Origin: Agrococcus sp. SGAir0287
Lineage (GTDB): Bacteria > Actinomycetota > Actinomycetes > Actinomycetales > Microbacteriaceae
Direction: 5' to 3'
Length of the DNA: 64,000 nucleotides
Assembly (NCBI RefSeq): GCF_005484985.1
Contig: NZ_CP027942.1
Location: 2,356,001 to 2,420,000, forward strand
A model generated the notes under the pieces. The model was not told the DNA's origin. It did no database searches and saw nothing but the letters and a program-made list of their open reading frames with translations. A program made the position numbers and the translations under genes. Positions 1 through 64,000 of this stretch are shown here, piece after piece (within the stretch, counting starts at the first letter, position 1; each line of letters opens with the position of its first letter).

Positions 1-290
1 AGCGCGTCGCTCTCGACGCGCTGCGCGTCGACGGGCTGGAACGACCAGACCACCGACGCCGAGGGGTCGTTCTGCAGCTCGTAGGCGCCCTCGGTCGGCG
101 CATCGCTCGCGCTCGGCTCGGTGGGCTCGCCGCTCGGCTCCGCCGGCGTCGACGGGCTCGGCTGCGGCTGCTCGCTCGTGGGCGGCGCCTGCTGCGCGGG
201 CGGCGAGAGGACGCATCCCGCGAGGGATGCGGCGACCGCTGCCGCCAGGGCGAGGGCTGCAGGACGGCGGATGCGATGCGCGATGTGCAT
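1..290 (-). CDS. Secreted lipoprotein, N-terminal part only
   Basis: The first 96 or so codons of a lipoprotein; the rest lies beyond the left edge. The ATG at 290 follows a strong GGGAGGT ribosome site. Residues 1-26 are a type II signal peptide: Arg-rich start, Ala/Leu core, lipobox LAGC with the lipidated Cys at 26. A Pro/Ser/Glu/Gln-rich linker of about 40 residues follows, then the start of a folded domain (YELQNDPSASVVWSFQPVD). It should be lipid-anchored on the outer membrane face. The visible part does not identify a family, so no function is given. Confidence 0.85.
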   Translation of the reverse strand, partial: MHIAHRIRRPAALALAAAVAASLAGCVLSPPAQQAPPTSEQPQPSPSTPAEPSGEPTEPSASDAPTEGAYELQNDPSASVVWSFQPVDAQRVESDA

Positions 291-379
291 GGGACCTCCC
301 GAGGCTCGCGCCAGGATAGCCGCACCTCCGGCGTCGAGCGTGGAGGTCCGCTGGATGCCGGCTGGATCCGGCGTCGACA

Positions 380-1006
380 TCAGTGCAGCGCGTCGCGCCG
401 CTGCAGCGCGGCGGAGGCGGCGAGGTCGCCGGCGAGGATCGCCAGGCGCGACGCGCGAGCCGTGAGCCGCGACGCGGCCTCGGCGTCGTACGCGTCGCGC
501 GCATCGGCCTCCGCGAGGGAGCCCGCGGCGGCGATGCGGCTGAAGGCTGCGGCACGGTCGAGCGCGAGGGCGAGGTCGCCCGCGAAGACGCCGCGCAGGA
601 TCTCGTCGGCGAGGGTCGCGATCTCCTCCGGCCCGGTGGGCACTGCCGCCCCGGCGACGACCGCATCCGCGGTCTCGAGGCGCTCGGCACCGGAGGTGAA
701 GTGCGCCGCGACGGCGACCGGCTGCTGCGCGACCATCGTCGCGAGCAGGTGGATGCGCCAGAGGGCGCCGGGCAGCGAATGGGGCCTGGCGTCCGCCCAG
801 AGCTCCGCGACGGCGTCGATGCCGTCGTCGGCGGCGAGCGCGAGGATGCGCTCGACGACGTCGGCGTCCGCGTCGCTGCGCACGCGGGCCAGGAGCGCGG
901 CCGCCGTCTCGTGCGCGAGCTGCACCCGGGCCACGGGATCCATGTCGCCGACGAACTGCTCGAACCATCGCGACGCGTACCGCGCCGGTCGTGCGTGCTG
1001 GGCCAT
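380..1006 (-). CDS. Conserved soluble protein of unknown function, 208 aa
   Basis: I do not recognise a named domain. The protein has no signal peptide or membrane segment. It looks all-helical, with Ala-rich amphipathic segments throughout (for example LARVRSDADADVVERILALA near residue 40 and LADEILRGVFAGDLALALDR near residue 140). A central stretch HSLPGALWRIHLL is the most motif-like part. The ATG at 1006 is chosen because a GGCGGAGGGAGGGG ribosome site sits just upstream and the good codon pattern begins there, although the frame stays open much further. A TAGCCT -10 element (1038-1043, minus strand) gives a leader of about 24 nt. It is transcribed divergently from the secreted hydrolase at 1163. 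Confidence 0.75.
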   Translation of the reverse strand: MAQHARPARYASRWFEQFVGDMDPVARVQLAHETAAALLARVRSDADADVVERILALAADDGIDAVAELWADARPHSLPGALWRIHLLATMVAQQPVAVAAHFTSGAERLETADAVVAGAAVPTGPEEIATLADEILRGVFAGDLALALDRAAAFSRIAAAGSLAEADARDAYDAEAASRLTARASRLAILAGDLAASAALQRRDALH

Positions 1007-1162
1007 GCCCCTCCCTCCGCCTCGGGATGCAGCGTCCAGGCTAGCGACCGCATTCCCGACCCGGGCGTCGGCGGTCGGCGTGCGCATCCGACCGCGGTCG
1101 TACCCCGACATCCATCGTTCGGGGGATCCGGGCGCTCGAGCACCGCGGCTAGGAAGGAGGGC

Positions 1163-2863
1163 ATGCGTACGAGATCCACCAGACCACCGGTCCGCACCAT
1201 CACCGCGATCGGCGCAGCAGCGCTGCTCGTCGTCGCCTCGCCCGCCGTCGCGAGCGCCGCGTCGCACGACGCCTCCACCGTCGCGGTCGGCAGCGCCGCC
1301 GGCGCACCCGCGACCGCGACGCAGGTGCAGGCCCCCGTGCCCGAGCTCGCGTGGGCGGCCTGCGAGGGCGTGGGCCTCGAAGCCTTCGAGTGCGCGAGCG
1401 CAGAGGTGCCCACCGACTACGACGAGCCCACGGGCGCGACGACGACGATCGCGCTCACGAGGCTCCCCGCGACCGACCCCGCGCAGCGCATCGGCAGCCT
1501 GTTCCTCAACTTCGGCGGACCCGGCGGGCCCGGCGTCTCGACGCTGCAGCAGCTCGGCGCGTTCCTCGACCCGCAGGTGCACGCGCGGTTCGACGTCGTC
1601 GGCTTCGACCCGCGCGGCGTCGGCGCCTCGGATCCGGTGACGTGCTTCCCCGATGCTGCGAGCGAGGAGGCCTTCTTCGCGCAGTCGATCGCCATCCCCC
1701 GCACGCCCGAGGAGGAGGCGACGTCGATCGCGCAGGCCGGCGCGCTCGCGCTCGCCTGCGAGACCCTCTCGGGCTCGCGCATCGACCATGCGTCGACGGC
1801 CAACGTGGCCCGCGACATGGACCTGCTGCGTCAGGCCGTGGGCGACGAGCGGCTGTCGTACCTCGGCTACTCGTACGGCTCCATCCTCGGCGCCACCTAC
1901 GGGATGCTCTTCCCCGACCGCGTGCGCGCCCTCGCCATCGACGGCACGCTCGAGCCCTCGCGCTGGTCCGGCGGCGACGCCTCGGTCGGCGTCCGCATCG
2001 GCCAGGGGCCGGCGGCGGCGGAGGTGTTCGACGCCTTCCTCGACGCCTGCGCGGCCGCCGGTCCGACCGCCTGCTCGCTCGCGGCGACGGGAGATCCGCG
2101 CCAGGCGGTCGACACGCTGCTGACGCGACTGCAGCAGCAGCCCGTCGAGGTGCCGCTGCCCGACGGCACGACCATGCGGGTCGACTACGGCACCGCCGTC
2201 GCCATCGCCTTCCAGTCGCTCTACTCCCCTGCCGGCTTCGGCCCGCTGGCCGACTCGCTCACGCAGCTGCTCGCGCTCACCGAGCCTCAGCAGGCGATGA
2301 CGACGCAGCAACGGGGCGTGCAGCTCAGCGACCTCGGCGACTGGCTGCGCGAGCTGGGCCTCCTCGAGGACTACTCGGGCGCCGGCGCGGCGCTCGCCGC
2401 GATGTGCGTCGACGGCGAGCACCCGCTGCAGCCGTGGGACTACCCGGCCCAGGCGGACGCCGCCGACGCCGAGGCGCCCCACTTCGGCCGCCTGCGCGCG
2501 TGGGTCGGCATCCAGTGCGAGGTCGTCGACTTCGTCGACGACGACGCGTACCTGGGTCCGTGGGACCAGACGACCCAGGCGCCCGTGCTCGTCATCGGCA
2601 CCCGATTCGACCCCGCGACGCCGTACGACCAGACGCAGCCGTACGCCGACCGCTTCCCGAGCGCCTCGGTGCTCACCGTCGAGGGCTACGGCCACACGAC
2701 GCTGAACGTCTCGAGCTGCGCGAACGCGGCCATCGCCACCTACCTCGCCACCCCGGGCGCCTCGGTGCCCACGACGTGCGAGCAGGACGTGCTGCCGTTC
2801 CAGTCGCCGGCGGATGCGGGCCTCGCGCCGCTGCACGCGCCGTCGCTGTCGCCGGGCATCTGA
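1163..2863 (+). CDS. Secreted alpha/beta hydrolase, tripeptidyl-aminopeptidase type
   Basis: A 566-residue exported serine hydrolase of the SlpD/TAP family, which removes N-terminal peptides or hydrolyses related esters outside the cell. Residues 1-35 form a signal peptide ending near ASA. The fold is clear: oxyanion strand LFLNFGGPGGPG, then the nucleophile elbow GYSYGS with Ser237. The C-terminal TAP-like region supplies Asp483 (GTRFDPATPY) and His511 (GYGHTT). Paired cysteines around residues 68-78 and near the C-terminus fit an exported, disulfide-bonded protein. The ATG at 1163 has AAGGAGG at 1154-1160. It stands alone and ends in a hairpin terminator. The exact substrate cannot be told from sequence. 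Confidence 0.9.
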   Translation: MRTRSTRPPVRTITAIGAAALLVVASPAVASAASHDASTVAVGSAAGAPATATQVQAPVPELAWAACEGVGLEAFECASAEVPTDYDEPTGATTTIALTRLPATDPAQRIGSLFLNFGGPGGPGVSTLQQLGAFLDPQVHARFDVVGFDPRGVGASDPVTCFPDAASEEAFFAQSIAIPRTPEEEATSIAQAGALALACETLSGSRIDHASTANVARDMDLLRQAVGDERLSYLGYSYGSILGATYGMLFPDRVRALAIDGTLEPSRWSGGDASVGVRIGQGPAAAEVFDAFLDACAAAGPTACSLAATGDPRQAVDTLLTRLQQQPVEVPLPDGTTMRVDYGTAVAIAFQSLYSPAGFGPLADSLTQLLALTEPQQAMTTQQRGVQLSDLGDWLRELGLLEDYSGAGAALAAMCVDGEHPLQPWDYPAQADAADAEAPHFGRLRAWVGIQCEVVDFVDDDAYLGPWDQTTQAPVLVIGTRFDPATPYDQTQPYADRFPSASVLTVEGYGHTTLNVSSCANAAIATYLATPGASVPTTCEQDVLPFQSPADAGLAPLHAPSLSPGI

Positions 2864-2881
2864 CCGAGCCACGACGCGAGC

Positions 2882-2912
2882 GGGCGTCGCGACCGATCCG
2901 GTCGCGGCGCCC
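2882..2912 (+). terminator. Hairpin terminator of the secreted hydrolase
   Basis: Arms of 14 bp (2882-2895 and 2899-2912) pair with one mismatch around a 3-nt ATC loop, 18 bp after the stop codon. There is no T-run, as is usual for this GC level. Confidence 0.6.
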
Positions 2913-2946
2913 GCCGTCCGCGCGCGGTGGCAGGATCGATGGTCGA

Positions 2947-3019
2947 GGGCCTCTAGCTCAGTCGGTAGAGCATCGGACTTTTAATCCGCTGGTCGTGGGT
3001 TCGAGCCCCACGGGGCCCA
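2947..3019 (+). tRNA. tRNA-Lys (anticodon TTT)
   Basis: A 73-nt cloverleaf: acceptor GGGCCTC pairs with GGGGCCC (one T-G wobble), D arm GCTC/GAGC, anticodon loop CTTTTAA giving TTT, T arm GTGGG-TTCGAGC-CCCAC, discriminator A. CCA is not encoded. An imperfect hairpin at 3022-3056 (AGGGTCG ... CGACCCT) may end the transcript. The remainder of the 3020-3267 gap shows nothing I can support. Confidence 0.95.
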
Positions 3020-3267
3020 CGAGGGTCGAGACGGACCGGTCGACCGACACGACCCTGCCACCGGTGCCCTCGTCGGAGCGTCACGCGCTCGCGACCGTTC
3101 GGCGAGGGAGGTGGCGTCCCTCATGATCGGGCTCGGTGCCGGATCGCCGACGCCGCGGCGACGGATGCGCGACGAACGGATGAACGATCGGCGATCGCGA
3201 CCCCGCACGGCGCTGACCACCACGGGCACACGCCACGCTGGACGCATCGGACGGGAAGGGGGGCGCG

Positions 3268-3987
3268 ATGCTCACCGGCATCCTCTCGGGCTTCGGCGGG
3301 GCCAGCCTGAACCAGATCCTCAAGGTCGGCGGCGGCGTCCTCACGGTGCTGCTCGTCGTCCCCGCGCTGCTGAAGATGCTCATCGTCACGGTCGACGAGG
3401 GTTGGGCTGCGATCCGCACGCGCAACGGCAGGCCGATCGTCCGCAGGCGCGAGCATGCCGTGCGCTACGCCCGCGGCCCACGGGTGGGGCAGCTGAAGCA
3501 CCCCGCGAGCCCCGAGGGCGAGCTCGTGGTGCTGCGCCCCGGCACGCACGGCGCCTTCCCGCTGCTGCTCTGGTACCGCATGGTCGACGTGCGCACGCGC
3601 GCCGCCGACCTTCCCGCTCGGCACCTCACGACCGGCACGGGGCACACCTACCTCGTGCCGGCGTCGATCGAGTGGCGGCCCGAGGTGTCCGGCAGGGCGT
3701 TGCGCGTGTTCGAGCTCGAGGTGCTCAACGTGCACGAGCGCGTCTCCAACGTCGTGGGCGCCGCGCTGCGCGACGTCATCCGCGAGCTGGGCGCCCCGCC
3801 CCTGCCGTCGAACGCCGACATGTCGGACCTCGTGCTCTCGGCGTGCCGGCAGCAGGTCCTCGACTCGTGCGGCGTCGAGCTGCTGCACGTCACGCTCACG
3901 GGCGATGCCCTCACCGAGGGCTACCTGCTCGCGGAGGCCATCCGCACCAGGGGCGCCGACGACGTCGTCGTGCCGCTCGCCCGCTGA
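3268..3987 (+). CDS. SPFH/band-7 domain membrane protein
   Basis: A 239-residue protein with one membrane anchor at about residues 20-42 (VGGGVLTVLLVVPALLKMLIV). A prohibitin/stomatin-like domain follows: strand-rich entry VDEGWAAIRTRNGRPI, then the core LVVLRPGTHGAFPLLLWYRMV and the helix FELEVLNVHERVSNVVGAALRDVI. Such proteins oligomerise on the membrane and organise microdomains or chaperone membrane proteins. The usual long coiled-coil tail is absent, so it is shorter than flotillin. The ATG at 3268 has GGGAAGGGGGG upstream. No neighbour points to a specific partner, and the precise role is unknown. Confidence 0.8.
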   Translation: MLTGILSGFGGASLNQILKVGGGVLTVLLVVPALLKMLIVTVDEGWAAIRTRNGRPIVRRREHAVRYARGPRVGQLKHPASPEGELVVLRPGTHGAFPLLLWYRMVDVRTRAADLPARHLTTGTGHTYLVPASIEWRPEVSGRALRVFELEVLNVHERVSNVVGAALRDVIRELGAPPLPSNADMSDLVLSACRQQVLDSCGVELLHVTLTGDALTEGYLLAEAIRTRGADDVVVPLAR

Positions 3988-4054
3988 CGAGCGGAGGACG
4001 CGCACAGCCCGAGCGCGTAGCGTGGGCGCACCGCACACGACGCGAGGAGCCATC

Positions 4055-5140
4055 ATGACCGCCTTCCCCGCCGCCACCTGGACGAGGCCGCCCCGTCAGC
4101 GCACGGGCGTGCTCGGCCTGGGCATCCTGGCGCTCGCCGCCTCGACCTGGCTCCTCGTGCCGCAGGCGCTCGTGGTGTGGGATGCGTTCCTCGGCGGGAT
4201 CGGCGTCGGCGAGGTGTTCGAGCAGGGCGCCTCCGCCGCCGTCGCGGCGACGATCGTCCTCGCAGCCGGCGCCGTCGCGACGAGGATCGTGTGGCTGCTC
4301 GTGCTCGCGATCCCCGTGCTGGCCGTGCACGGGCTCGTGCTCGTCGTCGTGGCCATCGTGGCGGGAGCCTCCGGCGCCTCCGGCCTCGCCGTGCTCGCGC
4401 ACCTCGGCGACGCGCTGGCGATGCTGCTCGCGCTCGCGGCCGTCGTCGTCGCGCTGGTCGCGACCGCGGCAGCCCGTGCCGGCGACCGGCGCGAGGGCGC
4501 CGGCTGGGTCGCGGCGCTCGTCCTCGTCGCGCTCGCGACCGTCGTCGTCCTCGCCACGGTCTACCTCGTCGCCTCCCCCCAGGAGCTGCTGCAGGTGCTC
4601 GTCGCCGACACGGTCGTCGTCGGCGCGCTCGTCGCCGCCGCGCTCGTCGCGGGCGTGCGATCGCCCGTCGCCCGCTGGGTCGCGGCGGGCACCCTGGCCC
4701 TCGTCGCGCTCTGGGTCGTGCTCCTGCAGACCGTCGTGCTCCCCGGCACGCTCTCGGCGCTCGTCGCCATCGCCGCCGTGCGGGCCGTGCTGCTGCTCCT
4801 CGCTGGCGCGCTCGTGGCGCTCTCGACGCGATGGCTCGCCCCGAGCGCGGGCGTCGCACCGCCGACGGTGGAGCCTCGCGCACCGCGAGCGCCCGAGCCG
4901 CAGGTCGCACCCCCCGTGGTGCCGACGACGCAGCACGTGCCCCCGCCCGCCGCCACGACCCACGACGCACCCGCCGCCGCGACGCACCACCCAGCCGCGG
5001 CCGCGACGCCCACCGATGCCTCGGCGGCGACGCATGCGCCGGGCGTCCCCGCGGATGCCGACGCCGCGATCGACCAGAGCGACCGCGAGGTGCCGGAGGA
5101 CGCGGATCCGCCGATCGCCCCGCGCGACGATCGGCCGTGA
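4055..5140 (+). CDS. Polytopic membrane protein with Pro/Ala-rich C-terminal tail
   Basis: 361 residues. The first 265 contain roughly eight hydrophobic segments in tight succession (the first GVLGLGILALAASTWLLVP, the last near residue 250). The last 95 residues are a low-complexity Ala/Pro/Thr/His tail with an acidic end, probably cytoplasmic and disordered. I recognise no family. The ATG at 4055 follows GAGGAG, and a TAGCGT -10 element at 4018-4023 gives a leader of about 25 nt, so it has its own promoter despite being only 67 bp after the SPFH gene. It converges on the flavin operon with only 10 bp between stop codons. Confidence 0.75.
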   Translation: MTAFPAATWTRPPRQRTGVLGLGILALAASTWLLVPQALVVWDAFLGGIGVGEVFEQGASAAVAATIVLAAGAVATRIVWLLVLAIPVLAVHGLVLVVVAIVAGASGASGLAVLAHLGDALAMLLALAAVVVALVATAAARAGDRREGAGWVAALVLVALATVVVLATVYLVASPQELLQVLVADTVVVGALVAAALVAGVRSPVARWVAAGTLALVALWVVLLQTVVLPGTLSALVAIAAVRAVLLLLAGALVALSTRWLAPSAGVAPPTVEPRAPRAPEPQVAPPVVPTTQHVPPPAATTHDAPAAATHHPAAAATPTDASAATHAPGVPADADAAIDQSDREVPEDADPPIAPRDDRP

Positions 5141-5150
5141 TCCGGGCGGC

Positions 5151-6689
5151 TCAGTAGCCGGCGAACGCGTCGACGAGCACGCGGCGCGCGCCCGCCGCCT
5201 TCGCGATCCGCCGCAGGCTGCCGACCTGGGCGGACGATCCGGAGACGAGCACCTGCCGCTCGGCCAGGTCGGGCACGAGCTCGCGCAGCCGATCGCCATC
5301 GATGCGGCCCGCGACGTGCTCCCAGCCCTCCGACATGCCCTCCGGCGCCGTCGGCGCGACGACGACGATGCGCGCCGAGGCCTGCGCGAGCGCGGTCGGG
5401 AACGGCACGGGGTCGCCGTCGCGCAGCAGCAGCACGAGCACGGTGTCCTCGTCGCTGGCGCCGAGGTGCGACAGGAACGGCGTCACGCCGATGCCGGCGG
5501 CGACGAGCAGCCTCGGCCGGCCCGGCTTCGGCGTGAAGTCGCCTCCCTGGCGCGTCACCGCGACGGTGTCGCCGGGCTCCATGTCGAGCAGGTGCCGCTT
5601 GAACGAGGAGATGGGCTCGGCGGCGCGCACGCCGAGGCGCACCTCGGGCGATCCCGGCGGGGAGGCGACGCTGAACACACGGCGCTCGCCGCGCAGGTCG
5701 GCACGGTGCGGGATGCTCAGCTCCACCCACTGCCCGGGCCGATGCTCGAGCTCGGGCTCCGCGACGAAGCGCAGGTCGACGAGGTCGCCGTCGCGCTCGA
5801 GGCCCGTGAGTCGCAGGATCGTGCCGTGCCGCGAGCCGAGCAGGAAGGCGACGACGTTGCCGACCACCAGCGCCAGCGCCGGCCCCGGGTAGAAGGCGCC
5901 GATGCCCACCGGGATGCCGGCGACGCCGGCGAGCGCCGGCACCGCGACCAGCACGCCGACCAGCATGCCGACGAGCACGCGCTGCCACCGCAGCGGCGGC
6001 AGCGTGATGGGCTCGGAGAACATGAAGGCCGCCAGGAAGAGGACGGGGCTCTGGCCGACGGCCTGCGTCAGCGCCCTGGCGAGGTCGCCGGTGAACGCCG
6101 CGTACGCGACGGCCTGCAGCAGCACGCCGGCGGCGACGAGCGCGAGCGCGGGCGCGACGATGCGGGTGCGGACCAGCACGAGCGCGCCGCCCACGATCGT
6201 CAGCGGCAGCAGCGGCAGCGCGGCGACCCACCATGCCTCGACCGCGGCGCCGGGCGAGACGAGCGGCAGCACGATGCCCGCGACGACGAGCCCGGCGGCG
6301 GCGGGGTTCACGACGAGGCGACCGCGCCGCACGGCGAGCACCTTCGCGGCGGCGGCGAGCACGCTGACCGCTGCGACGACCGCGAGGTCGGCGAGCCCGG
6401 ACGGTCGCGAGAGGCTCGGCGGCAGTGCGATGAGGGCGACGAGCAGGCCCGTGATGGCGGCGGACGGCAGGTGCGCCGGTCGGTGCGCGATGCGACCGAA
6501 CAGCAGGCTCGCGACGATCGACGCGCCGACGCCCACGAGCGCCGAGAGCAGGATGCCGCCGCCGTCGTACGCGAGCACGCCGGCGAACGCGAGGATCGCC
6601 GCCAGCGCGACGTGCGCGAGGAGGACCGCGCCGACCAGCACGTGCATGGGCACGGCGTCGAGCCGTGCGATCGGTCCCCTGGCGCTCAC
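5151..6689 (-). CDS. RnfD/NqrB-like membrane domain fused to FAD/NAD(P)H reductase
   Basis: A 512-residue fusion. Residues 1 to about 275 are a membrane domain of about nine helices with NqrB/RnfD-style features (VVNPAAAGL, FMFSEPITLPP). Residues about 285-512 are a ferredoxin-reductase module: FAD loop RPGQWVELSIPH, RRVFSVAS, and nicotinamide loop VAAGIGVTPFL, ending in the typical Phe-Ala-Gly-Tyr. It most likely passes electrons from cytoplasmic NAD(P)H through the membrane to the flavinylated lipoprotein of the same operon. It starts at GTG 6689 inside the apbE stop codon (GTGA overlap), with AGGAGGG upstream, so it is translationally coupled. No classical S-G-A-T flavinylation motif stands out in the membrane part. 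The direction of electron flow is inference. Confidence 0.85.
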   Translation of the reverse strand: MSARGPIARLDAVPMHVLVGAVLLAHVALAAILAFAGVLAYDGGGILLSALVGVGASIVASLLFGRIAHRPAHLPSAAITGLLVALIALPPSLSRPSGLADLAVVAAVSVLAAAAKVLAVRRGRLVVNPAAAGLVVAGIVLPLVSPGAAVEAWWVAALPLLPLTIVGGALVLVRTRIVAPALALVAAGVLLQAVAYAAFTGDLARALTQAVGQSPVLFLAAFMFSEPITLPPLRWQRVLVGMLVGVLVAVPALAGVAGIPVGIGAFYPGPALALVVGNVVAFLLGSRHGTILRLTGLERDGDLVDLRFVAEPELEHRPGQWVELSIPHRADLRGERRVFSVASPPGSPEVRLGVRAAEPISSFKRHLLDMEPGDTVAVTRQGGDFTPKPGRPRLLVAAGIGVTPFLSHLGASDEDTVLVLLLRDGDPVPFPTALAQASARIVVVAPTAPEGMSEGWEHVAGRIDGDRLRELVPDLAERQVLVSGSSAQVGSLRRIAKAAGARRVLVDAFAGY

Positions 6690-7570
6690 GCGGCCACCCT
6701 CCTGACGTGCAGCCCTGCTGCGAATCGGCCGGTCGCCTCCACCTGGCCACCCGCGTACATCCTCGCGTGCTCGAACGACCAGTGGCGAGCGAGCACGCCG
6801 ACCGGGGCGAACGAGAGCGCCGTCGCGATGGCGTCGGCGACCATGGCCCGCTCCGCGATCACCCACGTGCCGATGACCTCGTCGACCGGGGCGCCGGTGC
6901 GCCCGTCGAGGATGTGGTGCCGGCCGGCCCAGCGGCGACGGTTGCCCGCGGAGGCGCAGAACGCCTCGCCCGACACCTCGACGACGCCGATCGCGTGGCC
7001 GAGCGCCCGCGGATCCTCGAGGGCCACGCGCGTCGGCCTGCCGGCGTCGCCCGTGCCCGCGTGGCGCAGGTCGCCCGACGCGTCGACGACGACGTCGCGC
7101 ACGCCGTGCGCCGCGAGCACGTCGCAGACGAGGTCGACGAGCTGTCCCTTGCCCGCGGCGCCCACGTCGAGCACGAGCGGCTGCAGCGCGCGCAGCGTCG
7201 TGCCCTCCCATCGCAGCGCCGCATCCCACGCCGGCGGCGCCTGCGGCGCGAGGCCGGTGTCGACGACGCCGTCGGCGCCATATCCGAGCCGCTCGAGGGA
7301 TGCGCCGACGAGGGGCGTCACCGCGCCGTCCGTGACGTCGTGCAGCAGTCGGTAGAGCTGCGCGAGCTCGGCGGACTCGTCCGGCATCCGCACCTCGCCC
7401 GCCGAGCGCGCGAGCGGAGCGATCGTCGCGTCGGGGCGGAAGCGCGACCAGGCCAGGTCGTAGGCCTCGATGCGCGCGCGGATCGCGTCGACGACCGCAT
7501 CCCCGAGCGGCTCGGGTGCGTCGATCGACCAGCTCGTGCCGATCGCGTCGAGGCGCAGCCTCGCCGGCAT
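6686..7570 (-). CDS. apbE: FAD:protein FMN transferase ApbE
   Basis: 294 residues, usual for the family. ApbE splits FAD and attaches FMN covalently to a Ser/Thr of a partner protein, needing Mg2+. Signature elements are present: DVGAAGKGQLVD (the D-x-G-x3-KG-x2-VD flavin loop) near residue 140, HHILDGRTG near residue 220, and the metal-site helix VADAIATALSF near residue 245. There is no signal peptide, so modification would occur inside the cell before or during export. The ATG at 7570 lies 2 bp after the stop of the FMN-binding lipoprotein gene, its obvious substrate. The gene overlaps the reductase gene by 4 bp. Confidence 0.92.
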   Translation of the reverse strand: MPARLRLDAIGTSWSIDAPEPLGDAVVDAIRARIEAYDLAWSRFRPDATIAPLARSAGEVRMPDESAELAQLYRLLHDVTDGAVTPLVGASLERLGYGADGVVDTGLAPQAPPAWDAALRWEGTTLRALQPLVLDVGAAGKGQLVDLVCDVLAAHGVRDVVVDASGDLRHAGTGDAGRPTRVALEDPRALGHAIGVVEVSGEAFCASAGNRRRWAGRHHILDGRTGAPVDEVIGTWVIAERAMVADAIATALSFAPVGVLARHWSFEHARMYAGGQVEATGRFAAGLHVRRVAA

Positions 7571-7572
7571 GC

Positions 7573-8034
7573 CTAGCCGGCTGCCTCGTCGCGGATCGTC
7601 TGCAGCGCGTCCTCGAAGCCGCCGCTCGTGAGGCTCGAGCCGCCGACGCGATCGACCGAGACGTCGTCGAGCGGCACGCCCACGACCTCGGCGGCGATGC
7701 CGTCGATGAACTCGCCCTGGTAGCGCAGCGAGTTCGGGTTCGTCGTCTCGGGGTTCGTGACCTCGACGTCCTCGATGACGCCGTCGGCGAGCGTGACGGT
7801 GACGGTGATCGTCTCCTGGCCGCCGGGAGAGGTGTACGAGCCGTCCGCGGTGTAGGTGCCGTCCGCGTACTCGCTGGAGCCCGTCGCGCCGGCATCGCTC
7901 GTCGCGGGCGACTCGGGCGTCGACGCCTCGTCGCTCGGCTCGGCGGGCTGGTCCGCCGTCGAGCAGGCTGCGAGGCCCAGGGCGGCGAAGGACGTCGTGG
8001 CGAGCGCGAGGGCGGCGCGGCGGCGGGGGATCAT
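7573..8034 (-). CDS. FMN-binding domain lipoprotein
   Basis: 153 residues. A signal peptide ends in lipobox LAAC with Cys24, followed by a Ser/Glu/Pro/Thr linker (25-58) and a single FMN-binding domain (60-153) with the ladder YADGTYTADGSYTSPGG. The flavinylation loop at residues 131-137 reads GGSSLTS, so the classical S-G-A-T is replaced; Ser133/Ser134 or Thr136 would be the acceptor. It is the first gene of the operon with apbE and the membrane reductase, so it is the probable extracellular electron carrier. The ATG at 8034 has AGGAG. A TACCGT -10 (8069-8074, minus) gives a leader of about 28 nt. Confidence 0.88.
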   Translation of the reverse strand: MIPRRRAALALATTSFAALGLAACSTADQPAEPSDEASTPESPATSDAGATGSSEYADGTYTADGSYTSPGGQETITVTVTLADGVIEDVEVTNPETTNPNSLRYQGEFIDGIAAEVVGVPLDDVSVDRVGGSSLTSGGFEDALQTIRDEAAG

Positions 8035-8068
8035 GAGCGGGCTCCTGTCGAGAGGGGTCGTCGTGGGC

Positions 8069-8074
8069 ACGGTA
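8069..8074 (-). promoter_or_regulatory. -10 element of the flavin operon
   Basis: TACCGT on the minus strand, predicted start near 8062, 28 nt before the ATG at 8034. The -35 region is not recognisable. Confidence 0.45.
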
Positions 8075-8128
8075 GCCGTGAGGTGCGACGCGCCCACCAT
8101 CAGGCGCCTAGGCGTCTCCCATGATGCC

Positions 8129-8168
8129 GCATCCGTCCCCCGTTCGCGCGGACTCGCATGACGGATGC
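8129..8168. terminator. Possible terminator after the aldose epimerase
   Basis: GCATCCGTC (8129-8137) pairs perfectly with GACGGATGC (8160-8168) around a 22-nt loop, just downstream of the epimerase stop on the minus strand. The loop is long, so this is tentative. Confidence 0.35.
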
Positions 8169-8174
8169 CACGGC

Positions 8175-9116
8175 TCAGACCAGACCGACGGGTGCGATGC
8201 CCCAGCGTCCCGTCCACGACTCGCCCGGCTCGAGCCATGCGAGGCCGTCGCCGGAGTTCAGGGCATCGGCGGGCGCGGACATCGGCTCGACCGCGACCGC
8301 CTGGCGCACCCCGTCGACGGCGGGGAAGTCGCGCGGCGTGAACACGACGAGGGCGCCGAAGGCCGCGTCCTGCCACAGCCGCACGCCGCGCCCCTCGTCG
8401 TCGAGCAGGGTGGACGCGGCGATGCCGTCGACGTGCTCGACGTCGACGAGGCCCAGGTCGAGGTCGAGCTCCGCGAGGCGGCGTCCGCGACGCAGGTCGG
8501 CGCCGGCGGGCGCGTCCGGCGCGTCGACCGCGACCGATCGCACCGGTAGGAGGCGCTCGTCGGTCACGAGCGCCGTCGATGCGGGCACCGTGAGGGTCAG
8601 CGCCGACGCCGGCGTCCTGCCGACGGCGAGGTAGGGATGCGCGCCGCAGGCCCACGGTGCCCGGGTCGCGCCGACGTTCACCGCCTCGTGGGTGACGACG
8701 AGGCCCGTCTCCCCGACCTCGTAGCGCACGGTCGTGTCGACGAGGAAGGGATACCCCGGCTGCGGATGGATCGTGGCCGCGAGCACGGCGCGCGCCTCGC
8801 CGTGCTCGAGCACGCGGTACGGGGCGTAGCGCAGGAGCCCGTGGCTCGCGTTGCCGCGCGACGGCTCGGTGAGCGCGAGCTGCTGCGGCACGCCGTCCAG
8901 GAGCCAGCGGCCGTCGCGCACGCGGCCGCCCCAGGGTGCGAGCACGATGCCCTGACCCTTGCCCGGCCTCGCGTCCTCGTGGAACGGCTCGACGAGGTCC
9001 GTGTCTCCCAGCACGAGCTCGCGGAGCCCGGCGGCGAGCCCGGTGACCGTGGCGCGCAGCGGCACGCCGGAGACGGTGGACGCGATGGTCAGCTGCTGGC
9101 CTGTGGGGGGTCGCAC
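8175..9116 (-). CDS. Aldose 1-epimerase family protein
   Basis: A 313-residue galactose-mutarotase-fold enzyme that interconverts alpha and beta anomers of hexoses in the cytoplasm. Catalytic features are in the expected order: sugar-binding NASHGLLRYAPY with His near 93, GAHPYL with His near 161, and the C-terminal base VAVEPMSAPADALN with Glu near 283. The start is a GTG at 9116 reading RPPTGQQ; an AGGA lies about 8 nt upstream. It is divergent from the membrane protein at 9152, with only 35 bp between starts. The sugar specificity (galactose, glucose or a hexose phosphate) cannot be told. Confidence 0.85.
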   Translation of the reverse strand: MRPPTGQQLTIASTVSGVPLRATVTGLAAGLRELVLGDTDLVEPFHEDARPGKGQGIVLAPWGGRVRDGRWLLDGVPQQLALTEPSRGNASHGLLRYAPYRVLEHGEARAVLAATIHPQPGYPFLVDTTVRYEVGETGLVVTHEAVNVGATRAPWACGAHPYLAVGRTPASALTLTVPASTALVTDERLLPVRSVAVDAPDAPAGADLRRGRRLAELDLDLGLVDVEHVDGIAASTLLDDEGRGVRLWQDAAFGALVVFTPRDFPAVDGVRQAVAVEPMSAPADALNSGDGLAWLEPGESWTGRWGIAPVGLV

Positions 9117-9139
9117 ACAGGCGATCCTACGGATCGGGC

Positions 9140-9154
9140 TAGGGTCGAGGCGTG
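9140..9154 (+). promoter_or_regulatory. Leaderless promoter of the membrane protein at 9152
   Basis: TAGGGT (9140-9145) ends 7 nt before the GTG start at 9152, so transcription should begin on the start codon itself. There is no ribosome site between them. Confidence 0.5.
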
Positions 9155-9955
9155 ACCCAGCCGAGCGCCACCCCGCCCGTCTCGTCCTTCCGCCCGGCCA
9201 GTGGCTGGCAGCACGGCGCCGCCCCGGAGCCGACCCTCGCGCGCGCGAGCCGTTCGGGTCTGCTCGTGCCTGGCATCCTGCTCGTGGCGGCCTTCCTCGT
9301 CATCGGCTCGCAGGGCGCGGCGAGCACGCTGAGCGTCGGCATGCCGTCGGGTCTCGATCTCGTGACGACCATCGCGCTGTGGAGCACCTCGGGCGTCGTG
9401 CTCGCGACGCTCTTCGCGCTCGCGTCGCGCGTGACCGGGCTCGTCGTCGCTGCGGGTGCCGCAGCGCTCCTCGACGCCGTCGTGATCGTCGTGCTCATGC
9501 CGATGGGACGGACGTCGGGATGGGATGCGGTGCAGCTCGTGCCGATCCTGCTCGCCGTCGCAGCCGCGGCGCTGGGCGTGCTGACCCGGCGCGACGGCGA
9601 GGGTCGAGCAGCGCTGCTGATGGCCGCGGCGGCCGTCGCCCTCTTCTACGTCTCGGCCGCCGTGGTGCAGGTGCTCCGCACGGGCGAGGCGACGGACCTC
9701 GCGGCGACGCTCGCGCGCTCGCTGCCGATCGCCGCCCTCGCGATCGCCTCCGCGCTCGCCCTGCACGGCTCCTCGACGCCGGCGCTGCCCGCCGTGCTGC
9801 TGTGGGCGCTGGCGCTCTCGCTCTTCATCGCCCCGGCGCTCGCCGCGGCCGCCGGCACCCCGCCGGTGCTCGCGTCGCTCGTCGTGCTGCTCCTGCGCGG
9901 CCTGCTGGTCCTGCTCGCCGGCGTCCTCGTGCTGCGCACGTCGCGGCGACGCTGA
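9152..9955 (+). CDS. Polytopic membrane protein of unknown function
   Basis: 267 residues with a soluble Pro/Ser-rich N-terminus (about 35 residues), then seven or eight hydrophobic helices (first LLVPGILLVAAFLVIG, last VVLLLRGLLVLLAGVLVL), ending in SRRR. No catalytic motif or family is recognised. The GTG at 9152 is taken as the start because it matches the leaderless promoter spacing and gives a plausible N-terminus MTQPSATPP. It is followed 22 bp later by the carbonic-anhydrase-like gene, which has its own leaderless promoter. Confidence 0.7.
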   Translation: MTQPSATPPVSSFRPASGWQHGAAPEPTLARASRSGLLVPGILLVAAFLVIGSQGAASTLSVGMPSGLDLVTTIALWSTSGVVLATLFALASRVTGLVVAAGAAALLDAVVIVVLMPMGRTSGWDAVQLVPILLAVAAAALGVLTRRDGEGRAALLMAAAAVALFYVSAAVVQVLRTGEATDLAATLARSLPIAALAIASALALHGSSTPALPAVLLWALALSLFIAPALAAAAGTPPVLASLVVLLLRGLLVLLAGVLVLRTSRRR

Positions 9956-9977
9956 CGGCGCTCGCTACGCTCGCGCC

Positions 9978-10505
9978 ATGACAGCCCACGAGCGCGCCAC
10001 GATCCTCGCCCTGCCCGGCCGTGCGCCGCGCATCCCGGACTCCGCGTACCTGCTGCCGAACGTCGTCGTCGCGGGCGACGTGCGGCTCGGCGAGCGGGTC
10101 GGCGTCTACCCCGGCGCGAGCCTGCGCGCCGAGGAGGAGCCGATCGTCGTCGGCGACGACTCGAACGTCCAGGACTCCTGCTCGCTGCACGTCGACGCCG
10201 GCTCGCCGCTGACGATCGGCCGCCGCGTGTCGATCGGCCACGGCGCCGTCGTCCACGGCTGCACCATCGAGGACGACGTGCTCGTGGGCATGCACGCGAC
10301 CATCATGAATGGCGCGGTGATCGGCGCCGGATCGCTCGTCGCCGCCGGCGCGCTCGTGACCCAGGGGCAGGTCGTGCCGCCCGGATCCCTCGTCGCGGGC
10401 GTGCCCGCGACGGTACGACGGTCGGTGACCGACGACGAGCTCGCGGCCATCCACCGCAACGCCGCCGTCTACGTCGAGCGCACCGCGCAGTACCGCTCGC
10501 TCTGA
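9978..10505 (+). CDS. Gamma-class carbonic anhydrase-like protein
   Basis: 175 residues forming a left-handed beta-helix of hexapeptide repeats (residues about 25-140) with a C-terminal helix. The family is homotrimeric and binds zinc or iron at subunit interfaces through three histidines; matching residues are in SIGHGAVVHG (two His) and VGMHATIMNG (one His). The role is CO2/bicarbonate interconversion or, in many bacterial members, an uncertain housekeeping function. The ATG at 9978 sits 7 nt after TACGCT (9966-9971), indicating a leaderless mRNA. It converges on folD with 17 bp between stop codons. Confidence 0.85.
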   Translation: MTAHERATILALPGRAPRIPDSAYLLPNVVVAGDVRLGERVGVYPGASLRAEEEPIVVGDDSNVQDSCSLHVDAGSPLTIGRRVSIGHGAVVHGCTIEDDVLVGMHATIMNGAVIGAGSLVAAGALVTQGQVVPPGSLVAGVPATVRRSVTDDELAAIHRNAAVYVERTAQYRSL

Positions 10506-10522
10506 TCCCGGTCAGGACGTCG

Positions 10523-11404
10523 TCAGCGCGCCGCGCGCTCGGCCGCCCGCACGACGTTGTCGAGCAGCATGACGCGCGTCATCGGTCCGACGCCGCCCGG
10601 CACGGGAGAGAGCCATCCGGCGACGTCCGCGACGCCCGGATGCACGTCGCCGGCGAGCCGCGCCCGACCGTTGGCGAGCATCCGCTCCCGTGTGATGCCC
10701 ACGTCGAGCACCGCCGCGCCCGGCGCGATCCAGTCGGGCCGCACGAGGTGACGGCTGCCGACCGCGGCGACGACGACGTCGGCGCGTCGCACGTGCGCTG
10801 CGAGGTCCGGCGTGCGGGAGTGGGTGAGCGTCACGGTCGCGTCGACGCCGCGACGCGTGAGCAGCAGCCCGATCGACCTGCCGACCGTGAGACCGCGCCC
10901 GATGACGCACACGTCGGCCCCGGCGAGCGGCACGCCGTGACGCGCGAGGAGCTCGACGCACGCGCTCGGCGTGCACGGCAGCGGTGCGTCGATCGCACCG
11001 TCCACGCCGAGCACGAGCCTGCCGAGGTTCGTCGGATGCAGGCCGTCGGCATCCTTCGCGGGGTCGACCTCCTCGAGCATCGCCTCCGCGTCGATCCTCG
11101 TCGGCAGCGGCAGCTGCACGACGAGGCCCGTGACCTCGCGGGCCGCGTTCAGGTCGCGGATGGCAGCGCGCACGTCGGTCTGCGTGGCCGTGGCCGGCAG
11201 CTCGACCTCGATCGAGGCGATCCCCACCTCGAGGCAGTCGCGGTGCTTGCCTGCGACGTACGATCGCGATGCGGGATCGTCGCCGACGAGCAAGGTCGCG
11301 AGACCGGGCGCCGCGCCGAGGCCGCGCAGGGCCTCGACGCGCGCGCGCAGCTCGTCCTTGACGGTCGCCGCGGTGGCGACGCCGTCGAGGACGCGAGCGG
11401 TCAC
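10523..11404 (-). CDS. folD: Methylene-tetrahydrofolate dehydrogenase/cyclohydrolase FolD
   Basis: 293 residues, normal length. FolD oxidises 5,10-methylene-THF to 5,10-methenyl-THF with NADP+ and hydrolyses that to 10-formyl-THF. Conserved stretches are visible: [10 protein letters not shown] (catalytic Lys), [15 protein letters not shown], the NADP-binding [13 protein letters not shown], and the C-terminal [11 protein letters not shown]. It starts with GTG at 11404, overlapping the glyA stop by 4 bp (GTGA). The two genes are therefore translationally coupled and share the ZTP riboswitch upstream of glyA. The product 10-formyl-THF feeds purine synthesis and is the substrate of purU at 20431. 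Confidence 0.95.
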
Positions 11405-12678
11405 AGCGTCGGGTAGAGCGGGAACGCCGCGGCGAGCGCGTCGACGCGGGCGCGGAGCGCGTCGACGTCGGCGCCGGGCAGCAGCGCGAGCGCGATGACG
11501 TCGGCGACCTCGCGGAAGTCGTCGTCGCCGAAGCCGCGCGTCGCGAGCGCCGGCGTGCCGATGCGCAGACCGCTCGTCACCATCGGCGGCCGCGGGTCGT
11601 TCGGCACGGAGTTGCGGTTGACGGTGATGCGGATCTCGTGCAGCAGGTCCTCCGCCTGCTTGCCGTCGATCGCGGCGTCGCGCAGGTCGACGAGCACGAG
11701 ATGCACGTCGGTGCCGCCCGAGCGCAGCGTGATGCCGGCGTCGGCGACGTCCTGCTGCGTGAGTCGCTCGGCGAGGATCTGCGCGCCGCGCACCGTGCGC
11801 TCCTGCCGCTCCACGAACTCCGGCTCTGCCGCCAGCTTGAACGCCGTCGCCTTGGCGGCGATGACGTGCATGAGCGGTCCGCCCTGCTGGCCGGGGAAGA
11901 CGGCCGAGTTGATCTTCTTCGCGATGTCGGCGTCGTTCGTGAGGATGAAGCCCGAGCGGGGGCCGCCGATCGTCTTGTGCACCGTCGAGGAGACGACGTG
12001 CGCGTGCGGCACGGGGCTCGGGTGGATGCCGGCGGCGACGAGGCCGGCGAAGTGCGCCATGTCGACCCACAGGAGCGCGCCGACCTCGTCGGCGATCGCG
12101 CGGAAGGCTGCGAAGTCGAGCTGGCGCGGGTAGGCCGACCAGCCGGCGATGATGACCTTCGGCTGGTGCTCGAGGGCGAGGCGGCGCACCTCGTCCATGT
12201 CGATGCGGCTCGTCTCCGCATCGACGCCGTAGGCGACGATGTCGTAGAGGCGACCCGAGAAGTTGATCTTCATGCCGTGGGTCAGATGGCCGCCGTGGTC
12301 GAGCGAGAGGCCGAGCAGCGTGTCGCCCGGTCGCGCGATCGCGTGCAGCACGGCGGCGTTCGCCGACGCGCCCGAGTGGGGCTGCACGTTGGCGAACTCG
12401 GCACCGAACAGCGCCTTCGCGCGCTCGATCGCGAGCGACTCGGCGACGTCGACGAACTCGCAGCCCCCGTAGTAGCGGCGACCGGGGTAGCCCTCGGCGT
12501 ACTTGTTCGTGAGCACGGAGCCCTGCGCCTCGAGCACGGCGACGGGCACGAAGTTCTCGGACGCGATCATCTCGAGGTACTGCTGCTGCCGGCCGAGCTC
12601 CTGCTGCAGGACGGCGGCGATCTCGGGATCGACGGTCGCGAGCGGCTCGTTGAACGTCGTGGGCAGGCGGTCGGACAC
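11401..12678 (-). CDS. glyA: Serine hydroxymethyltransferase GlyA
   Basis: A 425-residue PLP enzyme that transfers the serine hydroxymethyl group to THF, giving glycine and 5,10-methylene-THF. Landmarks: IASENFVP near the N-terminus, [39 protein letters not shown] (Asp and His that hold PLP) and [12 protein letters not shown] with the PLP Lys. The start is GTG at 12678 with GAGGAGAT 7 nt upstream, giving [13 protein letters not shown]. It is the first gene of the operon with folD. Expression should be controlled by the ZTP riboswitch in its leader, coupling one-carbon supply to folate stress. Confidence 0.96.
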
Positions 12679-12706
12679 GATGCATCTCCTCGGGAAGCGA
12701 TGGATG

Positions 12707-12776
12707 GCCCAGGCGCGCGACCGAACGGGTCTCGGCCGCTCCCCGGTGGTCCCCCACCCAAGCGCCAGTCGCGGCC
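12707..12776 (-). promoter_or_regulatory. ZTP riboswitch (pfl motif) upstream of glyA
   Basis: The minus-strand leader of glyA carries the conserved blocks of the ZTP-sensing pfl RNA in order: CGCGACTGGCG at the 5' side, GTGG and CCACCGGGGAGCG in the first hairpin, a GC-rich variable hairpin, then CGCCTGGGC at the 3' side. Binding of ZTP/ZMP, which accumulates when 10-formyl-THF is short, is known to switch on genes such as glyA and folD. The RNA starts almost at the predicted transcription start and ends 28 nt before the GTG. There is no clear terminator stem with a U-run, so control of translation through the GAGGAG site is the likelier mode. Confidence 0.9.
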
Positions 12777-12783
12777 GCTGCCG

Positions 12784-12789
12784 ATGCTA
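12784..12789 (-). promoter_or_regulatory. -10 element of the glyA-folD operon
   Basis: TAGCAT on the minus strand; the predicted start near 12777 coincides with the 5' end of the ZTP riboswitch. Confidence 0.55.
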
Positions 12790-12850
12790 CTCGTCGGCGC
12801 TCGCCGCATCCACCTGCGCCGTCGACGCAGGTCATGCCATCGTGGGACGC

Positions 12851-13366
12851 GTGGACCGCCACGACCGCGACCGCGACGCCCTGCTGAGCGCGCTCGATGC
12901 CGCGCGCACGCACGTGCTCGACGCCGTCGCCGGCGTCGACGACGCGACGCTGCGTGCAGCGACCCTCCCGTCGGGCTGGTCGCCGATCGGCCTCGTACGC
13001 CACCTGACGCTCGGCGGCGAGCGCTACTGGTTCGAGACGGTCGTCGCAGGCGGGGACCTCGGCTGGTGGCCGGACGACGACGCGGCGCGCGACGGCGGCC
13101 GCCCCGCCGACTGGCGGGTCGACGACGTCGAGCCCACCGTCGAGGTGCTCGCCGCGTATCGCGCGGCGATCGCGCGATCCGGTGCTGTGCTCGCATCCGT
13201 CTCCCTCGACGACGCACCCCGGCGTCGCGAGGAGGGATGGGGTCCGCAGCGATTCCCCGACGTCCGTGCCGTCGTGCTGCACGTGCTCGTCGAGACCGCG
13301 ACGCACGCTGGCCACCTCGACGCGGCGCTCGAGCTCGGCGACGGAAGGCAGCGCCTGGTGCTCTGA
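12851..13366 (+). CDS. DinB/DUF664-family protein
   Basis: A 171-residue four-helix-bundle protein of the DinB/YfiT/DUF664 superfamily, whose members are often metal- and bacillithiol- or mycothiol-dependent transferases. The metal-ligand helices are recognisable: [16 protein letters not shown] (His near 56) and a C-terminal [14 protein letters not shown] (two His). The tract [20 protein letters not shown] is typical of DUF664. The start is placed at GTG 12851 (MDRHDRDRD); CATCGT lies 8 nt upstream, so a leaderless mRNA is possible, but GTG 12842 is an alternative. The gene meets the MFS gene tail to tail with 2 bp between stop codons. The substrate is unknown. Confidence 0.8.
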
Positions 13367-13368
13367 GG

Positions 13369-14589
13369 TCAGCGCACCTCGTGCGCTCGGCGCACGCGCG
13401 CGAGGCGCGCGCCGTCGGCGAGCACGAGCACGAGCCCGACGACGAGCGCCACGAGCAGCACGGCGGGCAGCGCCTCGATGCCCGCGCCCTCGTAGACGAG
13501 CGCGCCGAGCAGCGCCCCGCCGCCGATGCCGAGGTTGAAGCCCGACGTGTACCAGGCGGTGGAGGTCTGCAGCATGTGCGTGGGCGACGCCTGCAGCATC
13601 CGCGTCTGCAGGAGCGGCGGGAGCGCGCCCATCGCGAGGCCCCAGAGGAGGATGGCGGCGAACGCGACGGGCAGCACGTCGGTCGACGCGAGCACGACGC
13701 AGACGACGACCATGACGACCATGCAGCCGACGGCGCCGCCGAATGGGCGCCTGCCGAGCCACACCGACACGACCGCCACGGCGAGCGCGCCCATGAGGCC
13801 GTACGACAGCAGCGCGGGGCTCAGCCAGATCTCGGGCAGCCCGACGCGCTCCACCATGTACGGGGTCACGTACGTGTAGAAGGCGTACTGGCCCAGCATC
13901 ACGACTGCCGTCACCGAGACGGCGACCGCGACGCCGATCGCCGAGCGGCCGGGCTCGCGCTGCGGCAGCGCCACGGATCCCGTCTCGGTCGTCGCGACGG
14001 CGGGCAGGTGCTGCACGGCGGGCAGCATGCGCCGCACGAGCGCCGCGGCGACCAGGCACGCGACGCCGAAGACCGCGAACGACCAGCGCCAGCCGAGCGC
14101 CTGCCCGAGCAGCGTCGACAGCGGCAGCCCGAGCACGAACGCGAGCGAGCCGCCCGCGCTCGTGATGCCCACCGCGCGACCGAGCTCCTCCTTCGGCACG
14201 AGGTACGCGGCGTACGCGCCCACGACCGTCCAGAAGACGCCGTGCGCGAGCCCCGCGACGACGCGCAGCACGACGACCATCCAGTACTCGGGCACGGCGG
14301 CCGTCGCGATGCACGTGATGCCGAAGACGACGAGCACCGTGACGACGAGCACGTGCCTCGGGATGCGCCGCGTCAGGTGCACGAGCACGGTCGACGTGAG
14401 CACGACGGTGCCCGCGAAGACCGTGACGAGCAGGCCGATCGCGCCCTCGCCGACGCCGAGGTCGCGGCTCATCGGCAGCAGCAGCCCCATGGGCAGCATC
14501 TCGACCGAGATGTTCACGAAGATGGCGAACGCGAGGGTGAGGAGCGCCACGAGCGGGAAGGTGGCTGGGGTCTCACGCGGCGTCGTCAT
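13369..14589 (-). CDS. MFS drug/sugar exporter (AraJ/SotB-like)
   Basis: 406 residues with 12 predicted membrane helices. Major-facilitator signatures fit the DHA1 family of exporters: an early acidic residue in [16 protein letters not shown], loop 2-3 VHLTRRIPR, helix 4 [15 protein letters not shown], helix 5 motif C-like [17 protein letters not shown], and a central cytoplasmic loop near 195-215. Such proteins expel small molecules using the proton gradient; the substrate cannot be predicted. The ATG at 14589 has no good ribosome site, and the TAGGCT -10 (14601-14606, minus) allows only a very short leader. It is divergent from the DivIVA mini-protein. Confidence 0.88.
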
Positions 14590-14655
14590 GGCAACGGCTC
14601 AGCCTAGTCCGCGCGGCCTCGCGCGTCGGTCAGGACGGGTTCGTAGGGTCGAGCC

Positions 14656-14958
14656 ATGCAGCCAGGCCACCTCCTCCTGCCCGACGACGTCGTGCGGCAG
14701 ACCTTCTCGACCACTCGGCTCCGCGCCGGGTACGAGGTCGACCAGGTCGACCAGCTCCTCGACGACGTCGTCGCGACCATGCGCGCGCACCTCGACGGCT
14801 CGCCGATCGCCAGACCGGTCCGAGCCGACGACGTCGCCGCCGTGCGCTTCGAGGTCACCCGCTTCCGCGCGCGCTACGACATGGCCGAGGTCGACGGCTT
14901 CCTCGACCGCGTGCAGGCAACGCTCGCCGCGCTCGAGCGGGGCGACCGGCCGAGCTGA
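14656..14958 (+). CDS. DivIVA-domain mini-protein with two copies of the domain core
   Basis: 100 residues. Two halves resemble each other and the DivIVA N-terminal domain: FSTTRLRAGYEVDQVDQLLDD (about 16-36, the last residues part of the helix) and FEVTRFRARYDMAEVDGFLD (about 65-84). Each has the F-x3-R-x-GY/RY-D-x2-EVD pattern used by DivIVA/Wag31 proteins to dimerise and bind curved membrane. The long coiled-coil tail of true DivIVA is missing. It may modulate polar growth or be a truncated relative; this is inference. The ATG at 14656 sits 7 nt after TAGGGT (14644-14649), a leaderless start. It stands alone. Confidence 0.82.
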   Translation: MQPGHLLLPDDVVRQTFSTTRLRAGYEVDQVDQLLDDVVATMRAHLDGSPIARPVRADDVAAVRFEVTRFRARYDMAEVDGFLDRVQATLAALERGDRPS

Positions 14959-15059
14959 GTCGCGCGTCGGATCCGCACGTGAGCGGGGGCTCGCGTGCGA
15001 GGGGCACGCGAGGCATCCCTGCGGTGCGGATTCGGCGCACCGTGCGTAGGGTGAGGCGC

Positions 15060-15080
15060 ATGGCGAAGGTGCCTGCGTGA
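15060..15080 (+). CDS. Leaderless six-codon mini-ORF (MAKVPA) in front of the GAF regulator
   Basis: TAGGGT at 15047-15052 places the transcription start at about 15059-15060, the A of this ATG. The ORF encodes Met-Ala-Lys-Val-Pro-Ala and stops at TGA 15078-15080, overlapping the regulator's GTG (15077) as GTGA. Its own codons contain GAAGG (15065-15069), a ribosome site for the regulator. The arrangement suggests coupled translation from a leaderless mRNA. The peptide is too short to be judged by codon use. Confidence 0.45.
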   Translation: MAKVPA

Positions 15081-16279
15081 CGACGCTCAGCCCGTGGCTC
15101 GCGCAGCCGGGCAGCGACGAGGAGCGTGCGGTCGTGCGCGCGTCGTGGGAGCGCGCCCGGCGGGAGCGCCTCGCGCCCGACGTCTCCGCATCCCTCGCCC
15201 TCACGGGCGACGCGCTCGACGAGACGCGCTCCACGCATCCGCTCGCACCCGCGCTGCCCGTCATCTCGCGACTGCTGCACCGCGATGCCGACGACGGCTC
15301 GGGCGTGCTCGTCGCCGTCGGCGACGCCATGGGTCGGCTGCTGTGGGTCGATGGCGACCGCAGCCTCAAGGCGCGCGCCGAGTCGATGCTGTTCGTCGCA
15401 GGCGCGGACTGGTCGGAGCGGCGCGTCGGCACGAGCGCGCCGGGCACGGCCCTCGCGATCGATCACGCCATCCAGATCCATCGCGACGAGCACTTCGCCG
15501 AGGTCGTGCAGCCGTGGAGCTGCTCGGCGGTGCCCGTGCACGACCCCGAGCACGGCGGCCTGCTGGGCGTCATCGACATCACCGGCGGCAGCGAGGTCGT
15601 CGACCCGCACGTGCTGCCGCTGCTCGAGGCGACCGCGGCCGCCGTCGAGCGCGAGCTGCTCGTGCAGCGCCTCACGCGGGCGAGGCTCGAGACCACGAGC
15701 GTCCAGCCGACGCTCGCGTGCCTCGGTGTCGACACCGGGACGGTGAGCGACGGTCGCGAGCGCCGCCTCTCGCTGCGGCACACCGAGATCCTCGTGCTGC
15801 TCACGCTGCACCCCGAGGGGCTCGCGGCCGGCGAGCTCGCCGCGATGCTGTCGGAGCACGACGCCTCCCCTGTGACGCTCCGCGCCGAGATGACGAGGCT
15901 GCGACGCGCGCTGGCGGGGGTCGTTCGGGTGGAGTCTCGGCCGTATCGGCTCGCGTCGGCGCTCGAGACCGACGTCGACCGGCTCCTGTCGCTTCTCGAC
16001 CGCGGCGCGCATCGCGTCGCGCTCTCCTGCTACCGCGGTCCGCTCGTGCCGGGGTCGAACGCGCCCGGCGTGGTCGCCGCGCGCGATGAGGTCGCGGGCC
16101 GGCTGCGCACCGCCATCCTGTCCGCCGCATCCGCCGAGGTCCTGTACGACTACGCGTCGACGCACGGACGCTGCGATCGGGAGGCGTGGATGCAGCTGCT
16201 GCGGGGGCTGCCGCCGCGCTCGCCGCGGCGCGCGGCGGTCGTCGAGCACCTCGAGCGCCTCGACCGCGACCTCGCGTAG
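15077..16279 (+). CDS. GAF-domain transcriptional regulator of the aldehyde dehydrogenase genes
   Basis: 400 residues. Residues about 20-195 form the AcoR-like sensory unit: helical start SWERARRERLAPD, then a GAF fold with VGDAMGRLLWVDGD, GTSAPGTALAI and WSCSAVPVHDPEHGGLLGVI. Residues about 225-300 form a winged-helix DNA-binding domain (LSLRHTEILVLLTLHPEG, then TLRAEMTRLRRALAG). The sigma-54 AAA+ module of classical AcoR is absent, as is usual in actinobacteria. The tail lacks a known domain. It lies upstream of, and in the same direction as, an aldehyde dehydrogenase and DUF779 pair. It is therefore the likely sensor of aldehyde or alcohol for that pair; the ligand is inference. The start is the GTG coupled to the mini-ORF. 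Confidence 0.82.
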   Translation: MTTLSPWLAQPGSDEERAVVRASWERARRERLAPDVSASLALTGDALDETRSTHPLAPALPVISRLLHRDADDGSGVLVAVGDAMGRLLWVDGDRSLKARAESMLFVAGADWSERRVGTSAPGTALAIDHAIQIHRDEHFAEVVQPWSCSAVPVHDPEHGGLLGVIDITGGSEVVDPHVLPLLEATAAAVERELLVQRLTRARLETTSVQPTLACLGVDTGTVSDGRERRLSLRHTEILVLLTLHPEGLAAGELAAMLSEHDASPVTLRAEMTRLRRALAGVVRVESRPYRLASALETDVDRLLSLLDRGAHRVALSCYRGPLVPGSNAPGVVAARDEVAGRLRTAILSAASAEVLYDYASTHGRCDREAWMQLLRGLPPRSPRRAAVVEHLERLDRDLA

Positions 16280-16295
16280 GGTCGGGCCCGCCCAT

Positions 16296-16453
16296 CCAGC
16301 TGGTCGAGGAGCGCGCGAGCGCAGCGAGCACGCGTCACGAGACCACGCGAACGCCGCTCCTGGCCGGCCATGCGCATGGTCGCGTCGAGGGAGCATCTCC
16401 CGTGGTCTCGCGACGGCTGCGGCCTTCGGCTGCGGCCTCCTCGACCAGCTGGT
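16296..16453. repeat. Two facing copies of a palindromic intergenic repeat
   Basis: Copy 1 (16296-16348) begins CCAGCTGGTCGAGGAG and ends CGAGACCACG. Copy 2 (16401-16453) is its inverted counterpart, CGTGGTCTCG ... CTCCTCGACCAGCTGG. The ends are identical and the middles differ, as in REP/BIME elements. Together they could fold into one long hairpin between the regulator and the dehydrogenase. The remaining bases of this 312-bp gap hold only the ribosome site of the next gene. Confidence 0.75.
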
Positions 16454-16591
16454 GGGCGGCGGGCTCCTCGACCGCCTGGCGGGGCGAATCGATGCGCGTC
16501 ACCCGCTGCAACCTCGTGCAACGTCGCCGCGCGTACCGTGACGCGCACGGCGATCCCGCCGCACGACGACGACGTCGAGAGAGAGGGAGCG

Positions 16592-18115
<1,524 letters not shown>

Positions 18116-18160
18116 TTCGCGCGCGAGGGCCGGCCGCGCACCGGCAAGCCCTCCCGCACG

Positions 18161-18195
18161 GCGGCCCGCGGTGCCATCCTGGTGCCGCGGGCCGC
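18161..18195 (+). other. Intercistronic stem-loop between the dehydrogenase and DUF779 genes
   Basis: GCGGCCCGCGG (18161-18171) pairs perfectly with CCGCGGGCCGC (18185-18195) around 13 nt. It could be a partial terminator or an RNA-processing site that lowers DUF779 expression relative to the dehydrogenase. Confidence 0.5.
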
Positions 18196-18224
18196 ATCCG
18201 CATCCCGCCGTCAGGAGGTCGACG

Positions 18225-18641
18225 ATGACCGAGTCCAGCACCCACCCCGCGATCGAGCGCGTCGCCGTCACGGACGCCGCCGCCGAGCTCATCCGCTCGC
18301 TCGTCGCCGCCCACGGGCCGGTGATGTTCCACCAGTCGGGCGGCTGCTGCGACGGCTCCGCACCCATGTGCTACCCGAAGGGCATGTTCCGCACCGGCCA
18401 GTCCGACGTGCTGCTCGAGGAGCTGCGCATCGACGGGGTCGACGAGCCGACGCCCTTCTTCATGAGCGCGTCGCAGTACGAGCTGTGGAAGCACACCCAC
18501 ATCACCGTCGACGTCGTCCCCGGCCGCGGCTCGGGCTTCTCGCTCGAGGCGCCGGAGGGCAAGCGCTTCCTCATCCGCTCGCGCGTGCTCTCTGACGACG
18601 AGTACCGCTCGCTCGTCGACGCGGGCATGCTGACGAGCTGA
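18225..18641 (+). CDS. DUF779 protein, partner of the aldehyde dehydrogenase
   Basis: 138 residues. The diagnostic DUF779 stretch HQSGGCCDGSAPMCYPKG (near residues 37-54) has a Cys pair plus a third Cys that may bind metal. It is followed by FFMSASQYELWKHTHITVDVV. The family is found almost only next to ExaC-type aldehyde dehydrogenases and is thought to assist them, but its biochemical role is not established. The ATG at 18225 has AGGAGG at 18213-18218. The gene ends 18 bp from the convergent lipoprotein gene. Confidence 0.92.
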   Translation: MTESSTHPAIERVAVTDAAAELIRSLVAAHGPVMFHQSGGCCDGSAPMCYPKGMFRTGQSDVLLEELRIDGVDEPTPFFMSASQYELWKHTHITVDVVPGRGSGFSLEAPEGKRFLIRSRVLSDDEYRSLVDAGMLTS

Positions 18642-18659
18642 GTCGCCGGCTGCCCGGGC

Positions 18660-19238
18660 TCAGCCGAGCACGGCGGGCACGAGCACCTCGGCGAGCGCCG
18701 TGCCGGTGGCGAGGGCATCGATCGCGGTGAGGCGCAGCATCCGGCCGTCGGCCGCGGCCCACGTCGTCTGGACCTGGGTCGCCCCGTCCGACTGCTGGGC
18801 CGCGCGCACCTCGTGATCGCCGAGGCGCGTCGACGACCAGTCGCTCGATGCCTCCCATGCCTCGAGCTGCGCGGCGTCGACCTCGAGCAGCTCGACGAGG
18901 ACCATCTCGTCCCCGGCACCGGCCGGCATCCACGCGCACGTGAGCGCGGGCTGCGGCAGCTCCACGTCGTGCTCCCAGACGTCGCCGGACGACTGCCACT
19001 CCTGCGCGCTCGGCCCGAAGCCGGCCGCCTCCGCGGCTGCAGCCGTGCCGGGCGCGTCGAGCTCGGCGCACAGCTGCGGCATCGGCGGCAGCGCGACCTC
19101 GGGCTGCGCCGACGGATCGGACGCGGCGCCGGTCGTCGAGGGTGCGCCGTCGTCGGGTGCGAGCGCGCCCGACTGGCAGCCGGCGAGGGCTGCCATCGCG
19201 AGCGCGGCGACGAGCGGAGCGAGGAGGCGTCGAGGCAT
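18660..19238 (-). CDS. Lipoprotein of unknown function, 192 aa
   Basis: The type II signal peptide has lipobox LAGC (Cys21). A linker rich in Asp/Ser/Thr/Pro runs to about residue 50, then a soluble domain with two cysteines (MPQLCAELD and ALTCAWMP) that probably form a disulfide, and a run of strand and helix ending TALAEVLVPAVLG. It resembles small actinobacterial lipoproteins of unassigned function. It is divergent from another lipoprotein (19310) of similar plan, with 71 bp between starts, which suggests a common control region. I cannot name a family. Confidence 0.75.
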   Translation of the reverse strand: MPRRLLAPLVAALAMAALAGCQSGALAPDDGAPSTTGAASDPSAQPEVALPPMPQLCAELDAPGTAAAAEAAGFGPSAQEWQSSGDVWEHDVELPQPALTCAWMPAGAGDEMVLVELLEVDAAQLEAWEASSDWSSTRLGDHEVRAAQQSDGATQVQTTWAAADGRMLRLTAIDALATGTALAEVLVPAVLG

Positions 19239-19309
19239 GCCGCAATTCTCTCGTGCGTGACGGCGGGCACGAGCGGCGTGCGTCCAGGATGCCCTGCGAC
19301 GCTGCCACC

Positions 19310-20095
19310 ATGCCCTCGCGCCGCCTGCTCGCCCTCCCCGTCGTCGCCGCGCTGCTGCTGAGCGCGTGCGCCACCACGAGCGCGGTCTCGGACGACCCGT
19401 CGCCCGTCCCCTCGGCGAGCCCGTCGTCCACGCCGACTCCGACGCCCTCGCCGACGCCGACGGAGGCGGGCCCTGAGCCCACCGCCGCGGCCGGGTCGCC
19501 GATCGCCCTGACGCCGCTCGCTCCCGCCACGGACGTGACCGCCGAGCAGTTGCAGGCGTACCTGCCCGTCGCGAGCGACATGCCGAGCGGATGGGTGCAG
19601 GGATACAACGACTACGCGGCCATCCCCTACGCGCCCACCTTCGAGCCGTGCGGCCCGTCCTTCTGGTACGTGCTGGGCAGCCCGCTCGAGTCCGACGTGC
19701 CCTCCGCCGAGGTCCGCTGGGCCTCGAGCGGCGACGTGTCCGCTCCGCCGTTCCCGGTGTCGATCGGTGCGCTCCTCCGCGCGACGCCGGACGCCGCGTC
19801 CGCGTTCGCACGCATCGCCGCGGATCTGGAGACGTGCCCCGCTGCCGGCACGACGCAGTCCGGGATGACCGCATCGCTGCGGTCGGCGCCGCCGACCATG
19901 CCCGACGCCGTCTGCGGCGATCTGCTCCCGGCGGACGAGAGCACGCAGGGCGTCCGGCAGACCTTCTGCGTCGGCGCGGTCGCAGATCGCATCGCCGTCG
20001 TGAGCTACAACCAGTTCGCCCCTCCCCAGCTCGAGCTCTCCGACGAGGAGATCGACGCGGCGTTCGGGGCTGCGCTCGCGCGCATGCTCGGCTGA
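19310..20095 (+). CDS. Lipoprotein with Ser/Thr/Pro linker, 261 aa
   Basis: Signal peptide with lipobox LSAC (Cys19), then a long P/S/T/A linker to about residue 65 that could span the peptidoglycan. The outer domain begins TAEQLQAYLPVASDMPSGW, and four cysteines (near residues 110, 179, 203 and 223) suggest two disulfides. The overall plan resembles the extracellular sensor domains of actinobacterial kinases and related lipoproteins, but I do not see a specific match. GACGCT (19298-19303) lies 7 nt before the ATG, a weak leaderless promoter. The next 335 bp hold only the tandem array in front of purU. Confidence 0.72.
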   Translation: MPSRRLLALPVVAALLLSACATTSAVSDDPSPVPSASPSSTPTPTPSPTPTEAGPEPTAAAGSPIALTPLAPATDVTAEQLQAYLPVASDMPSGWVQGYNDYAAIPYAPTFEPCGPSFWYVLGSPLESDVPSAEVRWASSGDVSAPPFPVSIGALLRATPDAASAFARIAADLETCPAAGTTQSGMTASLRSAPPTMPDAVCGDLLPADESTQGVRQTFCVGAVADRIAVVSYNQFAPPQLELSDEEIDAAFGAALARMLG

Positions 20096-20140
20096 GCCGA
20101 GATCGGGTGGCGCTGCGTCGGGGCCGGCGATGCTCGGGAG

Positions 20141-20430
20141 GATGCCGCGCTCGGTGACGCATCCGGTGCCGAAGGCCCGGCGAGCCGCATGGGGATGCCG
20201 CGCTCGGAGACGCATCCGGTGCCGAGGGCCCGGCGACGAGCGGGACGATGCCGCGCTCGGTGACGCATCCGGTGCCGAGGGCCCGGCGACGAGCGGGACG
20301 ATGCCGCGCTCGGAGACGCATCCGGTGCCGAGGGCCCGGCGACGAGCGGGACGATGCCGCGCTCAGTGACGCATCCGGTGCCGAGGGCCCGGCGACGAGC
20401 GGGACGATGCCGCGCTCGTAGACTCATCCG
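20141..20430 (+). repeat. 53-bp tandem array ending in the purU promoter and start codon
   Basis: Units begin GATGCCGCGCTCG at 20141, 20194, 20247, 20300, 20353 and 20406, an exact 53-bp period. Each contains CATCCGGTGCC, and the last copy merges into the purU start (CATCCGGTGCCC, with GTG at 20431). In the final unit the bases after GCTC are GTAGACT, creating a -10 hexamer TAGACT. The other units have GGTGAC or GGAGAC (AGTGAC once) there. The 53-bp period is not a multiple of three and no gene uses it. Positions 20096-20140 hold no other feature. Confidence 0.9.
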
Positions 20431-21279
20431 GTGCCCAACCACTGGATCCTTTCCTTCGCGTGCGACGACCGCGCGGGCATCGTGCACGCCATCACGGGAG
20501 CGATCGTCGCGTGCGGCGGCAACATCACGGAGTCGCAGCAGTTCTCGTCGGCCGACACCGACCGCTTCTTCATGCGGCTGCAGGTGGAGGCGGAGGCGCC
20601 GCGCGAGGACTTCGAGCGCGAGCTCGCGCCCGTCGTCGATCGGTACGGCATGCAGTGGCAGCTCGACGACGTCGGTCGACCGCTGCGCACCCTCGTGCTC
20701 GTCTCCAAGGCGGCGCACTGCCTCAACGACATGCTCTTCCGGCAGCGGGCGGGCCAGCTCGCCGTCGAGATCCCGCTCGTGCTCGCGAACCATCCCGACC
20801 TCGCGTCGCTCGCGGCGTTCTACGACGTCCCGTTCGAGCACGCACCCGTCGTCGACGCCGCGTCGAAGGCCGCGTTCGAGGCACGCATCCTCGAGGTCGT
20901 CGAGCAGCACGACATCGAGCTCGTCGTGCTCGCGCGCTACATGCAGATCCTCTCGCCCGAGCTCTGCGAGCGCCTCGCCGGCCGCATCGTCAACATCCAC
21001 CACTCGTTCCTGCCGGGCTTCAAGGGCGCGAACCCGTACCGGCAGGCGCACGCGCGCGGCGTCAAGCTCATCGGCGCGACGGCGCACTTCGTGACGAGCG
21101 AGCTCGACGAGGGACCGATCATCGAGCAGAACGTCGTGCGGGTCGACCACGCGCACTCCCCCGCGCAGCTCGTCGCGATCGGGCAGGACGAGGAGTCGCG
21201 CACGCTCACGCGCGCCGTGCAGTGGATCTCGGAGGACCGCGTGCTGCTCGACGGCCAGCGCACCATCATCTTCCGCTGA
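20431..21279 (+). CDS. purU: Formyltetrahydrofolate deformylase PurU
   Basis: 282 residues. PurU hydrolyses 10-formyl-THF to THF and formate, balancing folate pools or supplying formate. An N-terminal ACT regulatory domain (about 1-80, FACDDRAGIVHAITGAI) precedes the formyltransferase domain: VLARYMQILSPEL, the signature NIHHSFLPGFKGANPY with catalytic Asn and His, and IGATAHFVTSELDEGPII. It starts at GTG 20431, exactly 7 nt after TAGACT (20419-20424), so its mRNA is probably leaderless. The start region is the last unit of the 53-bp array. It relates functionally to glyA-folD at 10.5-12.7 kb. Confidence 0.95.
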   Translation: MPNHWILSFACDDRAGIVHAITGAIVACGGNITESQQFSSADTDRFFMRLQVEAEAPREDFERELAPVVDRYGMQWQLDDVGRPLRTLVLVSKAAHCLNDMLFRQRAGQLAVEIPLVLANHPDLASLAAFYDVPFEHAPVVDAASKAAFEARILEVVEQHDIELVVLARYMQILSPELCERLAGRIVNIHHSFLPGFKGANPYRQAHARGVKLIGATAHFVTSELDEGPIIEQNVVRVDHAHSPAQLVAIGQDEESRTLTRAVQWISEDRVLLDGQRTIIFR

Positions 21280-21291
21280 CGCGCGACGCGC

Positions 21292-21382
21292 GATTCCGCA
21301 CGGAATCGGGGCCCGGTCCTATGCGATCCGTCGTCCGGACCCGCATACTGGGTGGAATCCGGTAGCGAAGGAGCGCGATTCC
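21292..21382 (+). promoter_or_regulatory. Promoter region of gabD with four GGAATC/GATTCC half-sites
   Basis: A perfect palindrome GATTCCG-CA-CGGAATC lies at 21292-21307. A CATACT -10 (21344-21349) predicts a start near 21356. GGAATC (21354-21359) and GATTCC (21377-21382) form a second inverted pair that brackets the ribosome site GAAGGAG and touches the ATG. The half-sites may bind a regulator, and the second pair may also form an RNA stem that hides the ribosome site. Confidence 0.5.
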
Positions 21383-22747
21383 ATGCAGTATCAGGTCGTC
21401 AACCCGTCCACGGGCGAGACCGGCGAGGTGCATCCCACCGTCACCGCCGAGGAGCTCGAGAGCGCCATCGCCGGCGCATGGAGCGCGTGGAGCGTGCTCG
21501 CCGCCGAGTCGGTCGCCGAGCGCGCGGCCCGCATCGCGAAGGTCGCTGACCTGCACGAGGAGCGCGTCGACGAGCTCGCCGCGATCATCATGCGCGAGAT
21601 GGGCAAGCCCAGGAGCCAGGCGACGGGCGAGGTGGAGTTCGCTGCGGCGATCTACCGCTGGTACGCCGACCATGCCGAGACCCTGCTCGCCGACCTGCCG
21701 CTCGAGACCGACGACGGCCGCGCCGTCGTGCGCAAGTCGTCGATCGGGCCGCTGCTGGGCATCATGCCGTGGAACTTCCCGTACTACCAGGTGGCCCGCT
21801 TCGCCGGCCCGAACCTCATCGTCGGCAACCCCATCCTGCTGAAGCACGCGCCGCAGTGCCCCGAGTCGGCGCTCGCGATCCACCAGATCTTCGCCGATGC
21901 CGGCCTCCCGGTCGGCGCGTACACGAACGTCTTCCTCTCGAACGAGCAGGCGGCGGATGTCATCGCCGACCCGCGCGTGCGCGGCGTCTCGCTCACGGGC
22001 TCCGAGCGCGCCGGCGCGGCGGTCGCCGAGGTCGCCGGCCGCAACCTCAAGAAGGCCGTCCTCGAGCTCGGCGGCTCGGATCCGTTCATCCTGCTCTCGA
22101 CGGACGACCTCGACCAGGTCGTCGAGGATGCGGTGAACGCGCGCCTCGACAACACGGGCCAGTCGTGCAACGCCGCGAAGCGCTTCATCGTGCACGAGGA
22201 CCTCTACGACGCGTTCGCCGAGAAGATGGTCGCGAAGATGGCAGAGCAGGAGCCCGGCGCCCCCGAGGACGACCTGCTGCTCGGCCCGCTCTCGTCGAAG
22301 ACCGCCGCCGAGCGTCTCGAGGAGCAGATCGAGGCCGCGATCGCCGCGGGTGCCACGGCGCTGCTGCGCGGGGCCTCCCCGCACGGCCCGGGCGGCGCGC
22401 ACGTCGGCACGACGGTGCTCGCCGACATCGCGCCCGAGAACCCCGCCTACCAGCAGGAGTTCTTCGGCCCCGTCGCATCCCTCTACAAGGTCTCGAGCGA
22501 GGACGAGGCGATCGAGGTCGCCAACGCGACCCCGTTCGGCCTCGGCTCGTACGTCTACACGACCGACGAGGAGCAGGCGTCGCGCCTGGCCGACCGCATC
22601 GACGCCGGCATGGTCTTCGTCAACGCCGTGCTCGCCGACGAGGCCGGCCTGCCGTTCGGCGGCGTCAAGCGCTCGGGCACGGGCCGCGAGATGGGCGTGC
22701 TCGGCATCGAGGAGTTCCTGAACAAGAAGGTGGTGCGCCTGCCGTAG
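21383..22747 (+). CDS. gabD: Succinate-semialdehyde dehydrogenase (GabD-like)
   Basis: 454 residues, the short form common in this family. It oxidises succinate semialdehyde to succinate with NAD(P)+. Key residues: IMPWNFPYYQ, the catalytic Glu228 in ELGGSDPF, nucleophile Cys262 in GQSCNAAKR, then EEFFGPVA-like QQEFFGPVAS and the C-terminal GVKRSGTGREMG. The group also includes other semialdehyde dehydrogenases, so the substrate is probable rather than certain. No gabT or transporter lies nearby. The ATG at 21383 has GAAGGAG. A hairpin terminator follows at 22765-22800. Confidence 0.85.
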   Translation: MQYQVVNPSTGETGEVHPTVTAEELESAIAGAWSAWSVLAAESVAERAARIAKVADLHEERVDELAAIIMREMGKPRSQATGEVEFAAAIYRWYADHAETLLADLPLETDDGRAVVRKSSIGPLLGIMPWNFPYYQVARFAGPNLIVGNPILLKHAPQCPESALAIHQIFADAGLPVGAYTNVFLSNEQAADVIADPRVRGVSLTGSERAGAAVAEVAGRNLKKAVLELGGSDPFILLSTDDLDQVVEDAVNARLDNTGQSCNAAKRFIVHEDLYDAFAEKMVAKMAEQEPGAPEDDLLLGPLSSKTAAERLEEQIEAAIAAGATALLRGASPHGPGGAHVGTTVLADIAPENPAYQQEFFGPVASLYKVSSEDEAIEVANATPFGLGSYVYTTDEEQASRLADRIDAGMVFVNAVLADEAGLPFGGVKRSGTGREMGVLGIEEFLNKKVVRLP

Positions 22748-22764
22748 GGCGGGATGCGCAGCGC

Positions 22765-22800
22765 TCGAGGGCGCGTCGGCTGCGGCCGACGCGGCCTCGA
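22765..22800 (+). terminator. Terminator of gabD
   Basis: TCGAGG-G-CGCGTCGGC, loop TGCG, GCCGACGCG-G-CCTCGA: 15 paired positions broken by one G-G mismatch, 18 bp after the stop. Confidence 0.75.
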
Positions 22801-22921
22801 CGTGTCCGGCGCGCGCGGCGGCGACAAGGTTCATCGAATCGTCACGATCGGGTCTGCCGTGTCGTCGCACGTCCTGGCTAGGTTCGAGAGCATCCCTTGA
22901 CCACCGGACCTTGGACGACCC

Positions 22922-25900
22922 ATGCCTCAGGCCCTTCGACGCTCGCTGAGCGTCGCCACCGCGACGGCACTCGCGGCATCTGCCCTCGTGGCGCTGGGGG
23001 GTGCAGGCGTCGCGAACGCCGCCACCTACCCGACGATCAACGAGTTCTCGAACGACACCGCGGGGCCCGACCCCCAGTCGCCGCAACCCGACTTCGAGTA
23101 CGTCGAGCTGCACGCGGCACCCGGCACGAGCATGGACGGGCACACGATCCTCGTCGTGCGCGGAGGCACGGCGACGAACGCGACCCTCAACGGCCAGGTG
23201 TACGCGTCGATCCCCGTGACCGGCACCACCGACGCCAACGGTCTGCTGAACGTGCCGCTCGCATCGAACACCATCCTCAACTCGACCATGACGCTCATGC
23301 TCGTCACGGGACCAGCGCCTGCCCGCAACGTCGACCTCGACACGAACGACGACGGCGTGCTCGACGAGGGCCTCGCATTCGACATCGTCGACTCGGTCGG
23401 CACCACGACCCCCAACGGCGTCGGCTTCGCGTACGGCGACACGATCCTCACGCCGACGTTCGACGGCCGGAGCGGGTTCGTCGGGGGCGCGAGCCGAGCC
23501 GTCGACGGCGTCGACACCGGCTCGGCGTCGGACTGGGTGCGCAACGCGATGAGCGGCTACGGCATCCCGGGGTACGAGGCGGCTCCCATCTCGAACGGCC
23601 TCGCCATCAACACGCCGGGTCTGCCGAACGCGATCTACGACGACGGGACGACACCCGAACCGAGCGAGCTCGTGTGCGGCACCGATGCGACGCCCATCGG
23701 TACGGTGCAGGGTCCAGGCTCCGCGAGCCCGCTGGTCGACCAGACCGTGCAGGTCGAGGCGGTCGTCACCGCGGTGATGCCGGGCCTCACCGTGACGCTG
23801 CCCAACAACGGCGGCACGCTCGCGACCTTCGCGGTGCAGCAGGCGACCGCCGACCAGGACGGCGACCCCTCCACGAGCGAGGGCATCGTCGTCGAGGCCG
23901 CCCCGGCCACCGTCGCCACGCTCGCCGTGGGCCAGGAGGTACGTGTGGAGGGCGTGGTGTCCGAGCAGTACGGTCGCACGCACCTCGACGCCCTCGGCGT
24001 CGCGATCTGCGCCGAGTCGGTCGCCGTCCCCGAGGCGACGCCGATCACGCTGCCGCTGACGAACCCCGACGCCACCGAGGGCATGCTCGTGACGATGCCG
24101 CAGGAGCTGTCGGTGCTCGAGGCGTACCGATTCGCGCAGTACGGCGAGATCTCGATCGGCACCGAGCGCCAGTTCCAGCCGACCGCGCTCGCCGCGCCCG
24201 GCTCGGCCGAGGCGGCCGCGATCGCCGCGTCGAACGCCGAGAACCGCATCATCCTCGACGACGCCAGGACCGCGCAGAACGCCGACCCCGCGATCCACCC
24301 CAACGGGCAGCCGTTCACGCTCGACAACCTGCTCCGCGGCGGCGACACCGTCGCGAACGTCACTGGCATCCTCGACTACGGCTTCAGCGCCTGGCGCATC
24401 CAGCCCACCGAGGGCGCCGACGTGACGTCGACGAACCCGCGGCCGGAGGTGCCCGAGGTGGGCGGCGACCTGCAGGTCGCGTCGTTCAACGTGCTCAACT
24501 ACTTCACGACGCTCGGCAGCCGAGGCGCTCGCAATGCGATCGAGTTCGAGCGCCAGGAGTCGAAGATCGTGGCCGCGATCGTCGAGCTCGACGCCGACGT
24601 CGTCGGCCTGCTCGAGATCGAGAACAACGACGGGTTCGCGCTCGACACCCTGGTGGCGGCCCTGAACGATGCCGCAGGCGAGGAGCGCTACGCCGCGATC
24701 GACACCGGCACGATCGGCACCGACGAGATCACGACGGCGCTCATCTACCAGCCGGCGGCCGTCACGCCGCAGGGTGCGTTCGCCGTGCTCGACTCGTCGG
24801 TCGACCCGCGCTTCGACACGTCGCGCAACCGTCCGTCGCTCATCCAGACGTTCGCGACGAACGACACGGGCGCGCTGCTCACGGTCTCGGTGAACCACCT
24901 GAAGTCGAAGGGCTCTGAGTGCTCCGGCGACCCCGACCTCGGCGACGGCGCGGGCAACTGCAACGTGACGCGCACGCAGGCGGCCGCGGCGCTCGCCGAC
25001 TTCCTCGCGACCGACCCGACGGGTGCGGACACCGACAACGTGCTCATCCTCGGCGACCTCAACTCGTACGACCACGAGCAGCCCATCACGACGCTCGAGG
25101 CGGCTGGCTACGCCGACCTGCTCGAGGCGTTCCAGGGCGAGGAGGCGTACACGTACGTGTTCGACGGCCAGCTGGGCTATCTCGACTACGCGCTCGCAGG
25201 CCCCGGCCTCGGCGACCAGGTCGTGGGCACGGCGGCGTGGACGGCGAACTCGGACGAGGTGCCGATCATCGACTACTCGACGCAGTACAAGCAGCCGGCG
25301 CAGCAGGCGATCTTCGCGCCGGACGCGTACCGCGCATCCGACCACGACGCCGTGCTGGTCGGGCTCGAGCTCGACCCGCCGACCGTCGAGGAGCCGGCGG
25401 TGTCGACGCTCTCGGGCTCGAACCGCTACGCCACGAGCGCCGCAGCGTCCGCCGCGCAGTTCGCACCCGGCACCGACGTCTACCTGACGGCGGGCGAGGG
25501 CTTCGCCGATGCGCTCGCCGCCGGTCCGGCCGCCGCGCACGACGGCGCGAGCCTGCTGCTGACGCCGACGGCCTCGCTGCTGCCCGAGACGCTCGACGAG
25601 ATCGAGCGCCTCGCCCCGACGTCGATCACGATCGTCGGCGGCTCGGCGGCCGTGTCGGCCGACGTCGAGGCGCAGCTCGCCGCCGAGTGGCCGGAGGCCC
25701 AGATCACCCGCATCTCGGGCCCCGACCGCTACGCGACCGCTGCAGCGGTCGCGACGGAGGTGTTCGGCAGCGCCGAGCGCGCCTTCGTCGCGAGCGGTGC
25801 CGACTTCGCAGACGCCCTCTCGGCGAGCGGCGTCGCGGCGACCCTCGCCGACGCGCCGGTGCTGCTGACGATGGCGACGAGCCTGCCGGAGGTCACCGTC

Positions 25901-26290
25901 GAGGCCCTCGAGAGCCTCGAGGTCTCGCAGATCGTCGTCGCCGGCGGTCGTGCCGCGATCTCCGACGGCGTGGTGCGCGAGCTGCGCGACGTCACCGCGA
26001 CGACGCGCATCGCCGGCGCCGACCGGTACGCGACGAACGCGGCGCTCGTCGCGGCGTTCGTCGAGCCGACGGATCCGCAGGCGATCGTCGTCGCGTCGGG
26101 CGCCGCGTTCCCGGATGCGCTCTCGGGCACCGCGCTCGCCGGGGCGACCGGTGGACCGCTGCTGCTGGCTGTCGGCCAGTGCGTGACGATCGACGTCGAG
26201 GATGCCATCGCCGGGTTCGAGCCCTCGATCGTGCTCAACGTCGGCGGCTCGGCCGTGCTGTCGCCGGAGGCATGGCGCACGTCCTGCTGA
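22922..26290 (+). CDS. Secreted ExeM/NucH-type endonuclease with three cell-wall-binding repeats
   Basis: 1122 residues. Signal peptide 1-34. Residues about 35-220 look like a lamin-tail-like domain (TYPTINEFSNDTAG). About 235-460 contain an OB-fold region (VDQTVQVEAVVTAV) with inserts. About 515-820 are an endonuclease/exonuclease/phosphatase domain: VASFNVLNYF, LLEIENNDG (catalytic Glu), VNHLKSKGSE, LGDLNSYDHEQP and SDHDAVLVGL. The last 300 residues carry three CWB2 repeats, each starting like SGSNRYATSAAA, SGPDRYATAAAV and AGADRYATNAAL. It should degrade extracellular DNA while bound non-covalently to the wall. A TAGGTT -10 (22879-22884) precedes a leader of about 31 nt with no clear ribosome site. 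Confidence 0.92.
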   Translation: MPQALRRSLSVATATALAASALVALGGAGVANAATYPTINEFSNDTAGPDPQSPQPDFEYVELHAAPGTSMDGHTILVVRGGTATNATLNGQVYASIPVTGTTDANGLLNVPLASNTILNSTMTLMLVTGPAPARNVDLDTNDDGVLDEGLAFDIVDSVGTTTPNGVGFAYGDTILTPTFDGRSGFVGGASRAVDGVDTGSASDWVRNAMSGYGIPGYEAAPISNGLAINTPGLPNAIYDDGTTPEPSELVCGTDATPIGTVQGPGSASPLVDQTVQVEAVVTAVMPGLTVTLPNNGGTLATFAVQQATADQDGDPSTSEGIVVEAAPATVATLAVGQEVRVEGVVSEQYGRTHLDALGVAICAESVAVPEATPITLPLTNPDATEGMLVTMPQELSVLEAYRFAQYGEISIGTERQFQPTALAAPGSAEAAAIAASNAENRIILDDARTAQNADPAIHPNGQPFTLDNLLRGGDTVANVTGILDYGFSAWRIQPTEGADVTSTNPRPEVPEVGGDLQVASFNVLNYFTTLGSRGARNAIEFERQESKIVAAIVELDADVVGLLEIENNDGFALDTLVAALNDAAGEERYAAIDTGTIGTDEITTALIYQPAAVTPQGAFAVLDSSVDPRFDTSRNRPSLIQTFATNDTGALLTVSVNHLKSKGSECSGDPDLGDGAGNCNVTRTQAAAALADFLATDPTGADTDNVLILGDLNSYDHEQPITTLEAAGYADLLEAFQGEEAYTYVFDGQLGYLDYALAGPGLGDQVVGTAAWTANSDEVPIIDYSTQYKQPAQQAIFAPDAYRASDHDAVLVGLELDPPTVEEPAVSTLSGSNRYATSAAASAAQFAPGTDVYLTAGEGFADALAAGPAAAHDGASLLLTPTASLLPETLDEIERLAPTSITIVGGSAAVSADVEAQLAAEWPEAQITRISGPDRYATAAAVATEVFGSAERAFVASGADFADALSASGVAATLADAPVLLTMATSLPEVTVEALESLEVSQIVVAGGRAAISDGVVRELRDVTATTRIAGADRYATNAALVAAFVEPTDPQAIVVASGAAFPDALSGTALAGATGGPLLLAVGQCVTIDVEDAIAGFEPSIVLNVGGSAVLSPEAWRTSC

Positions 26291-26302
26291 CGCGGCTCGC
26301 AT

Positions 26303-26342
26303 GAGGAGGGCGGCATCCGGGAGACCGGGTGCCGCCCTCCTC
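26303..26342 (+). terminator. Strong hairpin terminator after the endonuclease gene
   Basis: Sixteen-base arms, 26303-26318 and 26327-26342 (GAGGAGGGCGG ... CCGCCCTCCTC), pair with a single mismatch around 8 nt. It could serve both the endonuclease and the convergent dnaE2 transcript. Confidence 0.85.
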
Positions 26343-26370
26343 GCACGCCGCGGGGCGTCGCCGGTACCGC

Positions 26371-26437
26371 TCCCCGAGGCGCGAGCGCAACGCACCACCC
26401 GCCCCCTGAGGCGCGAGCGCAGCGAGCCTCGAAGGGG
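26371..26437. repeat. Palindromic intergenic repeat (one full copy and one half copy)
   Basis: The full copy at 26402-26437 reads CCCCCTGAGGCGCGAGCG then CAGCGAGCCTCGAAGGGG, an imperfect palindrome. A half copy (CCCCGAGGCGCGAGCGCAACG) begins at 26372. The GCGAGCGCAGCGAGC core also occurs in the element at 16296. It lies between two convergent genes. Confidence 0.6.
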
Positions 26438-26457
26438 CACCCCGTCCACCCCACCGC

Positions 26458-29400
26458 TCAGCGGAAGTCGCGCGACCGCGGCGCGGCCGCGTCGAACGGC
26501 TCGATGTGGTCGGCCATCATCGTCACGACGCCCTGCGAGTGCTGCAGGATGCCGCGCACCTTGAGCGCCGCCGAGTGCTTCGCGACGCTGCGGTACCGCT
26601 TCCACAGCCCGACGGAGCAGACGACGTTGAGCATGCCCGTCTCGTCCTCGATGTTCATGAACGTCACCCCCTGCGCCGTCTGCGGGCGCTGCCGATGCGT
26701 GACGATGCCCGCCGCCCAGCGGCGCCTGCCGGGCTCGAGCTCCGGCAGGCGCGCGATGGGCACGACGCCGTCGGCCTCGAGCGCCGCGCGGGCGTGCCGC
26801 ACGGGATGGTCGTCCGGGCTCACGCCCGTCGCCCAGATGTCGAGCGCCGTCTGCTCGGCCTCGGACAGGACCGGCAGCAGCGGCGGCTGCACCGTCACCG
26901 ACGTGCCCTCGAGCTGATCCTCGCGCTCGGTGGACGCAGGGGCCGCGAGCCACAGCGCCTGCCGGCGCTCGAGCCCGAGCCCCTCGAAGGCGCCGGCCGT
27001 CGCGAGCGACTCGAGCTGCCTGCGGTCGAGGCGGGCGCGCCGCGCGACGTCGTCGATGCCCGTGAACGGCGACTGGGCGCGCGCCTCGACGATGCGCTCG
27101 GCGTCGTCGACGCCGACGTGCGCGACGCTCGACAGGCCCAGGCGCACCGCGAACCCGCGGTCGCGCCGGTGCCGCTCGTGGTCGTTGGGGCCGGGCTCCC
27201 ACGGCACGGTGGGCTGGTGGGGCTCGAGGCACGCGTCGTCGCCGCCGGCCTGATCGCCGTGCCGCTCGAGGTCGGCCATGGCCGCCGAGCGCACGAGGTC
27301 GGGGCCGAGCACCTCGACCCCGTGCCTGCGCGCATCCGCGCTCAGCGTCTGCGCCGACCAGAACCCCATGGGCTGCGCCCGCAGCAGCCCCGCGAGGAAC
27401 GCCGCGGGATGGTGCAGCTTCAGCCACGACGAGGCGTACACGAGCTTGCCGAACGCGAGCGAGTGCGACTCGGCGAAGCCGAACCCAGCGAACGCCTCGA
27501 TCCGGCGCCAGATGCTCTCGGCGAGATCGCCGACGATGCCGTTGCGCTCCATGCCCTCGAAGAGGCGCTCGCGCAGCTCGGCCATCCGCTCGCGGCTGCG
27601 CTTCGACCCGATCGCGCGGCGCAGCTCGTCGCCGTCGGCCGCCGAGAAGCCGCCGACCGCCGTCGCGATCTGCATGAGCTGCTCCTGGAAGAGCGGCACC
27701 CCGAGCGTGCGGCGCAGCACGGGCTCGACGAGCGGATGCGGGTACGTGATGGGCTCCTGCCCGCTGCGCCTGCGCAGGTACGGGTGCACGGCGTCGCCCT
27801 GGATCGGACCGGGGCGGATGAGCGCGATCTCGATGACGAGGTCGTAGAACGATCGCGGCTTGAGCCTCGGCAGCGTCGCGAGCTGCGCGCGCGACTCGAC
27901 CTGGAAGACGCCCACGGCATCCGCTGCGCACAGCATGTCGTAGACGCCGGGCTCCTCGGCGGGGATCGTCGCGACCGTCCACCGCTCGCCGAGGTGCTCG
28001 GCGGCGATGTCCATGGTGTGCTGCATCGCGCCGAGCATGCCGAGGCCGAGCAGGTCGAACTTCACGAGCCCCATCCACTCGCAGTCGTCCTTGTCCCACT
28101 GCAGCACCGTGCGCCCCTCCATGCGGGCGGGCTCGATGGGGCAGACGTGGCCGACGGGCTCCTTCGTGAGCACCATGCCGCCCGAGTGGATGCCGAGGTG
28201 GCGCGGCGCGTGCATGAAGTCGTCGGCGAGGGCGAGGACGGGGTCCGGGATGCCCTCGGTGCCGTCGACCGACGGCGCGCTCCACCCCTCGATGCGCTTC
28301 GACCACGCGTTCTGCTGCCCGACGGCGTAGCCGAGCGCCTTCGCGGCGTCGCGCACCGCCGACTTCGGCCGGTAGGTGATGACGTTCGCGACCTGCGCCG
28401 CGTTGCGCCGGCCGTAGCGCTCGTAGACGTGCTGGATGACCTCCTCGCGCCGTGCGGCGTCGAAGTCGATGTCGATGTCGGGCTCCTCGGTGCGGATCAT
28501 CGAGATGAAGCGCTCGAAGGGCAGGTCGTACAGGATCGGGTCGACCGCCGTGATGCCGAGGATGAAGCACACGGCGCTCGCCACCGCCGAGCCGCGACCC
28601 TGGCAGAGGATGCCCCGGCCGTGCGCGAAGTCGGCGATCTCGCTGACGATGAGGAAGTAGCCGGCGAAGCCCTTCTCCTCGATGAGCCGCAGCTCGTGCG
28701 CGAGACGCCGCTCGATCCTCGCGTGGTCGAGCGCACCGTCGTCCGGCGGATAGACGCGATCGCGCCGCTCGGCGACGAGGTGGCGCAGCCACGTCATCTG
28801 CGTGTGCCCGGCGGGCACCTCGGTGTCGGGCAGGTGCGGGCTCGCGGCGCGCAGGCTGAAGGCGAGCTCGCGCCCGATGGCGGCGGCGCGATCGACGACG
28901 CCGGGAAAGGCGCGGAACCGCCACGCCATCTCGGCGCCCGAGCGCAGCCGGGGCACGCCGCCGGCGGGCAGCCAGCCGTCGAGCTCGTCGATGCTGCGGC
29001 GCGCGCGCACCGCCGCCATCGCATCCCCCAGCAGCTGCTGCCTGGGCCCTGCGACGTGCGCGTTCGTCGTCGCGATCACGGGCAGGCCGCGGCGCTCGGC
29101 GAGCGCGTGCAGCGCCTGGTTGCGCTCGCCGTCGTCGGGCAGGCCGAGGTCGGTGAGCTCGACGACGACGCCCTCGGCGCCGAAGAGGGACACGAGCCGG
29201 TCGAGCTCGGCGCCCGCCGCATCCGCCCCGTCGCGCTCGAGCGCTCGACGCACGGCGCCCTTGCGGCAGCCCGTCGACACGAGCCACTCGCCCGCTCGCT
29301 CGGCGACCTGCTCGAGGTGCAGGATCGGGCGGCCCTTCTCGCCGCCCGCGAGGTAGCCGTCGGTGATCGTCGCGGCGAGCCGCCGGTAGCCCTCCGGGCT

Positions 29401-29808
29401 GCGGGCGAGCACGAGCAGGTGGTCGCCGACGGGGTCGGCGACGCCCGTCTGCGGCTCGGGCAGCCCGAGGCTCAGCTCGGCGCCGAAGACGGTGGCGAGC
29501 CCTGCGTGGTCGGCAGCCTCGGCGAAGCGCACGGCTCCGTAGAGCCCGTCGTGGTCGACGAGCGCGAGCGCCTCGAGCCCGAGCGCCGTCGCCTCGGTGA
29601 CGAGCTGCGCGGGGCTGGAGGCGCCGTCGAGGAACGAGTAGTGCGAGTGGGCGTGCAGCTCGGCGTACGGCACGACGCGCGCCGGATCGGGCCGCGTGCG
29701 CAGCTCGCGCTGCTCGGGCACGGGCACGAGGGAGGGCGCATCGGTGGCGCGGCCGTCGAGGATCGCCTCGAGCTCGCGCCACGGCATCGGCGGGTTGCGC
29801 CAGCCCAT
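26458..29808 (-). CDS. dnaE2: Error-prone DNA polymerase DnaE2
   Basis: 1116 residues, a C-family polymerase alpha subunit specialised for translesion synthesis with ImuB and ImuA. Domains in order: PHP (about 45-280, beginning ELHAHSHYSFLDGASSP), the palm with catalytic Asp residues in EEPDIDIDFD (about 440), fingers (GGFSAADGDELRRAIGSKR), helix-hairpin-helix (about 880-930), and a C-terminal OB fold (GVTFMNIEDETG). The ATG at 29808 follows AGGAGG. A LexA box lies 96 bp upstream. DnaE2 lacks the replisome contacts of DnaE1 and raises mutation rate after DNA damage. Its partners imuA-imuB are 7-10 kb away, not adjacent. Confidence 0.96.
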   Translation of the reverse strand: MGWRNPPMPWRELEAILDGRATDAPSLVPVPEQRELRTRPDPARVVPYAELHAHSHYSFLDGASSPAQLVTEATALGLEALALVDHDGLYGAVRFAEAADHAGLATVFGAELSLGLPEPQTGVADPVGDHLLVLARSPEGYRRLAATITDGYLAGGEKGRPILHLEQVAERAGEWLVSTGCRKGAVRRALERDGADAAGAELDRLVSLFGAEGVVVELTDLGLPDDGERNQALHALAERRGLPVIATTNAHVAGPRQQLLGDAMAAVRARRSIDELDGWLPAGGVPRLRSGAEMAWRFRAFPGVVDRAAAIGRELAFSLRAASPHLPDTEVPAGHTQMTWLRHLVAERRDRVYPPDDGALDHARIERRLAHELRLIEEKGFAGYFLIVSEIADFAHGRGILCQGRGSAVASAVCFILGITAVDPILYDLPFERFISMIRTEEPDIDIDFDAARREEVIQHVYERYGRRNAAQVANVITYRPKSAVRDAAKALGYAVGQQNAWSKRIEGWSAPSVDGTEGIPDPVLALADDFMHAPRHLGIHSGGMVLTKEPVGHVCPIEPARMEGRTVLQWDKDDCEWMGLVKFDLLGLGMLGAMQHTMDIAAEHLGERWTVATIPAEEPGVYDMLCAADAVGVFQVESRAQLATLPRLKPRSFYDLVIEIALIRPGPIQGDAVHPYLRRRSGQEPITYPHPLVEPVLRRTLGVPLFQEQLMQIATAVGGFSAADGDELRRAIGSKRSRERMAELRERLFEGMERNGIVGDLAESIWRRIEAFAGFGFAESHSLAFGKLVYASSWLKLHHPAAFLAGLLRAQPMGFWSAQTLSADARRHGVEVLGPDLVRSAAMADLERHGDQAGGDDACLEPHQPTVPWEPGPNDHERHRRDRGFAVRLGLSSVAHVGVDDAERIVEARAQSPFTGIDDVARRARLDRRQLESLATAGAFEGLGLERRQALWLAAPASTEREDQLEGTSVTVQPPLLPVLSEAEQTALDIWATGVSPDDHPVRHARAALEADGVVPIARLPELEPGRRRWAAGIVTHRQRPQTAQGVTFMNIEDETGMLNVVCSVGLWKRYRSVAKHSAALKVRGILQHSQGVVTMMADHIEPFDAAAPRSRDFR

Positions 29809-29903
29809 CCTCGCCTCCTGCTCGGTCGAGTCGCGGATGCGGTCGCATCCGTCGTGCGCATCGGGCCGGCCACCACGATGGTCGCTGCGACGATACGCCG
29901 GAT

Positions 29904-29919
29904 TCGAACGTATGTTCGA
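29904..29919 (-). promoter_or_regulatory. LexA (SOS) box of dnaE2
   Basis: TCGAACGTATGTTCGA is a perfect palindrome matching the actinobacterial consensus TCGAAC-N4-GTTCGA. It lies 96 bp upstream of the dnaE2 start. The same 16 bases occur before imuA. The surrounding gap 29809-30158 also holds the inverted repeat at 30020-30075 and nothing else I can support. Confidence 0.92.
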
Positions 29920-30019
29920 CCTCCGACGACGATTCGCCTCAAGGTGCGGTGGAGGGTTGCACCTCCGCCCGTGGCCTGACCGGTCCCTTGCGGTCGACGA
30001 GTGGCCACCTCTGGTCGAT

Positions 30020-30075
30020 CAGTGGTCGATGGATGTCGCCGACACGCCCAGAGCGGCGACATCCATCGACCACTG
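30020..30075. repeat. Perfect 22-bp inverted repeat with conserved loop
   Basis: Arms 30020-30041 and 30054-30075 are exact reverse complements (start CAGTGGTCGATGGATG, end CATCCATCGACCACTG) around a 12-nt loop ACACGCCCAGAG. A second, more degenerate copy on the opposite strand lies at 39806-39862. It could be a mobile REP-type element or a bidirectional terminator. Confidence 0.8.
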
Positions 30076-30158
30076 ACGGCCTCGGAGGGATGCGCGACCG
30101 GGGGATGCGGGCGGCGCGCCTCGGCCGTCGTGTCGGAGGTCGGTGCGACCCTCGTGGC

Positions 30159-30383
30159 ATGACCCACCACGACGAGCCCGAGCTCCGGCTCTGCGAGAGC
30201 GCGTGGTGCACGACCGCCTACCTGCCCGAGGAGGGCTTCGGCGGTCGCTGCCCCGCCTGCCTCGCGGTCGCCGACGAGCACCACGCCTACGGCCACGCGA
30301 CGCCGGTCGACGACTGCCTCGAGTGCGATCGCATGCCGAGCCTCGGCACCGCGCGCTCGCGCATCCGTCGCACCGCCGCGTAG
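30159..30383 (+). CDS. Small cysteine-rich, zinc-ribbon-like protein, 74 aa
   Basis: Five acidic and polar residues start the chain (MTHHDEPELRL), then cysteines in the pattern C-x5-C (LCESAWC), C-x2-C (RCPACLA) and C-x2-C (DCLECDR). The layout suggests one or two zinc sites. Histidines are frequent (DEHHAYGHA). No family is recognised. The ATG at 30159 has GGAGG 20 nt upstream, too far to be convincing, so start and expression are uncertain. It precedes the GntR regulator by about 80 bp and may be independent. Codon use resembles neighbouring genes. Confidence 0.6.
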   Translation: MTHHDEPELRLCESAWCTTAYLPEEGFGGRCPACLAVADEHHAYGHATPVDDCLECDRMPSLGTARSRIRRTAA

Positions 30384-30462
30384 CCGAGCCTTCGACGGCG
30401 AGCGTCGCCGCAACGACCTCGGGCTGACTAGTCTGATGCACGGTCGACAGGGCGGGGAGGAC

Positions 30463-31227
30463 ATGCACGGCGACGCATCCCGTCCGCTCGCGCGGTCCCT
30501 CAGCCGTGCCCGCATCGGCTCCGGCCTGTACGCGCAGGTCGTCGAGACGCTCGGGCAGGAGATCGTCGACGGCACGATCGCGACCGGCTCCATCCTCGGC
30601 AGCGACGAGGTGTGCGCGCGCTTCGGCGTCTCGCGATCGGTCGTGCGCGAGGCCGTGCGCACCCTCGGCTCCATGGGGCTCGTCGCGCCGCGCCCGCAGG
30701 TGGGCACGCGCGTCCAGCCACCGACGGAGTGGGACCTGCTGAATCCGCACATCGTGCGCTGGCGCAGCGCCGGCGTCGGCGGCGTCGAGCAGCTGCGCGA
30801 GCTGCTCGAGCTGCGTCTCGGGCTCGAGCCGGTCGCGGCGAGGCTGGCGGCGACGCGGATGCCGCCAGCGGAGGCAGACCGACTCGTCGCATGCGTGGCG
30901 GGCATGGAGTCCGCCCTCGCCGCCGGCGACGCACCGCGCTACTTCGCCTTCGACGTCGAGTTCCACGCCCTCCTGCTCGACGGCTCCGGCAACGGCGTGA
31001 TGGCGCGGCTGGCGGAGGCTGTCGGCATCACGATCGCGGCACGCAGCCGCGACCCGAGACCCGGCATGGACGGCATCCGGCCGTCGTCGGTCGTCGACCA
31101 CCGCGCGCTCGCCGAGGCGATCGCCGCGGGCGACGCCGATGCGGCGGAGGCGTCGGCTCGCGTGGTCGTGCGCGACACGCTCGCCGAGATCGACGACATC
31201 GCCGGCGCCTCCGACTCCGCGGCCTGA
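30463..31227 (+). CDS. GntR-family (FCD) transcriptional regulator
   Basis: 254 residues. The N-terminal winged helix (about 15-85) has VVETLGQEIVDGTIATGSIL, the recognition helix SDEVCARFGVSRSVVREAVR and LGSMGLVAPRPQVGTRV. The C-terminal FCD domain (about 105-245) has the metal-binding pattern of the family: FDVEFHALLLDGSGN, and VDHRALAEAIAAGDADAAE. FCD regulators sense organic acids. It sits directly upstream of two hydroxyacid dehydrogenase genes and a transporter and is probably their repressor. The ATG at 30463 follows GGGGAGG. TAGTCT (30429-30434) is a good -10. A hairpin terminator at 31275 separates it from the operon. Confidence 0.9.
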   Translation: MHGDASRPLARSLSRARIGSGLYAQVVETLGQEIVDGTIATGSILGSDEVCARFGVSRSVVREAVRTLGSMGLVAPRPQVGTRVQPPTEWDLLNPHIVRWRSAGVGGVEQLRELLELRLGLEPVAARLAATRMPPAEADRLVACVAGMESALAAGDAPRYFAFDVEFHALLLDGSGNGVMARLAEAVGITIAARSRDPRPGMDGIRPSSVVDHRALAEAIAAGDADAAEASARVVVRDTLAEIDDIAGASDSAA

Positions 31228-31274
31228 GCCCGCACGGCACGATCGCCCGGCGCTCGGCGCATCGTCAGCGGGTA

Positions 31275-31303
31275 GGCGCCGTCGCACGCTCCTCGACGGC
31301 GCC
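31275..31303 (+). terminator. Terminator of the GntR gene
   Basis: GGCGCCGTCG (31275-31284) pairs perfectly with CGACGGCGCC (31294-31303), loop of 9 nt. Confidence 0.7.
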
Positions 31304-31353
31304 CGACCGACGCGCCGCACCGACCGCGCTGCCGCGACGCGCCGATGCGCGTT

Positions 31354-31376
31354 GCAATAAGTATGACGAGTATGAG
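31354..31376 (+). promoter_or_regulatory. Promoter/operator of the hydroxyacid operon
   Basis: A locally AT-rich patch GCAATAAGTATGACGAGTAT carries two direct GTATGA repeats 9 bp apart (31361-31366 and 31370-31375). TATGAC or TATGAG can serve as -10. The AT content stands out here, so it is a good candidate site for the adjacent GntR protein. Confidence 0.45.
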
Positions 31377-31421
31377 TGAATGGCGGACGACCCGACATCC
31401 CGTGCGAAGGAGCACCGACCG

Positions 31422-32459
31422 ATGACGATCCCCTCCGACCGCCTGCTCGACTGGACGACGCGCCTCCTCGTCGAATGGGGATTCGCCCCCGACGACGCCG
31501 CCTACGTCGCCGCCGGCCTCGTCGACGCGAACCTGCGCGGCGTCGACTCGCACGGCGTCATCCGCCTGCCCGCGTATCGCGCGCGCATCGATGCCGGTCT
31601 CGTCTCCCCCACCGCCGTCCCCGTCGTCGAGCAGCGCGGCGCGGTCGTGCGGATCGACGCCGCCGGGGCGCAGGGTCAGCTCGCCGCACGCGCGGCCGTC
31701 GAGGCCGTCGACGCCGCGGCCACCGCCCACGGCGTCGGCACGGTCGTCGTGCGCGGCTCGGCGCACTTCGGCACCGCGGGCACGTACGCGCGTGCGCTCG
31801 CCGCACGCGGCAAGGTCGCCATGGTCGTGTCGAACTCCGAGCCGGGCGTCGTGCCCTTCGGCGGCCGCGAGCCGCTGCTGGGCACGAACCCCTTCGCGTT
31901 CGCCGCACCCACGAGCGGCGAGCCCGTGAGCCTCGACATGGCCACGAGCACGAGCGCGATGGGCAAGGTCTTCGTCGCCCGGGCGGCGGGCACGTCGATC
32001 CCCGACACCTGGGGCGTCGACGCCGAGGGCCGCCCGACCACCGACCCGCATGCCGTGGTCGCGCTGCTGCCCGCCGGTGGACCGAAGGGCTACGGCATCG
32101 GCTTCCTCGTGGAGATCCTCGGCGGCGTGCTCTCGGGCGCGGCCATCGCGAGCGGCATCGGCAGCATGTACGACGACTTCTCGAAGCCGCAGGACGTCGG
32201 CCACTGGATGCTCGCGCTCGATGCGGAGGCGTTCATGCCCCTCGGCGAGCTCCAGGAGCGGATGGATGCGCTCGTCGCAGAGGCGCACGCCATCGCCCCT
32301 GCGCCGGGCTCCGACGAGGTGCTCGTCCCCGGCGAGCCCGAGGAGCGCACGCGGCGCACTCGACTCGCCGACGGCATCGCACTGCCCGACGCGACCGTCG
32401 ACGACCTCGTCGCGCTCGGCGAGCGCTTCGCGGTGCCCTTCGAGGGCGGTGCGCGATGA
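31422..32459 (+). CDS. Ldh-family (malate/L-lactate/ureidoglycolate) dehydrogenase
   Basis: 345 residues, an NAD(P)-dependent 2-hydroxyacid dehydrogenase of the Ldh_2 fold, unrelated to classical LDH. Recognisable stretches: ANLRGVDSHGVIRLPAY (catalytic His in DSHG), VRGSAHFGTAG, PGVVPFGGREPLLGTNPFAF, and PKGYGIGFLVEILGGVLSG. Members act on malate, L-lactate, L-sulfolactate, ureidoglycolate or related acids; which one applies is not visible. The ATG at 31422 is chosen for its AAGGAG; an ATG at 31380 in frame has no ribosome site. It is the first gene of a three-gene operon and overlaps the next by 4 bp. Confidence 0.87.
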   Translation: MTIPSDRLLDWTTRLLVEWGFAPDDAAYVAAGLVDANLRGVDSHGVIRLPAYRARIDAGLVSPTAVPVVEQRGAVVRIDAAGAQGQLAARAAVEAVDAAATAHGVGTVVVRGSAHFGTAGTYARALAARGKVAMVVSNSEPGVVPFGGREPLLGTNPFAFAAPTSGEPVSLDMATSTSAMGKVFVARAAGTSIPDTWGVDAEGRPTTDPHAVVALLPAGGPKGYGIGFLVEILGGVLSGAAIASGIGSMYDDFSKPQDVGHWMLALDAEAFMPLGELQERMDALVAEAHAIAPAPGSDEVLVPGEPEERTRRTRLADGIALPDATVDDLVALGERFAVPFEGGAR

Positions 32460-33403
32460 AGGTGCTCGTGCCGACGATCGTCGACGGGCTCGACGCCCTC
32501 GAGGGCGCCCAGGTCGTGCGCTTCGACCCTGCCGCGCCCATCCCCGACGAGCATCTCGATGCCGACGTGCTCGTGGGCTGGGGCCTGGGCGACGCGCAGC
32601 TCGCCGATGCCGCGACGCGCCTGCGCTCCCTGCGCATGGTGCAGCTGCTCTCGGCGGGCAGCGACGCCGCGCTCGCCGCGGGCTTCGCGCCCGGCGTCGC
32701 GATCTGCAGCGGTCGATCGCTGCACGATCGCCCCGTCGCCGAGCACGCGCTCGCGCTCATCCTGGCCGCGGCCAGGCGTCTGCACACGCTCGTGCGGGCG
32801 CAGCTCGAGCACCGTTGGGCGAGCGAGCTCGGCGGCATCCAGCCCGAGCCATCGCCCGGCGTCTTCACCACCCTGCGCGACGCGCGCGTCACGATCTGGG
32901 GCTACGGCAGCATCGGCAGCACCCTCGCTCCGCATCTGCAGGCGCTCGGCGCGCACGTGACGGGCGCCGCGACCCGTGCGCGCACGGAGGGCGACGTCGA
33001 GGTCGTCGATCGCGATGCGCTGCCCGCGCTGCTCGAGCGGACGGACGTGCTCGTCATGATCCTGCCCGCGACCGACGCCACGCGGCATGCGCTCGACGCG
33101 ACGATGCTCGCGCACCTGCCGCGCCACGCGTGGGTCGTGAACGTCGGCCGCGGTGCGACCGTCGACGAGGCGGCGCTCGTGGCCGCGCTCGAGGCGGATG
33201 CGCTCGGCGGGGCGGCGCTCGACGTCACCGAGGTCGAGCCGCTGCCCGCCTCGTCGCCGCTCTGGGAGCGCGACGACGTCATCCTCACGCCGCATGCCGC
33301 GGGCGGGCGGCCGCTCGGCGCTGCGTCGCTCGTCGCCGCGAACGTCGCAGCGCTCGCGAACGGCGACCCGCTCGCCAACCTCGTGCAGGTCGTCGGCGAC
33401 TGA
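32456..33403 (+). CDS. D-isomer-specific 2-hydroxyacid dehydrogenase
   Basis: 315 residues. It is NAD(P)H-dependent and interconverts 2-oxoacids and D-2-hydroxyacids. The Rossmann motif GYGSIG (about 144-149) and the catalytic trio are present: Arg in VNVGRGATVDE, Glu in DVTEVEPLP and His in LTPHAAGG. It starts ATGA within the stop of the Ldh gene. Pairing an L-type and a D-type enzyme would allow racemisation of a hydroxyacid through its oxoacid, or handling of both stereoisomers of one substrate (inference). The next gene encodes the transporter 42 bp downstream. Confidence 0.9.
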   Translation: MKVLVPTIVDGLDALEGAQVVRFDPAAPIPDEHLDADVLVGWGLGDAQLADAATRLRSLRMVQLLSAGSDAALAAGFAPGVAICSGRSLHDRPVAEHALALILAAARRLHTLVRAQLEHRWASELGGIQPEPSPGVFTTLRDARVTIWGYGSIGSTLAPHLQALGAHVTGAATRARTEGDVEVVDRDALPALLERTDVLVMILPATDATRHALDATMLAHLPRHAWVVNVGRGATVDEAALVAALEADALGGAALDVTEVEPLPASSPLWERDDVILTPHAAGGRPLGAASLVAANVAALANGDPLANLVQVVGD

Positions 33404-33445
33404 CCGACGGCCCCCCCGCATCCGCATCCAGGCGAAGGAGCCGAC

Positions 33446-34849
33446 ATGACCGAGACCGCACCGGCTCGCCCGACCACCGTGGTCGAGGGCGACCCCTACG
33501 TCCTCGACCCCGCGAAGGTGCAGGAGCCGCCCAAGGGCTGGCGGGCGAGCATGCGCCTGCTCGGGCCCGGGATGATCACGAGCGCCGCGATCGTCGGCTC
33601 CGGCGAGCTCATCACGGCGACGACGCTGGGCGCGCAGGTCGGCTTCATGCTGCTGTGGCTCGTCTTCGTGTCGACGTTCGTGAAGGTCGCCGTGCAGATC
33701 GAGCTCGCGCGCTGGACGATCTCGACGGGCAAGCCGGCGCTGTTCGGCTACGACCTCGTGCCGCCGCGGATCTTCCAGCGCGGCTGGATCTCGTACCTCT
33801 CGGTGCTCATGGTGCTGCAGTTCGTCACGAGCCAGGCGGGCGTGATCTCGACGAGCGGCCTCGCGCTGTCGATCCTCATGCCGGTCTTCGGCCCGCCCGC
33901 GAGCGTCGCATCCATCGGGTTCTGGGTGGCGCTGCTCGTCGTCGCTGCCATCGCCATCCACATCGCCAATCGGTACACGGTCGTCGAGCGCGTCTCGACG
34001 GTGCTCGTCGGCATCGTGACGTTCGCCGCGATCGCCCTGGTCTTCGGCATCCAGGCGACGCCCTTCGCGTGGGACGGGGCGGACGTCGGCTCCGGCCTCA
34101 CCTTCCAGCTTGCGCTCGGCGCCGTCGGCGTCGCGATCTCGATGTTCGGGCTCACGGGCGTCGGCGCCGGGGAGGTCACGAGCTACTCGTTCTGGTGCGT
34201 CGAGAAGGGCTACGCCGCGTGGACCGGACCGAACGACGGCTCGGAGGCGTGGCAGCGACGCGCGCGCGGCTGGATCGCCGTCATGAAGAAGGACGCATGG
34301 GTGTCGTGGGTCGTCTACACGCTCTCGACCGCCGCCTTCTACGTGCTGGGTGCCGCCGTGCTGCACCCGCAGGGGCTCGTCCCCGAGGGCAGCGAGGTGC
34401 TCACGACGATCTCGCGCATCTTCTCCGACACCCTCGGCCCGTGGGCAGGCGTCGCCTTCCTCGTCTTCGCGGCGATCACGCTGTACAAGACGATCCTCGC
34501 GAACGTGCCGAGCCTGTCGCGGCTCACGGTCGCCGCGTTCGCGATCTTCGGCGCGTTCGACTGGAGCGACGCCAGGATGCGCGCCCGCTGGCTGCGCATC
34601 ATGATGATCGCGATGCCCGTGCTGTGGGGACTGCTCGGCGTCGTCGTGAACGCGCCGCTCGCGCTCGTCATCATCGGCGGCACGCTCAACGCGTTCTACC
34701 TCATCGCGGTGGCGATCGCGACGGCGTACCTCTCGTTCACGCAGACGGATCGCAGCATCAAGGACGGCCGCCTCACGACCGCCTACCTGGTCGTGTCGGC
34801 GATCGCGATCGTCGCGGTCGGCGTGTTCGGGCTGATCAACCTGTTCTGA
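33446..34849 (+). CDS. NRAMP-fold transporter lacking the DPGN metal motif
   Basis: 467 residues with about 11 membrane helices. The N-terminal GPGMITSAAIVGSGELITAT aligns with helix 1 of NRAMP transporters. The metal-binding D-P-G-N is replaced by G-S-G-E, and helix 6 has SMFGLTGVGAGEV where NRAMP has an M-P-H-type metal site. The fold is therefore NRAMP-like but the substrate is probably not Mn2+/Fe2+. The operon with two hydroxyacid dehydrogenases and an FCD regulator suggests an organic-acid substrate, though Mg2+ or another cation remains possible. The ATG at 33446 follows GAAGGAG. A bidirectional terminator follows. Confidence 0.82.
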   Translation: MTETAPARPTTVVEGDPYVLDPAKVQEPPKGWRASMRLLGPGMITSAAIVGSGELITATTLGAQVGFMLLWLVFVSTFVKVAVQIELARWTISTGKPALFGYDLVPPRIFQRGWISYLSVLMVLQFVTSQAGVISTSGLALSILMPVFGPPASVASIGFWVALLVVAAIAIHIANRYTVVERVSTVLVGIVTFAAIALVFGIQATPFAWDGADVGSGLTFQLALGAVGVAISMFGLTGVGAGEVTSYSFWCVEKGYAAWTGPNDGSEAWQRRARGWIAVMKKDAWVSWVVYTLSTAAFYVLGAAVLHPQGLVPEGSEVLTTISRIFSDTLGPWAGVAFLVFAAITLYKTILANVPSLSRLTVAAFAIFGAFDWSDARMRARWLRIMMIAMPVLWGLLGVVVNAPLALVIIGGTLNAFYLIAVAIATAYLSFTQTDRSIKDGRLTTAYLVVSAIAIVAVGVFGLINLF

Positions 34850-34857
34850 CGCCGCGT

Positions 34858-34897
34858 GCCGACGCTCCGTCGCCACCGCGGGTGGCGGGGCGTCGGC
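34858..34897. terminator. Bidirectional terminator between convergent genes
   Basis: GCCGACGC (34858-34865) pairs with GCGTCGGC (34890-34897), and inside lies CGCCACC-GCG-GGTGGCG. It sits between the transporter stop (34849) and the convergent stop at 34901. Confidence 0.7.
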
Positions 34898-34900
34898 GGG

Positions 34901-36847
34901 TCAGCTCCCGTCCATCGCCTCGACGGGCACGCCAGCCCGTCGCAGCACGTCGAGTTCGTCGACGCCCAGCGGGCCCGGCTCGCGGTGCGAGCGCGCGACG
35001 TAGGTGCGCATCGGGTCGCGCGTGCGCGCGAGCCGTGCGGCCAGCGCCTCCCGCTCGTCGGCCGTCGTCTCGCCCTCGATCGACGCACCCCAGCGAGCGA
35101 CCTCGTCGGCGCGACCGAGTCGCCGCGAGGCGTCCACGAGCACTCGGCGCGCGGCTCGGCGCGTGCGCAGCTCCCGGGACTCCAGCGCGCCGAGCGGGAG
35201 AGAGCGACGCTCGGCGGGATCGGCGAGGCCGGGCAGTCGCCGCCGGAGCTCCCGCGCGTACGCGTCGCGTCGCGACACCCGCGCCTCGAGGTGGTCGCCG
35301 AGCACCAGCCCGCCGACCGCAGCCAGCCCTCCGACGACCGTCGTGGCACCGCAGCCCGCGATCGTCGGCCAGAGCCAGCCGGGCTGCTCGATGCCGAGCA
35401 GCGCGAGCGTCACCGCGACGGGGAGCAGCAGGACCCCGACGACGAGAGCGAGGAGGCCGACGAGACCGATCGCCCCGCCCACCATCGCGAGCGGATGCTC
35501 CGGCCGCTCGCCCGTGCGCTCGATGTCCGCGACCGCCTTCGGCAGCCTGTCGTGCCTCGCGAGGCCCAGGTAGGCACGGGTCGGTTGCGTGGGACGCTGC
35601 TCGAGCAGATCCAGACGCAGCGCGCGCAGCTCGACCTCCGTCGCCCAGTCGTCGTCGGCCAGGCCCCACCGCCCCGCCTGCGCATGCTCGCCCAGCGCAC
35701 GGTAGTGCTCGGCGAGCAGCCGACGTACCTCCGGATGCGGTGCCTTGCTCGCCGCCCGCACGATCGCCGCGCGCTCGTGCCGCAGCGCGTCGGTGGGGTG
35801 CTCGAGGAGCTCGGCGAGCACCCGCGCGACGCGCTCGTGCTCGATCTCCGTGAGCCGATCGTCGTTCGTCATCCACCGTCGGTCGATGGCCTCCGGTGCG
35901 ACGCCCGCCCGGATGAGCGTGTCGCGCTCGTCGACGCCGAGCCGACCGGGCTTGCGTTCCGTGCGACGCTCGAGCTCGCGCATCCACTCGTCGCCCGCGT
36001 GCAGCGTCACGGCGAACCGCGCGCGCTCGTCGGGAGTCGTCACGCCGTCGATCGCGATGCCCCAGCGTCCGGCCTCCGCCGGCCGGCGCCGCTCACGAGC
36101 GAGGTCGACGAGCAGCCTGCGCACCCTCGCATCATGGTCGGGCATCCAGCTGCTCGCGAGCCAGCCGCGCAGCAGCGCATGCCGCTCGGTGTGCAGCTCG
36201 AGCGTCGGCAGCAGCGCCTGGGCGCGACGTTCCGCGTCGATGTCGCGCCGCCGCAACCAGTCGCCGCGCGGACGCGGATGCCGTCGCAGCCACATGGTCC
36301 CGGCGAGCCCGACCACGCCTGCGACGAACGCCTCGACGCGCACGGCTCGCAGCGCATCCAGCACCTCCACGCCCTGCGTCGCCGCCACGACGGCCCGCGC
36401 GACGACGACGACGAACCAGAGGACGCCGCCAAACGACGCGATCGTCGCGAAGGCGCGCGCAAGGCCGCTGCCGCGCGCGACCGCCCGCTCCGGGATCTCG
36501 ATGAGGTCCGCGACCTCGGACGGCACCCGTGCGCGCCGGCCGAGCCCCAGGAGGTCGCGAACGCTGCCTCCCGCGACCTCCCGCAGCAGCACGCGGCGCA
36601 GCGCACGCAGCTCGCGCGGCCGCATCCATCCGGGCTCGACGACGCCGAAGCGCGCCGCCTGGTCGAGCGCTCCGATCGCGCGGTAGTGCTCTGCGAACAG
36701 CATGCGCAACGCGACGTCGTCGCCGCGCAGCACGCGCCAGCGCGCCTCGGCGCGTTGCACGCGCAGGTCGGCGGTCGGCTCGACCCGCAACGCCTCGAGC
36801 ACCGCGGCGAGACGCTCGCGCTCGGCGCTGCGCGCATGCTCGGTCAT
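34901..36847 (-). CDS. Internally duplicated membrane protein, two DUF6584-like halves
   Basis: 648 residues made of two copies of one block (about 1-322 and 323-648). Each block has a helical TPR-like unit (LFAEHYRAIGALDQAARFG in the first, LLAEHYRALGEHAQAGRWG in the second), two membrane helices (about 135-190 and 440-510), a second related unit (RERRRPAEAGRWG; SRRLGRADEVARWG), and a C-terminal tag (PGRLGVDERDTLIRAGV; PGPLGVDELDVLRRAGV). The small units resemble DUF6584 helical repeats of actinobacteria. Both repeat regions probably face the same side. No enzymatic motif is seen. The ATG at 36847 lies 46 bp after the imuB stop on the same strand, with a weak ribosome site, so co-transcription with the SOS genes is possible. 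Confidence 0.78.
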   Translation of the reverse strand: MTEHARSAERERLAAVLEALRVEPTADLRVQRAEARWRVLRGDDVALRMLFAEHYRAIGALDQAARFGVVEPGWMRPRELRALRRVLLREVAGGSVRDLLGLGRRARVPSEVADLIEIPERAVARGSGLARAFATIASFGGVLWFVVVVARAVVAATQGVEVLDALRAVRVEAFVAGVVGLAGTMWLRRHPRPRGDWLRRRDIDAERRAQALLPTLELHTERHALLRGWLASSWMPDHDARVRRLLVDLARERRRPAEAGRWGIAIDGVTTPDERARFAVTLHAGDEWMRELERRTERKPGRLGVDERDTLIRAGVAPEAIDRRWMTNDDRLTEIEHERVARVLAELLEHPTDALRHERAAIVRAASKAPHPEVRRLLAEHYRALGEHAQAGRWGLADDDWATEVELRALRLDLLEQRPTQPTRAYLGLARHDRLPKAVADIERTGERPEHPLAMVGGAIGLVGLLALVVGVLLLPVAVTLALLGIEQPGWLWPTIAGCGATTVVGGLAAVGGLVLGDHLEARVSRRDAYARELRRRLPGLADPAERRSLPLGALESRELRTRRAARRVLVDASRRLGRADEVARWGASIEGETTADEREALAARLARTRDPMRTYVARSHREPGPLGVDELDVLRRAGVPVEAMDGS

Positions 36848-36893
36848 CCGGCGAGCATCCCACGGCCGAGACGCCGCACCGCGCCGCGGCCCG

Positions 36894-38552
36894 TCAGTCG
36901 TACCGCCCCTCCGCGCGCCAGCCGGCCTCGTCGCCCAGCAGCACCCACGCATCCCCGGCGCCGTCGACGACCTGCAGGCGCGCGAGCGACTCGACATGAG
37001 CGCCCGCGCGCATGCGCAGCGGCCACGGCCCCGCCCATGCAGCGACGCGGCGACGGTCGCCCGCCGGCGAGCGGAACCACACGGGCTCGCGGATGCGCTC
37101 GTCGGCCACCACGGTCGCGCCGTCGGCATCGAGCAGCGTCACCGGCTGCGGCGGACGGAACACCGTCGCAGGTCGCGGCTCGGGCAGCGATCCCGGCCAC
37201 GGCCCCTCGCGCGGCTCGGCGACCGCATCCCCCCACGGCGTGAGCACGCCGCGCTCGGCGAGCAGCCGCCCACCGCCGAGGCTCGCGACGACGACGCCCT
37301 CGCGCCCCAGCACGCCCTGCAACCGCTCGATGACGCCGCGCGTGCGCTCGTCGACGCCGCGCCCACCCCAGAGGCCGGGCATGTGCTCGGTGTCGCGCTC
37401 GAGCCGCTCCGGCGTGATGCGCACCTCCACGAGCGCGCTGTCGAGGCCGCTCTCCACGAGCTGCCAGCGCGCACGGTCGACGACGTCGCGCGCGCGGAAG
37501 AAGCCGGGCTTGCGCCACGTCCGCTCGCTGATGCCGCCGAGGTCGGCGCGCAGCAGGATGCGCACCTCGGCGACGACGAGGCGCCGGGAGGCGAGCTCGG
37601 CCACGTAGGCGTCGGCGCGCGCCTGCAGCGCGAACCCGAGCTCCTCCGCGCCCTCGATGCCCGGCTCGAACTCCATCGCGAGCGCGTCGGGCGGATGCTC
37701 GGACCCCGGCTCGACGCGCCGGTCGTCGAGGCCGCGGGCACGCTGCAGGTCGCGCAGCCCTTCGGCCCCGAAGCGATCGCGCACGCTCGCGTCCGGCAGC
37801 GCCGCGAGGTCGCCGAGCGTGCGCAGCCCGAGCCGCAGCAGCATGCCCGCGAGCTCGCCTCCCAGCACCGTCACCGGCACGGGCGCGAGGAAGGCGCGCG
37901 AGCCTCCGGGCTCGACGATGCACGTGGGCGTGGAAGGCAGCGCCGGGATCCGGTCGGCCGCGGCGGCCGGTGGGATGTGCTCTGGAGCGGGTCGGCGAGC
38001 GTCATGCGCGCCTGCCGCCTCGCGCGCGTGCACATCTCGCCGCGCGGGGTGCGGTGGCGCCGCCTCCGCGCCCACCGCATCCGCATCGGCCGTCGCCGCC
38101 CGCTCGGCGAGCTCGGCCGTGAACCGGTCGTCGGCGACGCCCACGCGCACGCGCAGCCCGAGCGGCGCGAGGGCGACGACGATCGCCGCGACCGCCTCCC
38201 GCTCGCCGCCGTAGAAGCGCGCCGCGCCGCGCATCGGCAGCGCGAGCGCGCCGTCGCCGAGCCCCTGCACGCCCGGCACGACCGACTCGACGGCGCGGAT
38301 GACATGGGCGAACGCGAGCGCCTCCCCCACGGCGTCGGCGGACGCGAGCACGAGCGACGGCGCGCCCGCCTGCGCATCGCGCACCCGCTGCCCGACGCGC
38401 ACGCCCGCCGCCCGCGCGAGGTCGTCGCACGCCACGATGCGGTGCTGATGCTCCGTCGCCACCGGCACGCCGCCGGGCAGCTCGCCCGCGGCACGCGCGA
38501 CGACCACCGACCAGTCGGGCACGCGCACGACGGCGATGCGTCGGGTGCTCAC
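36894..38552 (-). CDS. imuB: ImuB, inactive Y-family polymerase subunit of the mutasome
   Basis: 552 residues. ImuB keeps the Y-family fold but lacks the catalytic carboxylates: VRVPDWSVVVA at residues 8-18 stands where active enzymes have D-x-D-x-F. It recruits DnaE2 to the beta clamp. The little-finger and C-terminal parts are normal (PGGSRAFLAPVPVTVLGG, RTLGDLAALPDASV, LLRADLGG). An Ala/Pro/His-rich stretch at about 155-208 looks like an insertion. The start is GTG 38552 (VSTRRIAVV); GGAG lies 8 nt before it, and the frame remains open far upstream, so the start is moderately certain. A 406-bp repetitive spacer separates it from imuA. Confidence 0.9.
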   Translation of the reverse strand: MSTRRIAVVRVPDWSVVVARAAGELPGGVPVATEHQHRIVACDDLARAAGVRVGQRVRDAQAGAPSLVLASADAVGEALAFAHVIRAVESVVPGVQGLGDGALALPMRGAARFYGGEREAVAAIVVALAPLGLRVRVGVADDRFTAELAERAATADADAVGAEAAPPHPARRDVHAREAAGAHDARRPAPEHIPPAAAADRIPALPSTPTCIVEPGGSRAFLAPVPVTVLGGELAGMLLRLGLRTLGDLAALPDASVRDRFGAEGLRDLQRARGLDDRRVEPGSEHPPDALAMEFEPGIEGAEELGFALQARADAYVAELASRRLVVAEVRILLRADLGGISERTWRKPGFFRARDVVDRARWQLVESGLDSALVEVRITPERLERDTEHMPGLWGGRGVDERTRGVIERLQGVLGREGVVVASLGGGRLLAERGVLTPWGDAVAEPREGPWPGSLPEPRPATVFRPPQPVTLLDADGATVVADERIREPVWFRSPAGDRRRVAAWAGPWPLRMRAGAHVESLARLQVVDGAGDAWVLLGDEAGWRAEGRYD

Positions 38553-38958
38553 GAGGTGCTCCGTCCGGGATGCGCGGCTCGGCTGGCGGGGCGCACGCCT
38601 CGCCGACGCGAGGTGCGGCTCCCGCGTTCGGGTGCGCTTGCGACCGCACCTCGATGCAGCGAGCGCACCTCGGCAGCGGCATCCGCACCCGAGCGCAGCA
38701 GGCGCACCTCGCGACGGGGACGACGCCCGCTGCCGCGGCCGGCGCCGGCGCCATGCGCCGAGGTGCGGTCGGCGCGCTCGGATGCGGAAGGAGCCGCACC
38801 CGAGCGCACCGAGCGCACCTGGGAGCCAGAGTGCGACGCGGCGCGGAGCCGCGGGGGCTGCTCGCCCGAGCGCGGCGCTGGCCGCTCGCTCCCCCGCAGC
38901 GCGCGCTCGGCGCGCTCGCGGAGCGCACCGCACCCGTGCGCCGCGCATCCACCCGCGC
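38553..38958 (-). repeat. Degenerate repeat-rich spacer between imuA and imuB
   Basis: The 406 bp between imuA and imuB contain a recurring 9-10-mer CGCACCTCG/CGAGGTGCG: direct at 38644-38653, 38663-38672 and 38702-38711, inverted at 38609-38618 and 38759-38768, with a near match at 38812. Variants of CGCACCCGAGCGCA fill the spaces. It has no stop codon in the imuB frame, but the encoded peptide is Arg/Ala-rich low complexity, so it is treated as non-coding. Confidence 0.6.
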
Positions 38959-39579
38959 TCATCGCGCACCGCCCAGCTCGACGACCGCACGTCTGGGCAC
39001 GCGGTCGGCCGCCGACACCTCGACCTCGAGCCGAGCGGCGCGGATGCGGCCGAGGCCGGCGTCGGCGCCCGTCCACCGCGTGCCGAGCGTGCGGATGCGG
39101 CTCGCCGGCTGCGGCCAGTCGCCGAGCACGAGGAGGCAGCCGTCGGCGCCGCGCACGCGGGCGGCGAGGCGTGCCGCCTCGGCGGGCGCGAGCCTGGGCG
39201 GCGCGGCCGCGAGCACGACGGGCAGCACCTCGGCGAAGCCCGCGACGGCGCTCGCCCATGCCTGCCCCGGAGTCGGCACGAGCACGATGCGATCGACCGG
39301 CACCCCGGCATCCGACGCCGCCTCCACGCCGACGTCGGCGAGACCGACGATGGCGCCCCATCCGCCCGCGGGCAGCGCCGCCGCGAGCATGTGCAACGCG
39401 AGCGAGCGGGAGTCGACGGCGTGCACGCCACCGATGCGCAGCGAGGGCAGCACGCGCTGCAGCGCAGCGGGCGTCGGCAGGCCGGCGACCTCGACGCTCG
39501 TCGCTTCCATGCCGCGCATCCGCGAGCGCAGCGCCTCGATCGTCGCGGCCTTGCCGCGGTCGAGGTCTGCGATCGTCAT
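38959..39579 (-). CDS. imuA: ImuA (ImuA-prime), RecA-like mutasome subunit
   Basis: 206 residues. The protein is a degenerate RecA-like fold that partners ImuB and DnaE2 in damage-induced mutagenesis. The order of elements fits: helix RGKAATIEALRSRM, strand IGGVHAVDSRSLALHMLAA, a decayed Walker region LPAGGWGAIVGL, the strand VDRIVLVPTPGQAWASAV, and AARVRGADGCLLVLGDWP. The ATG at 39579 is only 11 bp from the LexA box, so the transcript must start close to it. It leads the operon imuA-imuB. Assignment rests on its place next to imuB and the shared SOS box as much as on sequence. Confidence 0.85.
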   Translation of the reverse strand: MTIADLDRGKAATIEALRSRMRGMEATSVEVAGLPTPAALQRVLPSLRIGGVHAVDSRSLALHMLAAALPAGGWGAIVGLADVGVEAASDAGVPVDRIVLVPTPGQAWASAVAGFAEVLPVVLAAAPPRLAPAEAARLAARVRGADGCLLVLGDWPQPASRIRTLGTRWTGADAGLGRIRAARLEVEVSAADRVPRRAVVELGGAR

Positions 39580-39589
39580 GCATCCATGA

Positions 39590-39605
39590 TCGAACGTATG
39601 TTCGA
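39590..39605 (-). promoter_or_regulatory. LexA (SOS) box of imuA-imuB
   Basis: TCGAACGTATGTTCGA, identical to the dnaE2 box in all 16 bases, 11 bp upstream of the imuA start. Confidence 0.93.
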
Positions 39606-39805
39606 ATGCGGCAAGTCGTCGCGGCGTGTCCTCGAGCGACCTCGTGCCCCGGATGCGGCCGTCGCGTCGAGCGCGGATCGCATGCCGGAGCGCGGCGCCA
39701 GGGCGAGCTGCGAGCCGGACTCCGAGCATCGCCGACGCCGCTGACACGGACTCGGACCGCCAGCGTCTCGCACGCCCGCACCCCGACGTCGAGCGCGAGG
39801 CATCG

Positions 39806-39862
39806 GGTGATTGGTCACTCGCTGCCGCCCCACCGGCGTGTCGTCGACATCCGCTGACCACT
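39806..39862. repeat. Second, degenerate copy of the 30020 inverted repeat
   Basis: Read on the minus strand, GAGTGGTCAGCGGATGTCG followed by ACGACACGCC matches the left arm and loop of the element at 30020-30075. The right arm has decayed (GAGTGACCAATC). It lies in the 383-bp gap between imuA and malQ; the other bases of that gap (39606-39805, 39863-39950) show no feature I can support. Confidence 0.55.
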
Positions 39863-39962
39863 CACGCGCACCGAGCGACCACTCCGCCGCACGCCCCTGC
39901 CGCGTCGGCGCATCGCCCGCAAGGCCGCACGTCGCACGCCGCGCGTCTGCCAGGCTCGAGGC

Positions 39963-41186
39963 GTGCTCCCCGAACGCGCCAGCGGCATCCAGCTGCACCT
40001 GACGTCCCTGCCGGACGGACGCCTCGGCGCGTCCGCACGCCGCTTCGTCGACTGGCTCGCCGACGCCGGGCAGACCGTCTGGCAGGTGCTGCCGCTCACG
40101 GTGCCGGATGCGTTCGGCTCGCCGTACGCCTCGCCGTCGGCGTTCGCGGCGAACCCCGCGCTGCTCGAGCATCCGGATGCGCCCGTGAGCCAGGACGAGG
40201 TGCGCGCGTTCGCCGAGCGGCACGCCTACTGGGCACCGTCGTGGGTGGCGCACGGCGGCGATCTCGCCGACCAGGTGCGCGTCGACCGCGAGTGGGGCGC
40301 CCTGCGCGCCTATGCGCGCGAGCGCGGCGTCATGATCCTCGGCGACGTGCCCATCTACGTCGCGCAAGGCGGCGCCGACGTGGCCGCGTGGCCGGAGTAC
40401 TTCCGCGACGACGCCGTCGCGGGCGTACCGCCGGACGCCTACGCCGCGACGGGGCAGCTGTGGGGCAACCCGCTCTACGACTGGGATGCGCTCGCCGCCG
40501 ACGGCTACCGCTGGTGGATCGAGCGACTGCGGCGCACCTTCGACCTCTACGACCTCGTGCGCATCGACCACTTCCGCGCGTTCAGCGACTTCTGGGCGGT
40601 GCCCGCAGGCGATGCGACAGCCGAGCGCGGCGTCTGGGAGCCCGGCCCGGGTCGTGCGATGTTCGACGCCGCGACGGCCGAGCTCGGCCCGCTGCCCGTG
40701 CTCGCCGAGGACCTCGGCGACATCGATCAGCCGGTGCTCGACCTGCGCGACGCGCTCGGCTTCCCCGGCATGGCCGTGCTGCAGTTCGCGTTCGAGGGCG
40801 ATGCGACGAGCCCGCACGAGCCGGCGAACCTGACGCGCGAGCAGGTCGTCTACACCGGCACCCACGACAACGACACCGTCGTCGGCTGGTGGACGACGCT
40901 GCCACGGTCGCGGCGCCGTGCTGCGCGGCATGCGATGCGCGCGGCGGGCGCCCGGTGGTCGACGAGGCGGCGCGAGCCATCGTGGGGTCTCATCGAGGTG
41001 GCGCAGCACGCGCCGAGCAGGCTCGCGGTGGCCCAGGCGCAGGATGTGCTCGGCCTCGGCTCCGAGGCGCGCATGAACACGCCCGGCACCGCCTCGACGT
41101 GGGGCTGGCGGATGGATGCGGATGCGCTGACGAGCGCGCACGCGAGCCGGCTGCGCGCCATCTCGACGGCAGCCGGCCGCGTGTGA
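39963..41186 (+). CDS. malQ: 4-alpha-glucanotransferase MalQ, compact form
   Basis: 407 residues. It transfers alpha-1,4-glucan segments between maltodextrins (amylomaltase, GH77). The catalytic residues are in place: nucleophile Asp202 in VRIDHFR, acid/base Glu249 in VLAEDLG, and Asp302 in THDNDT. The N-terminal SGIQLHLTSLP and SPYASPSAF bind glucan. It is about 100 residues shorter than the usual 500-residue short form, with trimmed loops after residue 60, but no motif is missing. The start is GTG 39963, 7 nt after CAGGCT (39951-39956), a leaderless arrangement. It is alone, with no glycogen genes in the window. Confidence 0.9.
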   Translation: MLPERASGIQLHLTSLPDGRLGASARRFVDWLADAGQTVWQVLPLTVPDAFGSPYASPSAFAANPALLEHPDAPVSQDEVRAFAERHAYWAPSWVAHGGDLADQVRVDREWGALRAYARERGVMILGDVPIYVAQGGADVAAWPEYFRDDAVAGVPPDAYAATGQLWGNPLYDWDALAADGYRWWIERLRRTFDLYDLVRIDHFRAFSDFWAVPAGDATAERGVWEPGPGRAMFDAATAELGPLPVLAEDLGDIDQPVLDLRDALGFPGMAVLQFAFEGDATSPHEPANLTREQVVYTGTHDNDTVVGWWTTLPRSRRRAARHAMRAAGARWSTRRREPSWGLIEVAQHAPSRLAVAQAQDVLGLGSEARMNTPGTASTWGWRMDADALTSAHASRLRAISTAAGRV

Positions 41187-41189
41187 GGT

Positions 41190-41222
41190 GCCGGTGCTGC
41201 GAGACTCGCTCGCAGCACCGGC
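41190..41222. terminator. Bidirectional terminator between malQ and the chaplin-like gene
   Basis: GCCGGTGCTGCGAG (41190-41203) pairs perfectly with CTCGCAGCACCGGC (41209-41222), loop ACTCG. It starts 4 bp after the malQ stop and ends 8 bp before the convergent stop. Confidence 0.9.
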
Positions 41223-41229
41223 CCTCGAC

Positions 41230-43317
41230 TCAGCGCTGCGCGAAGGCGCGGCGTCGCGCACCCATGAGCAGCAGGCCGAGCAGCAGCGCCGCGATGGCGA
41301 GCGCCAGGCCGGCGGTGCCGAGCTCGGCACCGGTCACCGGCAGCGAGGCCGAGGCCGTCGGCGTCGCAGCGGGCGCGTCGGCCTTGGGCGACGACGGCGC
41401 GGCGCCCGCGGGCGTCGCGTCGACGGGACCGCCGGTCGACGGGCCGCCGGGGCCGCCCGTCGAGGGCGTGTCCGTGCCCGGCGTGGTCGGCGTGCCCGGC
41501 GTCGTCGGCGTGCCCGGCTCCTCCGGCATCGTCGGCTCCGTGATCACCACGGTGGTCGAGCCCGTCGTGGTGGCGTCGCCGAGCACCGACACGGCGTTCC
41601 CGCCGATCGTGACGGGCGCCACGATCTCCAGGATCGAGGTTCCGCCGGAGAGCAGGCCGCCATCCGACGTCGAACCGGTCGACGACGAGGAGGCGGGGGC
41701 GACGACGGTCGTCGTCGCGTCCTGCGACCACGCGTCGCCCAGCACCGACACGGCGTTCCCGCCGATCGTCACGGGCGCCGTGATCGCGATGCCCGACGAG
41801 CCACCCGAGAGCAGCCCCTCGTCCGAGCCCCACTCCGACGAGCCGGAGCCCATCGCGTGCGACTCCGCCATCGCCGGAGCGTGCACGGTCGTCGTCGCAC
41901 CCTCCGACCAGGCGTCACCCAGACCCGACACGGCGTTCCCGCCGATCGTCACCGGCGCCGCCGCAGCGATGCCCGACGAGCCACCCGAGAGCAGCCCCTC
42001 GTCCGAGCCCCACTCCGACGAGCCGGAGCCCGTCGCGTGCGACTGCGCCATCGCCGGAACGTCGACGGTCGTCGTCGCACCCTCCGACCAGGCGTCGCCC
42101 AGACCCGACACGGCGTTCCCGCCGATCGTCACCGGCGCCGCCGCAGCGATGCCCGACGAGCCACCCGAGAGCAGCCCCTCGTCCGAGCCCCACTCCGACG
42201 AGCCGGAGCCCATCGCGTGCGACTCCGCCATCGCCGGAGCGTGCACGGTCGTCGTCGCGTCCTGCGACCACGCGTCGCCCAGCACCGACACGGCGTTCCC
42301 GCCGATCGTCACCGGCGCCGCCGCAGCGATGCCCGACGAGCCACCCGAGAGCAGCCCATCGTCCGAGCCCCACTCCGACGAGCCGGAGCTCGTCGCGTGC
42401 GACTCCGCCGTCGCCGGAGCGTGCACGGTCGTCGTCGCACCCTCCGACCACGCGTCGCCCAGACCCGACACGGCGTTCCCGCCGATCGTCACCGGCGCCG
42501 CCGCAGCGATGCCCGACGAGCCACCCGAGAGCAGCCCCTCATCCGATCCCCACGCCGACGAGCCGGAGCCCATCGCGTGCGACTGCGCCATCGCAGGAGC
42601 GTCGACGGTCGTCGTCGCACCCTCCGAGTGCGCGTCCCCGAGGACCGAGACCGCGTTGCCGGAGACGGTGATCGGCGCCGAGATCACGGCACCGGACGAG
42701 CCGCCCGAGAGCAGCCCGCCATCCGAGCCCGAGCCGGCGCTCGACGACGTCGCATCGGCCGGCGCGTCGACGGTCGTCGTCGCACCCTCCGAGTGCGCGT
42801 CCCCGAGGACCGAGACCGCGTTGCCGGAGACGGTGATCGGCGCCGAGATCACGGCACCGGACGAGCCGCCCGAGAGCAGCCCGCCATCCGAGCCCGAGCC
42901 GGCGCTCGACGACGTCGCATCGGCCGGCGCGTCGACGGTCGTCGTCGCACCCTCCGAATGCGCGTCCCCGAGGACAGAGACCGCGTTGCCCGACACCGTG
43001 ACCGGTACCGAGACCACGGCGGCCGACGACCCGCCCGACAGGAGCCCTCCGGAGCCCGAGTCGGCGCTGCCGCCCTGAGATGCGGTGGAGGTGGCTGCCG
43101 CGACGGACGTGTCGGCACCCGAGGTGCTGGCATCGTCGCCGCCGACCGCGTTGCCCGCGATCGTGACCGGCAGCTGGAGGTCGACGATCGAGGTGAGGTC
43201 CGAGCCGATGCCCGAACCCTCGTCGCCGACGTCGGCACTGGCGACTGCCGTGCCCGCGGCCCAGAGGCCGCCTGCGACGGCTGCGCACAGCAGCCCTCGC
43301 GTGACGTGCTTGTTCAT
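41230..43317 (-). CDS. LPVTG-anchored surface protein with ten chaplin-like repeats
   Basis: 695 residues. Signal peptide 1-31 ends ASA. Residues about 45-600 are ten repeats of 53-60 residues. Each has GLLSGGSS, then a hydrophobic core such as APVTIGGNAVSVLGDAWS, then TTTV and a Ser/Ala/Gly/Glu spacer. The core resembles the chaplin motif of Streptomyces (V-P-V-x-V-C-G-N-x-V-x-V-V-G), but with Gly or Ser in place of Cys, so no disulfide can form. A Pro/Thr/Gly wall-spanning region follows, then LPVTG at 659-663, a membrane helix and RRR for sortase anchoring. The ATG at 43317 has GAAGGG. It probably forms amyloid-like or hydrophobic surface layers; this is inference. Confidence 0.88.
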   Translation of the reverse strand: MNKHVTRGLLCAAVAGGLWAAGTAVASADVGDEGSGIGSDLTSIVDLQLPVTIAGNAVGGDDASTSGADTSVAAATSTASQGGSADSGSGGLLSGGSSAAVVSVPVTVSGNAVSVLGDAHSEGATTTVDAPADATSSSAGSGSDGGLLSGGSSGAVISAPITVSGNAVSVLGDAHSEGATTTVDAPADATSSSAGSGSDGGLLSGGSSGAVISAPITVSGNAVSVLGDAHSEGATTTVDAPAMAQSHAMGSGSSAWGSDEGLLSGGSSGIAAAAPVTIGGNAVSGLGDAWSEGATTTVHAPATAESHATSSGSSEWGSDDGLLSGGSSGIAAAAPVTIGGNAVSVLGDAWSQDATTTVHAPAMAESHAMGSGSSEWGSDEGLLSGGSSGIAAAAPVTIGGNAVSGLGDAWSEGATTTVDVPAMAQSHATGSGSSEWGSDEGLLSGGSSGIAAAAPVTIGGNAVSGLGDAWSEGATTTVHAPAMAESHAMGSGSSEWGSDEGLLSGGSSGIAITAPVTIGGNAVSVLGDAWSQDATTTVVAPASSSSTGSTSDGGLLSGGTSILEIVAPVTIGGNAVSVLGDATTTGSTTVVITEPTMPEEPGTPTTPGTPTTPGTDTPSTGGPGGPSTGGPVDATPAGAAPSSPKADAPAATPTASASLPVTGAELGTAGLALAIAALLLGLLLMGARRRAFAQR
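41581..43190 (-). repeat. Ten-copy coding repeat, 160-180 bp period
   Basis: The hydrophobic core recurs at intervals of 180 bp through the central copies (cores near 41755, 41935, 42115, 42295, 42475, 42655) and 165 bp in the 5' copies (42820, 42985, 43150). Central copies are nearly identical at the DNA level, which points to recent expansion or gene conversion. The repeat number is likely to vary between strains and to collapse in short-read assemblies. Confidence 0.9.
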
Positions 43318-43398
43318 GATGGAACCCTTCGTGATGGATGCTTCGCTCGCTCCGGTCGGAGCGGCGCCGTGCCGCGCGAGCGCGCGGTCGGGCATCCG

Positions 43399-44301
43399 TC
43401 AGTCAGGGCTCGTGTCGTGGTCGCCCACCACGGAGGCGGGCACGTGGTCGTCGCCGGCGGGAGCGGCGCGGACGCCGCTCGACGCGCCGATGCGCTCGTG
43501 GGTCGCGTCGCCGACGGGTCCGGCGGCGCCTGCCGAGCCGGATGCGGGCGCGGTCAGCGCTCGCTCGTCGGTCGGGAAGGGCGCACTGCGCTCGTCGTCG
43601 GCGGTCGTCGAGGCGGGCGCGCCGAACGTGGCCGCCTGCGCGGCGACGTCGTCGCTCGTGGCTGCGATCTGCGCGGCGAGCTGCGCCCCGACGCCCTCCG
43701 GCGATGCCGCCCGACTCGACGCGACGCCCGCCCAGGGGCCGGACGAGGATGCATCCACGACCATCGGGGGGACCTCGGCGCCGCTCGCGATGGGTGCGGC
43801 GACGGCGTCGTCGTCGACGACCTCGACCACAGGGTCGACGATCGCGCCGACCGGCTCGACGACGTCGCGCACGATGGGCACCGCGACCACGGCCTCCTCG
43901 AGGCTGTCGACGACGGGCGTGAGGACGGCGGCGACGGGCGGCAGCGCCGAGACGACGGGCTGCGCGAGCTGCACGACGGGTGCTGCGACCTGGGTCACGG
44001 GCACGGCCGCCGACTGCACGATCGGCGCCGCAGCGGCGACGGCCGGCCCCGCGATCGACTCGACCGGCGCGGTGACCGGTGCCACGACGGCGACGGTCTG
44101 CTGCACGACGTCGACCGTCGTGTCGCCGAGCGACTGCGAGGTGGACGAGAGGACGCCCTCGAGCGTCGAGCCGTCGTCCGCCGAGGCGTCAGGAGCGGCG
44201 AGCACGAGCCCCGCGACGACCGCACCGCCACCGACGACGAGCGAGCCGAGCAGCAGCCGCAGCGCACGGGAGCGGAGAGCCTTCGCTCTCGACGCATCCA
44301 T
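43399..44301 (-). CDS. Secreted Val/Pro/Ala-rich protein upstream of the chaplin-like gene
   Basis: 300 residues. An N-terminal membrane segment or signal peptide (about 14-40, LLLGSLVVGGGAVVAGLVLA) is followed by about 120 residues of hydrophobic Pro/Val/Ala sequence with a loose PVV-every-11-residue rhythm (AAPVVQLAQPVVSALPPVAA). The C-terminal 130 residues are hydrophilic and disordered-looking, with no cysteine and no LPXTG. No family is recognised. The ATG at 44301 has GGGGGAGGTG. Its stop is 81 bp from the start of the chaplin-like gene on the same strand, so the two are probably one surface operon. Confidence 0.72.
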   Translation of the reverse strand: MDASRAKALRSRALRLLLGSLVVGGGAVVAGLVLAAPDASADDGSTLEGVLSSTSQSLGDTTVDVVQQTVAVVAPVTAPVESIAGPAVAAAAPIVQSAAVPVTQVAAPVVQLAQPVVSALPPVAAVLTPVVDSLEEAVVAVPIVRDVVEPVGAIVDPVVEVVDDDAVAAPIASGAEVPPMVVDASSSGPWAGVASSRAASPEGVGAQLAAQIAATSDDVAAQAATFGAPASTTADDERSAPFPTDERALTAPASGSAGAAGPVGDATHERIGASSGVRAAPAGDDHVPASVVGDHDTSPD

Positions 44302-44437
44302 GCGGCACCTCCCCCGGTACGCGACCAGTGGACACCTCAGACGCCTGGCGGAGACAGACCCTTGCGTCGGACGGCGCGTCGGGCGTACGCGCGCACGCGT
44401 TCGGAGTCGTCGACGTCTCGGATTGCAGATGTCCCCC

Positions 44438-44457
44438 GGACGGCGCGAGCGCCGTCC
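44438..44457 (-). terminator. Terminator downstream of argG
   Basis: GGACGGCG-CGAG-CGCCGTCC, a perfect 8-bp stem with a tetraloop. On the minus strand argG ends at 44509 and this hairpin follows, isolating argG from the next gene. Confidence 0.65.
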
Positions 44458-44508
44458 CCCTCGATCGGGGAGACGGCGCTCGAACGCGTGCGGGTTCCCC
44501 GCGACGAG

Positions 44509-47150
<2,642 letters not shown>

Positions 47151-47155
47151 GGTTC

Positions 47156-47182
47156 TCGGCCGGATGTCGGGTCGCCGGCCGA
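47156..47182. terminator. Terminator between nagA and nagB
   Basis: TCGGCCGG (47156-47163) pairs perfectly with CCGGCCGA (47175-47182), loop of 11 nt, between convergent stop codons. Confidence 0.6.
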
Positions 47183-47196
47183 ACTCCTCCCATCCG

Positions 47197-47979
47197 TCAG
47201 GCGTCGGGCTGCACGACCCCGCGGTGCTCGACCGTGGAGCGGTAGTAGTCGGTGAGCGTGAGCTCGGCGGCCGCGGCCTCGTCGATCACGACGGTCGCGT
47301 GGCGGTGCAGCTGCAGCACGGATCCCGGCCACATCGACGACACGGGCCCCTCGACGATCTGGGCGATCGCGTGCGCCTTCGATGCGCCCTGCGCGACGAG
47401 CAGCGCTCGACGCGCGTCGAGGATCGTGCCGAGGCCCTGCGTGAGGCAGTGCATCGGCACCTCGTCCGGGCTGTCGAAGAAGCGCGCATTGTCCTGGCGC
47501 GTGCGCGGGGCGAGCGTCTTCACGCGCGTGCGCGAGGAGAGGGAGGAGGTGGGCTCGTTGAAGCCGATGTGTCCGTTCGCGCCGATGCCGAGCAGCTGCA
47601 GGTCGACGCCGCCCGCGGCGACGATCTGCGCCTCGTAGCCCGCGGCCGCGGCGTCGAGGTCGGCGGCGAGTCCGTCGGGCACGTGCACGCGCGACGGATC
47701 GAGGCCCAGCGGCAGGGCGACCTCGCGGGCGACGACCGCGTGGTACGACTCCGGATGGTCGTGCGCGATGCCGACGTACTCGTCGAGGGCGAACGCCGAG
47801 ACGCGCGAGAGGTCGAGTCCCGCGCCGCGACGAGCGGCGAGCGCGCGGTAGGTCTCGAGCGGGCTGGATCCGGTCGCGACGCCGAGCACGGCCTCGGGCT
47901 TGCCGCTCACGAGGTCGGCGATGCGCCCCGCTGCGAACGCTCCGACCTCGACCGGTCCTGCGACGATCACGACTTCCAC
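47197..47979 (-). CDS. nagB: Glucosamine-6-phosphate deaminase NagB
   Basis: 260 residues. It converts glucosamine-6-phosphate to fructose-6-phosphate and ammonia, the last step of amino-sugar use. Family signatures: GVATGSSPLETYR (phosphate loop), FALDEYVGIAHDHPESY (catalytic Asp), LLGIGANGHIGFNEP (catalytic Asn-Gly-His) and SSLSSRTRVKTLA. The start is GTG 47979 with GGGGAGC upstream; GTG 47970 is possible. It overlaps the ROK kinase gene by 13 bp and is the last gene of the long minus-strand operon beginning with the binding-protein gene. Confidence 0.95.
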   Translation of the reverse strand: MEVVIVAGPVEVGAFAAGRIADLVSGKPEAVLGVATGSSPLETYRALAARRGAGLDLSRVSAFALDEYVGIAHDHPESYHAVVAREVALPLGLDPSRVHVPDGLAADLDAAAAGYEAQIVAAGGVDLQLLGIGANGHIGFNEPTSSLSSRTRVKTLAPRTRQDNARFFDSPDEVPMHCLTQGLGTILDARRALLVAQGASKAHAIAQIVEGPVSSMWPGSVLQLHRHATVVIDEAAAAELTLTDYYRSTVEHRGVVQPDA

Positions 47980-48869
47980 GCGCTGCTCCCCACGATCGCG
48001 GCCCCGACGGCGGCGGGCTGGCTGCCCGCGGGGACCATGTGCACCCTCGACGGTATCGCCACCGCGGCGACGAACGGCGACGCGAGCGCCCACTCGCCGA
48101 GGCGCTCCCGGATGCCGTCGAGGAGCGGCGCGCCGAGCTCGCGCAGGCCGCCACCGATCGCGATCGTGCCGACGTCGAGCGTGAGCACGAGGAGGCGGAC
48201 GGCGTGCGCGATGCCGTCGACGACCGCCTCCCACTCGGCGGTCGCCTGCGCGGATCCCGCCCGCGCCGCCGCGAGCATCCGCGCGGCGGGCCACGGCTCG
48301 TCCCAGCGCTCGGCGAGCGCCCAGCCCGCCGCGACGGTCTCGAGGCATCCCGTCTGCCCGCATCGGCATCGACCGGTCGCACCCGGCACCGGCACGTGGC
48401 CGATCTCGCCGGCGACGCCCGTCGCGCCGCGCCAGACGGCGCCGTCGAGCAGGATGCCGGCGGCGATCCCCGTGCCGAGCCCGAGGTAGGCGAACGCGTC
48501 GGAGGCGTCGCCGAGCAGGTGGCGCGCGCCGACGACGGCGGCGTTGACGTCGTTCTCGACGAGCACGCGCACGCCGAGGCGCTCGCCGACGGCGGCGCCG
48601 ACGTCGAACGCGTCGATGCCGAGGTGCACGGCGTCGCGGATGGTCGAGCGATCGTGCCCGACGACGCCCGGGATGCCGAGGCCCACGCCGTCGAGCGCGT
48701 CGACGTCGACGCCCGCGTGCCGCAGCACCGGTCGTGCGGCGGCGAGCACTGAGTCGACGACACCCTCGCCGCGCAGGGTCGGCACCCGATGCTGGCCGAC
48801 GACGACGCCCCGCGCGTCGAGCAGCACCGCCGCGGTCTTCGTGCCCCCGACGTCGATCCCCAGGCGCAT
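47967..48869 (-). CDS. ROK-family sugar kinase (probable GlcNAc or MurNAc-type kinase)
   Basis: 300 residues with no DNA-binding domain, so a kinase rather than a repressor. ATP loop LGIDVGGTKTAAVL, catalytic Asp in VLVENDVNAAVVG, sugar/zinc region GEIGHVPV and the Cys cluster CRCGQTGCLE. In this operon it should phosphorylate an amino sugar freed inside the cell by the NagZ-type enzyme, giving GlcNAc-6-phosphate for NagA. The ATG at 48869 shares a base with the preceding TGA (TGATG); GTG 48872 is the alternative. The exact sugar is inference from context. Confidence 0.88.
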   Translation of the reverse strand: MRLGIDVGGTKTAAVLLDARGVVVGQHRVPTLRGEGVVDSVLAAARPVLRHAGVDVDALDGVGLGIPGVVGHDRSTIRDAVHLGIDAFDVGAAVGERLGVRVLVENDVNAAVVGARHLLGDASDAFAYLGLGTGIAAGILLDGAVWRGATGVAGEIGHVPVPGATGRCRCGQTGCLETVAAGWALAERWDEPWPAARMLAAARAGSAQATAEWEAVVDGIAHAVRLLVLTLDVGTIAIGGGLRELGAPLLDGIRERLGEWALASPFVAAVAIPSRVHMVPAGSQPAAVGAAIVGSSAWKS

Positions 48870-50281
48870 CACGCGCGCTCGATCCAGCGCCGCACGGCGG
48901 CGCCGACCGCGGCCGACGCGCCGAACGTCGCGACGTCAGCGACCTCGCCCGTCGACCAGCCGAGGTCGATCGCGAGCACGTCGTGCCGCGCGCGGAGCCC
49001 GTCGATCGTCGCGCGGGTCGCGTCGCCGCGCTCGAGGTCCTTGCCGACGACCACGACGGGTCCGGGCTCGAGCTCGGGCACGACCCCCGGCTCGACGACG
49101 ACCGCGGCGTCGAACGGATCCCACGGCACGGCACCGGCGGCGATGTTCGCGGCGCGCTCGATGCGCACGACCGTGGTCGTGCGATCGGCGCCGCGGAAGC
49201 GCTGCAGCCACGCGCTCGCGTGCTCCGACAGCGAGAAGGTCGCGGCGATGCGGTCGAGCTCGTCGTCGTCGACGCCCGCGACCTCGTCGAGCGTCGGCGG
49301 CGGTGCGGCGGCCGCGAGCGCGCGCACGCGCGCCGCCGCCTCCGCGAGCCGCGACCGCGCGAGCCGCCCGTCGTCGACGGCGGCGAGCACGGCCTCCTCG
49401 ATCGCGGCCATGCCCTCGGCCCCCGTCGCGGTGCCGAGGCACAGCAGGTCGCAGCCCGCGGCGAGCGCGCGCACGGCGGCCTCGGGGATGCCGGTCTCGC
49501 CGGAGGCGCCGGCCATGTCGAGCGCGTCCGACACGATGACGCCTGCGAAGCCGAGCTCGTCGCGCAGCAGCCCCTGGAGGATGCGCGAGGAGAGCGTCGC
49601 CGGCACGTCGTCGAACGCGGGCAGCACGATGTGGCTCGTCATGATCGTCGCGACGCCCGCCTCGATCGCCGCGCGGAACGGCGCGAGCTCTCGCGAGCGC
49701 AGCACACCCTCGGACGCGTGCACGATCGGCAGCCCCAGGTGCGAGTCGACCGCGGTGTCCCCATGCCCGGGGAAGTGCTTGGCGCTGGCCGCGACCCCCG
49801 TGGACTGCACGCCTGCGACCCATGCCGCGACGTGCCTGGCCGCGAGCGCGGCGTCGGCGCCGAACGATCGCACGCCGATGACGGGGTTGCGCGGATCCAC
49901 GTTCACGTCCGCGACGGGGCCGAACGTCAGCGTGGCGCCCGCCGCCCGCACGTCGCGGCCCACGCGTGCGCCGACGTCGCGCGTCCAGCCCACGTCGTCG
50001 GCCCGTCCGAGCACCGCGGCGCCCGGGTACGGCGCGCCCGTGGCGTAGTGGATGCGCGTGACGTCGCCGCCCTCCTCGTCGATCGCGACGATCGCGTCGG
50101 CACGGACCGCCCGCACCGCGCCGGCAAGGCCGCGCAGCGTCGCCGCGTCGGGCGCGTTCTCGCCGTACAGGCAGACGGAGGCGAGCCCGTCACCGAGTCG
50201 ATCCGCGACCCACGTCGGCAGCGTCGTGCCCGCGAAGCCCGGCATGAGCGTCGCCCGCACGTCGTGCAGCAGCGCGCTCAT
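48869..50281 (-). CDS. nagZ: GH3 beta-N-acetylhexosaminidase (NagZ-type), cytoplasmic
   Basis: 470 residues. The family 3 glycosidase barrel has AIVAIDEEGGDVTRI and the NagZ-specific KHFPGHGDTAVDSH, whose Asp-His dyad acts as acid/base. The nucleophile Asp is in VIVSDALDMAGA. It cleaves GlcNAc from muropeptides or chitin fragments. A C-terminal extension of about 130 residues goes beyond the minimal NagZ. There is no signal peptide, so it works inside the cell on imported oligosaccharides, matching the ABC permeases upstream (ATGA overlap with the permease stop). Activity on GlcNAc-MurNAc versus chitobiose is not decidable here. Confidence 0.9.
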   Translation of the reverse strand: MSALLHDVRATLMPGFAGTTLPTWVADRLGDGLASVCLYGENAPDAATLRGLAGAVRAVRADAIVAIDEEGGDVTRIHYATGAPYPGAAVLGRADDVGWTRDVGARVGRDVRAAGATLTFGPVADVNVDPRNPVIGVRSFGADAALAARHVAAWVAGVQSTGVAASAKHFPGHGDTAVDSHLGLPIVHASEGVLRSRELAPFRAAIEAGVATIMTSHIVLPAFDDVPATLSSRILQGLLRDELGFAGVIVSDALDMAGASGETGIPEAAVRALAAGCDLLCLGTATGAEGMAAIEEAVLAAVDDGRLARSRLAEAAARVRALAAAAPPPTLDEVAGVDDDELDRIAATFSLSEHASAWLQRFRGADRTTTVVRIERAANIAAGAVPWDPFDAAVVVEPGVVPELEPGPVVVVGKDLERGDATRATIDGLRARHDVLAIDLGWSTGEVADVATFGASAAVGAAVRRWIERA

Positions 50282-51129
50282 CCCTTCACCGCCCCGCTCA
50301 CGAGCCCGCTCGTCATCCGCCCCTGCACGATGAGGAAGAACACGACGACGGGGATCGCCATGAGCGTCGAGCCGGCCATGATCGCCGCCCAGTTCGTCGT
50401 GCCGTTGAGCGCGAGGAACGTGCGCAGCCACACGGGCAGCGTCATGAGCTGCGGGTCGGTGTTGACGATGAGGGCGATGAGGAACTCGTTCCAGGCCTGG
50501 ATGAAGGCGAAGACGCCGGTGGCGACGAGTCCGGGCGCGAGGAGCGGGAAGGTGACGCGCAGGAACGCGCCGATGCGCGAGCAGCCGTCGATCATCGCCG
50601 CCTCCTCGAGCTCGATCGGCACGCCGTCGACGAAGCCGCGCAGCGTCCAGATCGTGAAGGGCAGCACCGTCGCCGTGTACACGAGCACGAGGGCGAGGAT
50701 CGTGTTCAGCAGCTGCCAGCCGTCGAGCACGCGGTAGAGCGAGACCATCATCGCCTCGAGCGGCAGCATCTGGATGACGAGGATCGCGACGATGAACGCG
50801 CGGCGGCTGCGGAAGCGGAACCGCGAGATCGCGACGGCGGCGAGGAACGCGAGGACGGCCGCGATGAGGACGGTCGCGAGCGTCGCGATCAGCGACGTGC
50901 CGAGGGCGGGCAGGAAGGGCGTGCGGCCCGGGTCGAAGAGCACCGTCTCGTAGTTGCGCAGCGTGAACGTCTCGGGCCACAGCTGCAGCTCGGGCGTGCG
51001 CACGTCGCTGTTGGGCTGGAACGAGGTCTTCACCATCCAGAAGACGGGGAAGACGGAGCAGACGAAGACGACGACCGCGACGGCGCACCACAGCACCGTC
51101 ATGCCGCGGGCGGCGGCCGAGCGCCTCAC
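50278..51129 (-). CDS. ABC sugar transporter permease (MalG type)
   Basis: 283 residues, six membrane helices. The cytoplasmic EAA loop that contacts the ATPase reads ELEEAAMIDGCSRIGAFLRV near residue 190. N-terminal WMVKTSFQPN and the NYETVLF region are typical of MalG-family subunits. It starts at GTG 51129, overlapping the previous stop by 4 bp (GTGA). With the MalF-type partner it forms the membrane channel. No ATPase gene is present in the cluster, so a shared MsiK-like ATPase from elsewhere is expected (known for actinobacterial sugar ABC systems). Confidence 0.92.
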   Translation of the reverse strand: MRRSAAARGMTVLWCAVAVVVFVCSVFPVFWMVKTSFQPNSDVRTPELQLWPETFTLRNYETVLFDPGRTPFLPALGTSLIATLATVLIAAVLAFLAAVAISRFRFRSRRAFIVAILVIQMLPLEAMMVSLYRVLDGWQLLNTILALVLVYTATVLPFTIWTLRGFVDGVPIELEEAAMIDGCSRIGAFLRVTFPLLAPGLVATGVFAFIQAWNEFLIALIVNTDPQLMTLPVWLRTFLALNGTTNWAAIMAGSTLMAIPVVVFFLIVQGRMTSGLVSGAVKG

Positions 51130-52103
51130 GACTCGCTCCGCAGCATGCGGCGCACGAGCGCGATCGACGCGATCGAGATCGCGGCCATCGTGATGATCGC
51201 GAGCGCGCCGCCCTCGCCGAACTCCCCGCCGGCGATGGCGGTCTGGTAGATGTACACGCCGAGCGTCGACGTCTCGGCGCGGATGCCGCCGATGTCCTGC
51301 AGGGCGAAGATCTGCGTGAAGACCCGCAGGTCCCAGATGATCTGCAGGATCGTCGCGATGACGAGGATGGGCGCGATCTGCGGCAGCACGATCGCGGTGA
51401 AGCGCTGCACGGGGCCTGCGCCGTCGAGCGCCGCGGCCTCGAGCTGCTCGTCGGGCACCTGCGTGAGGCCCGCGAAGACGGTGAAGGCGACGAACGGCAC
51501 GGCACCCCAGACGATGATGACGACGGCGACGCCGAGGAACGACATGGGCTCGATGAGCCAGGAGTGCCGGTCGAACTGCGCGAGGCCCAGGCCGTCGCGC
51601 AGCAGCTGGTTGACGACGCCGTACTCGGTGTCGACCATCCATCCCCACACGATCGTCGCCGTCAGCGCGGGCATGGCCCACGCGAGCAGCAGGCCGACGC
51701 TCACGAGGATGCGGAAGGGCGTCGGGAGCCGCTGCATGAGCAGCGCGACGAGGGTGCCGAGCAGCATCGTGACGGCGACGCACACGGCCGCGAAGCCTGC
51801 GGTGCGACCGAGCACCTCCCAGAAGACGGGGTCGGTGAGCACGCGCACGTAGTTGTCGACGCCCACCCACTCGGCGGGCCGTCCGAAGGCCTGCGCGCGT
51901 CCGAACTCCTGGAAGGAGAGGATCACGAGCTGCACGAGCGGCCAGCCGATGATCGCGAGCACGACGATCGTCGCGGGCGCGAGCAGCGCGTACGGCAGCG
52001 CGCCCGCGCGGCGACGCTCGCGCGTCGCGGGCCGCCTGCCCGGCGGCGGGGCGACGGCCGTCACCGCGGGGCTCGCGGCGGTGGGCACCTGGGTCTGCAC
52101 CAT
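51126..52103 (-). CDS. ABC sugar transporter permease (MalF type)
   Basis: 325 residues, six membrane helices after a basic, Pro-rich N-terminus. LQLVILSFQEFG-like helix 1, NYVRVLTDPVFWEVLGRT and the EAA loop EQLEAAALDGAGPVQRFTAI identify the family. The ATG at 52103 has AGGAGG. It is preceded by the strong stem-loop at 52145-52185, so it is probably expressed below the binding protein. It partners the MalG-type permease for oligosaccharide import. Confidence 0.92.
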   Translation of the reverse strand: MVQTQVPTAASPAVTAVAPPPGRRPATRERRRAGALPYALLAPATIVVLAIIGWPLVQLVILSFQEFGRAQAFGRPAEWVGVDNYVRVLTDPVFWEVLGRTAGFAAVCVAVTMLLGTLVALLMQRLPTPFRILVSVGLLLAWAMPALTATIVWGWMVDTEYGVVNQLLRDGLGLAQFDRHSWLIEPMSFLGVAVVIIVWGAVPFVAFTVFAGLTQVPDEQLEAAALDGAGPVQRFTAIVLPQIAPILVIATILQIIWDLRVFTQIFALQDIGGIRAETSTLGVYIYQTAIAGGEFGEGGALAIITMAAISIASIALVRRMLRSES

Positions 52104-52144
52104 GCGGTGAGCCTCCTAGGATCGTGTCGGCCTTCCTAGGGCCG

Positions 52145-52185
52145 GATGCGGTCGGCGCGGCGGGCGATGCCGCGCCGACCGCATC
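52145..52185 (-). other. Perfect intercistronic stem-loop between binding protein and permeases
   Basis: Arms of 17 bp (52145-52161 and 52169-52185; GATGCGGTCGGCGCGGC) match without mismatch around 7 nt. It should protect the binding-protein mRNA and reduce read-through, a common way to make more binding protein than permease. Confidence 0.85.
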
Positions 52186-52206
52186 GTCGGGATGGGGCGG
52201 GGCGTC

Positions 52207-53475
52207 TCAGCCGTTGAGCACGGCCTCGATGTCGCGGTCCGCCTGCTCGGCGAGCGCCTGCACGTCGCCGCCCTGCGCGATGGACACGAACAGGTCCTGC
52301 ATGATGCCGGCCGCCTCGACGTCCGCCCATCGCGGCGACGCAGGGGTGAGGCGCGCGTTCGCCGCCGCCTCGGTCGACGCCTGCGCCGACGCGTCGTCGC
52401 CGAGCGTGCTTGCGAGCGAGACGCGAGCGGGTACGAGGCCGTTCTCGCCGTAGATCGTCTGGAAGTCGTCCCCCAGGATGATCGTCAGCGCGTCGAGCGC
52501 GAGCTCGGGGTGCTCGGTGCGCGCCGAGATGGCGATGTTGGATCCGCCGGCGAACACTTGCGCGGCGCCGCCATCCATGCCGGGCATCGCGTACACGCCG
52601 AGCTGGGCCTCCATCTCGGGGCAGCCGGGCGTCTCGGCGTCGGCAGGCGCGAGGATCGACCAGCGCACCCAGTTCGGCGCGGAGACCTGCAGGCTCGTGC
52701 CGTCGCAGAACCCGACCTGCGGGTTCGTCTCGTTCGCGTCGACCGGCGCGCGCGACGCACCCTGCATGACCTCTTGCACCTGCTCGAGGCCCGCGACCGA
52801 CTCCGGGCTCGACAGCTGCGCATCCCACGCGTCGCCGTCGGGCACCGCGACCTCGCCGCCGTGCTCCCAGATGAACGGGAGGCCGTTGTACCAGTCCTGC
52901 CCGGGCCACCACAGGCCGGAGGCGTCGGGGTTCGCGGCCGCGAGCGCCTCTGCGTTCGAGACGTACTCGTCGAGCGTCGTGGGCACCTCGAGGCCGGCCG
53001 CGTCGTAGGCGGCGGTGTCGTAGTAGACGACGCGGGCGCCCGAGTACAGCGGCGCGGCGTAGAAGGCGTCCTCGTACGAGCCGATCTCGACGAACCCGGG
53101 CAGCAGGTCGTCGCCGCCGAGCTCCTCGTAGTGGTCGGTCAGGTCGAGGAACGCGCCGGCGCTCGTGAACGCGGGCGTCTGGGTGTTGCCGATCTCGACG
53201 ATGTCCGGGCTGTCCGAGCCCGACAGCGCGGTGGTGAGGCGGTCGACGAGGCCGTCCCACGACTGCTCCTCGATGACGAGCGTGCTGTCCGGGTGCTGCT
53301 CCTCGAACCGCTCGACGAGCAGGTCGCGTGCCGCGTCGGGCGTGTCGGTGCCGACGAGCCAGACGCGGATCTCGGCGCCCTCGTCACCGCCTCCGGCGCC
53401 GTCGCCGCCTGCGCTGCAGCCGGCCGCGGCGAGCACGCCGACCACGGCGACGCTCGCGAGTGCGATCTTCCTCAT
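52207..53475 (-). CDS. ABC sugar-binding lipoprotein (family 1, NgcE/DasA-like)
   Basis: 422 residues. Type II signal peptide with lipobox AAGC (Cys20), a Gly/Asp linker, then a two-lobe sugar-binding fold: IRVWLVGTDTPDAARDLLVE, FEEQHPDSTLVIEEQSWD, DIVEIGNTQTPAF and the hinge region GLWWPGQDWYNGLPFIW. Aromatic-rich tracts suit stacking on sugars. It should deliver an oligosaccharide to the permeases. The ATG at 53475 has AAAGGA. The ROK repressor gene lies 52 bp upstream in the same direction. GlcNAc-containing ligands are inferred from the cluster. Confidence 0.9.
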   Translation of the reverse strand: MRKIALASVAVVGVLAAAGCSAGGDGAGGGDEGAEIRVWLVGTDTPDAARDLLVERFEEQHPDSTLVIEEQSWDGLVDRLTTALSGSDSPDIVEIGNTQTPAFTSAGAFLDLTDHYEELGGDDLLPGFVEIGSYEDAFYAAPLYSGARVVYYDTAAYDAAGLEVPTTLDEYVSNAEALAAANPDASGLWWPGQDWYNGLPFIWEHGGEVAVPDGDAWDAQLSSPESVAGLEQVQEVMQGASRAPVDANETNPQVGFCDGTSLQVSAPNWVRWSILAPADAETPGCPEMEAQLGVYAMPGMDGGAAQVFAGGSNIAISARTEHPELALDALTIILGDDFQTIYGENGLVPARVSLASTLGDDASAQASTEAAANARLTPASPRWADVEAAGIMQDLFVSIAQGGDVQALAEQADRDIEAVLNG

Positions 53476-53527
53476 GCGTGTTCCTTTCCTAGGGCGGCCG
53501 GCGGGCTGACCCGTCGGCTCTCGAGGG

Positions 53528-54691
53528 TCACGCGACCCCGAGCTCTCCGGAGCGCACGAGCATCGCGGCTCCTCGCACGACGACGTCGTCGCCGTGCGCG
53601 GTCATGGCGACGACGACCTCCTGGCCGTCATCGAGGGTGCGCTCGCGCAGCGTGCGCTCGGCGGCGCGCGCGAGGGGTCCGTCGAGCAGGTCGGCGGGTC
53701 CCGACAGGACGACGCGCGGCAGGTCGAGCACGCCGACGATCGGCGCGAGCGCGATGCCGAGGCGGTGGCCGGCCTCGTCGAGGATGCGGTCGTGCTCGGA
53801 TGCGTCGGCCTCGGCGAGCGCCTGACGGAGCCTCGGCTCCGCGAGCCAGGCCTCGAGGCATCCGTCCCGCCCGCAGGCGCAGCGGGGTCCGCCGTCGGTG
53901 CCGATCGTCACGTGCCCGATCTCGCCGGCCGCGGATCGCGTGCCGCGCACGGGCACGCCGCCGACGGCGAGGCCGGCGCCGACGCCGAGACCGATGCGCA
54001 CGACGAGGACGTCGGCGTCCGAGCGTCCGCGCTCGGCGAGGAGGGCCGCGTTCGCGTCGTTGGCGACGTGGACGGGCACCCCGAGCTCGGCGACGAGCCG
54101 GTCGCGCAGCGCGAGCCCGTGCCAGTCGAGGTTCGGCGCCTGCAGCACGACGCCGTCGACGTCCACGACGCCGGGCGTGCCGACGCCGACGCCGACGACG
54201 CGGACGCCCGCGCGGTCGCGGAGGGTGCGGGCGAGCTCGAGCACGAGCGCGAGCGCATCCTCCCCTCGCGTGCCGCGCGTGGGCACCTCCGCCCGATCGA
54301 GCACGGTGCCGTCGACGGCGAGGAGCGCGCCGCGGAAGGCGGTGGCGTCGGAGAGGTCGAGGCCGACGATCTGGAACGCGTCGCGCGCGAGGTCGACGAG
54401 GGTCGCCGGCTTGCCGGGTCTCGGGTCCTCGCGGTGACCGAGCTCGACGAGCAGCCCCTCGGCGACGAGCTCGCCGACGAGGTCGGAGACCGTCACGCGC
54501 GTCAGCGCGGTCGCCCGGGCGAGGTCGGCGCGGGACGAGGGGCCCTCGTCGAGGAGGGTCTGCAGCACGAGCGTGCGGTTGTGCGCGCGTGCGTGCTCGG
54601 GCAGCACCTTGTGCCGTCGCTTGGCCCCGGCGGCGAACGCGTCGCGGGGCAGGGCGACGGCGGCGTCGGAGCGGACCTGGGTGGGTGCCAT
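53528..54691 (-). CDS. ROK-family transcriptional repressor
   Basis: 387 residues. An N-terminal winged helix (about 20-80, with RTLVLQTLLDEGPSSRADLA and TRVTVSDLVGELVAEGLLVE) is followed by a ROK sugar-binding domain: VGLDLSDATAFRGALL, VANDANAALLAE, GEIGHVTIG and CACGRDGCLE. It represses amino-sugar uptake until bound by a sugar or sugar phosphate (NagC-like logic). The ATG at 54691 lies inside the inverted repeat GTTTGT-N15-ACAAAC, so autoregulation is likely. The regulated genes should be the downstream binding protein, permeases, nagZ, kinase and nagB. Confidence 0.9.
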   Translation of the reverse strand: MAPTQVRSDAAVALPRDAFAAGAKRRHKVLPEHARAHNRTLVLQTLLDEGPSSRADLARATALTRVTVSDLVGELVAEGLLVELGHREDPRPGKPATLVDLARDAFQIVGLDLSDATAFRGALLAVDGTVLDRAEVPTRGTRGEDALALVLELARTLRDRAGVRVVGVGVGTPGVVDVDGVVLQAPNLDWHGLALRDRLVAELGVPVHVANDANAALLAERGRSDADVLVVRIGLGVGAGLAVGGVPVRGTRSAAGEIGHVTIGTDGGPRCACGRDGCLEAWLAEPRLRQALAEADASEHDRILDEAGHRLGIALAPIVGVLDLPRVVLSGPADLLDGPLARAAERTLRERTLDDGQEVVVAMTAHGDDVVVRGAAMLVRSGELGVA

Positions 54692-54718
54692 GTTTGTTAG
54701 TACACCTTCCATACAAAC
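54692..54718 (-). promoter_or_regulatory. Probable operator of the ROK repressor
   Basis: GTTTGT (54692-54697) and ACAAAC (54713-54718) form an inverted repeat with 15 nt between, in a patch far richer in A/T than its surroundings and abutting the ROK start codon. It also contains a possible -10 (TGTACT on the minus strand, 7 nt before the ATG). Confidence 0.6.
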
Positions 54719-54843
54719 GCGCCGCAAGAGGTGTCGGATCACGATCCGGTCACGACGGCGCCACCCGACCGCGCACGGCGGGGTCGCTCGACTCATCCCG
54801 AGGTCTGATGCAGCGCACGGGTCGAGTCGGCTAGCGTGAGGGC

Positions 54844-55287
54844 ATGCACGACCTGCGCCTCGAGGAGCTGAACGCCAAGAACGCCGTGGCAGCCAACGGC
54901 CTGACGCTCAAGCGCGGGCAGGAGGCCTTCCTCGTGCCCGCCTCGAACGAGGCCTACGTCGACCAGTCGTCGACCTGGACGCGCGTCGTCTACGCCGGCG
55001 ACGAGCTCGTCGCGTACATCATGGCCAACTTCGACCCCGAGGCGAGGGCCGAGGAGTACCGCTGCAGCGTCCTGCGCATGCACGTCGCCGCGACGGCGCA
55101 GGGCCAGGGCGTCGGCACGTACGCCGTCGACCAGGTCGCCGCGGAGGGCAAGCGCCGCGGCTTCGACGCGCTCTACGCGATCTGGGAGCAGGGCGAGCTC
55201 GGCCCCGAGCCGTTCTTCACGGCCATCGGCTTCGAGGTCGTCGGCCAGACGGAGTTCGGCGACCAGATCGGCCGCCGCCCGCTGTAG
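54844..55287 (+). CDS. GNAT-family N-acetyltransferase
   Basis: 147 residues. The acetyl-CoA loop is visible in RMHVAATAQGQGVGTYAVDQVA (Q/R-x2-G-x-G/A pattern near residues 88-98), with FFTAIGFEVVGQTEFG as the last strand-helix. Its substrate is unknown. It lies between the amino-sugar transporter block and the MurNAc block, so an amino-sugar or peptidoglycan link is possible but unproven. The ATG at 54844 sits 7 nt after TAGCGT (54832-54837), a leaderless promoter. The 3' neighbour murQ is convergent. Confidence 0.85.
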   Translation: MHDLRLEELNAKNAVAANGLTLKRGQEAFLVPASNEAYVDQSSTWTRVVYAGDELVAYIMANFDPEARAEEYRCSVLRMHVAATAQGQGVGTYAVDQVAAEGKRRGFDALYAIWEQGELGPEPFFTAIGFEVVGQTEFGDQIGRRPL

Positions 55288-55336
55288 CGCGCTGCGCCCC
55301 GGCGGATCCCCCGCCCGCCCGACGCCGCGCTCCGTC

Positions 55337-55405
55337 GCGTCTCGCAGGCGATCCCGCCCCACGAGGGAAGATCGCCCTCACGAGCCGGAATCGCCTGCGC
55401 AACGC
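55337..55405. repeat. Palindromic intergenic repeat, family A
   Basis: GCGTCTCGCAGGCGAT (55337-55352) and ATCGCCTGCGCAACGC (55390-55405) form the arms, with CACGAGGGAAGATCGCCCTC in the middle as a small inner hairpin. Relatives occur at 59406-59601. It lies between the GNAT gene and murQ. Confidence 0.75.
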
Positions 55406-55481
55406 AGAGGGCACGGTTCGGTACCGTACGCTGAGCCCGGCGCCGCCGCGGGCGCCGAACGTCGCCGCGGTCGCCGCGACG

Positions 55482-56426
55482 TCAGGCCGTCGCGAGCGCC
55501 GCGCGCACGTCGCCGCCCGCGGCATCGAGCAGCGCCTGCGCACCCGTCGCGTCCCGGTCGGCGAGCAGCATGACGATCGCGACCTTCGCGTGCTCGCCCG
55601 CCGCGGCGAGCGCGTCCGCCGCAGCCGCACGATCCGCACCCGTCGCCTCGGCGACGATCCGCTGCGCGCGGTCGACGAGCTTCGCGTTGGTGGGCCTCAC
55701 GTCGACCATGAGGTTGCCGTAGGCCTTGCCGGTGCGCACCATGCTCGCCGTCGAGAGCATGTTGCACACGAGCTTCTGGGCCGTGCCGGCCTTGAGTCGC
55801 GTGGACCCCGTGAGCACCTCGGGGCCTGTCGCGACCTCGATCGCGACGTCCGCGGCCGCGCCGATGCGCGAGCCAGGGTTGCACGCGACGGCGACGGTCG
55901 CAGCGCCGCGCGCACGGGCCTCGGCGAGGCCGCCGAGCACGTACGGGGTCCGGCCGCTCGCCGCGAGCCCGACGACGACGTCGTCCGCGCCGACGCCGAG
56001 TCCCGCCACGTCGGCGGCGCCGAGGTCCGGATCGTCCTCCGCCCCCTCGACGGCGACGACGAACGCGTCGCGCCCGCCTGCCATGAGCCCGACGACCTCG
56101 CCGGGATCCGTGCCGAAGGTCGGCGGGCACTCCACGGCGTCGAGGAGGCCGAGCCGCCCGCTCGTGCCCGCTCCGAGGTAGACGAGCCGCCCGCCACGGC
56201 GGCGCGCCGCGGCGATGCGGTCGACCGCGTCGGCGATCTGCGGCAGCGCGGCACGGACCGCACCCGCGACCGTCGCGTCCTCGTCGTTCATGCGCTCGAG
56301 CAGCGTCGTCGTGTCGAGCGTGTCGAGGTCGAGGGTGCGCGGGTTGCGACCCTCGGTGCCGAGCGCGGCGATGGCGTGGATGTCGTCGGTCACGAGCTGC
56401 CCCTTCGGCGCGGATGCGGTGGTCAT
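55482..56426 (-). CDS. murQ: N-acetylmuramic acid 6-phosphate etherase MurQ
   Basis: 314 residues. MurQ cleaves the lactyl ether of MurNAc-6-phosphate, giving GlcNAc-6-phosphate and D-lactate. The SIS fold has the signature LGAGTSGRLGLLDAVECPPTFG (catalytic Glu at the end of the first part), VGLAASGRTPYVLG, and the family C-terminal LMVDVRPTNAKLVDRA. The ATG at 56426 overlaps the PTS stop by 4 bp (ATGA), so the transporter and etherase are made together. D-lactate released here is a candidate substrate for the hydroxyacid operon at 31-35 kb. Confidence 0.96.
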   Translation of the reverse strand: MTTASAPKGQLVTDDIHAIAALGTEGRNPRTLDLDTLDTTTLLERMNDEDATVAGAVRAALPQIADAVDRIAAARRRGGRLVYLGAGTSGRLGLLDAVECPPTFGTDPGEVVGLMAGGRDAFVVAVEGAEDDPDLGAADVAGLGVGADDVVVGLAASGRTPYVLGGLAEARARGAATVAVACNPGSRIGAAADVAIEVATGPEVLTGSTRLKAGTAQKLVCNMLSTASMVRTGKAYGNLMVDVRPTNAKLVDRAQRIVAEATGADRAAAADALAAAGEHAKVAIVMLLADRDATGAQALLDAAGGDVRAALATA

Positions 56427-58360
56427 GCGTCCGCCGCCGCGGACGCGGCGACCACGACGGGTGCCTCGGCGTCGCGCTCGACGATCGCCCAGGCGCCGCC
56501 GTTCAGGACGACGACGGGCGAGACGAGCGAGGGCACGCGGTCGCGGATCGCGTCGAGGTCGACGTCGACGACGGCGTCCCCCGCCTCGACGACGTCGCCC
56601 TCCGCCCGCAGCACGGTGAAGCCCTCGCCGCCGAGCGCGACCGTGCCGAGGCCGACGTGCACGAGCACCTCGAGCCCCTCGGGCGTCGTGACGCCGAACG
56701 CGTGCCCCGTCGGGAAGAGCGCGGTGATCGTGCCGGCGACGGGGCTCGCGAAGCGGCCGCTCGTGGGGTCCACGGCGAACCCGTCGCCGAGCGTGCGCTC
56801 GCGGAAGGCGGCGTCGGGCACGTCGTCCAGCGAGAGGATGCGCCCCTCGGCCGGCGCGGCGATCGCGATGCGCGTGCCGGGCGTCGGCGACGTCGACGGC
56901 GTCGCGGCGGCGGACTCCGCGTCCGCATCCACCGCTCCCCCGTGCTCGGCGAGCAGCGCCTTGGGGAAGCCGAAGAGCATCGTGATGACGAATCCACCGA
57001 CGTACCCGGCGAGCAGTCCGATCGCGTAGGCGAGGATCGCGTAGCCCTGCCCTGCATCGCTCTGCAGCAGCGGCAGCAGCGCCCAGCCCGAGGGCCCGAT
57101 GGCGGTCGCGCCCCACGGCGCGACGAGCTGGTTGAACGCACCGGCGACCGCACCGCCGACGGCGCCGCCGAGGCACGCCGTGAGGAAGGGCCGCCCGAGC
57201 GGCAGCGTGACGGCGTAGATGAGCGGCTCGCCGACGCCGAGCACGCCGACGGGCAGCGCGCCCTTGATCGCCCGGCGCAGCGAGGCGTTGCGGCGCAGAC
57301 GGATCCAGATCGCGATCGCCGCGCCCACCTGACCGGCGCCGGCCATCGCGAGGATCGTCAGCAGCGGCGTGAAGCCGAGCTGCTCGATGAGGGTCGCGTG
57401 GATGGGGATGAGCGCCTGATGCAGGCCGAGCATCACGAGCGGCAGGAAGAGCCCGCCGAGCACGAATCCCGCCAGGATGCCCGACACCTGCAGCAGCCAC
57501 ACGGCGCCGGAGCCGATGCCCGTGGCGATCGCGCCGGCGAGCGGCATGAAGGCGAAGATCGTCGCGAGGCCCGAGCCGAGCAGCGCGAGCGTCGGCGTGA
57601 CGAGGATGTCGATCGCGTCCGGGATGCGGCCGCGCAGCCCGCGCTCGATCCACGAGGCCAGCACCGCGGCGAAGATGGCGCCGATGACCCCTCCCTGTCC
57701 CGGTGCGAGGGTGATCTCGCCGACGACCGGCAGGGCGTACGTGACGTCGGCGATGCCGGGGAAGACGATGATCGCGGCGACGGCGCCGCCGAGCGCGGGC
57801 GTGCCGCCGAACTCCTTCGCGGCGTTGATGCCCGCGAAGATCGCGAGGTAGGCGAAGAACGCCGAGCCGATCGCGGTGAGCGCGGGGATGAGGCCGGCGA
57901 CCCACGCCGGGGCCGCGCCGACGGCATCCCAGTTCACGAGGAGGCCGCGGACCGCAGCGACGATGCCGGCACCGATGAGCGCCGGAATGAGCGGCACGAA
58001 GATGTTGGCGATCTTCCGGATGAGGTTCTTGAACGGGGTGTCGTTGCGCCGCCGCTGCGCCGCCTTGATGTCCGCACCCCGGGCCGCGAGCGCCTGGGCG
58101 TCGGAGCCGCCGGCCGAGAGCCGGGCGCGGAACGCGGTCGTGATGCGCGTCACGGCGCCGGGTCCGAGCACGATCTGGAACGTCTCGTCGTCGACGATGC
58201 CGAGCACGCCGTCGGTGCCGCGCACGGCCGACTCGTCGATGCGGGCGCGATCGACCGGCGTGACGCGCATGCGCGTCATGCACTGCTCCACGCCTGCCAC
58301 GTTCTCGGCGCCACCGAGGTGCTGCAGCAACTGGGCGGCGATCTGGTCGGGTGCGGCCAT
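56423..58360 (-). CDS. PTS EIIBCA permease, MurNAc/glucose superfamily
   Basis: 645 residues, a full fusion. EIIB (about 1-80) has phospho-Cys27 in GVEQCMTRMRV. EIIC (about 105-460) has about ten helices and LGLHQALIPIHATL and GVGEPLIYAVTLPLGRP. EIIA (about 490-645) is of the Crr type, with active-site histidines in FPTGHAFGV and VLVHVGLGTV. The pairing with murQ and the divergent RpiR gene identifies MurNAc as the probable substrate, giving MurNAc-6-phosphate. Unlike E. coli MurP, it carries its own EIIA. The ATG at 58360 has a weak GAGGATCC-like site. EI and HPr must come from elsewhere. Confidence 0.9.
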   Translation of the reverse strand: MAAPDQIAAQLLQHLGGAENVAGVEQCMTRMRVTPVDRARIDESAVRGTDGVLGIVDDETFQIVLGPGAVTRITTAFRARLSAGGSDAQALAARGADIKAAQRRRNDTPFKNLIRKIANIFVPLIPALIGAGIVAAVRGLLVNWDAVGAAPAWVAGLIPALTAIGSAFFAYLAIFAGINAAKEFGGTPALGGAVAAIIVFPGIADVTYALPVVGEITLAPGQGGVIGAIFAAVLASWIERGLRGRIPDAIDILVTPTLALLGSGLATIFAFMPLAGAIATGIGSGAVWLLQVSGILAGFVLGGLFLPLVMLGLHQALIPIHATLIEQLGFTPLLTILAMAGAGQVGAAIAIWIRLRRNASLRRAIKGALPVGVLGVGEPLIYAVTLPLGRPFLTACLGGAVGGAVAGAFNQLVAPWGATAIGPSGWALLPLLQSDAGQGYAILAYAIGLLAGYVGGFVITMLFGFPKALLAEHGGAVDADAESAAATPSTSPTPGTRIAIAAPAEGRILSLDDVPDAAFRERTLGDGFAVDPTSGRFASPVAGTITALFPTGHAFGVTTPEGLEVLVHVGLGTVALGGEGFTVLRAEGDVVEAGDAVVDVDLDAIRDRVPSLVSPVVVLNGGAWAIVERDAEAPVVVAASAAADA

Positions 58361-58390
58361 GGGTGGATCCTCGCGTCGATGGGAGCGATC

Positions 58391-58439
58391 GTGTACATAG
58401 CGTACACGAATGCAGTAGTTCGGGTACATTGGGTACATG
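58391..58439. promoter_or_regulatory. Operator region between the PTS and RpiR genes (MurR-type)
   Basis: A perfect palindrome GTGTAC-ATAGC-GTACAC (58391-58407) overlaps the probable PTS -10 (TACGCT on the minus strand). A direct repeat GGGTACATT-GGGTACATG follows at 58422-58439. The four GTAC cores in AT-rich sequence between divergent genes mark binding sites for the RpiR protein. TACGGT (58472-58477) may be the -10 of the RpiR gene. Confidence 0.75.
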
Positions 58440-58500
58440 CGCGGTGACTGCGGAGCGGCGGCCCACGACTGTACGGTGACGAGGCACCGAGAGGACGACG

Positions 58501-59391
58501 ATGACGACCGAGCGACGCACGCCGCGCACCGTGCTGACCGAGACGCGCGCACGCTACGAGGAGCTGCGCCCCTCCGAGCGGCGCATCGCCGACGCGCTGC
58601 TCGCCGACCCCGAGGGCTTCGCAACGCGGTCGATCGGCGAGATCGCCGCCGCCGCCAGCACCTCGACGACGACGGTCGTGCGGTTCACCCGCACCGTCGG
58701 CTTCGAGCGCTTCCGCGACCTGCGCCGCGCGCTCGCCGAGCAGAATCTCCGCGAGCGCCTCGCGGTCGCCGCGATCGACGTCACGAGCTCCGACGTCTCG
58801 CTCGGCGACGGCATGGAGGACGTCGTCGCCAGGGTCGCCGCGAACGAGTCGCTCTCGATCGCCGACACCGCCGCCGCCGTGGACGTGGATGCGCTGACGC
58901 GCGCCGTCGACGCGATCGTCCGCGCCCGCCGCGTCGACCTCTTCGGCGTCGGGGCGAGCGCGATCGTCGCCGTCGACCTGCAGCGAAAGCTCTCGCGCAT
59001 CGGCCGCGTGGCGATCGAGTGGCCCGAGCCGCACGCGGCATGGACGGCGGCGGCCGTGCTCGACGAGGCGTCCGTCGCGATCGCCATCTCGCATTCGGGC
59101 ACGACCGTCGAGACCGTGCGCTTCCTGCGCCTCGCGGGCGAGTCGGGCGCCACGACGGTCGCGATCACGAACGACGACGCCTCGCCGCTCGCCGCCGACG
59201 CCGACGTCGTGCTGCGGACCGCCGCCCGGGAGGCGGCGCCGCTGCGCTCGGGCGCGCTGGGCAGCCGCACGGCGCAGCTGCTGCTCGGCGACTGCCTCTA
59301 CCTCGGGGTGGCGCAGCGCGACGCCGAGGCGGCGACCGACGCGCTGCGTCGCACGTACGCGGCGGTCGGCCGCACGCTGCCCGGCGCCTGA
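58501..59391 (+). CDS. RpiR-family regulator (MurR-like)
   Basis: 296 residues. The N-terminal RpiR helix-turn-helix (about 10-85) has YEELRPSERRIADALLADPEGF, IGEIAAAASTSTTTVVRFTRTVGF and RDLRRALAEQ. The C-terminal SIS domain (about 125-260) has RVDLFGVGASAIVAVDLQRKL and AIAISHSGTTVETVRFL, which binds a phosphosugar. It is divergent from the PTS-murQ operon with the palindromic operator between, so it is the expected repressor relieved by MurNAc-6-phosphate. The ATG at 58501 has GAGAGGACG upstream. Confidence 0.92.
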   Translation: MTTERRTPRTVLTETRARYEELRPSERRIADALLADPEGFATRSIGEIAAAASTSTTTVVRFTRTVGFERFRDLRRALAEQNLRERLAVAAIDVTSSDVSLGDGMEDVVARVAANESLSIADTAAAVDVDALTRAVDAIVRARRVDLFGVGASAIVAVDLQRKLSRIGRVAIEWPEPHAAWTAAAVLDEASVAIAISHSGTTVETVRFLRLAGESGATTVAITNDDASPLAADADVVLRTAAREAAPLRSGALGSRTAQLLLGDCLYLGVAQRDAEAATDALRRTYAAVGRTLPGA

Positions 59392-59405
59392 TCCCTCCGC
59401 CGTCT

Positions 59406-59601
59406 GCGTCTCGCAGGCGATCTCGGGCGACCAGGTCGTCGCGTCTCGCAGGCGATCTCGGTGGTCGGAGGGAAGATGCCCCTCGGGCACCTTCGATCGC
59501 CTGCGAGACGCAGCCATCCACATCCGCACTGCTCGTCTCGGAGGCGATCGCGGGTCTCGAGGGAGCATCCCCCTCACGACCCGCGATCGCCTGCGGAACG
59601 C
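59406..59601. repeat. Cluster of family A palindromic repeats
   Basis: A left arm GCGTCTCGCAGGCGATC at 59406-59422; a full copy 59441-59511 with arms GCGTCTCGCAGGCGATC and GATCGCCTGCGAGACGC, perfectly complementary; and a third, more diverged copy 59532-59601 with right arm GATCGCCTGCGGAACGC. All share a GGGA-GAT/CAT-CCCCTC inner hairpin with the copy at 55337. They fill the 237-bp gap before the repair gene. Confidence 0.85.
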
Positions 59602-59628
59602 ACTCCGCCAGCGTCGTATCGTGACGAC

Positions 59629-59961
59629 GTGACCGAGGAGCCCGAGCCCGACCGCGACGCCTTCGCCGAGGCCGTCCACGAGCTCGTCGCGAGCATCCCG
59701 CCCGGACGGGTGATGGCGTACGGCGAGGTCGCCGCCGTGCTCGGATCGCGGGCCGCGCGCCGCGTCGGCCGCATCATGGCGACCGACTCCGAGGGACTGC
59801 CCTGGTGGCGCGTCGTCCGCGCGAGCGGCCTGCCGCCGGCCGGACTCCACGACCGGGCGCTGCCGCACTACGAGGCGGAGGGCACGCCCCTCGCGGACAC
59901 GCCGCCGGGCGCCGATGCCCCGTTCCGCATCCAGCGACGAGCCCGATGGATGCCCGACTGA
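59629..59961 (+). CDS. Alkyltransferase-like (ATL) DNA repair protein
   Basis: 110 residues, the MGMT/Ogt DNA-binding fold without its methyl-accepting cysteine: where active enzymes have P-C-H-R-V this has PWWRVV. Helix-turn-helix IPPGRVMAYGEVAAVLGS and the arginine-finger region AARRVGRIMAT are conserved. ATL proteins bind O6-alkylguanine and pass it to nucleotide excision repair. The GTG at 59629 lies 7 nt after TATCGT (59617-59622), a leaderless start. It follows the repeat cluster and stands alone. Confidence 0.9.
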   Translation: MTEEPEPDRDAFAEAVHELVASIPPGRVMAYGEVAAVLGSRAARRVGRIMATDSEGLPWWRVVRASGLPPAGLHDRALPHYEAEGTPLADTPPGADAPFRIQRRARWMPD

Positions 59962-60003
59962 CGCGCTCGGCTGGCACGCAGCCGGCGAGCGGATGATCGG
60001 CGC

Positions 60004-60426
60004 ATGACGCAGCCTCCTCCTCCGCAGCCCCCGTCGTGGTCGCAACCCCAGCAGCAGTCGGTCGGCGCCGCGCCTCGACCGCTGCAGCCGCCGCTCGATC
60101 CGGCACCGCGCCGGCGCGCGAACGTCCTCGGCATCGCCGCCATCGCGGTCGCGGCGCTCCTGACGCTCACCGCACCCGCGCAGCAGCTCGCCGTCAACCT
60201 CGCCATCTCGCAAGGTGGCGGCGTGCCGACGATCGAGCCGCTCAGCAACGCCTTCACCGCCGTCCGCGTCGTGCTGTCGCTCATGACGATCGGACTCGCG
60301 ATCGCTGGCCTCGTGGTCCGCGACAGAAGACGACTGCTCGCGGCCGCGGCGCTGGGCATCGGCGTGTCGGTGCTCGTCCAGATCCTGCTCTCCGTCGGCG
60401 TCGGATTCGTCGCGTCGAGCCTGTGA
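60004..60426 (+). CDS. Small membrane protein, 140 aa, Pro/Gln-rich N-terminus
   Basis: The N-terminal 38 residues are Pro/Gln-rich and cytoplasmic (MTQPPPPQPPSWSQPQ). Three hydrophobic segments follow (ANVLGIAAIAVAALLTL; AVRVVLSLMTIGLAIAGLVV; AAAALGIGVSVLVQILLSVG). It resembles small actinobacterial DUF4190-like membrane proteins in plan only. GATGAT (59992-59997) ends 7 nt before the ATG, again a leaderless-type spacing. Function unknown. Confidence 0.7.
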   Translation: MTQPPPPQPPSWSQPQQQSVGAAPRPLQPPLDPAPRRRANVLGIAAIAVAALLTLTAPAQQLAVNLAISQGGGVPTIEPLSNAFTAVRVVLSLMTIGLAIAGLVVRDRRRLLAAAALGIGVSVLVQILLSVGVGFVASSL

Positions 60427-60431
60427 CGGGA

Positions 60432-60460
60432 GCGGCGGGCGCCACCAGGGCGCCCGCCGC
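60432..60460. terminator. Bidirectional terminator
   Basis: GCGGCGGGCGCC (60432-60443) pairs perfectly with GGCGCCCGCCGC (60449-60460), loop ACCAG, between convergent stop codons at 60426 and 60466. Confidence 0.9.
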
Positions 60461-60465
60461 ATCGC

Positions 60466-62274
60466 TCAGACGAGCGACTCCCGCCACGCGCGGTGCAGGC
60501 TCGCGAACCTGCCGCCGGCGGCGATGAGCGCATCCGGCGCGTCGTCCTCGATCACGCGTCCGTGCTCCATGACGAGCACGCGGTCCGCGATCGCGACCGT
60601 CGACAGGCGGTGGGCGATGATGATCGCCGTCCTGTCGGCCAGCAGCGTCTGCAGCGCCTGCTGCACGAGCCGCTCGCTCGGGATGTCGAGGCTCGCGGTG
60701 GCCTCGTCGAGGATGAGGACGGCGGGGTCGGCGAGGAACGCGCGCGCGAACGACAGCAGCTGCCGCTGACCGGACGACACGCGTCCGCCGCGCTTGTTCA
60801 CGTCGGTGTCGTAGCCGTCGGGCAGCGCCGTGATGAACTCGTGCGCCCCGACCGCGCGCGCGGCGGCCTCGATCTCGGCGCTCGTCGCATCCGGCTTGCC
60901 GAGCGCGATGTTCTCGGCGACCGTCCCCGAGAACAGGTACGCCTCCTGCGTCACCATGACGACCGATCGACGCAGGTCGTCGTTCGTCAGGTCGCGCAGG
61001 TCGACGCCGTCGAGGCGCACGGCGCCCTCGGTCGGGTCGTAGAAGCGCGAGACGAGCTTCGCGAGCGTCGTCTTGCCCGCCCCGGTCGTGCCGACGAGCG
61101 CGATCGTCTGCCCCGCCGGGATGGCGAGGTCGAGGTGCGGCAGCACGTCGCCGCCCGTCGCGTACGCGAAGCGCACGGAGTCGAACTCGATCTCGCCCGA
61201 TGCCCGCTCGAGCGCGACGGGCGACGCGGGCTCCGGCACCGTCGGCTCCTCCTCGAGCACGCCCGAGATCTTCTCGAGCGCGGCCGAGGCCGACTGGTAG
61301 CCGTTGAAGAACATCGCGATGCCCTGGATGGGCTGGAAGAACTGCCGCGCGTACAGCGCGGTCGCGAGCAGCACGCCGACCTCGAGCGAGCCGTCGATGA
61401 CGCGCAGGCCGCCGAGCAGCACGATCGCGGCGATGCTCGTCGCACCGATCGCGACGATGCCGGGCTCGTAGATGCCGAAGAGCGCGATGACGCGGTGGTT
61501 GGCCACGCGGTAGTCCTCGGTGCGCTCGCCGAACTCCTCGTCGTTGCGCTGCTCGGTGCGGAACGCCTTGACGGCGCGGATGCCCGTCATGGTCTCGACG
61601 AAGTACACGATCATGCGCGCGCTCGTCGTGCGCGTCTCGCGGAAGCGCACCGTGGAGCGCTGCTGGAACCAGCGCGTGAGGATGATCGCCGGCATGAGCG
61701 CGATGCCGAGCACGAGCCCGGAGAGGGGATCGAGCAGCACCATCGCGACGCCCGTGAACGCCATGAAGAGGATGCCGCGCACGAGCTCGTTGAGGCCCTG
61801 GTCGAGCAGGTCGCGGATCGACTCGAGGTCGCTCGTCTGGCGCGCGATGATGCGGCCCGACGTGTACTGCTCGTGGAACTCGAGGCTCAGCCGCTGCGTG
61901 TGGTCGAAGAGCCGACGGCGCAGCGAGAAGAGCACGGCCTGGCTGATGCGCGCCGATGAGACCGTGTAGACGTACATGAGCACGCCCGCCGCGATCGCCG
62001 ACACGACGTAGACGATCGTCGCGCCCCACAGCGGCAGCCAGTCCTGGTCGTCGAGGATCGCGGGCAGCGCCGTGTCGACGCCGTAGGCGATGATCGCAGG
62101 GCCGACGACGCCGGCGCCGGCCGAGATGACGACGAGCACCATCGTCCACGCGATGCGCCGCAGGTGCGGGCGCACGAGCTGCACGAGCAGCCTGCGCGAG
62201 CGCAGGCGGATCGCCCGCGACTCCTCCTTCGTGTAGTCGTCGCGGTCCTCGCCGGAGACGCCGTGGACGCTCAC
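60466..62274 (-). CDS. ABC exporter half-transporter, subunit B
   Basis: 602 residues: six-helix membrane domain (about 30-330) and a C-terminal ATPase. Walker [11 protein letters not shown]-loop [10 protein letters not shown], signature VSSGQRQ (canonical is LSGGQ), Walker [13 protein letters not shown] with catalytic Glu, and H-loop [10 protein letters not shown]. The odd signature belongs to the nucleotide site whose Walker B is on the partner, where Glu is replaced by Asp; together these make one degenerate site, as in TM287/288-type heterodimers. It starts GTG 62274 overlapping the partner's stop (GTGA). The substrate is probably a drug or lipid; unknown. Confidence 0.9.
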
Positions 62275-64000
62275 AGGTTCACCTCTCGGTTGCGCTCGGC
62301 CTCTTCCAGGCTCGAGATGACGAATCGGTAGTGGTCGTTGCGGTCGAGCAGCTCGGAGTGCGTGCCGACGTCGTCGATGCGGCCGTCGCGCATGAGCGCG
62401 ACGCGATCGGCGAGCTGCACGGTCGACGGACGGTGGGCGACGATGAGCGCGGTCGTCTCGGCGAGCACCTGCCGCAGCGCCGCCTCGACCTGCGCCTCGG
62501 TGTCGACGTCGAGCGCGGAGAGCGGGTCGTCGAGCACGAGCACGCTGGGCTTCGCCGCGACGGCGCGCGCGAGCGCGAGCCGCTGACGCTGCCCGCCCGA
62601 CAGCGACAGTCCCTCCTCCCCGATCACGGTGTCGACGCCGTCCGGCAGCTCGTGCACGAAGCCCGCCTGCGCGATGCGCAACGCCTCCTCGAGCACGTCG
62701 TCGCCGGCGTCCGGGACGCCGAGCAGCACGTTCTCGCGCACGGAGCGCGAGAACAGCGTCGCGTCCTCGAACGCCATCGACACGTGCGTGCGCAGCTCCT
62801 CGCGCGCGAGGTCGCGCACGTCGACCCCGTCGAGCAGCACGCGACCGCCCGTGACGTCGTAGAGCCGCGCCGGCAGGGCCGTCAGCGTCGTCTTGCCGCT
62901 GCCGGTCGAGCCCACGAGCGCCATGGTCTCCCCCGGCTCGAGCACGAGGTCCGCCCCGTCGACGAGGTCGCGCTCGTGCGCGGCGGCGTCCTGGTAGCGG
63001 AAGTGCACGCCCTCGAACGCGAGCCGCCCGCGCGGCTCGGCGATCGTCGCCGGACGCTCGGGGTCGTCGATCGTGTTCTCGGTGTCGATGACCTCGTGGA
63101 AGCGCACGGACGCGTTGGCGGCGTCGATGGCGAAGGCGTAGAGGAAGCCCATCGACTCGATCGGCCAGTTGAGCACCACGGCGGTCGCGAAGAAGGCCAG
63201 CAGCTGGCCGATCGTGAGCTGGTCGATCGTGACGAGCCAGACGCCGACGAAGAGGCACACGGCGTAGGAGACGAAGGGGATGATCGTCAGCCACATCCAC
63301 AGCGACGCGTCCTGGCGTGCCTTGGCGATCTCCGTCGAGCGCAGCTCGCTCGCCTGCGACGTGAAGCCGTCGAGGGCGTGCGCGCCGCGGCCGAACGCCT
63401 TGAGGACGCGGATGCCGTGCACCGACTGCTCGACCGTCGTCGCGAGGTCGCCCGCCTGGTCCTGCGCGCGACGCGAGACCCGGTGGTAGCGCTGCTCGAA
63501 GCGGAAGGCGACGACGACGATCGGCAGCGACAGGAGCACGAAGAGGCCGCCGAGCAGGGGGCTCCACCACACGAGGACGGCGACGCCGACCACGAGGGTC
63601 AGGAGGTTGACGACGAAGAGCACGGAGCCGAAGGCGAGGAAGCGTCGCAGCGTGCCGAGGTCCTGCACCGCACGCGAGAGCAGCTGGCCCGACTGCCAGC
63701 GGTCGTGGAAGGCGACGGGCAGCTGCTGCAGGCGCGCGTAGAGGTCGCGCCGCATCGACGCCTCGATGTACGTCGAGGGCGACAGCACGAAGAAGCGGCG
63801 CAGGAAGATGCACAGCGCCTCCGCGACGCCGAGCGCCAGCACGGCGATGGCAGCCGGCCACACGGCCTCGCGTGCGCCATCGGTGAGCGGACCGTCGACG
63901 AGGGCGCGCAGGACGAGCGGGATCGCGAGCGCGAGCAGCGCGCCGACGAGGGCGGCGACGACGCCGGCGACGAGTCGGGGCATGTACGGCCGCACGTACG
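62271..64000 (-). CDS. ABC exporter half-transporter, subunit A (5' end outside window)
   Basis: At least 576 residues; the frame is open at the right edge (reading Tyr-Val-Arg-Pro-Tyr-Met), so the true start lies outside. Six membrane helices, then the ATPase: Walker [10 protein letters not shown], signature LSGGQRQ (intact), Walker [13 protein letters not shown] where Asp replaces the catalytic Glu, H-loop IVAHRPSTV. It forms a heterodimer with the next gene; the canonical site uses its LSGGQ with the partner's Walker B. The gene order and 4-bp overlap support equal expression. Confidence 0.92.

Follow-up and report, generated by a model that had tools for sequence, protein, structure and literature searches.

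Chaplins are known as the coat of the aerial hyphae of Streptomyces, and the locus described here raises the question of what a chaplin-like protein would be doing in Agrococcus, a genus of Microbacteriaceae, a family of mostly non-filamentous actinobacteria. The analysis covered a stretch of 64,000 nucleotides of Agrococcus sp. SGAir0287, referred to below as the window, within which no aerial-growth genes are visible. The neighboring genes malQ and argG are 94% and 95% identical, respectively, to those of Agrococcus jejuensis. An earlier sequence-only reading of the window had drawn attention to a Cys-free protein with ten repeats and a sortase motif; the protein, the gene preceding it and the RNA between the two are considered in turn.

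The chaplin-like protein and its relatives

The open reading frame with ten repeats and LPVTG was confirmed in its coordinates, its length and the position of the motif (Table 1). From the N- to the C-terminus, the protein is laid out as a signal peptide, ten repeats, a Pro/Thr linker, LPVTG, a hydrophobic helix and a basic end. The repeat length of 53-60 residues read earlier holds for the first nine units (55, 55, 55, 60, 60, 60, 60, 60 and 53 residues), while the tenth is shortened to 42. Each repeat carries a single GN within a GNAV core (ten cores between residues 55 and 573, with the consensus P-[VI]-T-[VI]-x-G-N-A-V), and the residue preceding GN is, just as had been noted, always Gly (six cores), Ser (three) or Ala (one) and never Cys; the sole Cys of the protein is residue 11, inside the signal peptide. 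The mature part is acidic (pI 4.05, 59 D/E versus 1 K/R) with a GRAVY of +0.12, and on charge and GRAVY it does not look strongly hydrophobic. The signal part of the proposed sortase anchoring was borne out by LPVTG, the predicted helix at residues 668-694 and RRR, with Gram_pos_anchor scoring 14.3 bits against a cut-off of 20 and another anchor model (NCBIfam) also remaining below its cut-off. A class E sortase gene is present in the genome (NF033747, 230.9 bits, cut-off 160), and its product is likely to be the anchoring enzyme.

Table 1. Positions within the window of the features of the chaplin-like gene, the partner gene and the RNA between them
Feature	Position	Strand	Basis
Cys-free ten-repeat chaplin-like gene, 695 aa	41230..43317	(-)	ORF and PF03777 match
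Ends of chaplin-like gene	ATG at 43317, stop at 41230	(-)	
Signal peptide, residues 1-28, end AVASA	43234..43317	(-)	cleavage site by eye; helix 2-27 in model
Ten-repeat region of chaplin-like gene	41530..43209	(-)	repeat mapping
Repeats 1-5	43045-43209, 42880-43044, 42715-42879, 42535-42714, 42355-42534	(-)	
Repeats 6-10	42175-42354, 41995-42174, 41815-41994, 41656-41814, 41530-41655	(-)	
LPVTG sorting motif, residues 659-663	41329..41343	(-)	sequence; Gram_pos_anchor below cut-off
C-terminal hydrophobic helix, residues 668-694, RRR near end	41236..41316	(-)	sequence and structure model
Partner gene, 300 aa, with signal peptide, stretches rich in Val/Pro and a conserved C-terminal tail	43399..44301	(-)	
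Partner tail DDHVPASVVGDHDTSPD-COOH	43402..43452	(-)	sequence and relatives
Structured RNA, partner's last codons to chaplin start codon	43315..43413	(-)	folding, model, covariation
P1 lower stem, 5' strand GAGCCCU, within codons for partner's last T-S-P	43405..43411	(-)	
P1 lower stem, 3' strand AGGGUUC, overlapping chaplin Shine-Dalgarno	43322..43328	(-)	
P1 upper stem, 5' strand UGACGGAUGC, starting at partner stop codon	43392..43401	(-)	
P1 upper stem, 3' strand GCAUCCAUCA, pairing with UGACGGAUGC	43332..43341	(-)	
Hairpin P2	43367..43391	(-)	
Hairpin P3	43344..43366	(-)	
Shine-Dalgarno GAAGGG of chaplin gene	43325..43330	(-)	best 16S rRNA tail match upstream of start

The chaplin motif that had been recognized by eye proved to reflect homology. 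The full protein matched PF03777 with 42.2 bits (E 7.3e-11, cut-off 21) over eight stretches, and a PF03777 match was found in 47 of the 50 members of alignment A1, the window protein included (best 8.4e-26). Taken alone, the summed Pfam score is weak because the single repeats fall below threshold (four window repeats tried against PF03777, none significant; best 8.0 bits, E 3.5) and because repeats shuffled by one common permutation exceeded the cut-off of an unrelated family, scoring 30.3 bits. Stronger evidence was obtained with profiles of single repeats, for which hhalign gave a probability of 98.5 (E 1.9e-15) between 430 Cys-free and 57 Cys-containing repeats, as compared with at most 17.4 for 20 column-permuted control profiles; the eight distinct window repeats alone reached 94.6 against the Cys-containing profile. 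The profile check suggested with the sequence-only reading therefore succeeded with single-repeat profiles and failed with the four individual repeats. The Cys-containing set comprised 57 repeats from nine loci of the kin of Nonomuraea and three metagenome proteins, whereas the Cys-free set drew on window and homologue repeats whose core has G, S, T or A in front of GN. Cys-bearing repeats were left out of the Cys-free profile, and the test is no measure of Cys frequency.

The chaplin domain, as characterized in PMC13251363, has three GN motifs 12-13 residues apart and two Cys. The window repeats keep one GN each, and the window protein has no Cys after residue 11; in some relatives an earlier GN is also kept as SGNQ or GGNQ (P0012, P0014). 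The Cys pair is not universal among chaplins, being absent from ChpE and the C-terminal ChpB domain according to PMC3079736 and PMC13251363. On profile comparison, the window repeats are judged homologous to chaplin domains, and the protein is placed in a divergent chaplin-like branch of PF03777 and is not a classical chaplin; this label was chosen because homology is supported but the three-GN and two-Cys features are missing.

Structure prediction, the second check suggested earlier, yielded a beta-solenoid-like stack in the AlphaFold2 model, with predicted helices at residues 2-27 and 668-694 and pLDDT under 50 for 213 of the 695 residues. AlphaFold2 may readily stack repeats. No significant Foldseek match was found for the model, the best aligned chain being curli CsgA (8c50; 3% identity, E 5.7), so that the likeness to curli is one of fold analogy alone.

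A search with the window protein returned 125 homologues at E <= 0.001 (120 listed, down to E 1.8e-7), so the observation is not a chance one. Those with names belong mostly to Microbacteriaceae genera, with Arthrobacter, Phycicoccus, Terrabacter, Cellulomonas and others also represented, and several of the 120 listed are already annotated as 'chaplin family protein' or DUF320. Among these 120, Cys occurs in 9 of 502 cores under a strict core pattern that misses divergent repeats (all nine in P0099, P0106 and P0117), and the sequence near the C-terminus contains LAxTG in 92, LPxTG in 6 and neither in 22, some of which are partial. The Cys-free, many-repeat form with a sortase motif had been called unusual; with LAxTG or LPxTG in 98 of the 120, it is instead the common form among the homologues found. 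Within a widespread branch that is mostly free of Cys, the window protein is nothing out of the ordinary. Multi-repeat PF03777 proteins from Microbacteriaceae belong to the same family, have mostly Cys-free cores with LAxTG or LPxTG, and differ in no essential respect, the window protein having LPVTG where LAxTG is commoner.

Comparison with better-known chaplins gives a mixed picture. The long chaplins ChpA-C of Streptomyces are likewise secreted and have GN-containing beta repeats and a C-terminal sortase signal, but are built of two domains, each of which contains three GN and, mostly, two Cys (PMC3079736 and PMC13251363), whereas each of the ten repeats of the window protein has a single GN and lacks Cys; the two-domain arrangement is thus absent, while a sortase signal (LPVTG, helix, RRR) and a class E sortase are present. 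ChpE also lacks Cys but is a single short domain without a wall anchor. Assembly without disulfides, which had been suggested for the window protein, is already known for chaplins because ChpE (in vitro) and reduced short chaplins form fibrils (PMC3079736). Chaplin-like genes are also on record for the nonsporulating Arthrobacter chlorophenolicus, where attachment was proposed to be an older role (PMC4255298).

The partner gene upstream

The position of the chaplin-like gene as the second of a conserved pair had not figured in the sequence-only reading. The upstream partner showed no match up to E 10 in Pfam and NCBIfam, and its structure model was poor. Recognizable partner relatives sit immediately upstream of the chaplin gene in loci that were fetched by chaplin search. 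The locus set consisted of the best 80 of at least 343 confirmed chaplin relatives (L002 and L003 being the same), of which L006, L007, L017 and L038 begin so close to the chaplin gene that the partner is not covered, leaving 76 testable loci. In all 76, drawn from these best 80 of at least 343 relatives, the gene preceding the chaplin ends in -PD; the frames end in [ST]PD in 72 loci, in RPD in three (L026 Janibacter, L042 Knoellia, L062 Agrococcus) and in FSPD in one (L075 Nonomuraea). Elsewhere, an [ST]PD end was found in only one other among 6538 frames of at least 80 aa in the 80 loci. An [ST]PD gene was also located directly upstream in 13 of 13 further genomes, which were picked for having a chaplin gene without an RNA match.

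The tail has the approximate consensus D-D-x-L-P-x-x-P-V-x-x-T-D-x-S-P-D. All 64 distinct [ST]PD tails contain Pro -13, for which all four Pro codons are used, and this points to selection on the tail as protein. The last Pro codon of the partner, by contrast, is CCU in 31 of 46 cases, although CCU accounts for only 90 of the other 1109 Pro codons among the last 200 codons; constraints on RNA and on protein therefore coexist. A profile search with the partner returned 54 proteins, 48 of them ending in PD, and the named ones are 'hypothetical protein' with one exception. A ribosomal protein L17 in this search was set aside as probably a chance match. The partner is probably an export or assembly helper of the chaplin, to which the rodlins that organize chaplins in Streptomyces (PMC4255298) offer a loose parallel.

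The tailed gene extends to Nonomuraea (Streptosporangiaceae). Its upstream gene has 295 relatives with an SPD end in 120 of 120 among the matches listed, and full-length matches occur in 10 of 296 genomes of the class, all in one family (f23), which is presumably Streptosporangiaceae. In 10 of 10 loci read (including L132), the tailed gene precedes a multi-repeat, Cys-containing chaplin. The chaplins of Nonomuraea and its kin thus share the repeat layout and an upstream gene ending in SPD with the window protein, but retain the cysteines of CGN...GC and have leaders of 185-255 nt with no clear match to the RNA model described below (best E 0.038). These leaders contain CCUGAC at the stop and, close to the start, a recurring UCAGG with which it could form pairs; this is only a suggestion because both sides hardly vary.

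The RNA bridging the two genes

The distance from the partner stop to the chaplin start is 77-122 nt in the 73 sequences measured, which include the window with 81 nt. The common fold of these leaders is a three-way junction in which a closing stem, P1, encloses hairpins P2 and P3 and joins the final codons and stop of the partner, typically UCUCCUGACUGA, by base pairing to the Shine-Dalgarno region, of which UCAGUCAGGAGA is an example. In the window, GAAGGG was placed as the Shine-Dalgarno by its match to the 16S rRNA tail.

Covariance model R1 was built from six leaders, the window not among them, and matched at the site with E <= 1 in 68 of 78 testable sources (window E 1.6e-4), with no match in the other 10; L006, L017 and L038 start too close to the chaplin for the RNA to be tested. 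The 68 are the window and 67 loci, of which six served as seeds and a seventh is identical to one of these. The other 19 of the 87 R1 matches were 15 opposite-strand mirrors of the same sites and four elsewhere (E 0.13 or worse). In alignment A7, which was fitted to the structure and contains the 40 best R1 matches only, with L003 left out and the window included, two-sided changes were seen in 27 of 34 pairs, 22 of these in P2 and P3. A7 had a covariation of 0.369; shuffling lowered this to 0.131, with none of 500 shuffles reaching the original value, and sliding to 0.023-0.077. Variation is lowest in the closing stem, with two-sided changes in two of nine lower pairs (helix 3, 2/7; outer, 0/2), and helix 4 is paired in 67.5% of the cells.

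As the least variable part of A7, the closing stem was tested separately without an alignment. The strands of each leader paired with a mean of -22.1 kcal/mol, compared with -16.3 when permuted among 46 loci (none of 20000 as low), with the own strand ranking in the best three of 46 for only 19 of the 46 loci. These 46 leaders were obtained by reducing the 73 at 90% identity, the 73 being without the RPD loci and L075. Over the 46, the ribosome-binding site of the intact leader had a mean unpaired probability of 0.21, which rose to 0.37 on shuffling of the 5' strand and to 0.50 on its removal; removal raised accessibility in 44 of 46 leaders and shuffling in 42, and in the window the value rose from 0.32 to 0.51 without the 5' strand. 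Computation therefore supports the predicted RNA structure hiding the chaplin ribosome-binding site, and in the predicted structures the partner stop lies in or beside the strand that masks the downstream site.

Two other roles for the RNA were weighed against these results. The first, that the genes are an ordinary pair of surface adhesins whose intergenic RNA only stabilizes or processes the mRNA with no coupling, is unlikely: GC-rich hairpins would protect an mRNA too, and P2 and P3 hold most of the pairs with two-sided changes, but the closing stem includes the last codons of the partner together with the chaplin ribosome-binding site, its two strands fit each other better within a leader than after permutation, an uncommon codon, CCU, is favored at one place, and the site is less accessible with the 5' strand in nearly all leaders. 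The second, which we consider still more improbable, is that the RNA senses a ligand, a protein or temperature and controls the ribosome-binding site independently of partner translation. A junction over the ribosome-binding site is a known sensor layout; a free-standing sensor, however, would have no need to begin within the upstream frame at a constant position with respect to the stop of that frame, and no conserved loop stands out by eye in the leaders. Rfam 15 likewise gave no match up to E 1 in window positions 40800-44800 and nothing at the site in ten related loci, where the sole gathering match was a distant, off-site fluoride riboswitch (L056:69-143).

A refined model, R2, was built from A7 and matches the host genome at one place (E 4.4e-9), partly by construction because the window is in A7. 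Among 120 genomes of the family of the host, 24 have an RNA match under strict filters, and the chaplin alignment gives a match at E <= 0.001 in 82, in many cases through the low-complexity linker alone. Of the frames preceding the RNA in the 24 genomes, 20 end in [ST]PD, two in APD and two in TPG. The second protein of these units is mostly a chaplin: repeats were found in 20 of the 24 (18 read in the loci and two taken from the chaplin-alignment matches), whereas in L092, L097 and L102 the RNA is followed by a secreted protein whose signal peptide is similar but which has no recognizable core, and in one genome (L094, also L122) by an RNA polymerase sigma factor, its identity read from the translation. 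In the 13 further genomes introduced above, which have a strong chaplin match and no strict-filter RNA match at the gene, R2 was located at the right place with ordinary filters in 10 (two at only E 0.42 and 0.48) and was absent in three even with these filters.

Proposed translational coupling and its meaning

The joint best explanation, and one that we regard as reasonably probable, is a wall-anchored, Cys-free chaplin-like coat protein made with a partner to which it is translationally coupled through an RNA that masks its ribosome-binding site. The ten repeats would probably stack as beta-arcs and may form a fibrous or mat-like layer on the cell surface, with anchoring by the class E sortase. 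The chaplin-like gene occupies the second position in a conserved unit of two genes, the first of which encodes the secreted, tailed partner. As the masking strand lies at the end of the partner frame, in a fixed position with respect to the stop, a ribosome terminating on the partner could cover or melt the closing stem and free the chaplin site for translation, and coupling would act over about 80-120 nt. Synthesis of the aggregation-prone chaplin would then require, and keep pace with, that of the partner, whose probable role is to help the chaplin to be exported or assembled.

Computation supports the homology, the anatomy of the repeats, the recurrence of the gene pair, the covarying RNA structure and the predicted masking. 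That the repeats are instead low-complexity sequence with a chaplin core acquired by convergence, for which the sub-threshold single repeats and the periodic shuffle might be cited, is disfavored to the point of being very improbable by a profile-profile probability far above that of the controls and by the occurrence of the tailed gene before Cys-containing chaplins. What is new here is the recurrent tailed partner and the uncatalogued RNA joining both genes; in the open-access literature searched, no description was found of the SPD-tailed partner or the chaplin leader RNA, nor was a study of Microbacteriaceae chaplins.

The coupling proposed above may form part of a wider pattern, which is put forward tentatively and with somewhat less confidence than the coupling itself. 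It would be a widespread actinobacterial surface module that combines a fixed-tail partner with an exchangeable second protein (mostly a chaplin, in a few genomes a different secreted repeat protein or a sigma factor), locked together by a previously undescribed RNA that makes translation of the second gene depend on completion of the first, and in Microbacteriaceae the chaplins of this module would be Cys-free and made by non-filamentous cells. If this wider reading is true, the chaplin system would not be primarily an aerial-growth device. The findings open the question of what role chaplins have outside aerial growth, of which helper they need, and of how an aggregation-prone surface protein is kept in step with its helper.

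Genes following the partner

In three genomes surveyed with the RNA model within the window's family, the partner gene and the RNA are followed by a gene for a secreted protein (fetched loci L097 in G049, L092 in G040, and L102/L123 in G085). On reading these loci, the second proteins were found to carry a chaplin-type signal peptide and no recognisable chaplin cores; the cores are replaced by repeats that are Val/Asp-rich or of the Gly-Leu-Pro-Gly-Asp type. G049 belongs to the same genus as the window, Agrococcus. Additionally, in one genome (G111; L122 and L094) the RNA is present in a shorter version, and it and a tailed partner ending in ...FASDTTPD lie directly upstream of a non-chaplin gene; this second gene reads as an ECF-type sigma factor in place of the chaplin.

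Other chaplin loci and a sortase

Recurring blocks, among them CGCTGTGC and TCAGGTA, are shared by the leaders (185-255 nt) upstream of the Cys-containing, multi-repeat chaplins of Nonomuraea and its kin (L128-L137). Comparison of these leaders with Rfam gave no hits at E 0.1 or below. In Agrococcus sp. Marseille-P2731, two identical 13.9 kb chaplin loci (L002 and L003) occupy the same contig; either the locus was duplicated recently or the second copy is an artefact of assembly. The window's own genome encodes a class F-like sortase (125.9 bits, below the cut-off of 166), flanked by genes for a secreted protein and an ECF-type sigma factor.

Approximate positions of two features
Feature	Locus	Genome	Contig	Position (near)
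Class F-like sortase	L083	GCF_005484985.1	C1	69895-70314
Partner with shortened RNA	L122, L094	G111	C1	2338451-2338536

Variation at the partner tail

The partner tail ends in TPG rather than TPD at L098 and L099 (G025 and G102), and despite this variation both loci retain a chaplin and an RNA match. In some partners (L039, L047, L035 and L010), a hydrophobic stretch and basic residues, identified by eye, immediately precede the tail on its N-terminal side, as if the tail were placed at the inner side of the membrane.
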